Source: Thermoproteota archaeon
GTDB lineage: Archaea > Thermoproteota > Methanomethylicia > Methanomethylicales > Methanomethylicaceae
Direction of reading: 5' to 3'
NCBI GenBank assembly: GCA_029887795.1
Contig: JARXPE010000008.1
Span: 1 to 51,622, forward strand
DNA length: 51,622 nucleotides
The notes beneath the pieces were generated by a model. The model was given only the letters and a program-made list of their open reading frames with translations, was not told the DNA's origin and searched no databases. Position numbers and translations under genes: made by a program. Below, one piece after another: positions 1-51,622 of the stretch (position 1 is the stretch's first letter; the number at the start of each line of letters is the position of its first letter).

Positions 1-2
1 TG

Positions 3-131
3 GCGGAGCTCTTGATGATGAATACACAGCACATCCCGACGATCGTGATAGAGGATACAGTTCTGACTGGAAAGGATGCGACTGATGAAGGAAAGATCCG
101 AGCCGTGCTCTCCTCTAAACTAAAGAGCTGA
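3..131 (+). CDS. C-terminal end of a thioredoxin/glutaredoxin-fold protein (partial)
   Basis: Only the last 42 residues lie in the window; the gene enters from the left edge and ends with TGA at 129-131. The segment contains IPTIVIEDTVLTG, the cis-proline strand-turn that precedes the last strands of thioredoxin and glutaredoxin folds, followed by a short Lys-rich C-terminal helix. The CxxC redox motif would lie upstream and cannot be checked. The fold call is inferred from this short motif alone. No downstream partner gene follows on this strand. Confidence 0.45.
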   Translation, partial: AELLMMNTQHIPTIVIEDTVLTGKDATDEGKIRAVLSSKLKS

Positions 132-227
132 ATTTGTCATAGGCTTTTGATTATGCGAAGAAATGGATAGGCTTTAAGTCAACTAACGGCATAAACTCTA
201 ATGTGGGAATGCCAGCAACCTTCGTTT

Positions 228-413
228 TTAAGGTTGTAAAACCGTTGCGAATGCGAAATCAAGTGCGAAAATGAAACATATGATAAGGTCAGCAGAATAG
301 ATAAGCTGCCTCCACCCGGGCTCCAATGGTACTGTGAAGTCAATTAGAAGGAGCAGTATGGAGAGTATTGCCAAGATTGCCATTCCGAACTCGGAGAGAT
401 ATCCAGACCGCAA
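228..413 (-). pseudogene. Fragment resembling S1-S2 of a voltage-gated ion channel
   Basis: About 60 codons encode two hydrophobic helices. The second (LIYSADLIICFIFALDFAFA) ends in the acidic/aromatic pattern seen at the end of S2 in Kv-type channels, and the first (AILSILLLLIDF) fits S1. Nothing after S2 (voltage sensor, pore, selectivity filter) is present before the stop, and there is no convincing ATG start. I read it as a truncated remnant. The rest of 132-672 shows no other gene I can support. Confidence 0.3.
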
Positions 414-672
414 CCAGCACCACCCTACGAAACGGCATGTGTCAAAAATTAGCTATTTTACCTTCGGCGGGAGAACAATATTAATAGAGTTTTCGCGTGG
501 GGTTGGCGCTCGAAGAGACAAAGTTATGAAAACATGAGCCATTAAGCTCAATTGCCTGGCGCAAAAAATTGTTTGATTGGCACAAGACGAACTGCCATTT
601 CTCTCGGATGGACTCTTCTTGCGAAGAAAAGATAAATATACAAACTTGATAGTAGAGTAAACGGTACTCGGC

Positions 673-747
673 GGGCCGGTCGTCTAGCTTGGTTAGGATA
701 CCGCCCTGACACGGCGGTGGTCTCCGGTTCGAGTCCGGACCGGCCCA
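673..747 (+). tRNA. tRNA-Val (GAC)
   Basis: The cloverleaf closes fully. The acceptor GGGCCGG (673-679) pairs with CCGGCCC (740-746), with A73 at 747. The anticodon stem CCGCC/GGCGG encloses loop CTGACAC, giving anticodon GAC. The T arm is TCCGG-TTCGAGT-CCGGA. No intron and no encoded CCA: the discriminator base is followed by CTCC. The bases after A73 are shared with the sequence behind tRNA-Ala at 26.3 kb and belong to an integrase element, so this tRNA is an attachment site. Confidence 0.95.
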
Positions 748-871
748 CTCCTTTTTGGGTTCGAGTCCTACACTTTAAAAAAAATCTCCTTCCCCTCTAA
801 ATATTTGAGTCGACATGAAGCCGAGGCAGAAGTACCTTCACCTTCTGGAAGATCCCGACGTGGGGCGCTGG
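740..871 (+). repeat. tRNA-end/integrase-start repeat, copy A (inverted relative to copy B)
   Basis: This stretch runs from the tRNA-Val acceptor 3' strand through a leader into the first 19 codons of an integrase. Its inverted partner lies at 26192-26317. Shared pieces include CCGGYCCACTCCTTTTTGGG, GGTTCGAGTCCTACACTT, a CCCTCTAAATATT block, GAGTCGAC and the start codon with MKPRQKYLHLLEDPDV. The copies differ by a short A-rich indel near 776-783 and a few substitutions. The tRNA bodies outside the repeat are different genes (Val versus Ala). Confidence 0.9.
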
Positions 872-994
872 CAAGATGGGGACAAGCGAAGAGAGGAGGT
901 CAGAATAGGACCTCCAGGCGCCTCGGTTGACAACTTGAAAATTAAATGGGAAATGCCAAAGGGCGATTTCAAAGAATTTACCATCTTGAGGTAG
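815..994 (+). pseudogene. N-terminal remnant of tRNA-targeting integrase
   Basis: Starting at ATG 815, the first 16 residues (MKPRQKYLHLLEDPDV) and the following R-W match the start of the integrase at 25.3-26.2 kb. After about codon 19 the similarity stops and the frame runs through unrelated sequence to TAG at 992-994. The catalytic domain is absent, so this cannot be an active recombinase. It looks like the scar of an excised or deleted element, joined to the ABC-2 permease fragment that follows. Confidence 0.8.
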
Positions 995-1072
995 CTCCCG
1001 CATTACTACTCTAGCATTCAACTGTTCCGTCTTGTACAATATTCGGCTGGAATATTCTTAAAGACCGAAATA

Positions 1073-1348
1073 GTGCCCTACTGGGGGCAGTTAGTTTCTG
1101 CCCTATCTCCTCTGACCTTTGCGAATGACCTGATGCGACTAGCCTTAAAAGGGAACTCTTTGTTTGATCCGTTGTTCAGCACTGCCATCCTCCTTGGGTT
1201 TTCAACTGCATTTCTTTACATCGGCAGAAGGATAAATTTGAAGTTCAGAGTGACCTCGTATCTCGAAGAGGTGAGGCAGGGAAAAGGGCACATCATCTTA
1301 TACTCCCTTTCTTTGTCTCCTCAATTGTTCGGTCTGTTGATGCGCTGA
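1073..1348 (+). pseudogene. C-terminal fragment of an ABC-2 type exporter permease
   Basis: The reading frame gives a motif close to the ABC-2 permease consensus LSPLTFANDLMR, a short linker, one transmembrane helix (around AILLGFSTAFLYIGRR) and a cytoplasmic tail. Intact family members are about 250-270 residues with six helices; here only the last quarter remains and the first codons are mid-domain. A fragment of a matching DrrA-type ATPase lies at 6.8-7.1 kb on the other strand, so an ABC exporter operon probably existed and was split by rearrangement. Confidence 0.6.
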
Positions 1349-2166
1349 AATATCCTATAAAATATACCAGCATTAACAGTCTGGAATGCTGCAGATATGG
1401 CAATTGGGAGGGCTGCTGGAGGTCCAAAAGAGGCGAAGGCGACTCCCATCGCGAGGGGTAGATGCTTCATTCCTGAGCTGTAGACTATTGCAATAGTCTC
1501 CCTCAGTGGTAGGTGGAGGATCTTCGAGCAAATCAGATGGGAGCTCCCGAAAGCAACAGGAAAGAGGATGAGGGGCGGAAGCACCAGTAGCACAATTATT
1601 GAAAGATCTCTTGGAATCACCATCATGTTTATTGCGAGCATTGAAAACATCAAAATCATGGCCGTGATTGCTGATACTAGCGGAAAAGCAGGCAGGAATT
1701 TCTGCAGTGCCTTCCCCAACTTAATCTCAAGCAAATGACGCGTCAGAATGCCGATAATGAGAGGTATTGCAAGGATTGTTGCGATGGACCAGAGCAGGTC
1801 GATAACGTTCACACTAACATAGATCCCTGCGAGTAGGGCGGTTATCCCTGGTATTGTGATTACCCCGAGTATCATGGTTAGAGCAGCAATAATCAGCGCA
1901 AGTGGGGTATCCCCCTTTAGCAGTCCTGTCCATACCACATTCATTCCCGCGCATGGGACTGTCCCCATCAGTATAAAGCCCGCTGCCCACGCTGGATTTG
2001 GGGATAGGAATGTTACTGCTAGCGAGAAGCAGAGGGCAGGGAGCAGGATGAAGTTCAGCACCAGAGCTAGCATTATCTGTCTGAGCTTCTTAGTTACTTG
2101 GACAAGTTCCTTGAACTTTATGGTAACCGTCATTGCACAAACCATTGTACTGACGAGGGGAAGCAT
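1321..2166 (-). CDS. ACR3/bile-acid:sodium-symporter (BASS) family permease
   Basis: Integral membrane protein with about nine hydrophobic helices. The segment GTVPCAGMNVVWTGLLKGDT, near residues 68-87 of this reading, resembles the Cys-containing helix of ACR3 arsenite exporters, and the tail FFGPPAALPIAIS-type region fits BASS carriers. Homologous sequence continues upstream in the same frame to about 2320 (a further helix around YLVLIIVFLGIIAGL), but no ATG/GTG/TTG is found there. An ATG near 2320 is one frame off across a run of four A (CCAAAAG), so a one-base indel probably hides the true start. Last gene of an operon with DGC and DUF169 genes. Arsenite or another oxyanion or organic anion is a plausible substrate; unproven. 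Confidence 0.7.
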   Translation of the reverse strand: MLPLVSTMVCAMTVTIKFKELVQVTKKLRQIMLALVLNFILLPALCFSLAVTFLSPNPAWAAGFILMGTVPCAGMNVVWTGLLKGDTPLALIIAALTMILGVITIPGITALLAGIYVSVNVIDLLWSIATILAIPLIIGILTRHLLEIKLGKALQKFLPAFPLVSAITAMILMFSMLAINMMVIPRDLSIIVLLVLPPLILFPVAFGSSHLICSKILHLPLRETIAIVYSSGMKHLPLAMGVAFASFGPPAALPIAISAAFQTVNAGIFYRIFQRINRPNN

Positions 2167-2393
2167 AAGTGGCTTGAGCGATTGAACTTGGGAAGGAGCA
2201 GATAGACCGGCTATTATGCCAAGGAAGACTATGATTAAGACCAGGTAAGAGTAATTCTTTGAGATGAAATTTGCAACCTTTTCAATTCTAGAGGGTGGTC
2301 TTTTGGTGATCCCATCATTTTTGTTATTTATAGTGTATCTCCCCCTCCATCTACTCTTATTGGTGCTTGAATGACCTTCATCAATTCATCCGC

Positions 2394-2807
2394 CTACAAC
2401 TTTGCCTCTCTACTTACAACTTCAGCTATATGGTTCACATCTGCTTCGTAAAAGTCAAGCGTCGGAATTTTCTGAAGGTATTTCGAGAGTTCGATCTCGT
2501 AGCCTATCTTTACCACTGCCTTCTCCAAAACCTTGGATGCGCATCTGTTGGCGCAGTCATTTATTGCAATATTTTTCTTTGCCCTTAAGGCGATATCTGT
2601 GTGTGGCTTCGAGCCAGCCGCAATCGCAGTGATGCAGCAAATCCTTCCTCTTTCATCATTCGTGAGCATTACACCAACATTGTGCCCAATCTGTCCCACA
2701 TTTGCAGCACCGTCGCATACCCAGATCATGTTTGTGGTATCCGCGACCTTGTGACATGGTTGCAAGATCTTTATCTTCGACCTTTCTCTTGACTTATCTT
2801 CCGTCAT
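2394..2807 (-). CDS. DGC-domain putative zinc-binding protein
   Basis: 137 residues matching the DGC family, small Cys-rich proteins of unknown biochemical role. Visible family features are the CDGAANVGQIG segment near residues 31-41, two adjacent cysteines (RICCITA, around 56-58), the AKKNIAINDCANRCA block near 77-91 with two further cysteines, and a helical C terminus. These cysteines probably bind zinc or another metal. It sits 21 bp downstream of the DUF169 gene and upstream of the ACR3/BASS permease on the same strand, which suggests a shared metal, metalloid or sulfur role. Function inferred from context only. Confidence 0.75.
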   Translation of the reverse strand: MTEDKSRERSKIKILQPCHKVADTTNMIWVCDGAANVGQIGHNVGVMLTNDERGRICCITAIAAGSKPHTDIALRAKKNIAINDCANRCASKVLEKAVVKIGYEIELSKYLQKIPTLDFYEADVNHIAEVVSREAKL

Positions 2808-2828
2808 TACCTGTCCACCAGCCGTCTT

Positions 2829-3542
2829 CTATTTCTTTGGCAGTCTCGCCTTCACATAGCCTATCTTGTCGATGTTACTTGCGCATTCTCCAATATTCTC
2901 TCCAGGTATACCTATGAGCGCCCCATCCTCGGAATACTCTAGCCCAATTGGCTTTGCGGCCATCCTTGCCGACTCACAAGCGATGGAAACATTCAGATAC
3001 CCAAGGTACGGTCTGACGGTCAACGCCGCACAGACCTGACGCGGTGCCGAAATCATTCCTTCGATCCAACCGCCTTTGTCGAATAAAGCCGCTTGAACAA
3101 TCTCGAGAACCCTTCTTGGAATCGTTTCAATAAGAACGACATCAGGGTCTATCGGGGTCTTGTCGAGAGGGGACAAGAGAGTTGCATATATGCTGCCAGC
3201 ATCAAGCTGCGGCGACTCCTTTACCGTTCTCACAGCTGCTCTTAGCGAGCTGAAAGAAGATTTGTTCGTGTAGAACTCTCCGGTTCTTTCGTCCTCAGGC
3301 ACGTTGCACAGACCAAGGGCGGCCGCTCCCCTCTTGCAACTGTGCATATTTTCCTTGGCGTAGAAGACATTCCCAAGCATCGCATACTTGACCATCGCAC
3401 AATAGAACATCGCCTTCTCGAGTTCTTTCACCCCTTGGGGCACGTCACATGCTTTGCGGATAAGGCTTATTGCTACTGGAGGAAATTTTAGACCAAGTAT
3501 GTCTGTTAATTTCCGTTGAATTTCAGAATAATCTTGCCTCAT
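2829..3542 (-). CDS. DUF169-domain protein
   Basis: 237 residues with DUF169 hallmarks: an N-terminal LGLKFPPVAISL segment (residues 17-28), a Cys-containing MFYCAMVKYA helix near 46-55, and a C-terminal block with CAALTVRPYLGYLNVSIAC followed by the glycine-rich IGIPGENIGE near 212-221. DUF169 proteins are widespread in anaerobes and lack an assigned reaction; conserved cysteines hint at a cofactor or metal. First gene of the minus-strand operon with the DGC protein and permease. The A/T-rich sequence at 3545-3615 should hold its promoter. Confidence 0.8.
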   Translation of the reverse strand: MRQDYSEIQRKLTDILGLKFPPVAISLIRKACDVPQGVKELEKAMFYCAMVKYAMLGNVFYAKENMHSCKRGAAALGLCNVPEDERTGEFYTNKSSFSSLRAAVRTVKESPQLDAGSIYATLLSPLDKTPIDPDVVLIETIPRRVLEIVQAALFDKGGWIEGMISAPRQVCAALTVRPYLGYLNVSIACESARMAAKPIGLEYSEDGALIGIPGENIGECASNIDKIGYVKARLPKK

Positions 3543-3630
3543 ACCTATTACCTAATTCCATTTATCTGATAGAATGGCTCTATTAAATTTATCGTAATAT
3601 TGCGATATTTGAATTTTAGAAAAATTTCAC

Positions 3631-5357
3631 ATGAGGGGCACTTTCGGCGTGGGGGAGACGATAGTTCAAGGCAGAGTCCGACCGGACCAGTTCACGGTAG
3701 ATAAAAAACCTCACAATACTGAAGGAATCGATCTCGCACAAATCCCGAATGTCCGTGAGATCCCCGGCCGAAGGTGGCGGCGGCTTCATCAAAGAGGTGC
3801 CCGTCCCTGGGACCATGCAGGAATCCTCTTGCATAACCCGGGATCAGGTTATCATGCTTGCGAGGTACGCCCTTGAGATCGAGAAGCATTACGGCATGCC
3901 CATGGACATTGAGTGGGCGCTGGATGCCGAGGACAACAGGCTCTACATAGTGCAGGCGAGACCAGAGACCGTCTGGTCGCAGAAGGAGGAGGCCAAGGCG
4001 GAGGCCCCTCGATAAAGGGCAAGAAGAAGAGGCTTCTCAGAGGTCTGCCGGCTGCCCCTGGCATAGTCTCTGGCAAGGTCAGGATTATAATCTATGTGAA
4101 GGACATCAGCCAGTTCCAAGCGGGCGAGATATTGGTCACCCAAATGACATCTCCAGACTGGGCCCCTGCTATGAGAAAGGCAAGAGCAATCGTAACTAAC
4201 AGCGGCGGTATAACGTGCCATGCCGCCATAGTCAGTCGTGAGCTAGGCATTCCGTGTATCGTTGGTGCTGTAAATGCTACATCGGTAATACAGACCGGGC
4301 AAGTCATAACCGTCGACGCCACCCACGGCATGGTTTACGAGGGAGATCTCTTGGCCGCCGAGGAGAAGAAAGAGGTCGCGCCCATCGCAGTAAACATGAC
4401 AGGCCTCTATCCGCCGACGGGCAAAGATATACATGAACCTCGGAGAGCCTGCAATGATAGACAAGTACAAGGATCTCCCATTCGACGGCATAGGCCTGAT
4501 GCGCATCGAGTTCATAATCGCCGACGTCATAGGCGAGCACCCCCTCTACCTCATCGAAAGCCACGAAGAGGAGCGCTTCATCGACAAACTCGCGAGCGGC
4601 ATCTCTTGGGTCGCCAGGAACATATATCCAAGACCCGTGGTCGTGCGGTTCAGCGACTTCAAGACAAACGAGTACAGGCAACTGAAGGGCGGGGACAAGT
4701 ACGAGCCGCAGGAGCACAACCCCATGATAGGCTGGAGAGGGGTAAGCAGGTACATCTCGCCGGTCTACGAGCCTGGCTTCAGACTTGAGTGCAAAGCGAT
4801 AAAGCGGGTCAGGGACGACTGGGGACTGAAGAACGTTTACGTCATGCTACCATTCGTCAGGACGCCATGGGAGGTCGAGAAGTGCCTAACCATAATGAAG
4901 GAGGAGGGTCTAGAGAGGTGCAGGGACTTCAAGGTCTGGCTAATGGCTGAGATCCCATCCATAATATTCATGGCAGACGAGTTCTCCAAGCTCTGCGACG
5001 GTTTCAGCGTCGGGAGCAACGACCTCACTCCTTATACTTGGTGTGGACAGGGACTCTCCCATCCTGCCGGCGCAGGACCCGCGGTACTTCGACGAAAGGG
5101 ATCCTGCGGTCCTCAGGGCGATATCTCACCTGATAAAAGTCGCCCACAGGCACGGCGTCACGGTCAGCATATGCGGGCAAGGACCAAGCGTATACCCCGA
5201 ACTCTCCTAGTTCTTGGTGAGGCAGGGGATAGACAGCCTGAGCGTTAACCCCGATGTGGTGGTCTGGACCCGAAAGATCGTTTCTGGAATAGAGCGGAGA
5301 GTCATACTCGAGGAGTTTCTGAAGAACCGCAAAGAGGAAGAGTGGCGACTGGAGTAA
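3631..5357 (+). pseudogene. ppsA: Phosphoenolpyruvate synthase, N-terminally truncated and multiply frameshifted
   Basis: PEP synthase converts pyruvate plus ATP to PEP in gluconeogenesis. Homology begins mid ATP-binding domain (FGVGETIVQGRVRPDQF near 3645), so roughly the first 200 residues are gone. It continues in changing frames: the IEWALDAEDNRLYIVQARPET part (about 3915-3975), the phosphohistidine domain with GGITCHAAIVSRELGIPC (about 4204-4257), and the PEP-binding domain from about 4430 with SVGSNDLT near 5010. At least four frame changes (near 3760, 4010, 4430 and 5030) and an in-frame TAG in PELS-stop-FLVRQ near 5207 break it. GC content is like its neighbours. A dead gene; an intact copy would have to lie elsewhere. 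Confidence 0.9.
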
Positions 5358-5368
5358 CAATCTCCAAA

Positions 5369-6343
5369 TCAATCCTCCTCTTCTGCATCCTCAACCCCTC
5401 CCTCCGTCAGCATCACATAGGTCATTCCCCTTGCATGTTTTGGGGAATCGATGCAGGTCACTCTCGTCTTTCCCTTAGTCCTTTCAAGCCACAGCCTGAA
5501 CGTACTACCATGCGCGACCATGTTTCCACCCACAGGTCTCGCAGGTCTAACACCGGGTATCATCTCTGGAACGTCCAGCACTTGGTTTGTGACCACCACG
5601 ATCAGATCGTACAGCGTGACTAGCCTCTGCAGTCCATGTACAAAGCTGTTAAGCCTCTGCTGCCTCAACACCAGATTCTCTCTACTAGGGTATTCGTTCC
5701 TGAAGTGCGAGGTGATCGAGTCCACGACCAGCAATCTGACGGACTTCTTGGTGTATTCGACTGCCTGCCTCAGCCCTTCAAATTGGTGATCCGAGTTTAT
5801 GGCTCTGAAGGAGTAAACCCTATCCAAGAGTTGGTCGTCCTCAAATCCAAACCTCTTGGCTATCTGCAGAAGCCTCTCTGATTTGAACGTGTCCTCCGTG
5901 TCTATGTAAAACGCCGCTCCGTTTAGCCCTCCCCTGTTCTTTGTGAACTGAACGGTGACGCAGAGCTGCAGGCATAATTGGGTCTTACCCGACCCGTATG
6001 CACCAATGAGCTCAGTTATACCTGGTTCGAGCCCTCCATCCATCAGGCCATCAATATTTTTCGTGCCGGTGGTCAACTTGGGCATATTCCTCCTCTCCAA
6101 AAAGTCCCTCGCGGTGACGACCTTTGGGAGGACCAAATCCCTTGCACTCTTTGTCGCCTCCTCAGCCTTTCCCTCCCCCAGCTCGCTCCTCTCAAGGAGT
6201 TCTTTAACTGGCATCGCCACCAGTTCTTTCACAGAGCTTATCCCCGCCCTCCTAAGCTTATCAGCCGTTGACGACCCTATCCCTGCCAAATCCTCCAGCT
6301 CTATCTCTACCTCATCATCCATTCCACTCATAGTCTCTCGCAA
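5369..6343 (-). CDS. radA: DNA repair and recombination protein RadA
   Basis: Archaeal Rad51/RecA recombinase that forms filaments on single-stranded DNA and carries out strand exchange in recombinational repair. Domains: N-terminal helix-hairpin-helix region (around residues 17-65, LAGIGSSTADKLRRAGI), linker, then the RecA core with Walker A GAYGSGKT at 114-121 and Walker B RLLVVDSIT. At 324 residues it is full length for RadA and too long for RadB. The frame opens with TTG; the ATG four codons later (6331) is a likelier start. Last gene of a three-gene minus-strand operon, overlapping the upstream 101-residue gene. Confidence 0.95.
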   Translation of the reverse strand: MRETMSGMDDEVEIELEDLAGIGSSTADKLRRAGISSVKELVAMPVKELLERSELGEGKAEEATKSARDLVLPKVVTARDFLERRNMPKLTTGTKNIDGLMDGGLEPGITELIGAYGSGKTQLCLQLCVTVQFTKNRGGLNGAAFYIDTEDTFKSERLLQIAKRFGFEDDQLLDRVYSFRAINSDHQFEGLRQAVEYTKKSVRLLVVDSITSHFRNEYPSRENLVLRQQRLNSFVHGLQRLVTLYDLIVVVTNQVLDVPEMIPGVRPARPVGGNMVAHGSTFRLWLERTKGKTRVTCIDSPKHARGMTYVMLTEGGVEDAEEED

Positions 6344-6633
6344 ACCCTCCTGAGAGATTCTATAGCCTCCATTATCAGCAACATGAGATCCTTATCCACC
6401 CTCTCCGCGGACGAGAGAAATGCTGCCTCAGACCTGACTATCGCCTTATAATCCTCAATCAAGTAACTTTCTTGGAACACCACCCTCTCCCTGCCGTACT
6501 TGCCCCTTGAGATTATCCGTCTACTCACGTTTTCTTTGCCCTCAAGACTGATCTCCACCCCTATTATCTCGTCCCCCTCACCCCTCCCCAGACTCCAAAA
6601 TATCTCCCTGTCAGTCAAATGCCTCACCCTCAT
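6328..6633 (-). CDS. Conserved-looking hypothetical protein, 101 aa, in radA operon
   Basis: No family recognised. A charged alpha/beta protein with a basic middle (RRIISRGKYGRERVV), an acidic SAERVDKDLM stretch and a C-terminal helix LLIMEAIESLRRV. Its start shares an ATGA overlap (6630-6633) with the stop of the preceding winged-helix gene, and its end overlaps the radA start. This indicates translational coupling, so it is expressed with radA and may serve DNA repair or its regulation. That role is inference from position only. Confidence 0.7.
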   Translation of the reverse strand: MRVRHLTDREIFWSLGRGEGDEIIGVEISLEGKENVSRRIISRGKYGRERVVFQESYLIEDYKAIVRSEAAFLSSAERVDKDLMLLIMEAIESLRRVCERL

Positions 6634-7220
6634 CCCTCCCCGCCCTCCATCTCACGCAATGCCTTCTCACCGACCTTGGTGAGCCTGTACCACTTTGTCC
6701 CAGTTCCGTCCATGTGCCCCACCACCATGAAGTAGCGCCTTAAAACCCTGACCGTGTTTCTCAGTAAAGCGTTCTTCTGCTCGCTGACGGCCTCCATAGG
6801 CACCCTGCCTTCGCCCACTAGCCTCAGGAACTCCTTCGCATCCTTCAGGTCAAGGAACTCGAGGAGCTCCAATATTCTGATCTTTAGCTCCTTACCATTG
6901 ATCCCATAGAACTTGCCAAAGAACTCAAGATTCTCAAATACGCTCAGGTCTTCGTAAAGGCTGAACCGCTGGGCCATGTACCCTGTAATTTTAATGAGCT
7001 CGCTCCTCTGCTCAGGTATGTTGTATCCACAGATCTTTATGCTCCCCCAGGGTGCTAGTGATGCTATCTGTTGGGGAGGATCTCCTTTGGAAGAAAGCAT
7101 TTCAGGGCTTGCCCTTTCGGCACGACGCTGAAGCACCTGAGGAATTCGTTCGCGGAGAGGAAAGAGCCGAGGCTCTACAACTACAACTCCGGGGAGCTCT
7201 AGGATTCGATGCTGGATCAC
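6630..7220 (-). CDS. Winged-helix protein with an ABC-ATPase fragment fused at its N terminus
   Basis: The last 80 or so residues look like a compact winged helix (KNALLRNTVRVLRRYFMVVG, then a wing ending in TKWYRLTKVGEKAL). They are translationally coupled to the next gene, so this part is probably a genuine radA-operon member. The preceding part (about residues 52-125) is instead the middle of a DrrA-type ABC ATPase (GYMAQRFSLYEDLSVFENLEFF), missing Walker A, signature and Walker B. The first 50 codons match neither. I infer a recombination joint near RILELLEFLDLKD; the native start of the winged-helix gene is lost or lies inside this frame. Confidence 0.5.
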   Translation of the reverse strand: MIQHRILELPGVVVVEPRLFPLRERIPQVLQRRAERASPEMLSSKGDPPQQIASLAPWGSIKICGYNIPEQRSELIKITGYMAQRFSLYEDLSVFENLEFFGKFYGINGKELKIRILELLEFLDLKDAKEFLRLVGEGRVPMEAVSEQKNALLRNTVRVLRRYFMVVGHMDGTGTKWYRLTKVGEKALREMEGGEG

Positions 7221-7523
7221 TCCGGCTTTAAATATCCTATGACTAAACCCGTTTTTCTCATCATACTCCTAGACTTACTTCCAACTTTTATTGGCTACGC
7301 TATGTCAAACAAACCTCTGCACTTAGTATAAGCTCGGCACGGAGTTTGCCAAACACTCGTTTCAATTTTTACCAATTCTCAACTTTTGAGTTGCATTCTT
7401 TCAAAATCCATTCCAATCTGAATGGAAGCTCTAGACCTTCAAATCATCCTTACTTACGCTCGGATGAATGGCAATTATCATGAAGTAATCCTTAAATATT
7501 GTATCTTTGAATTTTTTTAATGC
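7221..7523. other. Intergenic region, about 300 bp
   Basis: No gene of its own. Just to its left, on the plus strand at about 7083-7203, a frame reads CPFGTTLKHLRNSFAERKEP and ends at TAG 7201-7203; it looks like an orphan protein tail, family not recognised. Inside the region, CTTTAAATAT at 7233-7242 could serve as a TATA box for the minus-strand operon and CTTAAATATT at 7491-7500 for the plus-strand gene. Confidence 0.4.
7491..7500 (+). promoter_or_regulatory. TATA box for the beta-propeller gene
   Basis: CTTAAATATT is centred about 28 bp before the ATG at 7524, the spacing expected for an archaeal TATA box to a transcription start. The mRNA would therefore be leaderless or nearly so. No Shine-Dalgarno sequence is seen before this ATG. 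Confidence 0.5.
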
Positions 7524-8919
7524 ATGAAGGGATTGGCTCCATTAATATCCATAGTCCTAATCATTGTCATCTCCATTACAGGATCAACCGTCACCTACGT
7601 CTTCATCAACGATTTCATCGGAGACCACGACGAGCTCTTCAATTTTACCAATAATACTCGTGGAGTCTGTAAAATCAAGAAATTACGATGTAGTGGGTGT
7701 TTATGTGAGGAATGTTGGCGCAAGCTCCGTAAACATTGATAGAGTGTACTTAATGTCACCGGATGGAGCCGCAGTTGGTATTTATGTCCTCTCTTCTCCT
7801 TTGAGCATCCCGCCCGGTCAGCTTGCTAATATCGCCGTGGAACCATGGTATCTTATGGTACCTAAGAGTGGGAACTATTATGTGAAGGTCACAACTACTG
7901 AGGGAGGAGTGGCAGTCTCCAGCACATTCTACCTCAAAAAACTTTACCTTGGAGATTGGGTCGAATATTCTAAAAATCCTGTCTTCGACCCTGACATTCG
8001 GGCTTATTACCCTTGCGTGATATATGATGCGAACAGTTTCAGTGGGCACGGAGAATCTGCAAAGTACAAGATGTGGTTCAACTCGTACAATAATATATAT
8101 ACAATTTGGCTCGCCTATTCAAATGATGGGATAACATGGAATCTGTACAACTCACCAGTATCTGGACTATCATCAAGCGCTGGTCATCCTTGGGTTCTAT
8201 ACTTTCCCGGAGGTTTCTCAGGAAAGAACAATGGAAATAACCCCAGCAGTGCAACAATGTACTACCGTATATGGTATTGGGATACGACAAAACTGTATAC
8301 CGTCGAGGCAATTAGGTATGCTGAATCGCCAGACGGCCTGAACTGGTATAACGACCAGCCCCTTCAGAATGGTGTGGTGCCGATTATAACTGGGACTGAC
8401 TCTGACTGGAACAAAGGGTCCTACGGTCCCACATGCGTCCTTTACAACCCGTCAGCCTCAAATAGCGGCACGAATTGGATGTTTATGATGTACTACGACG
8501 GCACACCAGGCAACAATGAGAGCATTGGTATTGGCTTCTCAAGCGACGGCGTTACATGGACTGGCTATGACAAGAACGGCGACGGAAAGGCTGATCCTGT
8601 TCTCACAGGTAGCGGCTCCGGCTGGGATAAAAACTATGTGTATTCCTGTACAGTTCTTAAGATCGGGTCCACATACCATATGCTGTACAGCGGAGGAGTT
8701 GAAAGCACAAACGAAGGGATTGGCTACGCCACATCGAGCGACGGTCTGACATGGACCAAGGACCCAAACAATCCCGTCTTTCACAAAAGCGATGGCTTAG
8801 CATGGAGAAACATTCGAACTTACAATCCTGCGGTCGTTGAAGTGGAGGGCACATTCAAGATGTGGTTCACTGGTGTCAGCGGATCCAATTACGCAATTGG
8901 CTATGCCACCCCTGAGTGA
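7524..8919 (+). pseudogene. Surface beta-propeller protein with pilin-like N terminus, one frameshift
   Basis: Frame 1 from ATG 7524 encodes MKGLAPLISIVLIIVISITG, the hydrophobic N terminus of archaeal pilin/DUF1628-type exported proteins. After a +1 shift between about 7625 and 7665, homologous coding continues to 8919. The body holds repeated propeller blades of the GH43/GH32-like kind, each with a YS-DG-TW motif (AYSNDGITWNLY, AESPDGLNWY, GFSSDGVTWTGY, ATSSDGLTWTKD). A DKNGDGKADP loop resembles a calcium site. Likely an extracellular, membrane-anchored carbohydrate-binding or glycosidase-like protein; catalytic residues cannot be assigned. The only lesion is one indel, so it may be a sequence error. 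Confidence 0.65.
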
Positions 8920-9405
8920 ACTTAATGAAATCATGAAACATGCCCGCCCAAAAAGTTCACTGCTTGAATCACCTTCTCTAGGAATGCATGTCCCGTGAGT
9001 ATTATCTTCCTAGTTCGAGAAAACTCACTTGGATCGAATTTCTTGAGGATCTCCGTCCCGGAGAAAGAGACCTGTTTATTCCAATATCATATTTTCTATT
9101 TTGGATCAGCTTCTCTACATCTTTTCCAGTTCTGACACTCTCGATCCAGTACCCATTAGCTTACAGTAGCTTTATCATTGACTCGCCATGTTCTTTTTCC
9201 ATCTTCGACGAGAGGATATGCACGAAGCTGGATTCCAACAATATTCCTCCAAGGTTGCTATACTAAAGTGTGCCTATCGTTATAATGTTTTCCCACCACA
9301 AATCAAAGAATCAAGTTTACAATTACTGGATCTTCATCGCAACTACCCATATTGCAGATTCTGCGATCTTTCGTTTCGTTATATTTCCTTTTATAAAGTT
9401 TACAA
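8920..9405. other. Intergenic region, 486 bp
   Basis: I see no supported gene. Short open frames on both strands lack recognisable domains. The last part holds GTTTACAATTAC (9315-9326), TTTTATAAAG (9389-9398) and GTTTAC (9398-9403) ahead of the phosphonoacetate hydrolase. GTTTAC is the half-site of the palindrome found at 12143. Confidence 0.4.
9389..9398 (+). promoter_or_regulatory. TATA box ahead of phosphonoacetate hydrolase
   Basis: TTTTATAAAG is a strong TATA match, but it is only 8-17 bp before the first ATG (9406). Transcription would start near 9418-9422, downstream of that ATG. Either a downstream start is used (a GGAAGGTGAT Shine-Dalgarno-like stretch lies at 9485-9494) or this is not the working promoter. 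Confidence 0.4.
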
Positions 9406-10565
9406 ATGACTATTCTCCTCGAAAAATTTAAAAGTCATAGCTCCCTAGCGTTTTGCAATTCATTAACGACAGGGTGTACTTTTTTGGAAGGTGATAAACC
9501 GATTGTTGTAGTCTGCTTAGATGGGTGCTCTTGGGATTACATAAACGCCGCCAAAATGCCGTTTCTGAAGAGCTCCTCTATGAATAATTACTGCTGTAAT
9601 GCCATGGTGCCCACCGTCACCAACATAAACAACGACTCTATCTTGACTGGTGAATTTCCAGAAGTGCATGGCATAGTCGGGAACTACTACTACGACAAAA
9701 AGACCGGGACAGAAAGGCAGATGAATCATTCTTCCATCCTTAAGTGTAAGACCCTTTTAGAAAAGGCATCTTTGATGGGGAAGAAACCCGTCATCATAAC
9801 AGCAAAGGACAAGCTGCGGCGCCTATTTGAGAGCCCAGATGTGGTCACGATCTCCTCAGAGGAACCTCCTCAGGAGATCGTCGATAAAGTCGGGCGCCCC
9901 CCGGAATATACACTTCTGAGGTGAACATATGGCTCTTCGATGTGGCGAGATTCTTTATTGAGAGAGGATATGACCTCGTTTACGTCTCCACTACCGACTA
10001 TGTCTCTCACATTTACGAACCAAACAGCGATGAAGCCATAGAATACATGGAAAGAATTGACGAGAAGCTCTCAAAACTCATGGAAAAAGATGCGATCTTT
10101 GCCCTAACCTCAGACCACGGGATGAATAAAAAATCTCTGAAGATCAATCTACAGGCGCTCCTCAAAAATCATGGCATAGACTCTTTGGTAATTCCAATTA
10201 TAAAGGACGATTACTTCGTGCACCACAAAAACCTTGGAGGCTCTGTTTATGTATATTTAAATAACAGGAATCTAAATCGTACAAAAGAAGTCTTGGTCGA
10301 CCAAGAAGGTGTCGAGCTTGTCCTCACCTCAGAAGAAGCACACAAAGAACTAATATTACCCTTGGAGAGTGTGGGTGACCTTCTGGTCTTGGGCGCCAAG
10401 GATGTAGTCTTTGGTAACACGAGCACGACTCCAGTGGAAGATGTGGAGATAAGATCGCACGGGTCGATGCACGAAAGGGTCGTTCCTGTCATCTCTAATT
10501 ATGATCTAGGTAATATCCGTTACAACAAAGACGTTATACCTTCCCTATTCCGCCTCCTAACATAA
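9406..10565 (+). pseudogene. phnA: Phosphonoacetate hydrolase (alkaline phosphatase superfamily), one-base frameshift
   Basis: PhnA hydrolyses phosphonoacetate to acetate and phosphate using two zinc ions. The N-terminal half has VVCLDGCSWDYI (metal Asp), the nucleophile region VPTVTNINNDSILTGEFP with Thr at the usual position, HGIVGNYYYD and ITAKDKLRRL. The second half has YVSTTDYVSHIYEP and LTSDHGMN (metal Asp/His pairs), VHHKNLGG and RSHGSMHERVVP. All catalytic motifs are kept. The frame breaks near 9904: adding one base restores PEIYTSEVNIWLFD. Together with intact motifs, this suggests a very recent lesion or a sequencing error. Encoded on the opposite strand from the adjacent PbfA-like gene (stops facing each other). 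Confidence 0.85.
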
Positions 10566-10718
10566 TGGCTCCTGAAAACTCTGCAAAATAATGCATTAAA
10601 ATCAACTCTGCTGTGCTTTTTGTTATGTTTCAAAAATATGCGAGGGGGACTTTTTCTCGTTCCTTCACTTAGGTCCCTCAAGCTGTTATATCCATTATAT
10701 TTGGCGGATGACTGTTGA

Positions 10719-12095
10719 TCATTTTTGCTTATTCTCGACTTCTTCAATGGAACTTTCTATGATGTCAAGCGCCACATCCATCTCTTCGCGGGATATCGTC
10801 AATGGTGGCATCAGCGAGAGAATGTTTCCTCCTGTGGTCTTGAAGGCCAAACCCTTCCTAAAGCATTTGTACATGACCTCTTCCGCTTCGTCCGATGCCT
10901 TTGTTCTCTTCTCCCTGTCTCTCACGAGCTCAATCGCGAGGAACAGCCCAACCCCTCTGACGTCTCCTATGAACCTGTGCCTCTCCTTCATCTCCTCCAT
11001 CCTCTTCATTGCGTACCTTCCCATAACATCCGCCCTTTCCACTAGCCTCTCGTCCTTTATGGTATCGAGCACTGCAATTCCTGCAGCCGCGCATACTGGG
11101 TTCTTCTCATGCGTAAAGTGTCCTATTGACCAGTTCTCCACTTTTTCGGCTAACTCTTTCCTTGCAATGATGCCAGCGATGGGCATTATCCCGCCGCCCA
11201 GCGACTTCCCAATTGCCAGAATGTCTGGCACAATATCGTAATGCTCACAGGCGAACATCTTGCCGGTCCTCCCCAGACCCGACAATATCTCGTCAAATAC
11301 GAGGGCAGCGCCCTCCTCCTCACAACCTTCCTTGACGATCTTCCAGTACTCCTTAGGTGGTACCACGACATGTGCCCCACGGATGGGCTCCGCAATAACC
11401 GCGGCAACGTCCCCCGCATTTTTATCCATGACATACTTTATCATTTCAGCACATGTCAAATTGCAGCTCTCGACATCCTTGTGACCGTAGGGGCACCTAT
11501 AACAGTAAGGAGGTGGCACATGTTCCGTTCCAGAGACGACTGGCAGTTTTGCCCTAAAGATGGCCTCCCCTCCAATGCTCTTCGCGCCCATGGTTGCTCC
11601 ATGGAACGAGTCCCACCATGAGACTGTTTTTATCTTCCCGCTGGATCTAACTGACAGATCGTACGCCATTTCAATCGCCTCAGCACCTCCTGGCGCAAAG
11701 AGCACTCTAGAATTCTCTGCCCCCATTGGCGAGATCTCGACGAGCCTCTTGGCAAGCTCTATCGCCCTTATGTTCGTGTACCTCCTCGGGCAGAATGAGA
11801 GATCGTCTATCTGCTCTTTGATCGCCTTAATCACCCTTGGATTTGAGAACCCCACGTTATGAACGGTATTTCCATGGAAGTCCAAATACTTCTTACCGGA
11901 ATAGTCTTCAATATAGCTACCATAAGCCTTTCTGACCACATTTAAGCAAGGTGTGGAAAGGGACTGATGGATGAAGTACTTTGCGTCCTCATCCAAAACG
12001 CTCCTGATGTATTCGGGGAGTCCCTCCAGCCACTCCCTCCTCTTTGGCGAGATGCTAAGATCTCCCTCTGCCTTTAGTTTATCTATATTGAGCAT
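10719..12095 (-). CDS. pbfA: PbfA-like class III PLP enzyme, (R)-1-hydroxy-2-aminoethylphosphonate ammonia-lyase candidate
   Basis: 458-residue fold-type I PLP enzyme of aminotransferase class III. The PLP Asp is D268 (VFDEILSGLGRTGKM) and the Schiff-base Lys is K297 (AIGKSLGGG). Stretches FCPRRYTN, WWDSFHGA, SIGGEAIFR and GTEHVPPPYCYRCPYG resemble the PbfA subgroup found beside phnA and phnX. PbfA removes ammonia from (R)-1-hydroxy-2-aminoethylphosphonate to give phosphonoacetaldehyde, the substrate of the phnX product. A four-Cys insert near 198-215 (CYRC...C...C) may bind metal. Divergent from the regulator gene, with a perfect palindrome between. A generic 4-aminobutyrate-type aminotransferase is the alternative. 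Confidence 0.7.
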   Translation of the reverse strand: MLNIDKLKAEGDLSISPKRREWLEGLPEYIRSVLDEDAKYFIHQSLSTPCLNVVRKAYGSYIEDYSGKKYLDFHGNTVHNVGFSNPRVIKAIKEQIDDLSFCPRRYTNIRAIELAKRLVEISPMGAENSRVLFAPGGAEAIEMAYDLSVRSSGKIKTVSWWDSFHGATMGAKSIGGEAIFRAKLPVVSGTEHVPPPYCYRCPYGHKDVESCNLTCAEMIKYVMDKNAGDVAAVIAEPIRGAHVVVPPKEYWKIVKEGCEEEGAALVFDEILSGLGRTGKMFACEHYDIVPDILAIGKSLGGGIMPIAGIIARKELAEKVENWSIGHFTHEKNPVCAAAGIAVLDTIKDERLVERADVMGRYAMKRMEEMKERHRFIGDVRGVGLFLAIELVRDREKRTKASDEAEEVMYKCFRKGLAFKTTGGNILSLMPPLTISREEMDVALDIIESSIEEVENKQK

Positions 12096-12142
12096 ATTCT
12101 CCCCTACTGATGGGGAGCTAAACTCCGTTTATTAGCATTAAT

Positions 12143-12156
12143 GTTTACTAGTAAAC
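12143..12156. promoter_or_regulatory. Perfect 14-bp palindrome, candidate operator of the phosphonate regulon
   Basis: GTTTACTAGTAAAC reads the same on both strands. It lies in the 118-bp divergent gap between the PbfA-like gene and the HTH regulator, 21 bp upstream of the regulator's TATA-like TTAAATAAAA (12178-12187). A close variant, GTTTACTTGTTAAC, occurs before the MFS transporter at 15183-15196. Position upstream of the TATA box suits an activator. Confidence 0.6.
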
Positions 12157-12177
12157 CTAAAAAAATAAGATAAAAGA

Positions 12178-12187
12178 TTAAATAAAA
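12178..12187 (+). promoter_or_regulatory. TATA box of the regulator-phnX operon
   Basis: TTAAATAAAA is centred about 31 bp before ATG 12214, giving a very short or absent 5' leader. No Shine-Dalgarno sequence precedes this ATG, as expected for a near-leaderless first gene. Confidence 0.5.
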
Positions 12188-12213
12188 TCAAAACAATACT
12201 ATTTGGGGGCTCT

Positions 12214-12987
12214 ATGTATTCAGTAACTATACAGAAGGATCCTCACCACTGTCCGTTTTCCGACGTTACTATGAATTGTGACGTTAGGTTACTCCACACA
12301 TGCGTCCAATTCAATGGCTCTACCGAGAACGTGTGGAGCCACATATCCTCCGCCGAGAAAGAGGAGCTTCAGAAATCGATCCACAGGCTCAAGTCCCATC
12401 CAAAAATCGCAAAGCTCGAAATAGTCAATCTGACCAAAAACTTTGCCTCCATTAGGGTTGACGTAATGTCAACCAAAACCATTGCGCCCATAATTTTGAA
12501 CGGAGGATACTTGATAACGCCGATATTGGCTTTGGACGGCAAGGAGTTCTGGAGGGCTATTTTCTCTACAAAAAGCCAGCTGAATAAAGCTCTAAATGGG
12601 ATAATGAAAAATTACTCTCTGAAGGTGGTTGAGGTTCTGGAGCTGGACCCGATGGTCTTTTTCAATCTGATCCAAAATTTTGAATATGTCCTCTCAATAA
12701 TCAACACAATAAATGACCTGACAACGAAGGAAAAACAACTTCTCATGACCGCGATCAAAAAGGGATTCTACGACGAGCCCAAGCGAATCAACACGATCGA
12801 GCTTGCGAACCTTTTTGGGGTCTCAAAGGTGGCGATCTCCCGACGAATAAGAAGGCTAGAGCGTAAACTCCTTCCTACCCTATGGGCTTTGGCATCAAGA
12901 TCACAGGATGTAAACATGTTAACATCAAACTATATCGGAAATGAGGGGGAGATCGCACCTAGGGTAGGAAAAAATGTGGAAGTATAG
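12214..12987 (+). CDS. HTH-10 (bacterio-opsin activator-like) transcriptional regulator
   Basis: 257 residues. The N-terminal half (1-160) is a sensor-like alpha/beta region opening with HHCPFSDVTMNCDVRLLHTC, whose His/Cys cluster could bind a metal or ligand. The C terminus (about 180-230) is the HTH: LTTKEKQLLMTAIKKGFYDEP then IELANLFGVSKVAISRRIRRLERK, the arrangement of archaeal HTH-10 proteins. First gene of the operon, its end overlapping phnX by 14 bp, and divergent from the PbfA-like gene. I infer that it controls phosphonate use through the GTTTAC palindromes. Confidence 0.85.
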   Translation: MYSVTIQKDPHHCPFSDVTMNCDVRLLHTCVQFNGSTENVWSHISSAEKEELQKSIHRLKSHPKIAKLEIVNLTKNFASIRVDVMSTKTIAPIILNGGYLITPILALDGKEFWRAIFSTKSQLNKALNGIMKNYSLKVVEVLELDPMVFFNLIQNFEYVLSIINTINDLTTKEKQLLMTAIKKGFYDEPKRINTIELANLFGVSKVAISRRIRRLERKLLPTLWALASRSQDVNMLTSNYIGNEGEIAPRVGKNVEV

Positions 12988-13771
12988 AGGTCCCGTAAAA
13001 TTAGTGATATTGGATACTGCAGGAACAATCTGCGACGGTCCACAAGATCTAAGGCACATCTGGCCAGAAGATGATGGACTTGGCGTGAAGGCACCAGTGG
13101 TTCCATTCTATGAGACTCTGAAATCCCGGGGCGTGATCTTGAACTGGACCGCCATAAGGAAACCTATGGGTCTTTTCAAAAAAGACCACCTTCGTACACT
13201 ATTAGAAATGCCAGAGGCTAAGGCGCAATTTAAGAAGGTTCACGGGAGAGATTGGACTGAGAAGGACTTGGACGAGATGTTCGAGGACTACAAGAAGATG
13301 CTCAACGAAGTCATTGTTCACCCAGAACTCGCCAAGCCGATCCCAGGGGCTGTTGAGGTAATTCAAAAACTCAGGGATTATGGGAAGCTCATAGGAAACA
13401 CCACAGGATACACTGCTGAGGCCTCTAAACTGTTGAACACAAAGCTGGAGAAGGGATACGGAATAAAGTTTGACTTCGCGGCCACACCCGAGATCGTGAA
13501 GGCAAGGAGACCCTATCCATGGATGGTCATGAAGCACATGGAAGTTTTGAATGTTTATCCTCCTGCAGCGGTCGTAAAGGTCGGAGACACCAAGCATGAT
13601 ATTAGGGAGGGCAAATTCGCCGGCGCATGGACGGTTGGGCTTTACAAGACAGGGAACGACGACTTTGAGACCCTAGCTGCGGAGGAGCCTGACTACCTGA
13701 TCCCATCCATAGCAGAGCTCCTTCCTGTGATCTGGGACATTGAGAACCGCCTCAAGGAAGGCAGATACTGA
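12974..13771 (+). CDS. phnX: Phosphonoacetaldehyde hydrolase (phosphonatase)
   Basis: HAD-superfamily enzyme that cleaves phosphonoacetaldehyde to acetaldehyde and phosphate. The nucleophile Asp14 sits in VILDTAGT (the usual Trp/second Asp replaced by Thr15). The family's Schiff-base lysine is present as Lys69 in PMGLFKKDHLR, which separates phosphonatases from other HAD enzymes. Further motifs: GNTTGYTAEA (motif II), RRPYPWMVMKHM and KVGDTKHDIREGKFAGAWTVGL (motif IV). 265 residues, full length. ATG overlaps the regulator's stop by 14 bp; the next gene follows after 11 bp with a GGTGATCC ribosome site. Confidence 0.93.
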   Translation: MWKYRGPVKLVILDTAGTICDGPQDLRHIWPEDDGLGVKAPVVPFYETLKSRGVILNWTAIRKPMGLFKKDHLRTLLEMPEAKAQFKKVHGRDWTEKDLDEMFEDYKKMLNEVIVHPELAKPIPGAVEVIQKLRDYGKLIGNTTGYTAEASKLLNTKLEKGYGIKFDFAATPEIVKARRPYPWMVMKHMEVLNVYPPAAVVKVGDTKHDIREGKFAGAWTVGLYKTGNDDFETLAAEEPDYLIPSIAELLPVIWDIENRLKEGRY

Positions 13772-13779
13772 GGTGATCC
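13772..13779 (+). promoter_or_regulatory. Ribosome binding site deciding the start of the second aminotransferase
   Basis: GGTGATCC lies directly after the phnX stop and 3-4 bases before GTG 13783, complementary to the archaeal 16S 3' end (anti-SD GATCACC). It supports initiation at 13783 rather than at the GTG at 13876 and therefore places the TAG at 13843-13845 inside the coding sequence. Confidence 0.75.
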
Positions 13780-13782
13780 AAA

Positions 13783-15126
13783 GTGTCTGCCTCAGACCCT
13801 GAGGAGAGGTATAAGCAACTACACCCGGGCTCCTATCTAGTCTAGCAGGAGGCTACTAAATACCTCCCTGGCGGAGTGTCCGCCTACGGGCAATTCAGGA
13901 AACCCTTCCCTCTTTATTTCAGAAAGGCTAAAGGTGCGAGACTCTGGGACGTAGACGGCAATGAGTACATCGATGTCCACTGCGGTTACGGACCCATTCT
14001 CTTAGGGCATGGACATCCCACAATAATAAACGCAATCGAGGAGGCGAAAGAGAGGGGTTTACAGTACGGTGCGCCTTCTGACGTGATGGTAGAGTGGGCA
14101 AAGCTCATCATAAAGCACGTCCCTTCCATAAAGAAGATCCGATTCGTCAGCACAGGATCTGAAGCTGTGACATACGCGGTGAGGTTATGCAAGGGGTACA
14201 CGAAGCGCTCCAAGATATGCAAACCCGAAGGGTCGTACCACGGCACCTCGGACTGGTCGCTTGCGAGCACTGCAGAATACGGTGGTCCGCCAGAAGCTCC
14301 GACGCCCGTACCGCACTCCATGGGGCTTGACCACGCTATAGACAAGTTTGTCATTATCCCTTGGAACGATCCCGACAATGCCGTGAAGATAATAAAGCAG
14401 AACGCAAAGGATCTGGCATGTGTCCTGATGGAGCCCATTTCAGGCACAGGTCTTGGCTTCGTAGAGCCCACCAAAGAATACCTAAAGGCACTGAGGGAGG
14501 TAACGGCTGAGAACGATATCCCTCTGATCTTCGACGAAGTAATGGTGGGATTCCGCTGGGGTAATATGAGCTGTGCCCAAGGCTACCTCGGTGTAAAGCC
14601 CGACGTCACAATCTTGGGCAAGGTTATAGCGGGCGGAGCTCCAGTTGGCGCCTACGGTGGGAGAGAGGATATCATGGAGGTGGTATCCCCGCTCCATGGA
14701 AAAACTCCACAGGAAAGGGTATACCAGAGCGGTACCTTCTGTGGAAATCCCTTCACCGCCTCGGTAGGGCTTGCCGTCCTGAAGTACTTGGATGCTCACG
14801 AGAACGAAGTGTACAGCCACGTCAACAACATCGCAGAGAGCATACGAAAAGGTGTTAGAGACCTCGTTACAGATATGAATATCCAGGCGCAGGTCGTCGG
14901 CAAGTTCTCGAACTTCGAGGTGCACTTTACCGACAAGCCCTACACCAACCTGAGGGAGTTCCTCAAGGTCAATAAGGACAAGCTGAGAAGAGTCGACCTA
15001 GAGCTAATAAACCGCGGCATCTTCAAGCTCCCTGGACACTTCGCGTTCACATGTTTCCCGCACACCAAAGAGGACGTAGCAAAAATCTTAGAAGCCTACC
15101 AGGACGCACTCAAAATCGTGAGCTAA
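13783..15126 (+). pseudogene. Class III aminotransferase (glutamate-1-semialdehyde aminomutase-like) interrupted by in-frame TAG at codon 21
   Basis: Fold-type I PLP enzyme; the PLP Lys is codon 280 (ILGKVIAGGAPVGAYGG) and the Asp lies in LIFDEVMVGFR. From GTG 13783 the frame reads ERYKQLHPGSYLV, then TAG (13843-13845), then QEATKYLPGGVSAYGQFRKP, which is the usual family N-terminal helix and PGGV loop. Homology is thus continuous across the stop. Either a nonsense mutation, an error, or amber readthrough. Its place between phnX and the transporter suggests an amine-removing step on 2-aminoethylphosphonate, since no class V PhnW is present; this is inference. Poly-T terminator follows. Confidence 0.75.
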
Positions 15127-15158
15127 AAGATTTTTCTTTTTTTTATTTTTATTTTTAA
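15127..15158 (+). terminator. Poly-T terminator after the regulator-phnX operon
   Basis: Immediately after the stop codon come several T-runs (TTTTTCTTTTTTTTATTTTT), the typical intrinsic archaeal termination signal without a needed hairpin. Confidence 0.6.
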
Positions 15159-15182
15159 GCATTCTTATTATCGTCAAAACAC

Positions 15183-15196
15183 GTTTACTTGTTAAC
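15183..15196. promoter_or_regulatory. Second operator candidate (GTTTACTTGTTAAC)
   Basis: Differs from the perfect palindrome at 12143-12156 at two of 14 positions and keeps the GTTTACT half. It lies about 30 bp upstream of a TATA-like TTTTTTAAAT (about 15225-15234) that precedes the transporter ATG at 15248, the same order of elements as at the regulator promoter. Confidence 0.5.
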
Positions 15197-15247
15197 GACA
15201 AGATATTACCATTCTTGGGACATCCTTTTTTAAATTGAGGTCTATCT

Positions 15248-16511
15248 ATGAGTCTAACACAAGAGGCATTGTCTTTGTTAAAATCTTGGAGAATTCAAAT
15301 TACGCTGGCCTCATGTCTAGCATACGCCCTCTACTACTGGGGCAGGTACAACTACAGCGGTCTAGGTCCCTTTGTAAAGTCCGCCCTCGCTTGGCCCGCT
15401 TGGCAGTGGGGAGTATTCGCCTCGGCAATGACTGCTGGCTATGCCATCGGGCAGTTCATCAACGGCGCACTAATTGACTACTACGGTCCCAGAAAGGTTT
15501 ACAGTATAGGCGCGGTGGGCAGCGGACTTGCAAACATCGCCACTGGTCTGTTTCCATTCTTCCCATCGATGAGTACTTCTTGGTTCTTGAATGGGTATTT
15601 CCAAGCATCAGGGTCGCCGAGCTACGGCAAGCTTTTCACCTGTTGGTTCCCCCCAAAAGCGAGGGGGCTACCAAATGCACTTAACGACGCAGCAAGGCTT
15701 ATTGGGTCTTTGACAATTGTTCCATTGGCAGCCTATATAGCCACGGTGATGGGGTGGCAGTGGGGGTTTATTATTCCAGGAATAATCCTCTTCCCCGCCG
15801 CCGTTATGATATGGTTTTAATCAGGGATCAGCCCAAAGAGTGCGGGATAAAGGGATGTGACTGGATCCCGGAGACCGAAAAGAAGAGCCTAGTAAAGGAG
15901 ATGGTGACTGCTTACACCTTTGTTTGGAGACGGTGGCGTTTCCTGAGCCACTCCGTGGCTTATGGCATGAGCCAGTTCACTAGGTTCGGGATTTACACAT
16001 GGATTCCCATATACGCCGTGGAAGTCCTTGGCTTTAATCCGATAGCAGGTGCTGCACTGCTTTCCGTCTCTCCTTTAGCTGGTGCCATAGCCACGGTAGT
16101 CTTCGGGTGGCTGGCAGACAAGCTAGGATTCGGATCAAGAAGAATCCTGCTAGGTCTTGGCTTGACTATATCCGCAATATCGCTTTTGGTAATCGGGTGG
16201 TACCCGCACCTTCCGACCGCTGCATACGTCGGGCTCGTCTTCCTTGTGGGAGCATTCACTGAGGGCCTTGATACTGTTTACTTCTTGGTAGTCATGGACA
16301 AATTCGGAAAAGCTGGTAAGGCTGGTACTGCCTATGGCAGTCTGAACGCAGTTGGCAAGGTGTTCGGGACGTTCTCCTCGGCAATACTCGGGTTCGTGCT
16401 GACCATTTCGGGCTGGATCTCTGCCTTTAACTGCTCGCCATATTGGGCTTCATCGGCACAGTTATGATGCTCCCTGTGACTGCCGCTTGGATAAGGGGCG
16501 ACATCGAATAA
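15248..16511 (+). pseudogene. GlpT-like MFS transporter (organophosphate/phosphonate uptake candidate), two frameshifts
   Basis: Twelve-helix MFS protein of the organophosphate:phosphate antiporter kind. N-terminal half: YALYYWGRYNYSGLGP in helix 1 and the loop DYYGPRKVYS after helix 2. A base is missing in the T-run near 15814 (FF-L-IRDQPKECG restored by one T) and another near 16428 (restores LLAILGFIGTVMMLP). It ends with TAA at 16509-16511. Everything else is conserved, so these may be sequencing errors. Located last in the phosphonate island with its own operator-like site; it likely imports a phosphonate in exchange for phosphate. Substrate is inferred. Confidence 0.75.
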
Positions 16512-16556
16512 TTTTTTCTCCCTTTTTCTTTTCTCTGTTTTTTATTTTTCTTCGTC
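16512..16556 (+). terminator. Pyrimidine-rich terminator after the MFS transporter
   Basis: Four T-runs (TTTTTTCTCCCTTTTTC and following) start at the stop codon, consistent with archaeal termination. Confidence 0.5.
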
Positions 16557-16645
16557 TTTGCCCTAGTTCTCCATAATTCTTATCCAATATGCAGGCAGAA
16601 AACCCGCCTTTTTACCTTCTTTCTCATTTGTTCTTTGTGATCCTT

Positions 16646-17065
16646 TTATTCGCGAACATCCATCAAAGAGAGATTTATCTGCCTAACTGACCTGTTCGCC
16701 TTTAAACCGTCTATCAGTCCCCTCAGCCTCTGAGCCTCCCCTCTAACCACTATGACCTCGAGACAAGCATCTTCATTCACGTGGAAGTGGAAGAAGGCTG
16801 AGATTATATCGCCGAACTCATGCTGGAGCCTTAGCTGCTCCTCCCCCTTCTCATTCTTTTGGTAGAGCACAGTCAATGTGGCAACAACTCTGCCCTTGAG
16901 GCTCTCAATACCCCTGTACTCAGAGATGTATTTTCTCAGCGCCTGCCTTAGGACCTCTGACCTGCTAGCGCACCACTCCCTGCCCAGTAACTTGTCCAAC
17001 TCCGCCAGCAGATCGTCTGGTATGGATAGGCTTATGACCACCATAATAAAGCCCCACATTCGCAA
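16646..17065 (-). CDS. nikR: NikR-like metal-responsive repressor
   Basis: Ribbon-helix-helix domain at the N terminus (ISLSIPDDLLAELDKLL, SRSEVLRQALRKYI) followed by an ACT-like metal-binding domain. The nickel-site residues of NikR are present: His in LQHEFGD, two His in FFHFHVNEDA and Cys in DACLEVIVV. The frame opens at 17065, but ATG 17044 (MVVISLSIP) gives the standard length. Downstream of the Zn/Mn ABC operon on the same strand, separated by about 250 bp; it may regulate that transporter or a nickel system elsewhere. Metal specificity cannot be settled from sequence. Confidence 0.85.
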   Translation of the reverse strand: MRMWGFIMVVISLSIPDDLLAELDKLLGREWCASRSEVLRQALRKYISEYRGIESLKGRVVATLTVLYQKNEKGEEQLRLQHEFGDIISAFFHFHVNEDACLEVIVVRGEAQRLRGLIDGLKANRSVRQINLSLMDVRE

Positions 17066-17313
17066 TTTACTTTTTTAGTTATTACCCCAATTTTATTTTT
17101 AATATTTGATTTTACTTTTAACTTCATTTTCAAATTGTTTTTATCCTGACTATTAATTTTTCCAACAAAAATCCTTCCCGTGAAGCAAGGGTGCTTAGAA
17201 TGGTCTAGCCCCGACCCTGAATCTAAACTTAAGCCTAAACCTAAAACTTGATCCAAATTTAAACAACTCCTTTTCAAATCAAACTTTGAACAACCCTGAA
17301 ATACTTACAATCA

Positions 17314-18150
17314 TCATCTACTTTTCACCCTAACTAGGGCAGCAGTAGCCAAGTAAATCAACACCATGGTGAAGACTATTATCCCGCTCGCCGCCACGTT
17401 ATAGAATGAGGAGATTATTATCCCCGCCACCACACTCACCAGCCCGATTATGATTGTTGAAGCCACCGTCTTGGAGAAAGAGACTCTAAGCTGCAGCGCC
17501 GTAAGTGCTGGAATGACTATCAGCGCAACCACCAGTATGATCCCTATTATTTTGATTGAGAGTGTTATGGTTATGGCCACTATTAGATTGAACATAGCTG
17601 ATATCGCATTCACCGGCACACCCATCATCCTTGCGCTCCTTTCGTCAAACGTGATCGCCAAGAGCTCCCTATGTAACAACATCAGAAAAGCAACGATTAC
17701 AATTCCGAGAATCAAGATCATCAATAGATCTGACCTGCTAATTGTTAATATGGAGCCAAAGAGGTAGCTGAATAGGTCGACACTGAACCCCCCGGCAACA
17801 CTTATGATTATCAGACCAGTCGAGAACCCAATCGCCAGAATTAGGGCTATTGCTGAGTCGGATTCTGCAAGCCCCTTTCTCTTCATATAACTCATCCCAA
17901 AGACCGACACTGTCGATATCCCAAGAGCTGTGATGAGCGGGTCCACTCCCATCAGGAGTCCAAGTGCCACTCCGCCGAATGCGGTATGTGCCACACCGTC
18001 CACGATCATCGCCTCCTTCCTGAGAACCAGAAACAGTCCGATCCACGCGCATGCAAACCCCGCCATAATCCCTCCCAAAATTGCATTCTGGAAGAACTGG
18101 TAGCCGAGTAGCTCCATCAGCGAGATTGATGGGTAGGTAAAGCTCGTCAA
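17314..18150 (-). CDS. znuB: ABC-3 family metal permease (ZnuB/MntB-type)
   Basis: 278 residues with about eight to nine membrane helices, matching the ABC-3 permeases of zinc, manganese or iron uptake. Typical motifs: GGIMAGFACAWIGLFLVLRK after helix 1, HTAFGGVALGLLMGVDP, and FDERSARMMGVPV before the last helices. The start overlaps the ATPase stop by 4 bp (ATGA type), showing translational coupling. It forms the membrane channel for the solute received from the binding protein encoded upstream. Confidence 0.9.
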   Translation of the reverse strand: MTSFTYPSISLMELLGYQFFQNAILGGIMAGFACAWIGLFLVLRKEAMIVDGVAHTAFGGVALGLLMGVDPLITALGISTVSVFGMSYMKRKGLAESDSAIALILAIGFSTGLIIISVAGGFSVDLFSYLFGSILTISRSDLLMILILGIVIVAFLMLLHRELLAITFDERSARMMGVPVNAISAMFNLIVAITITLSIKIIGIILVVALIVIPALTALQLRVSFSKTVASTIIIGLVSVVAGIIISSFYNVAASGIIVFTMVLIYLATAALVRVKSR

Positions 18151-18923
18151 GCCTTGAACTCCCCCTTACATTCGTGCCTGTGAAATACGAAGTGGAAGTG
18201 TTCGCCGTACGCCTTCCTCAAAACTCCTTCTATATCAACATCCGGTCTTATCTCCGCGACATTTACCTCCTTGTTGACACATATCACCTTTGACATCCTG
18301 CAGAAGACCGCCGAAAGATCATGCGAAACCATCATTATGGTTATGCCCCTCCTTTGGTTGAGGTCACTCATCTTTTGATAGAACTTTTCTTGGGTAATGG
18401 CATCTATTCCCGCAACAGGCTCGTCCAAAATTATCACCTCAGGGTCCCTAACCAGCGCCATGGCGACGAACATCCTTTGCTTCTGTCCTCCTGAGAGCTC
18501 GCCTATCCTCTTATCTGCGACCTCTGATAGCCCCATAAACTCCAAAGCTGCGTCAACCTCCTCCCAGTCCCTTTTCTTTAACCTCCTTCCGATCGGGTTC
18601 CTCCCTAGCCTGCCCAACGAGACTAGCTCCCTCACCGAAAGGGGGAAGTTCGCATCGAAGTTGATGGCGTCCTGAGGAACAAATGCAACTTTTTCCCATT
18701 CGTCAAAGTCTTCTATGTCTTTACTAAACAGCCTAATACTGCCACTCATCCTTGGGATCTGCCCTAAGATTGAGAGGAGTAACGTGGTCTTTCCACCCCC
18801 ATTCGGACCGACTATCCCAAAATAATCTCCCTTCATTACATCGAAGTTCGCATCTTTTATTACAAGGGATCCGGACCTACTAACACTCAGATTTCTGACC
18901 TCTATCACTACGTCTTTATTCAA
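18147..18923 (-). CDS. znuC: Metal ABC transporter ATPase (ZnuC/MntA-type)
   Basis: 258 residues: Walker A GPNGGGKTTLL near 40-50, Q-loop FVPQDAINFD, signature LSGGQKQRMF, Walker B EVIILDEPVAGID and H-loop VSHDLS, all intact. The His/Glu-rich C terminus (EHFHFVFHRHECKGE) could bind the transported metal or act as a metal sensor. Middle gene of the binding protein-ATPase-permease operon. Confidence 0.93.
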   Translation of the reverse strand: MNKDVVIEVRNLSVSRSGSLVIKDANFDVMKGDYFGIVGPNGGGKTTLLLSILGQIPRMSGSIRLFSKDIEDFDEWEKVAFVPQDAINFDANFPLSVRELVSLGRLGRNPIGRRLKKRDWEEVDAALEFMGLSEVADKRIGELSGGQKQRMFVAMALVRDPEVIILDEPVAGIDAITQEKFYQKMSDLNQRRGITIMMVSHDLSAVFCRMSKVICVNKEVNVAEIRPDVDIEGVLRKAYGEHFHFVFHRHECKGEFKA

Positions 18924-19005
18924 AATTCCCGCCCCCTATTTGGCATATTAAAATCACAAAATTTCTCCAAAAACGCGCACTAACGGTTGGCATTTCTGAG
19001 CCCCT

Positions 19006-19980
19006 CTAAGGCATGGTTAACCCTGCTTTGAGTGCCTTGAGGTTCGCCTCCATCTGCCCAATGTAATCTCTCCCGTCCACTGGTCCTAAGGCGAGATAGA
19101 GCTTCATCACCTGCACATTCCATCCGGTCCTCGCCTCTACCTCTCTCTTTAACATCATCACATATGAATCCGAGTAAGCAGGGTCTAAATAGATCACCTT
19201 AATGTTGTCCCTAGTCATCATATCCACCAGATCTTTTATAGACTGAAGGCTAGGCTGTTGATCCGCTGAAATGCCGATGATCCCTTGCTGCCTGAAACCG
19301 TACCTGGCAGCAAGATAACCGTACGCCTCATGCGCAACGATGATTACGTCTCTGGTCTTGTTTGCAAGCTCCTCTTGGTACTTGCTGTCCAAATCCTCCA
19401 GACGTTCCTTGAGCACCTCGAACCTTGCTTGATAATATTCTCTACCAAAAGAGTCCTCCTCGACTAATGCTGAAAATATCTTCTCCGCCTGCCTCGTCGC
19501 CATATAAGGGGATAGCCATGTGTGAGGATCATAATTGGCATGAATTCGAGCATGACCGTCTTCCTCTGAGCTCTCGTTCCCTAATGGTATGAGCTCAAGC
19601 CCTTCGGTGGTGTTTACAATGAGTTTTCCGCTGGTGTTGATCGAATTGAGTATGTCTTCCATCCACCAGTCGAGCCCACCTCCATTGAGAATAATGATAT
19701 CGGCATTGCTCACCGCGATTATGTCCGATACGGAAGGCTGCCAAGAGTGGACCTCAGTATTGTATGGAATTAGGGTCCTAACAGATACGCGGTCTCCGCC
19801 GATCTCTTCTGCCAAATAGGCAAGTGGATAGAACGTCGCCAGAACCTTCACCTTCTTACCGGGGGCATTTTCTGAGTTCGGGGAGAAGATCGCCAGAGAC
19901 ACTCCAACAATGACTATGATCAATGCGAGTGCCAGCCACTTCCTTCGCAACAGATTCACCACGTTTATAATACCTGCCAT
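19006..19980 (-). CDS. znuA: Metal-binding lipoprotein-like solute receptor (ZnuA/TroA family)
   Basis: TroA-type cluster A-I receptor. An N-terminal signal anchor (LALALIIVIVGVSLAIF) follows RRK. Metal ligands are in place: His in EVHSWQPS, His in DPHTWLSP, His in VAHEAYGYLA and Asp in YLDPAYSDSY. An acidic/His loop (SSEEDGHARIHANYDPH) precedes the second ligand as in zinc receptors. ATG 19980 is preferred; the frame stays open to 20073 but the extra 31 residues precede the signal. The A/T-rich block at 19985-20040 holds the promoter. Captures Zn or Mn outside the cell for ZnuBC. Confidence 0.9.
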   Translation of the reverse strand: MAGIINVVNLLRRKWLALALIIVIVGVSLAIFSPNSENAPGKKVKVLATFYPLAYLAEEIGGDRVSVRTLIPYNTEVHSWQPSVSDIIAVSNADIIILNGGGLDWWMEDILNSINTSGKLIVNTTEGLELIPLGNESSEEDGHARIHANYDPHTWLSPYMATRQAEKIFSALVEEDSFGREYYQARFEVLKERLEDLDSKYQEELANKTRDVIIVAHEAYGYLAARYGFRQQGIIGISADQQPSLQSIKDLVDMMTRDNIKVIYLDPAYSDSYVMMLKREVEARTGWNVQVMKLYLALGPVDGRDYIGQMEANLKALKAGLTMP

Positions 19981-20067
19981 TCTTATTAATTTTTCCAAAA
20001 TTTTTATTAAAAAATAATATTCTACTTTGAAAAACTTAATAACAATTCGTGCGATTGGTATGGTGCG

Positions 20068-21011
20068 ATGCATTTGGCGCCCTTCTGGGCTGAAACCGCG
20101 AGACTCTCGACAAGACTATTTGATGGTGGCAAATCCCTCCCCCTAAGGTGGATGGAACGGATCATAAAAAGGGCGATGAACAACATACAAATTAACATCT
20201 CAATTAAGAATCTACTGACTTTATTCGAGGTAGGCATAAACGACGCCCCCTCCCTAAAGGTGGCGGATGTTGGAATCTCCGTCAACAATGCTGTCGATGT
20301 GGCGAAAGAATCTGCAGACATAATCCTCCTCAACAAGGATCTCACGGTTCTAAACGAAGGGGTCATCGAATGGAGAAAGACCTTCGGCATCACCATGAAG
20401 TACATCCTGATGGCTATATGCTCAAACTTCGGCAACATGTTCAGCGCTGCCGGCGCATCCATATTTCTTCCCTTTCTCCCCATGCTGCCAATACAGATCC
20501 TTCTCAAAAACTTCCTCTATGGTGTTTCGGAGTTTGCAATAACCACAGACAGCGTTGACGAAGAATACATGCAAAACCCAAAGAGGATGAACATTCCTTT
20601 GATAAGGCGATTCATGGTTTACTTTGCGGGATAAGCTCGCTCTTTGACTTCTCGACGTCCTTCCTCCTACTCACCGCATTCGCAGCTTTGGACAAGCCCC
20701 CCCTCCAGAGAGCTCGGTTTATAGAATCCATATGCACTCAAACACTTGTGGTGTTTATAATTAGGAAGAGGCGAACCCCATTCTATAGGAGTATGCCAAG
20801 CAGGACGCTCTTCCTTACGACATTCTTTATTGTCTAATTTGCCATATCCCTCCCCTTGACCGTTGTGGGATCTTGGTTTGGGTTCGTAGCTCCTCCTGCC
20901 ATGTTCTATCCATTTTTGTTAATAATCGTGGGATCATATCTATTCATCGTGGAGTTAGCAAAGACACTCTTCTATCGCCATTACAGAGTACATCTATTCA
21001 CTTCGGTATGA
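20068..21011 (+). pseudogene. mgtA: C-terminal remnant of a Mg2+ P-type ATPase (MgtA family)
   Basis: From about 20233 the frame carries VGINDAPSLKVADVGISV, the hinge motif of P-type ATPases, then the KESADIILLNKDL region and the C-terminal membrane helices typical of MgtA/MgtB (NFGNMFSAAGASIFLPFLPM, later FIESICTQTLVVFIIRKRR). A frameshift near 20632 and an in-frame TAA near 20836 interrupt it. The phosphorylation DKTGT site and the first 600 or so residues are missing. Diverges from the znu operon but no functional link is implied. Remnant. Confidence 0.85.
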
Positions 21012-21037
21012 TTCTGTAAGTAAAAAGTACCTTTCCC

Positions 21038-21082
21038 TTGGTTGGTGGGCCGATCCGACTTGAACCCAAATAGGTTCGAGTC
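21038..21082. repeat. Inverted T-arm-like sequence, possible old attachment site
   Basis: On the minus strand GGACTCGAACC and GGGTTCAAGTC face each other across a TATTT spacer, followed by GGATCGGCCCACCA, which looks like a tRNA 3' end. No complete cloverleaf forms. The pieces resemble the tRNA-Val end and the GGTTCGAGTCC of the repeat at 740-871. I read it as leftover from an integration at a tRNA gene. Confidence 0.35.
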
Positions 21083-21118
21083 CGTTGATGAATTCAGGGG
21101 TTTTGCGGCTCCCGTAAA

Positions 21119-21825
21119 CTAGGCGATCTCGTGCTGTTGGATGTTGAGCTGTTTTATTATGGAGCCCCTTGAAATGAGCCATCTCATCTTTTTGGTTTCT
21201 TCATAGATATAGACCAGCGGGGCTAGTACATTTGTGCGAGTTCGTAGTATGCTATTGTTGCCGGTTTTGTCGCCGAGGTTCAGTCCATTATGATTATGGA
21301 TTCTTTTAAAAGAGTCGTGAGCTGCGGCAGTACCTTTTGTTTTTACCGATTCTATGTCTATTATTTCTTCTTCTCGTAGCAGAGTATCCATTGGTAGGGG
21401 AATTTAAGGTCTTTCCACTCGTTTAGTGCTTCCGGAGAGGTCACAACGTATATCAGGTCTGGTTTTATTTTTTCCTTTTCAAGGAGCTCCATCGCAATTT
21501 CAGGCTCAAGTACTTCCCTCGCCTCCCTTTTCCTCATGAAGCCGAAATATGCCACAGGAATCTTTATTTTTGTGGGAAATATGAGGCACAACGGTGTTTT
21601 GTAGGTTAGGCGATATGTCCCTTTGACCACTTTCTCGATAATTTTTAAGCTTTGTAACCTGTTTAAATGGTGGTCTAAAACTGAGCCCTTTACACCGGAT
21701 ATCGCCTGTATTTGAGAAAAAGTTGCAACCCCTCTACTCCTTGCAATGGTCTCAGCGACTCTTTTACTATTTTCCACAGAAAAGGCGAGCGGGCAGTCAG
21801 GCATCTTCTTTCCCCATGTTTTCAC
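21119..21825 (-). pseudogene. wHTH-CARF type regulator, decayed
   Basis: The N-terminal 60 residues form a winged helix (FSQIQAISGVKGSVLDHHLNRLQSL). Then comes a Rossmann-like part with PEIAMELLEKEKIKPDLIYVVTSPEA. After the stop at 21361 the protein continues in other frames: one frame gives LTTLLKESIIIMD-stop-TSATKPATIAYYELAQMY, the signature (DLTSATKP) of CARF-like nucleotide-sensing domains, and another gives APLVYIYEETKKMRWLISRG. Thus at least three frame changes plus one nonsense codon (TGA for Leu). CARF regulators often accompany type III CRISPR systems, and a Csm operon lies 25 kb away. Not functional as read. Confidence 0.65.
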
Positions 21826-21951
21826 GTAGCCTCACAGTTTATTCGAAATAATAGTACTTTACTCTAGTCTAATAGAGTTATGCTCGAGTAAGGTTGTAAT
21901 ATTGTTCTGGCACATAACAACTTCGTTGAAGGGCTCTGTGCGGCAAGGGTT

Positions 21952-22498
21952 TTGACTCAGTTTTTGGGTTATGATGTTCCTCTTTTCATTCTTGCATTGG
22001 CTCCAGCTTTTTCGGCTAAAAGTCTTAGTTTTTCAGTTATTGTTGCTAATCAGAATGTGCCATTTGCCTTCATGATTCCATGGGCTTTCGTGCTGTTCAT
22101 TATTACGCTTCAAGAGGGGTTGGGGAAAGACCCATTTGATGTTCCGCATGCTGAGACGGAGATAGTTGGTGGATATGAAACTGAATATACGGGTAGAAGA
22201 TTGGCTTTTCTTAAACTTGCTAAAGATTTGCAAATAGTGCTTGGAGCGGCCATAGTCGTTGAACTTAGGCGGCCCTTACGGACCAACTTTTTATGGCCCA
22301 TCCGCCTTTTGGTATACGTTGTGTTTTACGCTTAAACTGCTCGCGGTTGTGGCGCTTACAGAGTATTTGAAATGCGTTTTTGCGAGATTGCGTATAGATC
22401 AAGTACTTGTTGTCAACTGGAAAGTGCTTCTGCCTTTGGCGTTTCTTTCTCTTGCTGCGGCTGTTGGCGTGGGCTTGTGGTTTAACTCGGTGAGGTGA
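21952..22498 (+). pseudogene. NuoH/FpoH-like membrane subunit, truncated and frameshifted
   Basis: Contains the diagnostic loop KDPFDVPHAETEIVGGYETEYTG of complex I subunit H and related hydrogenases. The frame breaks near 22260; shifting one base gives ALNLGGPYGP-type sequence and the last helices, ending at TGA 22496-22498. About the first half of the protein, including the quinone-site helices, is missing. First in a row of complex I-like genes (H, I, J, K) that are AT-rich compared with the genes on either side. Confidence 0.8.
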
Positions 22499-22504
22499 AA
22501 GTGA

Positions 22505-22882
22505 ATGGTTAAGTTATCGCCAATTTTGAAGGAAGTGCTTGCTCACCTTTTTAAGAAGCCTGCAACTCGAAGATATCTAGAAGAGAAGCCTTATGTTCCC
22601 GTTGGTTTCCGGGGCAGGCAAGTATTTGACATTAATTTGTGTATCAGTTGTAGTTTATGCGCTAGGGATCGTCCTGCGAAGGCTATTGAAATGGTTGAGG
22701 TTGATGGAAAGTTAAGGCCTCTTTTTCATCTGGACCGCTGCATATTCTTTTATCAGTGTGCTTGAAAGTTGTCCCAGAAACGCTATTAAAAGTTCGGAAA
22801 TTTTGAGTTGGCCGCAACAAATAAATCCGATTTGGTTGCAAAGCCTAAAGCAAACAATGCGAGCGGAGACTCTGTGAAATGA
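22505..22882 (+). pseudogene. NuoI-like 2[4Fe-4S] ferredoxin subunit, inactivated
   Basis: N-terminal leader (VGFRGRQVFDINLC) and first cluster motif CISCSLCARDRPAKAIEM, in which the last Cys of CxxCxxCxxxC has become Arg (RPA for CPA). The second motif is split by an extra T near 22758: CIFFYQCA-stop, then ESCPRNAI in the next frame. The reading ends at 22880-22882, overlapping the next ATG. Loss of a cluster ligand plus the frameshift argue for real decay rather than read error here. Confidence 0.8.
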
Positions 22883-23343
22883 TTATTGAGTTGCTTGCTG
22901 TTGGATTGGTTGTTTCAGTTTGTTTGGCCATTTATCTTGATGAAGCAGTGTATTCTGTTGCTTCTTTGGCTTGCATGTTTGTTTTAATGGCTTTTTCGTA
23001 TGCTTTAAATGATGCTGTGTTTGTAGCTGTTTTCAAGTTGGCTGTTGGTGCTGGAACTTCGACTGTTCTCTTCTTAGCTGGCGAAATGTTAAGTGCGAAA
23101 CCAGAAAAGGAGAAACCCTTAAAGAAAATTTTTCCAGTTGTCTTGCTTGCAATTGTTTTATTTCTTCCGTCAATTTTCTTATCTGTTTCTGTTACGCCAG
23201 GTAATGTTTCTCCAAGTTTTTCTTTTGCTGATGCACTTTGGAATTTAAGAGCTATAGACGTGATACTGCAGGGGTTGGTTATAATGACCGTTGCTCTGGG
23301 TATTGCAATAGTCCTACATGAGCGAAATGATGGTGAAAGCTAA
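22879..23343 (+). CDS. NuoJ-like membrane subunit
   Basis: 154 residues with five hydrophobic helices, beginning IIELLAVGLVVSVCLAIYLDEAVYSVASLA, the layout of complex I subunit J or of the MbhD/MbhE region of membrane hydrogenases. ATGA overlap with the gene before and TAATG overlap with the gene after. The frame is open, but with H and I broken and the N/M/L subunits absent, no complex can be built from this locus. Probably a relic that has not yet collected stops. Confidence 0.65.
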   Translation: MIIELLAVGLVVSVCLAIYLDEAVYSVASLACMFVLMAFSYALNDAVFVAVFKLAVGAGTSTVLFLAGEMLSAKPEKEKPLKKIFPVVLLAIVLFLPSIFLSVSVTPGNVSPSFSFADALWNLRAIDVILQGLVIMTVALGIAIVLHERNDGES

Positions 23344-23648
23344 TGGATTACATTATTTTGTCGGTTGTTTTGCTTGCCGTTGGCATTTACGGCTTATTGA
23401 CCAAGCGTCACCTTGTTAAAGTGTTAATTTCCATTGAAATTATTGCTGTGGTAGCGTCAATGAATTTTGTGCTGTTAGCCTCTTCTTTGAATAGAACTTT
23501 AGGCGAAGCATTTCTGATACTTGCTTTTTCCACGGACACTTGCGTAACCGCCATAGTATTAGCTTTGCTGGTTATAGTCGTCAAAAAGTATGGAACGTGC
23601 GACATTAGAAAGCTGGCAGAAATAGAGCAGAGTGTAGATAAGGAGTAG
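23343..23648 (+). CDS. NuoK-like membrane subunit
   Basis: 101 residues, three helices, with the subunit K pattern: short N-terminal helix, GIYGLLTKRHLVKVLISIEI, membrane glutamate in the second helix (IEIIAV), AFLILAFSTDTCVTAIVLALLVIVVKKYG. In a working subunit K the TM glutamates take part in proton translocation; one is visible in helix 2. Last complex I-like gene before the ClC gene, six bases away. Confidence 0.75.
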   Translation: MDYIILSVVLLAVGIYGLLTKRHLVKVLISIEIIAVVASMNFVLLASSLNRTLGEAFLILAFSTDTCVTAIVLALLVIVVKKYGTCDIRKLAEIEQSVDKE

Positions 23649-23654
23649 ACAAAA

Positions 23655-24917
23655 TTGAGGCTGAACAGTGAAAGATTCTTTGAAGTAGCAAAATATTGGG
23701 TGCTGCCCTTAATTTTAGGCTCTATAATTGGCTTAGCCATGTTCCTCCTTGTCTACATTTACAAACTGCTAAATTATGCGTCATTTATTATTGTAAACTG
23801 GAATTCTTCATTTCTTTTAGCCTCAACAATTGTTGCGCTCCTCGGAGGATATTTAACAATAAGACTGTGGGCGGAAAATAAAGAGTGTGGTTGCGGAACA
23901 GACCTTGTAATTGAAAGATACCATTTCAAAAACGGCTTTATTAGCTTGAGAGATACCATAAGCAGAACTTTGGCTTCTGCCATAACCATAGGTTTTGGTG
24001 GAAGCGCTGGATTAGAGGGACCAAGTCTTTTGTTAGGCGGAGGGATCTCTTCGTTTATCGCTAGAAGGCTAAAGTTGGATCAAAAAGATGTAAAAACACT
24101 GTTTCTATGTGGAGCAGCAGCGGGATTTTCAGCGATCTTTAAGGCTCCATTGACGGGGATATTATTTGCCCTTGAAATACCTTACAAGAGAGATGTTGAA
24201 ACCGAGGTTTTTATTCCAGCGTCTATTGCTTCTGTTACCGCCTATTTTACGTCTGCCATAACCCTTGGAACAGAAACCATTTTTCCAACTCCAACATTTA
24301 TTATACCAACTCTTTCCACCCTTATGCATGCAATTTTTCTAGGAATCCTAGCGGCGTTAGTTGCGTTGGCATTCATGGAAGCCCTTGAAAGAACAAACAG
24401 TATAAGCAAACGGCTTGCCAGCAGCCTTCCAATGTTGCTTATGACAATATTTGCTGGATTAATTCTCGGCGTCATAGGCTTGCTTTACCCTGAAGCGCTT
24501 GGGCTAGGTTACGATTTTATTCACAAAATCACAATAGCTGAATTAGGAGAATTAACTTTGACAAATTTGACCGCACTTTTAATTTTAAAAATTGTGGCCA
24601 CAAGCGTAACACTGAATTTCGGTGGAAACGGGGGGCTATTCATTCCGTCGCTCTATGTTGGCGGCGCACTTGGGCTCATTTACTCACAAACTTTGAACCT
24701 TGAGACGCCTGTTTTATATGTCATATTATCAATGGCTGCAGTGCTGGCTGCGACGAGCAAATGCCTTTTGACAAGTATAACTCTGGTTGCTGAAACTATG
24801 GGTTCAAGCTTTATAGTCCCCACCGTTATTTCAGCTGTTGTCAGTTATTTTCTTACGGGAAGCAGATCACTATATAAAAGTCAACTTATAAATAAATTGC
24901 AAGCAAGGCAAGTGTAA
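23655..24917 (+). CDS. ClC-family chloride channel/transporter
   Basis: 420 residues with the three ClC signature loops: GFGGSAGLEGPSLLLGGG (GxExP-type motif with the gating Glu), GAAAGFSAIFKAPLTGILFALE, and GGNGGLFIPSLYVGGALG. No C-terminal CBS domains. The start is TTG at 23655. AT-rich codon use (many TTT, ATA, AAA) matches the preceding nuo-like genes and differs from the GC-richer radA or phosphonate genes, so the block 21.95-24.92 kb may have been acquired together. Moves chloride (channel or H+/Cl- exchange). Confidence 0.92.
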   Translation: MRLNSERFFEVAKYWVLPLILGSIIGLAMFLLVYIYKLLNYASFIIVNWNSSFLLASTIVALLGGYLTIRLWAENKECGCGTDLVIERYHFKNGFISLRDTISRTLASAITIGFGGSAGLEGPSLLLGGGISSFIARRLKLDQKDVKTLFLCGAAAGFSAIFKAPLTGILFALEIPYKRDVETEVFIPASIASVTAYFTSAITLGTETIFPTPTFIIPTLSTLMHAIFLGILAALVALAFMEALERTNSISKRLASSLPMLLMTIFAGLILGVIGLLYPEALGLGYDFIHKITIAELGELTLTNLTALLILKIVATSVTLNFGGNGGLFIPSLYVGGALGLIYSQTLNLETPVLYVILSMAAVLAATSKCLLTSITLVAETMGSSFIVPTVISAVVSYFLTGSRSLYKSQLINKLQARQV

Positions 24918-24945
24918 TGCTAAAGTTGAATGTTCAAGTTTAAAT

Positions 24946-25278
24946 TTATGAAAGTTCCATCCATAAGACTAGGGATGCTACAGTAACCTTCTTCGCCATG
25001 TAATTTTCAAAAATCTTTTCCCAGTCAACTTTAAGCAGAACGATGAAGGTCAGTATAAGTAGGACTGTGGTGAATAGCGCTCCAAGCCAGAAATTCTCTT
25101 CGCCAAACATTGAAAGTAAAATGGTTCCAAAAATGTTTCCGAAATATGCTAATAGGAAGCACATCAGCAGCTTGCCCATCAGCAATGGTATGAAAACGCT
25201 CATGAAGCTGTATCTTAAAACGCCAAGCGGTATGATGATGAGCTCGTCCTGGTCCGTCCTCGGCCTGTCCGTCTCCAA
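24946..25278 (-). pseudogene. C-terminal fragment of a multi-helix membrane protein (VTT/SNARE-associated-like)
   Basis: Two to three hydrophobic helices with PLGVLRYSFMSVFIPLLMGKLLM, reminiscent of the end of VTT/DedA-like proteins, and a short tail KIFENYMAKKV. The first 14 codons (METDRPRTDQDEL) belong to GC-rich sequence coming from the integrase side, and the family's N-terminal part is missing. It seems cut by the integrase element. Confidence 0.45.
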
Positions 25279-25296
25279 GTAATCGAGGCACCTCGC

Positions 25297-26248
25297 TTAG
25301 GAGGGGCGCATGTCCTCCACGACGTCAGGCGGGAGCCTGCACTTGTTCGTCGTGTACCTGTTCTCTATGTCCCCCTTGTGCCCCATGAAGAACTGCCGGT
25401 AGTCCCTTATTATGAGCCCCTTCGACTCCGCCAGCATCAGCTGGGTGTCGAAGTAGGACCTGAGGACGTAAGGCCTCCAAGGAAATCCTGCCTTCCTCAT
25501 CGCCGCCCTGATGATGTCGCTGATGTTCGTCGTCCTTATGAAGGACTTCCTCGTGCCCTTCGACCTTACGACGGGGGATGCCGGTGTCAGCCTCTCGCCG
25601 GATCTCATCCTCCCCTCCAAGTAGTCCTTCAGGTAAGCGCACCCCTCCTTCCCTATGAAGGTGAAGTACTGGTGCCCTGCCTTTGAGAGCTCCCTCCTGA
25701 CTACCACCATCGCCGGGACCCTTCGAAAATCCACTGAGCTCCCGAGGACCAAGTCGGGTATGTCGCCGACCCTGAGCCCGTCTTTCCCCTTGTAGTTCCC
25801 GAGCACCTCCAGCCTCAGCCCGGAGTGCGCGATCAGCGCGCACGCCACCCTCGCCCTCCTGTCCCATGCCATGAATATCTTCTTGAGCTCCTCCTGAGTT
25901 GGGACTCGCTCGTCCCTGAGCCTCGGCGTGTCCCTAGCCCCCTTTATCTTCACCTTCCTCCTGAGGAATATGCCGTTGTGGGACAGCCAAGACCTGATGC
26001 TCTTGACAGCGCTCTCTATGTAGGACCCTGCCCTCCGACTCGAGTTTGGATATGAGGTCCAGGATCAGCGTGTGGAGCTCGTCCTCGCCCTTCGCGGCGA
26101 GCTCCCTCGGAGTAGACCCGAGCGAGGAGCAGAAGAACCTGCGGAGGTAGATCTCCGCAGTTGTAATAGAGCCCCTGGCTACATTCTCGTACCAGCGCAT
26201 CACGTCGGGATCTTCCAGAAGGTGAAGGTACTTCTGCCTCGGCTTCAT
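25297..26248 (-). pseudogene. Tyrosine recombinase (integrase) beside tRNA-Ala, frameshifted
   Basis: From ATG 26248 (MKPRQKYLHLL) the N-terminal core-binding region runs to about 26035. A one-base shift then continues as SYIESAVKSIRSWLSHNGIFL and into the catalytic domain ending at 25297. Catalytic residues visible: Arg in HSGLRLEVLGN, Arg in RPYVLRSYFDTQ, His in FFMGHKGDIENRY and the Tyr in that last motif. GC content is higher than in the genes to its left. It starts 62 bp from the tRNA-Ala 3' end. If the shift is a read error, this enzyme could be active. Confidence 0.85.
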
Positions 26249-26317
26249 GTCGACTCCAATATTTAGAGGGTAAGGAGATTTAAGTGTAGGACTCGAACCC
26301 AAAAAGGAGTGGACCGG
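26192..26317 (-). repeat. tRNA-end/integrase-start repeat, copy B
   Basis: Inverted counterpart of 740-871: acceptor 3' strand of tRNA-Ala, ACTCCTTTTTGGG, GGTTCGAGTCCTACACTT, leader and the first 19 integrase codons. Here the integrase continues beyond the repeat. Confidence 0.9.
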
Positions 26318-26414
26318 ACGGGATTTGAACCCGTGGCCTCCCGCACTTCGGTGCGGTGGCAGCTCCAAGCCCGCATTGCCAAGCGGGCGCTCTGCCAGTC
26401 TGAGCTACCGGCCC
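26310..26414 (-). tRNA. tRNA-Ala (GGC) with intron
   Basis: Acceptor GGGCCGG/CCGGTCC contains the G3:U70 wobble that defines alanine tRNAs. D arm GCTCAGACTGGCAGAGC; T arm ACGGG-TTCAAAT-CCCGT. The anticodon loop starts TTGGCA (anticodon GGC), but the 3' stem GCGGG is reached only after about 31 extra bases. Placing a canonical 37/38 intron restores a normal loop, stem and a 5-base variable region. Exact ends may shift by one base because TGCGGG occurs at both borders. No encoded CCA; discriminator at 26310. Confidence 0.88.
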
Positions 26415-26460
26415 CTACGCTTTTTTTATTGATCCCCTTTTTTAAAGTTACTCTTGCACT

Positions 26461-26718
26461 TTATGGGGAGATCTTCTCTAAGAGGGTTTCCACGGCGTTC
26501 TTTACGTTCGTCCAGTCGTTTTTGCTGCTGATCACGTATTTGTGCTTCCTGGTCCATTTACCGTTCTTGTTGGTCCAGAGATAGAGGGCTACGGTCCTCT
26601 TTCCGTAAGCCTCTGCTAATACTGCTGCAGACCACCACTTCTGGGACTTGGATATGGTAATGTAATCGATTACTCTGTAAAATTCCGATAGGGGCAATTT
26701 CTCCTTTTCCTGAGACAA
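26461..26718 (-). CDS. Hypothetical protein, 85 aa
   Basis: Unrecognised small basic protein with repeated aromatic residues (QKWWSAAV, LYLWTNKNGKW, KNDWTNV). The pattern of a helix, two strands and a terminal helix (NAVETLLEKI) suggests a compact alpha/beta domain. It is the third gene of a minus-strand run lsm - rpl37e - this gene, 13 bp after the L37e stop, so it is probably co-transcribed with translation/RNA genes. Confidence 0.6.
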   Translation of the reverse strand: MSQEKEKLPLSEFYRVIDYITISKSQKWWSAAVLAEAYGKRTVALYLWTNKNGKWTRKHKYVISSKNDWTNVKNAVETLLEKISP

Positions 26719-26731
26719 ATTTTAGCCCCCG

Positions 26732-26875
26732 TTAGTCTGTTCTCCTCGGCGTCTTCCCATATCCACATGCAGCGCAGAATTTTTTCCTTATATTGTAGCT
26801 GTGATTACCGCACCGCCTGCAGGTGATGTGTGTCTTCCCGCGACCCATTCTGCCCATAGAGGTTGTGCCTTTCAT
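26732..26875 (-). CDS. rpl37e: Ribosomal protein L37e
   Basis: 47-residue zinc-ribbon ribosomal protein of the large subunit. The reading from ATG 26875 gives [19 protein letters not shown], then [20 protein letters not shown] with four zinc Cys (19, 22, 34, 37) and the basic tail YGKTPRRTD. Length and order match archaeal L37e fully. It lies 5 bp after the Lsm gene, the usual archaeal arrangement. Confidence 0.96.
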
Positions 26876-26880
26876 TTAGC

Positions 26881-27111
26881 TCACCTCGGGGAAGGCGACA
26901 CGATTACCACGTTGTCTCCCCGGACTATTATGGTTCCGAGTTTCTTTGGCTCTTTGTCCTGCATCAGTTCTTCGGCATTTTCCAGAACAAGGTTCAAGTG
27001 CTGGTCGAAGCTCTTCATTAAACCACGGACCTCCCTGCCCCCCTTCAGCTTGACCAATACGAAGGAGCCTAGGGACTCCGTGAGTATTTCTGTGGCACCA
27101 TATTCACTCAT
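26881..27111 (-). CDS. Sm-like archaeal protein (Lsm/SmAP)
   Basis: 76 residues forming an Sm fold that assembles into heptameric rings binding U-rich RNA. Sm1 motif: [32 protein letters not shown], with Asp and Asn at the RNA-binding positions. Sm2 motif: [16 protein letters not shown] (IVRGDN typical). First gene of the operon with L37e. Confidence 0.95.
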
Positions 27112-27184
27112 GACCCATTCCTGCCGTAAAGGTTAATTAGCAATCTCGGTTTATGAGAGACGTTATTTAAGCCTATCGGAGATA

Positions 27185-27679
27185 TTGAAATTGATTATAA
27201 AAAAGAGGCACCCGCTCAGCTCTAAGGAGCAGAAGGAGTTGCTTGAGGCGATCAGGGAGAAGTACCCGTCCATTTATGAGGTGCTCGATAGAAAGAAGCC
27301 CATTGAGCTACTGGAGACGGCAAATGGGGAGATCGTGTACTTGCAGGAGAGCAAACCCCTGCTTTTTAGGGTAGATGGAAATATTCTGCCTTGCCTGCGC
27401 GCCTGTCAAGAGGTCTTAGAAGCTCTGCCCAAAGTGGTTGTGGATATGGGGGCAGTGCCGTACATAGTGAACGGGGCCGATGTGATGGCACCAGGCATAA
27501 GGGTTGTGGATGAGAGAGTTGCCCTGGGGAGTGTAGTAGTTGTCGTGGATGAGAAGTACAGTAAGCCACTTGCGGTCGGAATAGTAGTGATGGATCCTAA
27601 GGACATCCGTGAGAAAAAGAAGGGAAAAGCCGTTAAGAACCTGCACCATGTCGGCGACGAGATCTGGAAATTTGAGTAG
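27185..27679 (+). CDS. PUA-domain RNA-binding protein (MCT-1/Tma20-like)
   Basis: 164 residues. An N-terminal pre-PUA region (HPLSSKEQKELLEAIREKYP) leads into a C-terminal PUA domain (VPYIVNGADVMAPGIRVVD, AVGIVVMDPKDI), as in archaeal relatives of eukaryotic MCT-1 that act on ribosomes or tRNA. Start is TTG 27185 (MKLIIKKRHPL); no better ATG is near. Divergent from the Lsm operon with a 73-bp gap for both promoters. Confidence 0.85.
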   Translation: MKLIIKKRHPLSSKEQKELLEAIREKYPSIYEVLDRKKPIELLETANGEIVYLQESKPLLFRVDGNILPCLRACQEVLEALPKVVVDMGAVPYIVNGADVMAPGIRVVDERVALGSVVVVVDEKYSKPLAVGIVVMDPKDIREKKKGKAVKNLHHVGDEIWKFE

Positions 27680-27698
27680 AATTTACAATGCGAATTGA

Positions 27699-28217
27699 TC
27701 AGTGGTTCAATTTCTTCTTCAGCCAAAGCCTCGAAAGGGCATCGAAGTTAGGAATGGTTCTTTTGAGGATCGGCAGGTACTGATTGATCTCTTCATTGGT
27801 CATGTACTGGAACTGATACTCACCCTCGTAAGGAGAAGGTGCCCCCTCCCTGGTGATGAACTCAATGTGCATGAAAGGGTCGCCCTTTCTTATGGTTATG
27901 GGCCTCCTGTCATTACTCAGGTTTACGATCTCGAGTGCGAGCCTGCCACAGAAGCCACTGTGGACCTTTGCGGCGTTCAGGAATGAGAGACCCATCCTCC
28001 CATACCTGCTCTTTGCTGTGAGGTAGGCTATACAGTTGGGAGGCGTGAAGACTATCTCATGAGAGATCACATTCTGGTGCTCAAGGTAATGCAACGTAGT
28101 GTCTTGTCCAACTGTTAGGATGTAGCTGTCGCCGTCGAGCTGAGCCTCATTGAATGGGGTTATTATATTGTATTTTTGGTTCAGTTCTATGAGTTTATCT
28201 TTGCCGAGAACGCACAT
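27699..28217 (-). CDS. dcd: dCTP deaminase family protein (Dcd/DUT)
   Basis: Converts dCTP to dUTP (or dUTP to dUMP) in thymidylate supply. Family motifs: LTAKSRYGRMGLSF (nucleotide-binding Ser-Arg), VHSGFCGRLALEIVNLSN (usual PGFEG with catalytic Glu; here Cys stands where Glu or Asp is common in SGFxG) and ITIRKGDPFMHIEF. The frame opens at 28238, but ATG 28217 (MCVLGKDKLIEL) matches the usual N terminus. The Cys substitution makes the exact activity uncertain. Confidence 0.85.
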   Translation of the reverse strand: MCVLGKDKLIELNQKYNIITPFNEAQLDGDSYILTVGQDTTLHYLEHQNVISHEIVFTPPNCIAYLTAKSRYGRMGLSFLNAAKVHSGFCGRLALEIVNLSNDRRPITIRKGDPFMHIEFITREGAPSPYEGEYQFQYMTNEEINQYLPILKRTIPNFDALSRLWLKKKLNH

Positions 28218-28355
28218 ATTGGATACCACTCTACTCATTTTAGGGAGAAGTGTTTTTAACTCTGTCGGCGACTACAATCCTAAATTGTATGTCCAGATCC
28301 AATTAGGCAGGGTATGGATAGTCATTCCGAAGGTTGTAAAAAAGAGGGCACGATT

Positions 28356-29243
28356 ATGCTCGCACAAGAAGAGGTTGAGGAGATCCTCAAGGCAGGAAAG
28401 ATTGTTAAAGATGTTAGGAACAGGGTCGCATCGTTCGTACGCGAGGGCACTAAAGTGTTGGAGATCTGTGAGAGGGTTGAGGAGGAGATCAGGAGGATTG
28501 GCGGGGAACCGGCATTCCCTTGCAATGTTGGAATAGACAATATAGGCGCACACTACACATCACCTCCCGGGGATGAGACCATTATTCGTGCGGGAGCGCT
28601 TGTGAAGGTTGATTTAGGGGCTCACGTAAACGGTTTTGTGGCAGACTCTGCCGTCACGATCTCGCTCGGCTCAGATTATGAGGAGATGATAATGGTTGCC
28701 GAGGAGGCGCTTGAGAGGGCTATTGAAACCGTGAAGGTGGGCGGAAGGATCTCTGATGTCGGAGCGGTGATCGAGAGGACGATTAAATCCCATGGGTACA
28801 GACCTATATCCAACCTCACTGGGCACCAGATCTCAAAATATACAATTCATGCGGGCGTAAGTGTGCCAAACGTGGCGACCAAGGATGGAGGAAGGTTCGA
28901 GGCATGGTCGTTATACGCGATTGAGCCCTTCGTTACGCTACCAGAAGCTGCAGGGGAGGTCGTGAACGGTCCACCTGGGAATATTCTTCATGTGATAAAG
29001 TTGAAGGGGCCAAAAGACCAAATGGCTAGAACCTACTTTGATGGGCTAATTAAGAGTTATAGGACCCTCCCATTCGCCAGGCGCTGGGTATCAAAATTAG
29101 AGGGATACAAATTGACTGAGCGATTAATCTCTGAGCACTTTCTTTACGAGTACCCAGTACTTATTGAGAGAAGTGGCAAGGCTATAGCGCAAGCAGAGCA
29201 TACTCTCCTGACAACCGACAAAGAAATCATAGTCATTACGTAA
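28356..29243 (+). CDS. map: Methionine aminopeptidase type II
   Basis: Removes the initiator Met from nascent proteins. Pita-bread metalloprotease with ligands in KVDLGAHVNGFVADSAVTI (two Asp), the His in NLTGHQISKYTIHAG, Glu in YAIEPFVT and Glu in AQAEHTLL near the C terminus. The helical insertion before the last Glu marks type II enzymes. ATG 28356 (MLAQEEVEEILKAGK) is chosen; an upstream extension from 28314 has no homology. Confidence 0.95.
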   Translation: MLAQEEVEEILKAGKIVKDVRNRVASFVREGTKVLEICERVEEEIRRIGGEPAFPCNVGIDNIGAHYTSPPGDETIIRAGALVKVDLGAHVNGFVADSAVTISLGSDYEEMIMVAEEALERAIETVKVGGRISDVGAVIERTIKSHGYRPISNLTGHQISKYTIHAGVSVPNVATKDGGRFEAWSLYAIEPFVTLPEAAGEVVNGPPGNILHVIKLKGPKDQMARTYFDGLIKSYRTLPFARRWVSKLEGYKLTERLISEHFLYEYPVLIERSGKAIAQAEHTLLTTDKEIIVIT

Positions 29244-29270
29244 GTTGTAGTTACCACATAAAAGAAAAAA

Positions 29271-29903
29271 TTACTCCTTAAGTTCCTGACTCTCTCCGCC
29301 AAGCTGTTGAAGCCGATCCTTTAGCCTGCTCTCTGCTACCGCGGCAGCCTCCTTTAGTATCTTTTCTGCTTCATCGCTTGTTGGGGAGTATATTGATGAA
29401 TCTCCTAATATATTTCCAAAAGAGGTCATTGTCTCCGTCATAAGGTTAGAGAGCTCACCTATGGTGTTGCTTGAAGCGGGCAGGAACTCCGAGAGGGTCC
29501 CTTTAACGTGTTTGAGTATCTGGTTAATTGGAACCATTGCCGCGGCGATCTCGCCGAAGTCCTTCGCAATCTCAATCTTTGTATAAGCCTTCTCTAGGGC
29601 GTACTTTCCGTACTGTGCCTTCTGCTCTATTTTCCTCAGCTCCGCGAGTTCGCCCGCGAGAGACGCCGCCCTTTGAGGTTCGTGGTTTTCGTATGCCTTG
29701 AGGATGGCCTCGTATAGCGCCCGGTCTTTTGCTTCGAGTTTCTTGGAGATCCTTTCCAGAGAATTGATCTCTTCCAAAAGCCGCCTCTTGGCTAGGTCGA
29801 GTCGCTCCTTGAGGGGCGGAGGGGGAGTGACTTGTTCTTTGATTTTTTCTGCGATCGGCTTTTTATCCTCGGGCTGCCATCTTTTTGGTAGATCGTCGGG
29901 CAT
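29271..29903 (-). CDS. ESCRT-III/Snf7 family cell-division protein (CdvB paralog)
   Basis: 210 residues. A basic proline-containing N terminus (PPPPLKERLDLAKRRL) is followed by a long helical hairpin with coiled-coil character (EEINSLERISKKLEAKDRAL, then ALYEAILKAY...ELAELRKIE) and acidic C-terminal helices (SDEAEKILKEAAAVAE). This is the ESCRT-III core layout. It lacks a broken winged-helix tail, so it resembles the shorter CdvB1/B2-type paralogs. ESCRT-III filaments constrict membranes in TACK archaeal division. Convergent with map; no cdvA or cdvC in the window. Confidence 0.82.
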   Translation of the reverse strand: MPDDLPKRWQPEDKKPIAEKIKEQVTPPPPLKERLDLAKRRLLEEINSLERISKKLEAKDRALYEAILKAYENHEPQRAASLAGELAELRKIEQKAQYGKYALEKAYTKIEIAKDFGEIAAAMVPINQILKHVKGTLSEFLPASSNTIGELSNLMTETMTSFGNILGDSSIYSPTSDEAEKILKEAAAVAESRLKDRLQQLGGESQELKE

Positions 29904-29945
29904 TACAATTCACAGATAAGACTTGCCCGGTATTCAATATTAAGC

Positions 29946-30608
29946 TTGCTGGTGCACGGAATGGAAGTGGATGAAGTAATATCGGCAATTGAGAAGATGC
30001 TTAAAAGTGATGGAAAAACGGTTCTGAGAGATTTGAAAGAGCGCGGCAAGGATCCTTTTGTTGTTCTAATAGGGACGATACTATCCCAAAGAACTAGGGA
30101 CGAGAGAACTGAAGATGCGGTTAAGAGGCTTTTTGAAAGGTTCAAAGGGGTGGAGGATCTGGCAGAGGCGAGTCCTGACGAGGTGGCAGAGCTCATAAGA
30201 GGTGTGGGGTTCTACAGGTCAAAGAGCAAAAGCATTGTGGAGGTCGCAAGGATAATCAGAGACAAGTATAAAGGGATCGTGCCAAAGGATATGGAAGAGC
30301 TTCTGAAACTGCCATCGGTGGGTAGGAAGACTGCGAACTGCGTCCTCGTTTATGGGCATGGGCTGAACGCCATACCAGTGGACACACACGTCCATAGGAT
30401 CGCCAATAGGATAGGGATTGTGAGCACGAGGACGCCGGAGGAGACGGAAATGAAGTTGAGAGAAAAAGTCCCTGAACGATTATGGATTATACTCAACGAC
30501 CTATTGGTGAGCTTTGGTAGGTCAATATGTAAGCCCATTGGACCTAAATGTGAGGTGTGCACGATAAAACAAGAATGCAATTATTACAAAAAAGTGAGGG
30601 AGAAATAA
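29946..30608 (+). CDS. nth: Endonuclease III (DNA glycosylase/AP lyase)
   Basis: Base-excision repair enzyme for oxidised pyrimidines. HhH motif LLKLPSVGRKTANCVL with catalytic Lys, followed by the catalytic Asp in VDTHVHRI. C-terminal 4Fe-4S loop C-x6-C-x2-C-x5-C (CKPIGPKCEVCTIKQEC). Full length at about 215 residues from the internal ATG 29961 or 220 from 29946; the latter is used in the coordinates. Confidence 0.95.
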   Translation: MLVHGMEVDEVISAIEKMLKSDGKTVLRDLKERGKDPFVVLIGTILSQRTRDERTEDAVKRLFERFKGVEDLAEASPDEVAELIRGVGFYRSKSKSIVEVARIIRDKYKGIVPKDMEELLKLPSVGRKTANCVLVYGHGLNAIPVDTHVHRIANRIGIVSTRTPEETEMKLREKVPERLWIILNDLLVSFGRSICKPIGPKCEVCTIKQECNYYKKVREK

Positions 30609-30630
30609 GCCTTATTTCCGTATATGAGCC

Positions 30631-30813
30631 TTATTCCTGTACCGTTATTGCCTGTGTCGGACATTGAGACACGCAAGCCATGCACAGGATGCAATCTTGT
30701 TCCCTAGTTGCCACAGCCTTGTTGTCCTTCATATCAAAAACATTAGTGGGACAGACCGAGATGCAGATGGCATCTCCGTTGCACTTCTCTGGGTCTACTT
30801 TGACAGACACCAT
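30631..30813 (-). CDS. 2[4Fe-4S] ferredoxin
   Basis: 60 residues. Clusters: CNGDAICISVCP (CxxxxxCxxxCP: the first motif lacks the middle Cys of CxxCxxC, having Asp at that position) and CILCMACVSQCP, complete. The Asp replacement suggests a 3Fe-4S or Asp-ligated 4Fe cluster at site one, as known in some thermophile ferredoxins. Carries low-potential electrons; partner unknown. Convergent with nth. Confidence 0.9.
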   Translation of the reverse strand: MVSVKVDPEKCNGDAICISVCPTNVFDMKDNKAVATREQDCILCMACVSQCPTQAITVQE

Positions 30814-31018
30814 TTTACATAGCCTCCTTTAATTGTTGATATAACCTTTTAATAAATTTTTCCAGAAGCCAGTCTTTCTAATAGGCATTGAGCCATCTAA
30901 ACAACATCAAAAGACCTCTTGTGAATTATGGTGTTCAGAGGACGATTTTCGAATGATACCATTAAAAAATGAAAGTCGGAGTGAACACTACTCTTCGAAA
31001 TCGCCTGCAAAGGCTTAA

Positions 31019-31222
31019 TTATGGAGGCAGCGTCTCTTTGAGCCTCTCGCTGGCCTGCTCTCCAGCAACACCCCAGCTATCCTTGGGAACTTCCTGGATT
31101 ATGACTTCAACAGCCTCTCTTGGGATGCCCATGTCAGTAAAGACCTTGGTTATGCCAGCGATGGTCCTCTTTTTCGCTTCGTTGGAGAAGCCGCTCCAGA
31201 CATAGACATGGACAACTGGCAT
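31019..31222 (-). CDS. 4-oxalocrotonate tautomerase-like protein
   Basis: Small tautomerase subunit. With start ATG 31222 the mature chain begins with Pro (MPVVHVYVWSGFS), the catalytic base of this superfamily. The conserved middle is SNEAKKRTIAGITKVFTDMGIPREAVEVIIQEVPKDSWGVAG. 67 residues, usual length. Substrate unknown. Confidence 0.88.
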   Translation of the reverse strand: MPVVHVYVWSGFSNEAKKRTIAGITKVFTDMGIPREAVEVIIQEVPKDSWGVAGEQASERLKETLPP

Positions 31223-31329
31223 AATAGAAAATAAGGACATACTTTTTTAAAAACATTTATAAAAAAAGGATTTTATTAGAAGAGTGTTGTCGTGGGCGGT
31301 GCGGTTGTGGGAGCTTTAAGGTAAGATAA

Positions 31330-31767
31330 TTACGATGGTGTTATCGGCTTCCCCGCATTTGGACCGGACTTCGAGTCGTAGATCTCTTCTACCTTGATCA
31401 ACACGATAGCCTTAACGGGGAGTTCTGGACGCTTGGACTTTATCTCGGTCCTGACTCGCTCATACAATTCTCCAGAGGACACTATCTTGGCACGACCTTT
31501 CAGCTGGTAGGCGGCTTTTGTTGAGAGAGAACCCTCCTTCTCCTCCATGTGCCAGGCGGAAATTGAAACATGGGGATTCTCCTCGAGGTTTTGTCTAGTC
31601 TTAAGGAAGTAGTTGTCTACGATCAATAAGGTCTCATCGTCCACAATTTTGAGGATACCGATGGGCGCTGCGTTTGGCACGGCAGACTTTGAGGAGGTGG
31701 CAACGACTAGACGGCGCTTTTTTTGGGCAGCCTCTAAGGTCTCCTTTACGTGCTGTGGGATTCTCAA
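31330..31767 (-). CDS. Pyridoxamine 5'-phosphate oxidase-like FMN-binding protein
   Basis: 145 residues of split-barrel fold: RRLVVATSSKSAVPNAAPIGILKIVDDETLLIVDNYFLKTRQNLEENPHVSIS, split here by the family's typical strand order, then AYQLKGRAKIV and VLIKVEEIYDSKSGPNAGKPI. The type is common in anaerobic archaea, binding FMN or F420. It lies just downstream of rubrerythrin on the same strand, suggesting a redox or oxidative-stress role. Confidence 0.85.
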   Translation of the reverse strand: MRIPQHVKETLEAAQKKRRLVVATSSKSAVPNAAPIGILKIVDDETLLIVDNYFLKTRQNLEENPHVSISAWHMEEKEGSLSTKAAYQLKGRAKIVSSGELYERVRTEIKSKRPELPVKAIVLIKVEEIYDSKSGPNAGKPITPS

Positions 31768-31788
31768 CTGTTTACTCTCCTACTTCAC

Positions 31789-32358
31789 TCAGTACTCTTC
31801 GCATTTTCTTTGGAAGTAGGCGGTCTCGTGATGGCATGATGGGCACTTCTCAGGAGGGGCAGTCCCATAGTGAACATACCCGCACTTTCTGCAAACCCAA
31901 ACTATAGGCTCGTCCCTTTTGAAGAACTTGCCAGACTCCACCAACGGGAGTAACTTCCTGTACCTCTCCTCGTGGTGTTTTTCGGCCTCTATTATCGCCT
32001 CTATCCGGTCGGCTATCTCGGAGTAACCCTCCTCCCTCGCGACCCTGGCGAATTCTGGATAAAGTTCGCTGTTCTCGTAGTGCTCCCCGGCTATGGCGGA
32101 CTTCAGGTTATCCACAACGTCTCCTAAAACCAGAGGTGCGGGAGTCTCTATCTTTATCTCCTGAAGGTCTCCTTTTAGACCTTGTGCCAGCTCAAAGAAC
32201 GTCTCGGCGTGTTCCTTTTCGTTCATTGCGGTTATTTCGAATATCTCGGATATCTGCTCGTATCCCTTTTTGCGGGCTATGCTAGCATAGAACGTGTAAC
32301 GGTTTCGGGCTTGGCTCTCGCCCACGTATGCTTTTATTAGGTTTTCTAAGGTCTTCAT
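31789..32358 (-). CDS. rbr: Rubrerythrin
   Basis: Peroxide-detoxifying diiron protein. A four-helix ferritin-like domain has iron ligands in ESQARNRYTFYA, NEKEHAETF, GEHYENSELYPEFA and AEKHHEERY. The C-terminal rubredoxin-like domain has CRKCGYVHYG and CPSCHHET. 189 residues, complete. First gene of the pair with the FMN protein. Confidence 0.95.
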   Translation of the reverse strand: MKTLENLIKAYVGESQARNRYTFYASIARKKGYEQISEIFEITAMNEKEHAETFFELAQGLKGDLQEIKIETPAPLVLGDVVDNLKSAIAGEHYENSELYPEFARVAREEGYSEIADRIEAIIEAEKHHEERYRKLLPLVESGKFFKRDEPIVWVCRKCGYVHYGTAPPEKCPSCHHETAYFQRKCEEY

Positions 32359-32615
32359 AAGAGAATATTCCCGAAGGCTTAGAGATAAAGATAATTGTTT
32401 TTAGTGCCTTTAATGATTGAAATCTTGGGGCTTCTGGTTAAATTGTTGTAAATCCCTGTTTCCATTGGCGTGACCACCTAGCCATCTAAAGCCCGACTAA
32501 ATTAAAATTTCTTTAATTTAGTAATAATGTATAATAACAATTCATAATGAAATATCAACTATTCATAATTAAAAATAAAAATATTTTTAAAATAGATTAG
32601 TAATGAATTACGGCT
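32359..32615. promoter_or_regulatory. AT-rich divergent promoter region
   Basis: No gene. Holds repeated AATTCATAAT / ATTCATAATT units near 32537-32575 and TATTTTTAAAAT (about 32582-32593), a TATA candidate about 28 bp before ATG 32616. Confidence 0.4.
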
Positions 32616-34265
32616 ATGGCGCACGGAAGACCTGGAGCAAGTGCCGCGACGGCCACCACAAACAGGGTAAGGGACATCTCGCCCTTCAGCGGGATGTGTG
32701 TTGTATGTGAAGAAGGTTGCCCTGGTCTATGCGAAGTGGGGAGGTCGGCTTACCGCGGCAGAGAAGTAATCTATCCTCAGCCCTTCGGAAGGGCTACGGC
32801 GGCGTCCCAGAAGGACTACCCCGTTGATTTCTCTCACTTGACAATATTGGGGGAGACCCTTTACACCGAGGGGATTGAGGACGGTAAGGAGACAATATTC
32901 CCGAATGTGAAGATCGAGACGGAACTAGGGGGCATCAGGCTCAGAAACCCAATAGTCATTTCAGCCATGGGCTCCACAGAGGTTGCGAGGAGAAACTGGG
33001 AAGGGCTAGCAGGGGGTGCTGCGATATCTGGATGCATAGCGATTGTTGGAGAGAACGTGTGCGGCATGGACATGGACGCGGAGTGGGACTGGATCAACAA
33101 CAAGGTAGTCAGATCTCCAGACATGGAGTTCAGGATTAGGGCTTTCAGGGATTGGCACGATGGTTACGGCGAGATCGGGGTTCAATTGAACCCACATGAT
33201 GCGGAGTTCGGTGTGGGGGAATATGTGGCGTCGAAGCTCGAGGTGGATCTGATAGAGATCAAGAGGGGGCAGGGAGCCAAGGATATAGGCGGGGAAGTCA
33301 AGGTCGATAGTCTGGAGAAGGCGCTCGAGCTAAAGAAAAGGGGATATTTCGTATACCCTGACCCAGAGGACAGAGAGGTTCAAGAAGCCTACAGATCCGG
33401 AGTGCTCAAGGCGTTCGAGAGGCACTCAAAGACCCCCCAGTTCACGAGGGAAGGATTTCTTGAGCTTGTGGACAGACTGAGAAGCCTCGGAGTCAGGCAC
33501 ATCTCCTTCAAAGATGGACCATATAGACCGTTTGATATTGCATATGCCTTAAGGCTTGGAGCGATGGCGGACCTCAGCTTCATGACCTTCGACGGAGCGG
33601 GGGGCGGGACTGGCATGAGCCCATGGAGGATGATGAATGAGTGGGGCATACCAACTTACTACCTAGAGTCGTTAATCCATGGACTTTGTTGCTTCTTCGA
33701 GTGCGAGCGGATGTTGATAGTGCCGCCGTTGGTCATAGCAGGCGGCATAACTTTGGAGGACCACGTGGTCAAGGCACTATCCTTGGGCGCTCCATATGTT
33801 AGAGCCGTGGGCATGTCGAGGGCGCCACTCGCCGCTGTGATGGTTGCAAAGACTTTGGTAAAGCAGATGAAAGAAAAGAATTGGTCGGTTTCCCTCGGAG
33901 GGCTCAGCAGGTCCTTAGGAGAGTCAGGAGTAAATTCAAGAGATTCGAGGGTTTCTCCTGAGAGCATCTTCGTCACAGCACAGGTACTAAAGGAAAAGTA
34001 TGGGCAGGACTACAACAGGCTTGTGGAGACAGGAGCCATAGGGGTGTACACCTACATACAGGATAGACTGGCTACTGGAATAAGGCAGCTCCTATGCGGG
34101 CTCAGAAAGTTCGATATTGGTCTCCTATCTAGGGATGATGTGGCTGCGCTCACAAAGGAGGCAGAGGATGTGGCGAACTACTATCCCAAGGGTGTCAAAC
34201 CAGCGGGGTTTAAGCCTCTAAGATTCGTCACTGATGTGGATTTGGAGAGGATCGCAAAGCTATGA
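32616..34265 (+). CDS. FMN-binding glutamate synthase-like protein
   Basis: 549 residues with the FMN/synthase domain of GltB: IETELGGIRLRNPIVISAMG, DLIEIKRGQGAKDIGG, MTFDGAGGGTGMSPWRM and IAGGITLEDHVVKALSLGAPYV. N-terminal Cys cluster (CVVCEEGCPGLCE) looks like an iron-sulfur or metal site and is unlike bacterial GltB. Such archaeal stand-alone proteins lack the glutaminase domain; the true substrate may be glutamate or another compound. Likely first gene after an AT-rich promoter. Confidence 0.85.
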   Translation: MAHGRPGASAATATTNRVRDISPFSGMCVVCEEGCPGLCEVGRSAYRGREVIYPQPFGRATAASQKDYPVDFSHLTILGETLYTEGIEDGKETIFPNVKIETELGGIRLRNPIVISAMGSTEVARRNWEGLAGGAAISGCIAIVGENVCGMDMDAEWDWINNKVVRSPDMEFRIRAFRDWHDGYGEIGVQLNPHDAEFGVGEYVASKLEVDLIEIKRGQGAKDIGGEVKVDSLEKALELKKRGYFVYPDPEDREVQEAYRSGVLKAFERHSKTPQFTREGFLELVDRLRSLGVRHISFKDGPYRPFDIAYALRLGAMADLSFMTFDGAGGGTGMSPWRMMNEWGIPTYYLESLIHGLCCFFECERMLIVPPLVIAGGITLEDHVVKALSLGAPYVRAVGMSRAPLAAVMVAKTLVKQMKEKNWSVSLGGLSRSLGESGVNSRDSRVSPESIFVTAQVLKEKYGQDYNRLVETGAIGVYTYIQDRLATGIRQLLCGLRKFDIGLLSRDDVAALTKEAEDVANYYPKGVKPAGFKPLRFVTDVDLERIAKL

Positions 34266-34350
34266 CGGTGCCGCAATTATATTCCGATTTTTATTTTTTT
34301 AGAAAATAGTCTGTGATTGAAATTTTAGGTAAAGTCATTAAACAGTTCGT

Positions 34351-35163
34351 CTAAGCTTTTTGAGCGACCGCCTTTATCACAAATTTACAAGCAGGGTCGC
34401 GCTTGGCTATGCAGCCCTCTTCAACGACATTAAATCGCTTGCCGAAGAGTCTTGATAGAGTGCCACCAATTATCCCGCGTACGAACTGGCTGTAAGGGAT
34501 CGCCCGGTACTTACCAAGTTCGCACTCAAAAGAGTCGTATACGAGGATGGTGCCGCATTCATGGTTGAGTTCGCAGACCTCTATGCGCCCGAACCCAGCC
34601 CATTGGAAAAGTGCTGCGCTTATGTATTTGTATATTCGGACACGATCCTTCAGCCCCACTTTTTCGGCTAACTCATTATGGAGTTCGGCTAAACCTAGAC
34701 CGAAGCGAAAACCTATGTGGTATAGAAAGGTCTCGCCGCTTGCTCCGTAGAACTCTCTCATTCCCACCAACAGCTCCCTGTAGCCTGTTTCCCTTAGAAT
34801 CACAGCTCTTGTAGAACCGGCTAATAGCGGGTGAGTTGCGGTATCTGCTATAAAGCCCTTAACGGGCGACCTTATTATCTCAAAGACCTCGATGAGGCCT
34901 GCATTCTGGAGGTCTTTAAAGAACCTCTCTGCGTCGACTTTAGAGTCAGTCATGTCAAGGAATATAAGTGCACTAGCCTCTTCGGTTCTTTCTAGCGGAG
35001 TCATTGAAAGGTGTTGGACAGTTATGTTGTGCCTGGTGGCTCTGGCAAATAGTTCTGAGATCATTTCTGATGAAGCCTTGACCTTAGCCATAATGCCAAC
35101 AAGGCACCTATCAGGACAGACTAAGTAACGTGAAAGATTCAGGGGGCGGGGCATAGCTTTCAC
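34351..35163 (-). CDS. ACT-like plus V4R-domain regulatory protein
   Basis: N-terminal ACT-like region (residues 10-95, IMAKVKASSEMISELFARATRHNITV) and a C-terminal V4R (4-vinyl reductase) domain with YHIGFRFGLGLAELHNELAE, ECELGKYRAIPYSQFVRG and CIAKRDPACKF. V4R domains bind small hydrophobic ligands or sense signals. No DNA-binding domain is seen. The frame opens with GTG; ATG 35154 is an alternative. A perfect dyad lies 47 bp upstream. Confidence 0.75.
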   Translation of the reverse strand: MKAMPRPLNLSRYLVCPDRCLVGIMAKVKASSEMISELFARATRHNITVQHLSMTPLERTEEASALIFLDMTDSKVDAERFFKDLQNAGLIEVFEIIRSPVKGFIADTATHPLLAGSTRAVILRETGYRELLVGMREFYGASGETFLYHIGFRFGLGLAELHNELAEKVGLKDRVRIYKYISAALFQWAGFGRIEVCELNHECGTILVYDSFECELGKYRAIPYSQFVRGIIGGTLSRLFGKRFNVVEEGCIAKRDPACKFVIKAVAQKA

Positions 35164-35209
35164 ACCATAAAAATTATTTTTTATTCTTAATTTTTATTTT
35201 TTATTTTAA

Positions 35210-35223
35210 ACCTGTAAACAGGT
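35210..35223. promoter_or_regulatory. Dyad ACCTGTAAACAGGT upstream of the V4R gene
   Basis: ACCTGT and ACAGGT are exact reverse complements separated by AA. Placed about 47 bp before the GTG at 35163, it could be an operator for the V4R gene. A single copy seen in the window. Confidence 0.4.
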
Positions 35224-35433
35224 GTTAGAATTTGATTTGAATTTAAATTGATAGTTGTAATTTCGCCTGTTGATAACCCTCCCTTGACTTTAGAGATTAT
35301 ATAGATCTTTATGGCTTTATATTAATATTGCTAAAATAGTTGGTTGTATGAAATTTACTGTCGCTAAGTCGACTTTAAAGGTTAAATAAATAATTGAAAA
35401 AGTTACACAAAACCATGTGTCAAAAGTTTCTGG

Positions 35434-35538
35434 TGCGGGGAGTGGGATTTGAACCCACGAAGGCCTACGCCATAGGAGCTTACTGGGCAGGCTACGCCTC
35501 TCAGTCCTACCCCTTTGACCTGGCTTGGGAATCCCCGC
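35434..35538 (-). tRNA. tRNA-Leu (GAG) with 20-nt intron, CCA encoded
   Basis: Acceptor GCGGGGA/TCCCCGC, T arm GTGGG-TTCAAAT-CCCAC, anticodon stem TAGGA/TCCTA. The loop begins CTGAGA (anticodon GAG) and the stem closes only after a 20-base insert GGCGTAGCCTGCCCAGTAAG at the canonical 37/38 position. Variable arm GGC-GTAG-GCC as in class II tRNAs. CCA follows A73 on the minus strand (35431-35433). Confidence 0.92.
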
Positions 35539-35661
35539 TCGGAGTATTTCTTTCGCGAACTTACCTTTAACCTTGTCGTTCGCAAAAATCGATCAGAAAA
35601 TCAATGTTGGTATCTAAACTTAAATATAGTTGATGTGTTTCTTTTAAGGAAGGTAATGTAG

Positions 35662-36348
35662 ATGAAGGATGATCCACTCATAAACCTTGCCCAAAAGATT
35701 AACAATCCAGAGCTGAGGGAGAAGGTAATAGAACTGCTAAAGAATCCCACGCTCACGTTTTTGGATCACCCGGAAAAATTCACAAATCTGAAGGACTCGC
35801 AAGCAAGTAAGAGGAGGCACCACTCATACCAAAAAGGGCTCGTAATACACACGATAGCCACGACAAAACTTGCCCTGAGCCTCTCTGAGCTTTTGGAAGA
35901 GGTTTACAAGGTCAAGGTGGATAAGGATGTTGTTATAGCGGCCTCACTTTTACACGATCTATTCAAACACCTGACCTACGCAGAAGTCTATCCAGGGAAG
36001 TATGTCAGATCAAAGCTCGGGGAGCGGCTGGACCACATGTCGTTGATTATCGGGGAACTCTATGTAAGGAGGTTTCCTTTGGATGTGATTCATGCGGTGG
36101 TGGCGCACCACGGCGACAATGGTCCCATCGAGCCGAGGACGATAGAGGCCCTTCTGGTGCACATGGCAGACAGGACTGATGCGGAGATAAACGACAAGGT
36201 GCTATTCGCAGCCAAGGAGATAATTAAAGAGTGCCTGATGAAGGAGGTTATGACTCTACCCAAGGAGGTTTCCCCATTCGAGGTTATTCTTGCCAAGAAG
36301 GAGGGCGGCTGTGAGGAGGTAAGGAGGCGTTTTGCCTCGATGATATGA
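35662..36348 (+). CDS. HD-domain phosphohydrolase
   Basis: 228 residues. HD signature residues: RRHHSYQKGLVIHTIATT (metal His), LLHDLFKH (the HD pair), HAVVAHHGDNG and HMADRTDAE. The pattern suits a nucleic-acid or nucleotide phosphohydrolase of the archaeal HDIG type; substrate unknown. It is followed 64 bp later by lysS on the same strand and may share its transcript. Confidence 0.85.
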   Translation: MKDDPLINLAQKINNPELREKVIELLKNPTLTFLDHPEKFTNLKDSQASKRRHHSYQKGLVIHTIATTKLALSLSELLEEVYKVKVDKDVVIAASLLHDLFKHLTYAEVYPGKYVRSKLGERLDHMSLIIGELYVRRFPLDVIHAVVAHHGDNGPIEPRTIEALLVHMADRTDAEINDKVLFAAKEIIKECLMKEVMTLPKEVSPFEVILAKKEGGCEEVRRRFASMI

Positions 36349-36412
36349 TTATGGATAAGAGAGTCAGGTCGAGGTTCAAGTTGATGTTAAGATAAAAATG
36401 GAGGTTGAGACC

Positions 36413-38035
36413 ATGGAGGAAGGGCACTGGATAAGGCAGATCGTGGACGAAATAATTGCGAGAAAGGATCCGCAGATAGTTATACATACTGGCAAGACGC
36501 CTTCTGGACCGATACATATAGGTGCAGAGCGGGAGCAGTTCATATGCAGCGCGATCCAGATAGAGTTGAAGAGAAGGAGTTATGAATCAACCTTCAACTT
36601 TATCATAGACTCATATGACCCCCTAAAGTCCATACCAGCGGGAATAGAAGTCCCAAAAGGTTTTGACGAAAATATAGGAAAGCCCCTGTCTTCGGTGCCA
36701 GACCCTTACTCTTGCCACGAGAGTTACGCAAAACACTTTGCGGAGGAATTCAACGCCTGTCAAGAGAGGCTCGGTGTTCACCCCAACGTCATATATTCGC
36801 ACGAGCTTTACAGGCGTAGGGAGATGAAGGAAGCCATCAGAACTGTTTTGAGGAAGTTAGATGAGCTGAGGGCAATAAGGAAGAAGTACGTTCAAGACGA
36901 AGGGCATGAGGAAGGTCGTGGAGATGAATGGAACCCTGTCATGGTTGTCTGCCAGCGGTGCGGGAGGATAGCCTCCAAGAAAGAAGAGGTTGCGCCGAAC
37001 CGATTGGAGTGGTGGAGCCTTGATGAAGATATTGCGGGATACAAATGCACGAGCTGCGGTTATGAGGGGAAAGGTAAGATATCTGACTTGGATTTAAAGC
37101 TGAGCTGGAGGGTGGACTGGGCCGCCAAGTGGGCAATTTTCAAGGTATCCTGTGAGCCAGCGGGGAAAGACCACTGTGTCAAGGATGGAGCTTATGACAT
37201 GGGGTTGGAGGTCTGCTCGAAGATATTTGGATACAAGGGGCCCCTCAAAGTTCCGTACGAGTGGCTGACCCTTGGCGAGCATGCCATGAAGACCCACAAG
37301 GGGATAACTTTCACACCAAACGAATGGCTCAGGATAGCCCCTCCTGAGTGTATGAGGTACATGATACTCAACGCAGACCCCATGAGGCACATAGCCTTCT
37401 TGCCAGAGAGGATCCCAGACATTGTTGATGGTTTCGACAGATTGGAGCGCATATACTTCGGCGTTGAGACTCCACCATCCGGCGAGGATCCACAGTATTA
37501 CAGGGACCTTTACGAGTTGTGCGTTGTAGGTCCTGTGCCCAAGACTGCACCTGTGCGCCTTCCGTACAGGTTCTGTGCGATCATTGTCCAGCTTGAGCCG
37601 CTGTTCGGGTGGGAGAAGACTTTAAAGAAGACTATGGATTATCTGAGGAAGCTCGCCGGAGGGGCGGAGCCCTCGGAAGGGGATAGGGCTGACGCAGAGG
37701 AAAGATTGAAGATGGCAAAAAACTGGGTGGAATCCTACGCGCCTTTACAAATGAGGTTCAAGATTTCAATGGAGCTGCCGGCCTATAGACCTAGCAATGA
37801 CGTTGAGCGCTCTTTCATCGAGAAGCTGATATCGCTTATTGAGAAGGATCTGCCCGAGGCTGAACTACAGAACGAGATCTTTAACTCCGCAAGGTCTGTT
37901 GGTCTCGAAGTTGGAAAGGCTTTCAGCCTTGTTTACTTAATACTGCTGGGGGCAGAGAGAGGGCCGAGACTGGCGCCATTGCTCAATGCACTTGACAAGG
38001 ATTGGCTGATAAGAAGGCTGAGGGCAGTTCTTTAG
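36413..38035 (+). CDS. lysS: Lysyl-tRNA synthetase, class I
   Basis: Charges tRNA-Lys. HIGH motif as TGKTPSGPIHIGAERE, Rossmann core, then a zinc-ribbon-like insert (VCQRCGRIA, CTSCGYEG) and the C-terminal helical cage. The KMSKS loop is degenerate: AMKTHKGITFTPNEWL, with Ala for the first Lys. ATG 36413 is chosen since GGAGGT (36400-36405) stands seven bases before it; another ATG lies at 36398. Full length, about 540 residues. Confidence 0.93.
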   Translation: MEEGHWIRQIVDEIIARKDPQIVIHTGKTPSGPIHIGAEREQFICSAIQIELKRRSYESTFNFIIDSYDPLKSIPAGIEVPKGFDENIGKPLSSVPDPYSCHESYAKHFAEEFNACQERLGVHPNVIYSHELYRRREMKEAIRTVLRKLDELRAIRKKYVQDEGHEEGRGDEWNPVMVVCQRCGRIASKKEEVAPNRLEWWSLDEDIAGYKCTSCGYEGKGKISDLDLKLSWRVDWAAKWAIFKVSCEPAGKDHCVKDGAYDMGLEVCSKIFGYKGPLKVPYEWLTLGEHAMKTHKGITFTPNEWLRIAPPECMRYMILNADPMRHIAFLPERIPDIVDGFDRLERIYFGVETPPSGEDPQYYRDLYELCVVGPVPKTAPVRLPYRFCAIIVQLEPLFGWEKTLKKTMDYLRKLAGGAEPSEGDRADAEERLKMAKNWVESYAPLQMRFKISMELPAYRPSNDVERSFIEKLISLIEKDLPEAELQNEIFNSARSVGLEVGKAFSLVYLILLGAERGPRLAPLLNALDKDWLIRRLRAVL

Positions 38036-38191
38036 AGCGCCTGTAAATTATCAACTCAAATGATTTGATTTTCCGCTCATAGTGTTAAAGTTTCATTTTT
38101 CCAATTTTTGATTATTTCTACAGATTAATATTTTTATGTGAAAACTATTCAAATATTATAATTGTTTTATTTTAAAATCGCAATTAGTCTT
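38036..38191. other. AT-rich convergent spacer
   Basis: Between the converging lysS and cysS genes. T/A runs (TTTTTATG, TTGTTTTATTTTAAAATC) probably serve as terminators in both directions. Confidence 0.3.
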
Positions 38192-39364
38192 TTACCTAGT
38201 AGGACGGATCTTAATGCCAAGTATTGTCTCCACTAGAGAAAAAATTCGCCATGCCCCTTCGACCCTCCCTTCCAAGACTCGGTCGGACAACTCCTCCATG
38301 ATTGAGAGAGCTTGCCCAGTTTCAAGATCATCGTCCAAGGCTGACATGAAGAGTTCCGCATAATCCTTGGCGCATTGTCCCATCTCCTCATTCCCCCTTG
38401 TCCTAGCAGCGGCCCTGCTCATCTTCTCGTAGAGGGATTGAGCCTCCCTTAGCGACTCTTCCGAGAACTCGATCTTTGTCCGATAGTTGGAACTGAGTAT
38501 CCAGGTCCTCAGCACTTCGGCGGGATACTTCTTCAGAACTTCCCGTATGTATGCCCTCCCGCCTGAGGATTTGGACATCTTCTCGCCTTTGAATAGGACA
38601 AAGTCATTGTGGACCCAGTACCTAACGAACCTTTTTCCGGTAAGGGCTTTTGCAATAAGGGCTTCGCATTCGTGATGGGGGTATATGAGATCCTTGCCGC
38701 CCCAGTGAATGTCCAAAACCTCTCCCAAGTTGTCCATGGACATGGCTACGCATTCAGTGTGCCACCCTGGCACCCCCCTCCCGAAGGGGCTATCGAATCC
38801 CTCACCAGTAACCTTCCACAACACAAAGTCAAATGGGCTCTTCTTCCCAGATGTCCTTATCTCATCAACCACAGCACCCTTAATATCCTTCACAAGCTCA
38901 CCGAACCCTCCCGCGGCCTCCACGTCAAAGTAAATAGTGTCGCCTGATCTGTAAGCATAGCCAAGCTTCAAGAGCTGCTCGGTTATTTTTATGATCTTGG
39001 GGACGTATTCAGACGCCTTTGTGTACCTCGTGGCTCGTGTCACATTGAGGGAGTCCATGTCGAAGAAGTACTCCTTTATGAAGCGCTCAGCGACCTCGCG
39101 AGGGGAGATTCCCTCCTTTTTTGCCCTCTGGTCGATCTTTTCGTCTATGTCTGTAAAGTTCTGAATATGAATGACCGTGTAGCCTAAGGAGGTTAGGTAT
39201 CTCTTCAAAACGTCAAAGTTGATGTATGTCCGGGCATGACCTACGTGACACAGGTCGTAAACTGTTGGACCGCATACATAGGCTTTGACCTCGAAGGGAT
39301 CCTGTGAAATAAAGTCTTCCTTTGCACCGGTCCGAGTGTTGAATATTTTCATCTTATCACCCAT
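38192..39364 (-). CDS. cysS: Cysteinyl-tRNA synthetase
   Basis: Class I synthetase: CGPTVYDLCHVGHARTYI (HIGH region with zinc Cys), GVPGWHTECVAMS (zinc Cys/His), PHHECEA and KMSKSSGGRAY. 390 residues, shorter than the about 460 of bacterial CysS because the anticodon-binding tail is reduced. The ATG at 39364 overlaps the GNAT stop; the next ATG (39352) follows GGTGAT closely and is an alternative. Last gene of a five-gene minus-strand operon with Grx-like, Cys-rich and acetyltransferase genes. Confidence 0.95.
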   Translation of the reverse strand: MGDKMKIFNTRTGAKEDFISQDPFEVKAYVCGPTVYDLCHVGHARTYINFDVLKRYLTSLGYTVIHIQNFTDIDEKIDQRAKKEGISPREVAERFIKEYFFDMDSLNVTRATRYTKASEYVPKIIKITEQLLKLGYAYRSGDTIYFDVEAAGGFGELVKDIKGAVVDEIRTSGKKSPFDFVLWKVTGEGFDSPFGRGVPGWHTECVAMSMDNLGEVLDIHWGGKDLIYPHHECEALIAKALTGKRFVRYWVHNDFVLFKGEKMSKSSGGRAYIREVLKKYPAEVLRTWILSSNYRTKIEFSEESLREAQSLYEKMSRAAARTRGNEEMGQCAKDYAELFMSALDDDLETGQALSIMEELSDRVLEGRVEGAWRIFSLVETILGIKIRPTR

Positions 39365-40115
39365 ATTCCAAGCCCGCGAAGGCCTGTGCTATGCTGTAGT
39401 CGATTTTGGGCTTATCACCAAGGTACATCAAGGTCACTTTAAATATTGTTTCGCAAAATCTCGGGTTCGGGCAGGGTGTGACTGCGGTCGAGCCGACTCC
39501 GAGCGCACTCATCGCAGAGTAGAGGAAATTCTCTTTGTTAGAAATGACGGGTCCTACGGTGCTCTCACTCTCGCCGGGGCGGAGGATAGCGAAACCCTCT
39601 CCAGCCGTAGGGAATACTACTGAACCAGATTCCGCAAGGAGCCTGAGGAGTCGCCCTCTGCTATAACCAAAGCATAGCTTGTCGATCAGCTCTAAGGATT
39701 CGTACCATCCGCCTTTTTTCACCAAGCTGTCAAACCCCCCAAGAAATTTTATGAAATGGAAGTCCCTATCTTTTGCGAAGCCGTTCCTCTCGTAAAAAGG
39801 CACGGACTCCTGGGTGGAGAAAAGGGCGATGGTCTTCTTTTTGCCAAGCATCCGGATACCCTCCATTAGCAGAGAACGCCCTACGCCCATCTTCCGAAAA
39901 CCTCTCTCCACAAGTAGGTTGGAGATCCATCCAATGTCGCCGTAGTCGAACAATGTGATCATTCCAATAATTCCGTCATGATCTGCTACCAGAGTCTTTG
40001 AGCATCCCGAGCTTTCCATAATCATGAAGTCTTTTAGCTCGTAGTTCCAGCCCTCCTCCTGTGAGAGATTTATGAGGTAGGCATAGTCATTCCGTTCTGC
40101 TAATCTAATCTTCAA
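39357..40115 (-). CDS. GNAT-family N-acetyltransferase
   Basis: N-terminal GNAT domain: IRLAERNDYAYLINLS, GMITLFDYGDIGWISNLLVERGFRKMGVGRSLL (acetyl-CoA loop RKMGVG), FYERNGFAKD. A second, weaker alpha/beta half (residues 130-250) ends in TLMYLGDKPKID and may be an SCP2-like or acetyltransferase repeat. The frame is open to 40148, but that would overlap the small Cys-rich gene; TTG 40115 (LKIRLAERN) is the more natural start. Overlaps cysS by 8 bp, so coupled to it. Confidence 0.8.
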   Translation of the reverse strand: MKIRLAERNDYAYLINLSQEEGWNYELKDFMIMESSGCSKTLVADHDGIIGMITLFDYGDIGWISNLLVERGFRKMGVGRSLLMEGIRMLGKKKTIALFSTQESVPFYERNGFAKDRDFHFIKFLGGFDSLVKKGGWYESLELIDKLCFGYSRGRLLRLLAESGSVVFPTAGEGFAILRPGESESTVGPVISNKENFLYSAMSALGVGSTAVTPCPNPRFCETIFKVTLMYLGDKPKIDYSIAQAFAGLEYG

Positions 40116-40248
40116 AATTCCCAACCTCGTCGCATTCATGGTGCCCATGGGTGATGAATTTTTTGTCGCCCCTTGCGTGCTTTATGCTGCACGGTCCGTA
40201 GTCGTCATCCTCGGCTCCGTACCACTTCTCACAGTCTTTGCACTTCAT
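40105..40248 (-). CDS. Small Cys/His-rich protein, 47 aa
   Basis: ATG 40248 follows the Grx-like gene stop by 5 bp, with GGTGA as ribosome site. The protein begins MKCKDCEKWYGAEDDDYGPC and continues SIKHARGDKKFITHGHHECD. Four Cys (3, 6, 20, 39) and four His fit a zinc-binding mini-domain. The ATG, SD and end-to-end packing with neighbours show it is a true gene. No assigned function; position suggests a link with thiol/Cys metabolism or cysS expression. Confidence 0.8.
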   Translation of the reverse strand: MKCKDCEKWYGAEDDDYGPCSIKHARGDKKFITHGHHECDEVGNFED

Positions 40249-40253
40249 AAGGG

Positions 40254-40589
40254 TCACCGACAGGTTTGCTCTGAAAGCCAGTCCTCGATGGCTTCCCTCA
40301 CGAGTTTCTCCTTTAGCGCCTCTTCCTCCCTTAGAACCTTATCACCTATCAAAAGGAGGGGAGTGTTAATTGCATTATACATTAAGAGATCGGCCATCGC
40401 GTCCCGGTCCTTATCCACATCCTTCTCTTCGACAAGTTCGCTGTACGATAGACCTTTGCTGGAGAGCGCCCTCTGGAGAATGAACTTGGCTATTGGGCAG
40501 CGCGTGCAGGATGAGCTCTTGTAGAGCCTTATCTTTGACCCTATCTTTTCTACTTTAAGAACATCGGAGCTCTCTGTTCGCCCATTCAA
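40254..40589 (-). CDS. Glutaredoxin/thioredoxin-like protein
   Basis: 111 residues, with IRLYKSSSCTRCPIAKFIL (CxxC near 28-31 at the start of helix 1) and the cis-Pro strand INTPLLLIGDKVL. Length and pattern fit a glutaredoxin-like thiol-disulfide oxidoreductase. N terminus up to residue 15 is variable. Fourth gene from the operon end, 6 bp after the 173-residue gene. Confidence 0.85.
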   Translation of the reverse strand: MNGRTESSDVLKVEKIGSKIRLYKSSSCTRCPIAKFILQRALSSKGLSYSELVEEKDVDKDRDAMADLLMYNAINTPLLLIGDKVLREEEALKEKLVREAIEDWLSEQTCR

Positions 40590-40595
40590 TTAAAC

Positions 40596-41117
40596 TCACC
40601 TGTAGATTCCAGCCCTCAGCGGATATCTTTTCCTGAAGAGCTTGTCAAGCTCCGCCGAGAGCTTGGCATCCAGCTCAAGCTGAGATCTTGAGATGGATCT
40701 CAGGTCGGGGTGGGTTAAGAAGGGACCTCCGAGTACGGCACCCAGATCCTTCCTTTCGAGTTCGTGAATTGGGACAGGATCTATCTGAAGGATTTTATTG
40801 ATCACTGCCAAGTCAGTTATCCGGTTCTCCGAGACCGCCGATATGAGAGTCTTAGAAAGATCATGATCCAGAGGTCTAAAGCCAGAGTCGAACTTTACGC
40901 CAATTGATCTCCTCAGAGGTTCGACGTCTTGGATCTTTACCCCCACGCCCAAGCTCTCATTGGGGTTGATCATCATCAGCTTTATCCTGTAACCTGATTC
41001 TGGCCCGAGGGCGAGGATGTTGCCCAGAGGATCGGATAAGAACTGCCAACCCTTAGGGCGCTTATTGTAGCCCTCCAGAATTTCCTTAACCGATTCCTCT
41101 AGGGCTTTTATCTCCAT
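40596..41117 (-). CDS. Hypothetical protein, 173 aa
   Basis: No family recognised. Alpha/beta pattern with KGWQFLSDPLGNILALGPESGYRIKL-type strands (split by a glycine turn), a conserved-looking VPIHELERKDLGAVLGGPFL and a helical C terminus rich in Leu/Glu/Lys. First gene of the operon leading to Grx-like, Cys-rich, GNAT and cysS genes, so likely a soluble partner in the same process. Confidence 0.65.
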   Translation of the reverse strand: MEIKALEESVKEILEGYNKRPKGWQFLSDPLGNILALGPESGYRIKLMMINPNESLGVGVKIQDVEPLRRSIGVKFDSGFRPLDHDLSKTLISAVSENRITDLAVINKILQIDPVPIHELERKDLGAVLGGPFLTHPDLRSISRSQLELDAKLSAELDKLFRKRYPLRAGIYR

Positions 41118-41204
41118 AGAGCTCTCCCCCTAAAGATATGAAGAGGGAGATATTAAATATTAATCTGTTATCGAAAGAGATCCAACGATGGGCAGGAATC
41201 AATA

Positions 41205-42520
41205 GATGTCAGTTACCCACAGATAAATCCGTGGGCTTGAAGCTCGGGGTGGTTTGATGCCGATACCATCTTTCACACCCTTCACCCTTCAAAACGCGCC
41301 TACTGACGGAGGCGTTCCCCTGAGGAGTCTGACCCTTAGCCGGGTCGGCTGCTTGGGTCGCCCTCAGGGCGATGTTGAGGCTTGCCGCCCGGTCTCTGTC
41401 AGCCTCGTAGCCGCACTTGACGCATTTGAAGTACTTATAGCCTCTCCAGTTCTCTTTACCTGCATACCCACACCGCGGGCAAGTTTGGCTTGTGTAGCTG
41501 GACCTAATTTCCCTAACAGCTACGCTCTCTCTTACAGCAACGTGTTTCAGGGCGTGTCTGAAGAAGCCGTAGGGGATGCGGTTGAGCTTTCTGGTGCTCT
41601 TCTTACTCCACTCACCCTTACGTTTCCTGAGGTATCTGAGCCTCTCGATGGCTATGTTGGCGTTGAACTCCTCGGCAAGCTTGACGATCTCATTGGCTAT
41701 CTGCCACATCCTCGTTTTGACGAAGTTTCTCTGCTTTCCGCTCAGCCTCTTGAGTTTGAGCCCAGCCTTTCCTCTGGAAGCGTTGTCTCGGTGCTTCTGA
41801 AGCAAAGCTCTGCGTTCCTCAAAACGGAACTGCCTTGTGGAAACGTCTTGTCCATAATATGTTTGCTTCAAAACCTTGCCATTGCCGATTATGGATACGG
41901 CTATTTTGGAGCTGTTGATGTCGATACCCATCCAGTTCGCTCTCATTTTGGGTTTGGGTGCGGGCTTGGAGAGGACGGCGAGGAAGCTGAAGTTCCGCCT
42001 CATTATGACGCTCGTCACCTTCCATCCTTCTTTGAGGTGTTCTTGAAGCCTATTGTAGGCTCCGTCTCGGCTGATGGGAAGACCTATCCTCTCATGTTTA
42101 AGCCTGAGGCTGAGCACCGGGTTTCCTCGTCTAGTTTCCTTAAAGCTGAAGAGCCGCCTGTCGAAGCGGACAACACACTTACGCACGTTGCCGTTAATGT
42201 TTTTCCTGATACTCCAAGCGTAGCTGGTTGCCTCAATTACGAGCTGGCTGGCTACATGGTGCTCTTTCATGAACGTACTGTAGGTGGCTTCGTGGAGTTC
42301 TCCTCGGCTCTTGACGCCGTCAAGGAAGCCGAGAGCGTCATTTACGATGTTGAGGAAGGTTTGGTAGGTTTCTTTGAGAAGCCTTTTCTTAGCCTTTGTA
42401 GGCTCGAGGAAGTTCAAGGTTACGGTTTTAACGACTTCCATCCAAGACCGATAAAAAGGTAAACCTTCAAGTATTTAAAGCTCTCCAATTCCTCCCATGA
42501 TTAAAATCGTGGGCTTCCTT
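41205..42520 (-). mobile_element. IS200/IS605-family element carrying only tnpB
   Basis: The tnpB gene is bounded by imperfect hairpins of similar sequence: CCCATGAT-TAAA-ATCGTGGG at 42494-42513 (upstream of tnpB) and CCCACAGA-TAAA-TCCGTGGG at 41216-41235 (downstream, one mismatch). Such subterminal hairpins are recognised by TnpA of this family. No tnpA is present, so movement needs TnpA in trans. Outer ends are approximate since the cleavage sites cannot be fixed. The 3' hairpin end of tnpB would also form the guide RNA scaffold. Confidence 0.75.
41209..42441 (-). CDS. tnpB: TnpB RNA-guided nuclease/transposon protein
   Basis: 410 residues. RuvC-like catalytic residues: Asp in GIDINSSKIAVS, Glu in NIAIERLRYL, Asp in YEADRDRAASLNI. 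Zinc finger SQTCPRCGYAGK...FKCVKCGYEAD. HTH-like N terminus. All RuvC acids are intact, so it can be active. TnpB proteins are guided by an omega RNA from the element's right end and cut DNA next to a short target motif. The stop at 41209-41211 lies beyond the right-end hairpin (41216-41235), so gene and omega RNA overlap. Confidence 0.93.
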   Translation of the reverse strand: MEVVKTVTLNFLEPTKAKKRLLKETYQTFLNIVNDALGFLDGVKSRGELHEATYSTFMKEHHVASQLVIEATSYAWSIRKNINGNVRKCVVRFDRRLFSFKETRRGNPVLSLRLKHERIGLPISRDGAYNRLQEHLKEGWKVTSVIMRRNFSFLAVLSKPAPKPKMRANWMGIDINSSKIAVSIIGNGKVLKQTYYGQDVSTRQFRFEERRALLQKHRDNASRGKAGLKLKRLSGKQRNFVKTRMWQIANEIVKLAEEFNANIAIERLRYLRKRKGEWSKKSTRKLNRIPYGFFRHALKHVAVRESVAVREIRSSYTSQTCPRCGYAGKENWRGYKYFKCVKCGYEADRDRAASLNIALRATQAADPAKGQTPQGNASVSRRVLKGEGCERWYRHQTTPSFKPTDLSVGN

Positions 42521-42607
42521 TGAGAGGAAAATGGTGAAGGTCCCCCTTTAATCGCTCGTCAAGGCGTAAACTATATATCTGGAAAAATTCGGGAAAAAAA
42601 TTTGGGG

Positions 42608-42697
42608 TTGAAGACCCCAAGAGGCGATACCTCCTTGTCTGCTCAGCCGCAGCAGAAACCGGAGGAAAAACCAAAGAAAGAGAAAAAGAAGAAGTGA
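42608..42697 (+). CDS. Possible small Lys-rich protein, 29 aa
   Basis: TATA-like CTATATATCT (42571-42580) lies about 30 bp before TTG 42608. The frame reads LKTPRGDTSLSAQPQQKPEE and ends in a Lys-rich tail before TGA 42695-42697. The transcript start would hold two short hairpins (GGGGT-TGAAG-ACCCC at 42604-42618 and GAGG-CGATA-CCTC at 42621-42633). It may be a small protein, the start of a truncated ribosomal S25e-like gene, or a non-coding RNA. Confidence 0.3.
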   Translation: MKTPRGDTSLSAQPQQKPEEKPKKEKKKK

Positions 42698-42859
42698 GTT
42701 TTTAATAAATAATTTAAATTCTAAAAATTTTTTCTATTTTTAGTGTATATTGTAGAATACATATTTTTATTTTTTAATTAAATATTGAAATTTAAAAAAT
42801 AATGTAAAAGTAAAGCTTTAAATGAGCAAACATCCAATAAGTAATCCAGGGAGAGTTTT

Positions 42860-43012
42860 ATGGGAGAGGAAAAGAAGGGCAAATCGGAAGAAGTTGCTGA
42901 AAAGACAGGAGAAGTCGTGGGCAAGGGTTTGAAGAAGGGTTTCGGTATAGCGAAGGGGATCGGTAAGGGTTTAGCAAAGGGCGTCAAAGGCGAAGAAGAA
43001 AAGAAGGATTAG
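42860..43012 (+). CDS. Small Gly/Lys-rich cationic peptide, 50 aa
   Basis: ATG 42860 after GGGAGAG. The acidic/basic N terminus (MGEEKKGKSEEVAEKTGEVV) is followed by a repeated pattern GKGLKKGFGIAKGIGKGLAK with a Gly every three to four residues, then an acidic tail. The middle would form an amphipathic, Gly-zipper-like helix such as those of membrane-active peptides. The CPBP protease gene follows 174 bp downstream on the same strand. No known family; bacteriocin-like role is speculation. Confidence 0.6.
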   Translation: MGEEKKGKSEEVAEKTGEVVGKGLKKGFGIAKGIGKGLAKGVKGEEEKKD

Positions 43013-43186
43013 CAAAAACAAAGCAATCTCACTTTTTTCAATAGTTCTTTTGGTTGCATGGCGATTGTTAGAGAAACCTGTTAGTTGGCCAGACAAGACC
43101 TATAATCGCCAAACGTATTTTTTAGTCAAGGATTTTAACAGATGCAGGAAAATTATTAACAGACTTATTAATAAAAAAATAACGTT

Positions 43187-43978
43187 GTGAGTCAGATGTC
43201 AAGTTTTTCTGAAAAGGGAAATCTGATGCTGTTTTTCTTGATGGCTTTTGGATGGTCCTGGTCATTCTGGTTCCTGCAGATGGCGGGGATTAACCTCTAT
43301 GTAGCCCCCTTCGGTCCATTCGTAGCGGCATTTGTAATGACTTATATTCGAGAAGGAAAAGAAGGAGTTAAGAAAATTTTGAAGAGGGGATTCGATCCTA
43401 GGATCGGAAAAGTTTGGTATATTCCAGTATTTTTGTTGTGGCCCCTGATTACAGGTTTTTCCATGTTGGGAGTTATGTTAAGTGGGGGGGTTACACCCGA
43501 TCTTACAGTTATTTATCAACCATGGTTGATTTTCTCGAATTTTGTTTACATATTCTTCCTTGGGGGACCTATTCAAGAGGAATTTGGATGGAGGGGTTAC
43601 GCGCTTCCACGTTTACTGGAACGTTACTCGGCGCTTATTTCGAGCGTAGTTTTGGGTTTTATCTGGGCAGTTTGGCATCTGCCTCTGAATTTCATGTATT
43701 GGTTTGGACCTCAATATCAGCTGGGGATATCTATGTTTTTTAGCACTATAGTTCTTTTTGTTTTTGTATCAATTTTGTTCACATGGTTATACAATAATAC
43801 TGGCGGAAGCGTATTTGCAGCTCTAATATTTCATACAATGCTTAACCTGTCAAGTTATGTTCTCTTTCCAATTTTTGAGACTGAAAGCGGTCCAGCATTT
43901 TACTTTATGTCAATAATTGCGGTTTCTAGCGCAGTTTTGGGAGTATTCGGATGGAAAAACATGGTTATGAAAAGATGA
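43187..43978 (+). CDS. CPBP family intramembrane metalloprotease (CAAX/Abi type)
   Basis: 263 residues, about eight helices. Catalytic motifs of the ABI/CPBP family: EEFGWRGYALPRLLE (EExxxR), FIWAVWHLPLNF (FxxxH) and LIFHTMLNLSS (HxxxN). All metal and catalytic residues present. Members include CAAX-type proteases and bacteriocin maturation or self-immunity proteins. The frame starts with GTG 43187; ATG 43196 is an alternative. Confidence 0.9.
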   Translation: MSQMSSFSEKGNLMLFFLMAFGWSWSFWFLQMAGINLYVAPFGPFVAAFVMTYIREGKEGVKKILKRGFDPRIGKVWYIPVFLLWPLITGFSMLGVMLSGGVTPDLTVIYQPWLIFSNFVYIFFLGGPIQEEFGWRGYALPRLLERYSALISSVVLGFIWAVWHLPLNFMYWFGPQYQLGISMFFSTIVLFVFVSILFTWLYNNTGGSVFAALIFHTMLNLSSYVLFPIFETESGPAFYFMSIIAVSSAVLGVFGWKNMVMKR

Positions 43979-44101
43979 GAACGACATATAATAATTTTAA
44001 ATTTACAGTTTTAATGTAGGCGGATAAAAAATAAGCCGAAAAATGAGAATTGAGTAACAGTTTTTTAAAAAGAAGAATCAGATTCTTGTGAAGAGCTGGA
44101 G

Positions 44102-44186
44102 TGCGGGGGGTGGGATTTGAACCCACGAAGGCCTTCGCCACAAGGTCCTAAGCCTTGCGCCTTTGACCAGACTTGGCGACCCCCGC
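44102..44186 (-). tRNA. tRNA-Leu (TAG)
   Basis: Acceptor GCGGGGG/CCCCCGC, D arm as in Leu tRNAs (GTCTGGTCAAAGGC), anticodon stem CAAGG/CCTTG with loop CTTAGGA (anticodon TAG), class II variable arm GGC-GAAG-GCC, T arm GTGGG-TTCAAAT-CCCAC. No intron; no encoded CCA after A73 (CTCC follows). Confidence 0.96.
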
Positions 44187-44312
44187 ATCGGCAAAAAAGA
44201 ATATGAATGGACTCTATTAAGTTTTTTATTCCTCAGTGCGATGATTTTGCCCAGCATTTGGCTGTAAAATTCAAAAAAATTAAAAAGGCATCTTTTCCAA
44301 TTTAAGGCGAGT

Positions 44313-44390
<78 letters not shown>

Positions 44391-44445
44391 ATTTACTGGT
44401 AAATCTTATATTCTCTCATAGGAGAACCCATATTGGTTATCATGA

Positions 44446-45006
44446 AAAAATTCTAAAAAAGTAAAAGGGAAGACCGAAACAATAAAGAAAAGGTCTGTTT
44501 ATGTCTACCTTCCTTCCGTGGAAGCTATTAACCGGTGGAAGGAGATTGCAGAGAAGTCTGGATTATCTTTATCAAAATTCGTGATCGAGCGCGTCGAGGA
44601 TTCCATAATGAGGGAGGAGGCAGAGCTAAGGGGTGACTCGGGGAGAGGGTACCTTAGCCGGGTCGAGCTTATGAGGCGCCTGAAGAAGGCCGAGGAGGAG
44701 CTCAAAGCCCTCGGCAACGAGAACCGCCTCTTCAAAAAGCTGGACGATAACCTAGAAGGGGAGCTGAGAAGGTACAGGTCAGAAAATTTCACCAATGAAG
44801 AATATTTGGGTGTCAGGGGACTGGACAAGAAGCAGGTAGACCTACTCAGAAAAGGACATGTCTACAGAGACGAGGAGACCCTCTCAAGGCTAAATGTGGA
44901 TCCCTCCGACACCTGTGTGGTTAGAGCTGTTACTAATCAACTTGAGACCCTTGAAAGGTACGGACTCGTCGAGTTCACGGTGAAGGGTTGGAGATGGAGG
45001 AAGTGA
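44446..45006 (+). CDS. Ribbon-helix-helix protein upstream of integrase
   Basis: Coding sequence in this frame begins upstream of GTG 44518: KKRSVYVYLPSVEAINRWKE is a ribbon strand plus first helix, then SLSKFVIERVEDSIM the second helix, followed by a coiled coil (LMRRLKKAEEELKALGNENR) and a C-terminal winged-helix-like part (NQLETLERYGLVEFTVKGWRW). No in-frame start exists before 44518; an ATG at 44442 is one frame off across an A-run, so an indel is likely. Such RHH proteins accompany archaeal integrases and may direct or control them. Confidence 0.65.
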   Translation, partial: KNSKKVKGKTETIKKRSVYVYLPSVEAINRWKEIAEKSGLSLSKFVIERVEDSIMREEAELRGDSGRGYLSRVELMRRLKKAEEELKALGNENRLFKKLDDNLEGELRRYRSENFTNEEYLGVRGLDKKQVDLLRKGHVYRDEETLSRLNVDPSDTCVVRAVTNQLETLERYGLVEFTVKGWRWRK

Positions 45007-45012
45007 GCTGCC

Positions 45013-45949
45013 TTGGCGCTACTGTCGATCAGTCTAAACGAACTTTTGAACAGATTTTTGGAGGACTGCAGGCTCAGGAATATGACCGAGAGGTCTATAG
45101 TCGGATATAAGTCGTGCATTGCGTGCTTTTTCAGGTTCCTGTCGGAGAGCGGAGTCGGTGTTCGAGAGGTGGACAACCAGATCCTTAAGGACTTCTTGGG
45201 CTATCTGAAGTACTCTAAAAAGTTAAAGTATAAGACTGTAAAGTGGTACTTCTCCGCGATCTCAGGGCTATACGACTTTATGGTGTTCGAGGGGATGATC
45301 GGTTCGAACTTAGTGGTCCCTTTCAGGAGGGGGTATATGAGGCAGTACAAAGATTGTTACGATGATTCCCAGAGGAGGCTGCTGAGCCTTGAGGAAATGT
45401 CGAACCTGATAAACTCGATCTTGGATCCAAGGGACAGGGCTATTGCTACACTTTTGGCTAAGACTTGAATTAGGAGAAATGAGCTACTGATGATAGATGT
45501 GGACGATATAAACTGGGAAGATTACTCCATAAGGCTGCGCCCAACCCAAAAAGGAGCAATCGAACCGTCTTCTTTGATGATGAGTGTGCAGTAACTTTAA
45601 GGCGTTGGTTGAAGCTGAGGGAAGCGCTCAGACCAGAAACTGAAGCCTTATTTGTGAGCTACAACACTTTGAAGAGGATTAGCAGGAACTGGTATGGAGA
45701 GCCATTGTTAAGTACGCTAAAAATCTTGGATTCCAAAATTCGGACTCCATAAGCCTCGAGGATCACTTTGGCCCTCACTGTTTCATGCACTGGTTCACCA
45801 CATGGCTACTCAGGAATGGTATGCCGCGGGAATATGTGAAGGAGCTTAGGGGCGACAAAAGAGGAGAATCAATAGACGTATACCACCACATAAACAAAGA
45901 GGAACTTAGGAAGGCTTACTTAGCATATATACCAAAGCTGGGCATTTGA
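45013..45949 (+). pseudogene. Tyrosine recombinase (XerC/D-like), degraded
   Basis: Core-binding domain (LNRFLEDCRLRNMTERSIVGYK, then YFSAISGLYDFMVFEGMI) intact to 45465. There TGA replaces an expected Gly in LAKT-stop-IRRNELL. Coding continues to QKRSNRTVFFDD-like sequence after another frame change near 45560, and a third near 45690 leads to HCFMHWFTTWLLRNGMPREYVKEL...IDVYHHI, ending at TGA 45947-45949. The His is present but the Arg of HxxR is replaced (HCFMHW). Non-functional. Confidence 0.85.
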
Positions 45950-46814
45950 ACAGAATTTTTATTTTCTATCTCTTGCTCTTTCATTATAAGAGGTAGGACA
46001 TAATCCCTATCTAATTTTTCCTCCCGATTTTTAGTTTGATAATTTACCCGTATAATGCTAAACCTTTCAATTTAACCTTGATTGTTTTCCAATCATAAAG
46101 TATTTAAAGGTTGTTTAACATCCATCACACTATTGTTTGATTTACTATGGATTTTGGTTCTGATATCGCTCCAGTTATTTCCAACATATTTTATGATCTT
46201 TCAAAGTGGTGCCAAATACAGAGCGCGGGATCGCTGAAAGACAGAAAAGGAGCGTCAGCACTCTTTGATATGGAAAGGTTGAACTGATATAAACCTTTTT
46301 GAGGGACCGGTGCACCAGTCGGGCTTGATCCTTATATCATAAAACTTGTCACGGATGCTGCCTATACACCGCGGCTCTTTATCCTTTTGAGGGCGCTTCC
46401 GTCCTTTAACTATTCGGCTGGTAATCCGTCTGCTTCTTATTACTCTTTCGCAACATAATGCCCCTCTGATGCTGCACACTGGTTTATTAAGGGAAATTAC
46501 TCGTAATGTAGTCGAGCTTCCTTCGCAACTTTGAAATGTAAAATACAATTAAAATAGTCTTATAGGCATGAATTTACAAAACCATCATGCCAACCAAAAA
46601 TTTCCATGCACTTAAGCCCCAAAATTTTAGGCGGATTTCGCATTTTTATCTCGACTATCAGTCCGAAATCCAATATTTTTCTTGTAACGTATTAAAAAGC
46701 CTAATATACAGAAAAACCCATTATCCTAAATGATTCACAGTATGTGTACAAAAAAGTGTTTTTTTATATTGGCAATTTGCAAAACTGATATGAGGTAGCT
46801 TAGGGGGCCTCTGT
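45950..46814. other. Long non-coding stretch before cas10
   Basis: 865 bp without a gene I can support. The plus strand at about 46323-46500 gives fragments such as LDPYIIKLVTDAAYTPRLF and PSDAAHWFIKGNY interrupted by stops; they may be a decayed protein. No CRISPR-type direct repeats are seen. An AT-rich block near 46745-46775 could hold the cas10 promoter. Confidence 0.4.
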
Positions 46815-49352
46815 TTGAAAGAGGAGTATTACCTGACGGTCTTGGGCGCCCTGCTACACGATGTCGGGAAGCTAGGGTGGAGGGCAGAAAAGAACCAAGG
46901 TCGTTTCGAGCACGCATACTATTCTAGAAAGTTCGTCGAAAACCTTCCGACGCCAATCCTTGACGACGGGACCAGTTTAGACATGTCCAAACTCGCTCAG
47001 ATAGTACAATCTCATCACAAAGAACCGATTGAGGTAAATAAGGAGATCAGCGGTCCTCTCATAATAATAGAGACCGCAGATCACGCCGCCGCGGCCATGG
47101 AGCGTGAGGAAGACCTATACGGCGAGCCCGAGGAGCCGCTCGAATCCATATTCGAGGGCGTGTGCATCTGCCAAAATAGAGAGTACCACGGGAAGGAGCT
47201 TTTTGTCTATAGACCCTCGACACTCAACACAGAGTCCGTGTTCCCTGTGGGAAAGGAGTCACTGAACAAGAATGAGATGAGAGAACTCTCTAGCAAGGTT
47301 TGGGAAGGGCTTATAAACGAGTCTAAGAACCTACCACTTAAGGTCGACAAGTTCTTAGAGTCTCTCTACTACCTTCTAAAGAAGTACACCTTCTACACAC
47401 TCTCCGCCGGATACAAAACCAAGGCTAGGGTGCCGCTCTTCGACCACTTGAAGACTACGGCAGCTCTAGCAAGCTGCCTGTACAACTTCTGCAGCGAGAA
47501 GAATGTGTCACCCAAAGAGCTTAGACAAGAGGCATTCGCCCTCGTCCTAGGGGACGCATCCGGCATACAGAACTTTATCTTCAAATACGACTCTTATGAA
47601 GAAGCGAGGAAAGGGATGGCAAAAAGGGTCAGGGGGAGGTCTCTTCAGGTCTCCCTTTTAATGGACGCTGCGGCACATATGATTGCGACGAGGGCTGGCG
47701 TTCCGGAGTGCAATATACTCTGGTGCACTGGGGGTCAGTTCGCGGTCCTTATACCCTCAACATGCTTAGAGGTAGGGGAAAAAGTTTCTAAGGAGGTCAA
47801 CGCCGAACTTTGGAAGAAGTTCTCTGGTGCTCTTTACCTATCGATTGGTTCCTGCAAATGCAACCTCATCACTAAGAAAGACTTCACAGAGGCGCTACTC
47901 AAGTGTGAAGAGGAGATCGAGCGTAGAAAGCAGAGGAAGTTTATCGAGGTATTGGAGGACGGTTTTTCATTTGTAGACTCTAAGACGCCCAGAAGCAGGT
48001 GCGCCTCGTGTGGCGCGGACATCCAGTCCGGAGAAGATAGAACTTGCCAGGTGTGCAGGGATCAGGAGGAACTGGGGCAGACTCTGCTCAAGTCAGACTA
48101 CCTCTTTAGGATCGGAGAATATCTGCCTGGATCACACTTTTCTATTGGGAGCTTCTCTTATTTGCTCCTCAAAAAGGATAAAATAGAGGCTATCAGAGCC
48201 TTGGGAGGAAGTCTTTATTCCATCAATAACGCAGAACTCAACCCAAAGATCAGTGACGATATAGCTAGGTGTTTTATGTTCTTAGGAAGTGCAGCGCCCT
48301 CTATCGAAGGCAACATATTGAGCTTTGATTCTTTAGGTGAGATGAGCGGCGGAGCTGCCAAGCTTGGATTGGCAAAGGGTGATGTGGACAACATGGGCTA
48401 CATCATGCACAATGGTCTGGAAGGTGTGAGGATATGGAGCTATTCGCACATGAGCACCCTACTCGAGGTCTTCTTCGCTGGGCGTTTGAACAGGTTGGTG
48501 GAGAAGTACTACACATACAAGGTTTGCGATGATTGCAGAAATGGTCTTGAAGCGGTATCAAAACAGTTCCCTGGAGGGATCTTTAACAAGAGCGATTCCG
48601 GTGAATATTTCTTAGGCTGGTGGATATTCCACGAAAAATTGGGCGATCCTAGAATGGGGGGCGAGATCGAGGCGAGGCTCTGCCCGAAATGCAAAGGCAG
48701 AAAGACTACGGTCATATACATAAATTATTCTGGAGGGGACGACTTCATGATAACAGGCCCTTGGGATGCCGTCTTGTGGGCCTGCTCCGAGATCAGGGAA
48801 GAGTTCGGAAAAATGACCTGCAAAAATCCTGACATGGGCATGTCGATCGGGTATATCGTGGCAGACCCAAAGCATCCTATCTCGGATGCTGTTTCCGAGC
48901 TCACTTCGCGCCTTAGTAGGGCCAAGAAATACAGATTTCAAATAAACGCCTCATCCTTTAGGAAGGACACCGCCTGTATTTTCGGGGACTGCGTCCCCCT
49001 CTCTAAAGAATTTGCTTTAGGGTACGGCTCTAAGAGCTTAGCGGACCTGCTAGAACTTGCCGAAAGGCTGGAAATGGGCGTAAGGGTTAAGGAAGTTCCC
49101 AGGGGATTCGTCCACGATTTGATTAACTATTGGTATGATTCATTCTTAGGCAAGGATGTATCCGAGACCAACCCGCGAGATATCGAGAAGAGGCGGAGGG
49201 AGGCGAGATCTTACCTACCTAAGCTGAGGTACAAAATTGTTAGAAATTTGAAAAACTTCAATAAGTACGAGAGAGATATTATTGAATACATGCCGTGGAT
49301 TTTAATCCCGGCCAGTTGGGTGTCTTTAAGAACAAGATTAAGGAGGGAATAA
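46815..49352 (+). CDS. cas10: Cas10/Csm1, type III-A large subunit
   Basis: 845 residues, start TTG 46815. N-terminal HD nuclease domain (LGALLHDVGKLG; HD at residues 15-16; later QSHHKE and TADHAA). First palm domain (ALVLGDASGIQNFIF), zinc ribbon (CASCGADI...CQVC), second palm domain with GDVDNMGYIM and the cyclase motif GGDD at 640-643 (NYSGGDDFMI), then D4 helical domain. Both single-strand DNase and cyclic oligoadenylate synthase residues are intact. First gene of the operon; csm2 starts at GTG 49354, abutting its stop. Confidence 0.95.
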   Translation: MKEEYYLTVLGALLHDVGKLGWRAEKNQGRFEHAYYSRKFVENLPTPILDDGTSLDMSKLAQIVQSHHKEPIEVNKEISGPLIIIETADHAAAAMEREEDLYGEPEEPLESIFEGVCICQNREYHGKELFVYRPSTLNTESVFPVGKESLNKNEMRELSSKVWEGLINESKNLPLKVDKFLESLYYLLKKYTFYTLSAGYKTKARVPLFDHLKTTAALASCLYNFCSEKNVSPKELRQEAFALVLGDASGIQNFIFKYDSYEEARKGMAKRVRGRSLQVSLLMDAAAHMIATRAGVPECNILWCTGGQFAVLIPSTCLEVGEKVSKEVNAELWKKFSGALYLSIGSCKCNLITKKDFTEALLKCEEEIERRKQRKFIEVLEDGFSFVDSKTPRSRCASCGADIQSGEDRTCQVCRDQEELGQTLLKSDYLFRIGEYLPGSHFSIGSFSYLLLKKDKIEAIRALGGSLYSINNAELNPKISDDIARCFMFLGSAAPSIEGNILSFDSLGEMSGGAAKLGLAKGDVDNMGYIMHNGLEGVRIWSYSHMSTLLEVFFAGRLNRLVEKYYTYKVCDDCRNGLEAVSKQFPGGIFNKSDSGEYFLGWWIFHEKLGDPRMGGEIEARLCPKCKGRKTTVIYINYSGGDDFMITGPWDAVLWACSEIREEFGKMTCKNPDMGMSIGYIVADPKHPISDAVSELTSRLSRAKKYRFQINASSFRKDTACIFGDCVPLSKEFALGYGSKSLADLLELAERLEMGVRVKEVPRGFVHDLINYWYDSFLGKDVSETNPRDIEKRRREARSYLPKLRYKIVRNLKNFNKYERDIIEYMPWILIPASWVSLRTRLRRE

Positions 49353-49353
49353 T

Positions 49354-49869
49354 GTGGGATATGACTGGAGGCACCAAAGGGGAGCGCCAGCCTACGGATC
49401 GCATCACCAACACGAAGGCAGATCGAACCCATATTACGACGTCATCGTAAAAATAAATGCCTTGGGGAGCCTATCGCAGCTAGATCCAAAAGATTTTGCC
49501 GATGAAAACGGCTACGCCGCGAGGATAGCTGATAGATTAAAAAAGGAAGAAATGAAGACTCACCAGTTACGGAGATTCTTTGATCCTCTGGTGAAAATCA
49601 GAGAGGAACTTAAAAAGGGCAGGTCTTGGAAAGACGTGAGGGGGCAAGTCCACCTTACGCTGCCGCTGTTAGCGTTCTCAGTTGGCAGGAAATTAGCACC
49701 GAAAGAGTTCTACGATTTGGCGAGAACATGTATAAATAAGATAGAAAGTGATTCCGACGACGAAAAAAAGAAGGAGAGCTTCTTGAGGTTTATGGATTTC
49801 CTTGAAGCCATCGTGGCTTACCAGAAGTATTTTGAAGAAACGAGAAGGGGAGGGGGTGAAAGAGGGTGA
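49354..49869 (+). CDS. csm2: Csm2, small subunit of type III-A complex
   Basis: 171 residues. A His/Gly-rich N-terminal tail (YDWRHQRGAPAYGSHHQHEG) precedes the all-helical Csm2 fold (THQLRRFFDPLVKIREEL, LTLPLLAFSVGRKLAPKEFYDLA, FLRFMDFLEAIVAYQKYF). GTG start overlaps the cas10 stop region; its stop overlaps the csm3 start by 4 bp. Csm2 forms the inner filament along crRNA-target duplex. Confidence 0.88.
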   Translation: MGYDWRHQRGAPAYGSHHQHEGRSNPYYDVIVKINALGSLSQLDPKDFADENGYAARIADRLKKEEMKTHQLRRFFDPLVKIREELKKGRSWKDVRGQVHLTLPLLAFSVGRKLAPKEFYDLARTCINKIESDSDDEKKKESFLRFMDFLEAIVAYQKYFEETRRGGGERG

Positions 49870-50615
49870 CTCAGACTGGAGTAGAAGGGACCTCTGTAGA
49901 CTTGAAGCTGATCAAAAACATAGTGATGGTCGGAAAGATAAAGACGCTCACCGGGCTGCACATAGGCGGGAACAAAGGCGAGCTGAAGATAGGGGGGACA
50001 GACAACCCCGTGATCACCGATCCGCAGGGAAGGCCATACATACCAGGCAGTACCCTGAAGGGTAAACTAAGGTCTTTACTCGAGTTTTCATTGAACAGAG
50101 TCGATCCCAGTGGAGGAGTACACAGCTGTGGTGATGAAGATTGCCCTATATGCGTCATATTCGGATCTCCGGGGGAGGATAGGGTCAGGGGACCCACGAG
50201 GCTTATAGTCAGGGACGCGACTCTAGTGAACGACGTAGATACAGAGATCAAGATGGAGAATGTCATCAACAGGCTGAAAGGCAGCGCCGAGCACCCGAGG
50301 GCTATGGAGAGGGTCCCGCCGGGGGCAGAGTTCGCTTTTGAGATGGTCTACGGGATCTATAATCAAAGAGACTATGAAATGCTTAGATACGTCTTCTCAA
50401 TGCTCTCGTGTCTTGAGGATTCATACCTAGGGGGGTCAGGGAGCAGGGGTTACGGGAAGGTTAAAGTTGAGGACGTCAGCCTGATCGTCAAGACAGTGGA
50501 AGACTATTATAACGGTAGAGAAGGGGAGAAAATTGTCTTAAACGGCAAAGAAAAGCACACGCCATTGGAGCTTGTCGAAAATTTCGAGTCGGTTCTTAAA
50601 GAGATCGGAAAGTAG
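49866..50615 (+). CDS. csm3: Csm3, RAMP backbone subunit with target RNase
   Basis: 249 residues, Cas7 type. Motifs LTGLHIGGNKGELKIGGTDNPVI, then DPQGRPYIPGSTLKGKLRSLLE, zinc-like CGDEDCPICVIFG, and the C-terminal GGSGSRGYGKVK loop. The Asp in GGTDNP is at the position of the catalytic Asp that cuts target RNA at six-base steps. Start ATG? the codon is GTG at 49866 within the csm2 end. An insert at 203-235 (EDYYNGREGEKIVLNG) is longer than in common Csm3. Confidence 0.92.
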   Translation: MTQTGVEGTSVDLKLIKNIVMVGKIKTLTGLHIGGNKGELKIGGTDNPVITDPQGRPYIPGSTLKGKLRSLLEFSLNRVDPSGGVHSCGDEDCPICVIFGSPGEDRVRGPTRLIVRDATLVNDVDTEIKMENVINRLKGSAEHPRAMERVPPGAEFAFEMVYGIYNQRDYEMLRYVFSMLSCLEDSYLGGSGSRGYGKVKVEDVSLIVKTVEDYYNGREGEKIVLNGKEKHTPLELVENFESVLKEIGK

Positions 50616-50638
50616 CAATAGAAGAAAGGTCGTGGGAG

Positions 50639-51622
50639 ATGCCAGCTGCTTTTTACCTCAGCCCCTTAGGGTTTATGCCGAGGGAAGTGCGTTCGGACAC
50701 TATAGCTTCCGCTGTAATCTGGTCCCTCGCCGAGATGGGTAGGGACGTCGAGCCCCTCATCAAAGACGGATCTCTTAGGGTCTCTTCGGCAATGCCCATG
50801 CTAAAGATCCAAGGGAATGAGAGGGTTCTCTTCTTTCCAAAGCCAAAGATCCCTCCCCCAGCGAAGGCAGGATCAGCGGACATTGATAAGATCAAGTCCT
50901 ACAAGCAGGTATCGTATCTTCAAGATAAGATCTTTATTGATCTTTTATCCGGAAGTTTGAGCGTCTGGGATATTGTAAGCCGGATAGATCAAAATTATGA
51001 GGTGAGAGGGCAGCTTATCGCGGAAAAAGGAGTTTTGGAGAACTTTGATTTAATGCCTTGGACGAGGGTCAGGAACGCCGTCAACAGAATTAAGGGCGGA
51101 GCGGACAACTTCTTCACTTCCCACGGAACTTTTTACATGAATGCAGGGCTCTTTTTCCTTCTTGAGGGCAGCGACGACTGGGTCTCATCGACGGTTTTGG
51201 CCCTCCGGTTCCTCCAGGACAGGGGCATCGGCGGCGAGGTCTCAATTGGGCACGGAAGGTTCAACTTTGAGACTTACGAGAGGGAAATCCACCATCGGAT
51301 AAAGGAGATAATCCTCCCTTCTGGGGCTAATAGTGAGGGCGCCCCCGATGAAGAAGGCGCTGTGTTGCTATCATTGTACCTACCCAAGCCGGAGGAGTGG
51401 ATCAAAATCTGCTCAAGGAAGGATCGCCTGTACTACTCCCTCTGCTGGAGGGCTGGAAGGAGGTCTTCCGGTCCGAAGAAGAGGGTGCTGTTCTTGGAGG
51501 AAGGGTCCGTCGTCCCTCTTGTAAAGGTCGAGGGGATGCACGAGGTCGTCGCCACAAACCCTCCGTCGCTTGAGTGGGGGCATCCGCTGATTGCCAGGAT
51601 AAGGCTCGGTGGTGATCTCTAG
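50639..51622 (+). CDS. csm4: Csm4, RAMP subunit capping the crRNA 5' end
   Basis: 327 residues, ending with TAG at the last base of the window. Cas5-type RAMP: FYLSPLGFMPREVRSDTIASA with the typical N-terminal strand and SDTI motif, HGTFYMNAGLFFLLEG, and the glycine-rich loop RGIGGEVSIGHGRFNF. C-terminal half diverges, ending EWGHPLIARIRLGGDL. Binds the crRNA tag and Cas10. Expected next genes are csm5 and possibly csm6, outside the window. Confidence 0.88.
   Translation: MPAAFYLSPLGFMPREVRSDTIASAVIWSLAEMGRDVEPLIKDGSLRVSSAMPMLKIQGNERVLFFPKPKIPPPAKAGSADIDKIKSYKQVSYLQDKIFIDLLSGSLSVWDIVSRIDQNYEVRGQLIAEKGVLENFDLMPWTRVRNAVNRIKGGADNFFTSHGTFYMNAGLFFLLEGSDDWVSSTVLALRFLQDRGIGGEVSIGHGRFNFETYEREIHHRIKEIILPSGANSEGAPDEEGAVLLSLYLPKPEEWIKICSRKDRLYYSLCWRAGRRSSGPKKRVLFLEEGSVVPLVKVEGMHEVVATNPPSLEWGHPLIARIRLGGDL

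Follow-up and report, generated by a model that had tools for sequence, protein, structure and literature searches.

Open reading frame and profile searches place six genes at positions 9406–16511 of the window, the whole 51,622-nucleotide stretch of DNA analysed here, which belongs to a 1.25 Mb Thermoproteota MAG (G000, 92% complete). They encode a PhnA-like phosphonoacetate hydrolase, PbfA, an HTH_10-type regulator, PhnX, a HemL-type class III PLP enzyme and an MFS transporter of the organophosphate antiporter (OPA) type. A sequence-only reading of this DNA had put the six genes at these positions and interpreted them as a phosphonate-catabolism island with an archaeal-type regulator and a GlpT-like importer. 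Our searches support that interpretation and the gene list behind it, but the reading had overlooked interruptions in three of the six genes and a candidate operator. The island is syntenic, with all reading frames open, in two genomes of the same genus, G001 and G002 (in the latter as far as its short contig extends), and since the gene set is kept in both congeners, it is not a chance assemblage. In a third congener, G003, PbfA, PhnA and the HemL-like enzyme were unmatched at the thresholds used, and PhnX drew weak HAD matches alone. Adjoining the island, window positions 7564–8919 encode a protein whose C-terminal part gives a glycoside hydrolase 130-like match; directly downstream, at 16646–20073, lie a NikR-like regulator and an apparent metal ABC transporter set, the latter recognized from open reading frames only.

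PbfA (10719–12095, minus strand) scores 617 bits against NF049939, above the curated equivalog cut-off of 525, and is 46–48% identical to the PbfA proteins encoded beside phnW-phnX in Azospirillum or phnW-phnA-phnY in Ruegeria. PhnX, a phosphonoacetaldehyde hydrolase of the HAD type (12974–13771, plus strand), overlaps the regulator reading frame by 14 nt. It reaches 193 bits with TIGR01422, below the curated cut-off of 220, and aligns over 195 residues to the PDB phosphonatases 1fez and 1swv, keeping the RKPMGLxK lysine motif; a DTAGT motif is also present in the sequence. We take the aspartate to be the HAD nucleophile and the lysine of PMGxxK to be the Schiff-base lysine.

The PhnA-like gene (9406–10565, plus strand; alkaline phosphatase superfamily) is broken in two in the window copy, where one nucleotide is missing near 9891–9903; both halves match TIGR02335. 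The intact copies of G001 and G002 score 214 bits against this model, below its curated cut-off of 407.55. Aligned with 1ei6 and with PhnA proteins from other archaea and from bacteria, the protein keeps all of the motifs CLDG, VTN, TAKDKLR, TTDYxxH, SDHGM and RSHGS; these presumably provide the metal ligands, the nucleophilic threonine and the substrate-binding lysines (TAKDKLR). By their residues, not by their scores, PhnX and PhnA are read as divergent members of their families. Among 398 sampled genomes of the phylum, PbfA exceeds its cut-off in five and a PhnA-like match occurs in six, while a PhnX match of comparable strength (about 190 bits) is found only in the three island-bearing congeners. 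The earlier statement that C–P bond hydrolysis is mainly bacterial is correct for PhnX- and PhnA-type enzymes in terms of how common they are, although other Thermoproteota and haloarchaeal plasmids carry PhnA-like genes as well. The plasmid genes, from Halomarina, Haladaptatus and Halorussus (L249, L250 and L251; 37–40% identity), lie near genes for MFS, PEP mutase/isocitrate lyase family, TcuA and MmgE/PrpD proteins, and in two cases near ThDP-enzyme genes; these loci may represent another archaeal phosphonate cluster.

The transporter gene (15248–16511, plus strand; PgtP/GlpT/UhpC-like) carries two 1-nt deletions in the window, near 15815 and near 16429. TIGR00881, a PgtP-type model, is the best family both for the two window pieces and for the intact G001 copy, which scores 159 bits, below the cut-off of 408. 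With the GlpT model TIGR00712, the N-terminal piece reaches 53 bits against a cut-off of 632. AepP, a GlpT-related permease, carries 2-aminoethylphosphonate (AEP) in Pseudomonas (PMC8316502).

The probable island regulator (12214–12987, plus strand) matches PF04967 with 57 bits and is kept in G001 and G002. The divergent promoter between pbfA and the regulator gene contains a perfect 14-bp palindrome, GTTTACTAGTAAAC (12143–12156), and a near-copy, GTTTACTTGTTAAC (15183–15196, plus strand), lies upstream of the transporter gene and is conserved in G001. GTTTACTAGTAAAC is identical in G001 and G002, inside a block conserved across all three genomes despite strong divergence of their synonymous sites. 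A genome-wide pattern search found GTTTACTWGTWAAC confined to the island in G000, G001 and G002, and absent from the island-less G003, from G063 and G077 of a second Thermoproteota family, and from a Bathyarchaeota genome. The palindrome is a candidate operator, and the HTH_10 protein may be its binder.

Relative to G001, the window copies of the PhnA, HemL-like and transporter genes together lack single nucleotides at three sites and contain one amber codon. We compared reading frames for 94 orthologues shared with G001, six of them the island genes, with the window's own genome covered through sampled stretches. Outside the island, one of about 88 orthologues is frameshifted, against three of six island genes interrupted (Fisher p = 0.0006, rising to 0.011 if the count also includes genes containing internal stops, of which some are probably spurious ORFs). 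Such an excess would fit a pseudogene cluster decaying in the window's lineage, a scenario that we consider somewhat unlikely. PbfA, the regulator and PhnX are intact, and dN/dS between the window and its congeners is 0.01–0.08 for all six genes, the broken ones included. Moreover, the PEP synthase/PEP-utilising enzyme domains encoded near the island (3913–5248) lie in two frames with an apparent frameshift, suggesting a poorly sequenced stretch. Because of these low ratios and the broken PEP synthase nearby, the interruptions point to assembly error or very recent mutation.

Searches for the remaining enzymes of known phosphonate pathways yielded no PhnW (TIGR02326) above cut-off in the window's own genome (best match 124 bits against 400.8; 92% complete) or in the relatives tested, and the class V matches of this genome are generic class V aminotransferases. 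The pathway is therefore short of a transaminase. Nor did any PhnY (TIGR03250) exceed its cut-off genome-wide (best match 188 bits against 635.65; one generic aldehyde dehydrogenase, in the same 92% complete genome), which leaves the PhnA branch without a supplier of phosphonoacetate. For this reason, the second exit through PhnA that the sequence-only reading suggested is a possible route only. The absence of PhnW and PhnY, noted earlier for the island, thus extends to the whole genome at the curated cut-offs. PEP mutase had no match in the six genomes searched, and a role for the island in phosphonate synthesis was rejected on this basis.

The HemL-like class III PLP enzyme is encoded at 13783–15126 (plus strand), with a GTG start at 13783 and an in-frame TAG at 13843–13845 where the congeners have TGG; the G001 copy is intact and 95% identical to that of the window. 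Pyrrolysine at the amber codon is unlikely, as no PylS scored above cut-off in the window's own genome and the congeners have TGG. The enzyme scores 358 bits with TIGR00713 (cut-off 527) and 370 with NF000818 (cut-off 398), and a congener copy scores 366 and 377, so that both proteins fall below both cut-offs. In an alignment to glutamate-1-semialdehyde aminomutase, Gln or His replaces Arg32 and the position of Glu406 is empty. We take both to be functional positions of the aminomutase, with Arg32 presumably serving the substrate carboxylate. A separate HemL in the same genome retains both residues.

In a 47-sequence tree, the HemL-like proteins form a single, long-stemmed clade near HemL (support 100/100). 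The sequence-only reading had recognized a second class III PLP enzyme here, and held that its pathway would fail if this enzyme grouped with GABA or ornithine aminotransferases and the neighbourhood were not conserved; the enzyme is present, it belongs to a HemL-related subfamily rather than to those aminotransferases, and the neighbourhood is kept in two congeners. Members of the subfamily (at least 62% identity) were found in Methanomethylicales, in the second Thermoproteota family (G063 and G077) and in one Bathyarchaeota genome, beyond which the next best matches are at about 42% identity or lower. On plasmids, no relative exceeds 36% identity, and those found are HemL or generic aminotransferases, with no bacterial member of the subfamily among them.

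Every HemL-like locus found, across the three archaeal lineages, has PbfA and/or PhnA nearby. In the G063/G077 family (L082 6982–12704 and L083 6293–11976), the genes for the HemL-like enzyme and PbfA have as neighbours a PhoU-like gene and one for a third class III aminotransferase; PhnX and PhnA neither adjoin these genes nor were detected in the two genomes at the thresholds used. In Bathyarchaeota bin16, the HemL-like gene is accompanied by PhnA and an MFS transporter in a locus (L087 9093–12304) with some masked or gapped parts, and no PbfA or PhnX was found in the 21 kb examined. It is highly improbable that the island gene encodes an ordinary glutamate-1-semialdehyde aminomutase of tetrapyrrole synthesis, present there by coincidence. 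Its best NCBIfam and PDB matches are indeed HemL, and archaeal and bacterial HemL are about 37% identical to it, yet it scores under both HemL cut-offs, has lost the Arg32 and Glu406 positions, and tracks phosphonate genes in three lineages. We rejected it as the housekeeping HemL from the tree and the alignment, with the separate HemL of the same genome retaining both residues.

Given the sub-cut-off HemL scores, the lost residues, the distinct clade, the PbfA and PhnA neighbours and the lack of PhnW, we infer an AEP transaminase activity for the HemL-like enzyme. We tentatively propose that a HemL-derived class III enzyme is an unrecognized archaeal AEP transaminase that has taken the place of PhnW in three or more archaeal lineages, within a regulated phosphonate pathway of methanogen-related archaea; we regard this proposal as plausible, if somewhat short of probable. 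Less plausible, and in our judgment fairly unlikely, is that the enzyme uses another aminophosphonate (e.g., converting phosphonoalanine to phosphonopyruvate, or by an aminomutase-type exchange) and feeds PhnA instead of PhnX. The Bathyarchaeota locus, where the gene adjoins PhnA without PbfA or PhnX in 21 kb, and an origin on the aminomutase branch of class III would both agree with such a substrate. In Methanomethylicales, however, the gene lies downstream of PhnX in the same direction, and in another family it lies downstream of PbfA, and PbfA and PhnX are both linked to phosphonoacetaldehyde. We favour AEP transamination, as a putative step of the scheme below.

We are confident that the island serves as a unit of hydrolytic phosphonate catabolism, in which importer, PbfA, HemL-like enzyme, PhnX, PhnA and HTH_10 control belong to one scheme. 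As predicted from gene content, aminophosphonates would be imported by the organophosphate-type MFS carrier. PbfA would convert (R)-1-hydroxy-2-aminoethylphosphonate to phosphonoacetaldehyde with elimination of ammonia, and the HemL-like enzyme would form phosphonoacetaldehyde from AEP by transamination, in place of class V PhnW. PhnX could then hydrolyse phosphonoacetaldehyde to acetaldehyde and phosphate, and PhnA could hydrolyse phosphonoacetate to acetate and phosphate. Through the GTTTACTAGTAAAC palindrome, the HTH_10 protein may control two promoters, the divergent one of pbfA/regulator-phnX-hemL and that of the transporter gene.

According to a phylogenomic survey, phosphonate metabolism is lacking in most archaea (PMC11066067), and the survey in the paper that described the discovery of PbfA was restricted to bacterial genomes (PMC8154272). 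In the literature searched on Verstraetearchaeota, Methanomethylicia and Bathyarchaeota, we found no account of such a phosphonate island. The chemistry of PbfA, PhnX and PhnA is already known from bacteria; the novelty lies in the archaeal setting, in the lack of PhnW, and in the presence of both the HemL-like enzyme and a palindrome confined to the island. An archaeal unit that is conserved, seems to regulate itself and has a candidate new transaminase would extend hydrolytic C–P bond cleavage to Methanomethylicales and Bathyarchaeota, and the island offers a short list of enzymes open to direct expression and assay.

Among known systems, the island resembles the bacterial pbfA-phnW-phnX and pbfA-phnW-phnA-phnY clusters (Zangelmi et al. 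2021, PMC8154272), such as the Azospirillum and Ruegeria loci, in combining PbfA with PhnX or PhnA, a dedicated importer and a regulator. It differs from them in having a HemL-like class III enzyme and no PhnW or PhnY, an archaeal HTH_10 regulator instead of a LysR protein, and an MFS carrier instead of an AEP ABC transporter. At the family level, this carrier resembles AepP (PMC8316502), both being organophosphate antiporter-type MFS carriers encoded beside AEP genes. The HemL-like enzyme shares with glutamate-1-semialdehyde aminomutase the class III, fold-type I architecture, the PLP lysine and about 37% identity, and departs from it in the replacement of Arg32 by Gln or His, the absence of Glu406, its inserts and its phosphonate neighbourhood.
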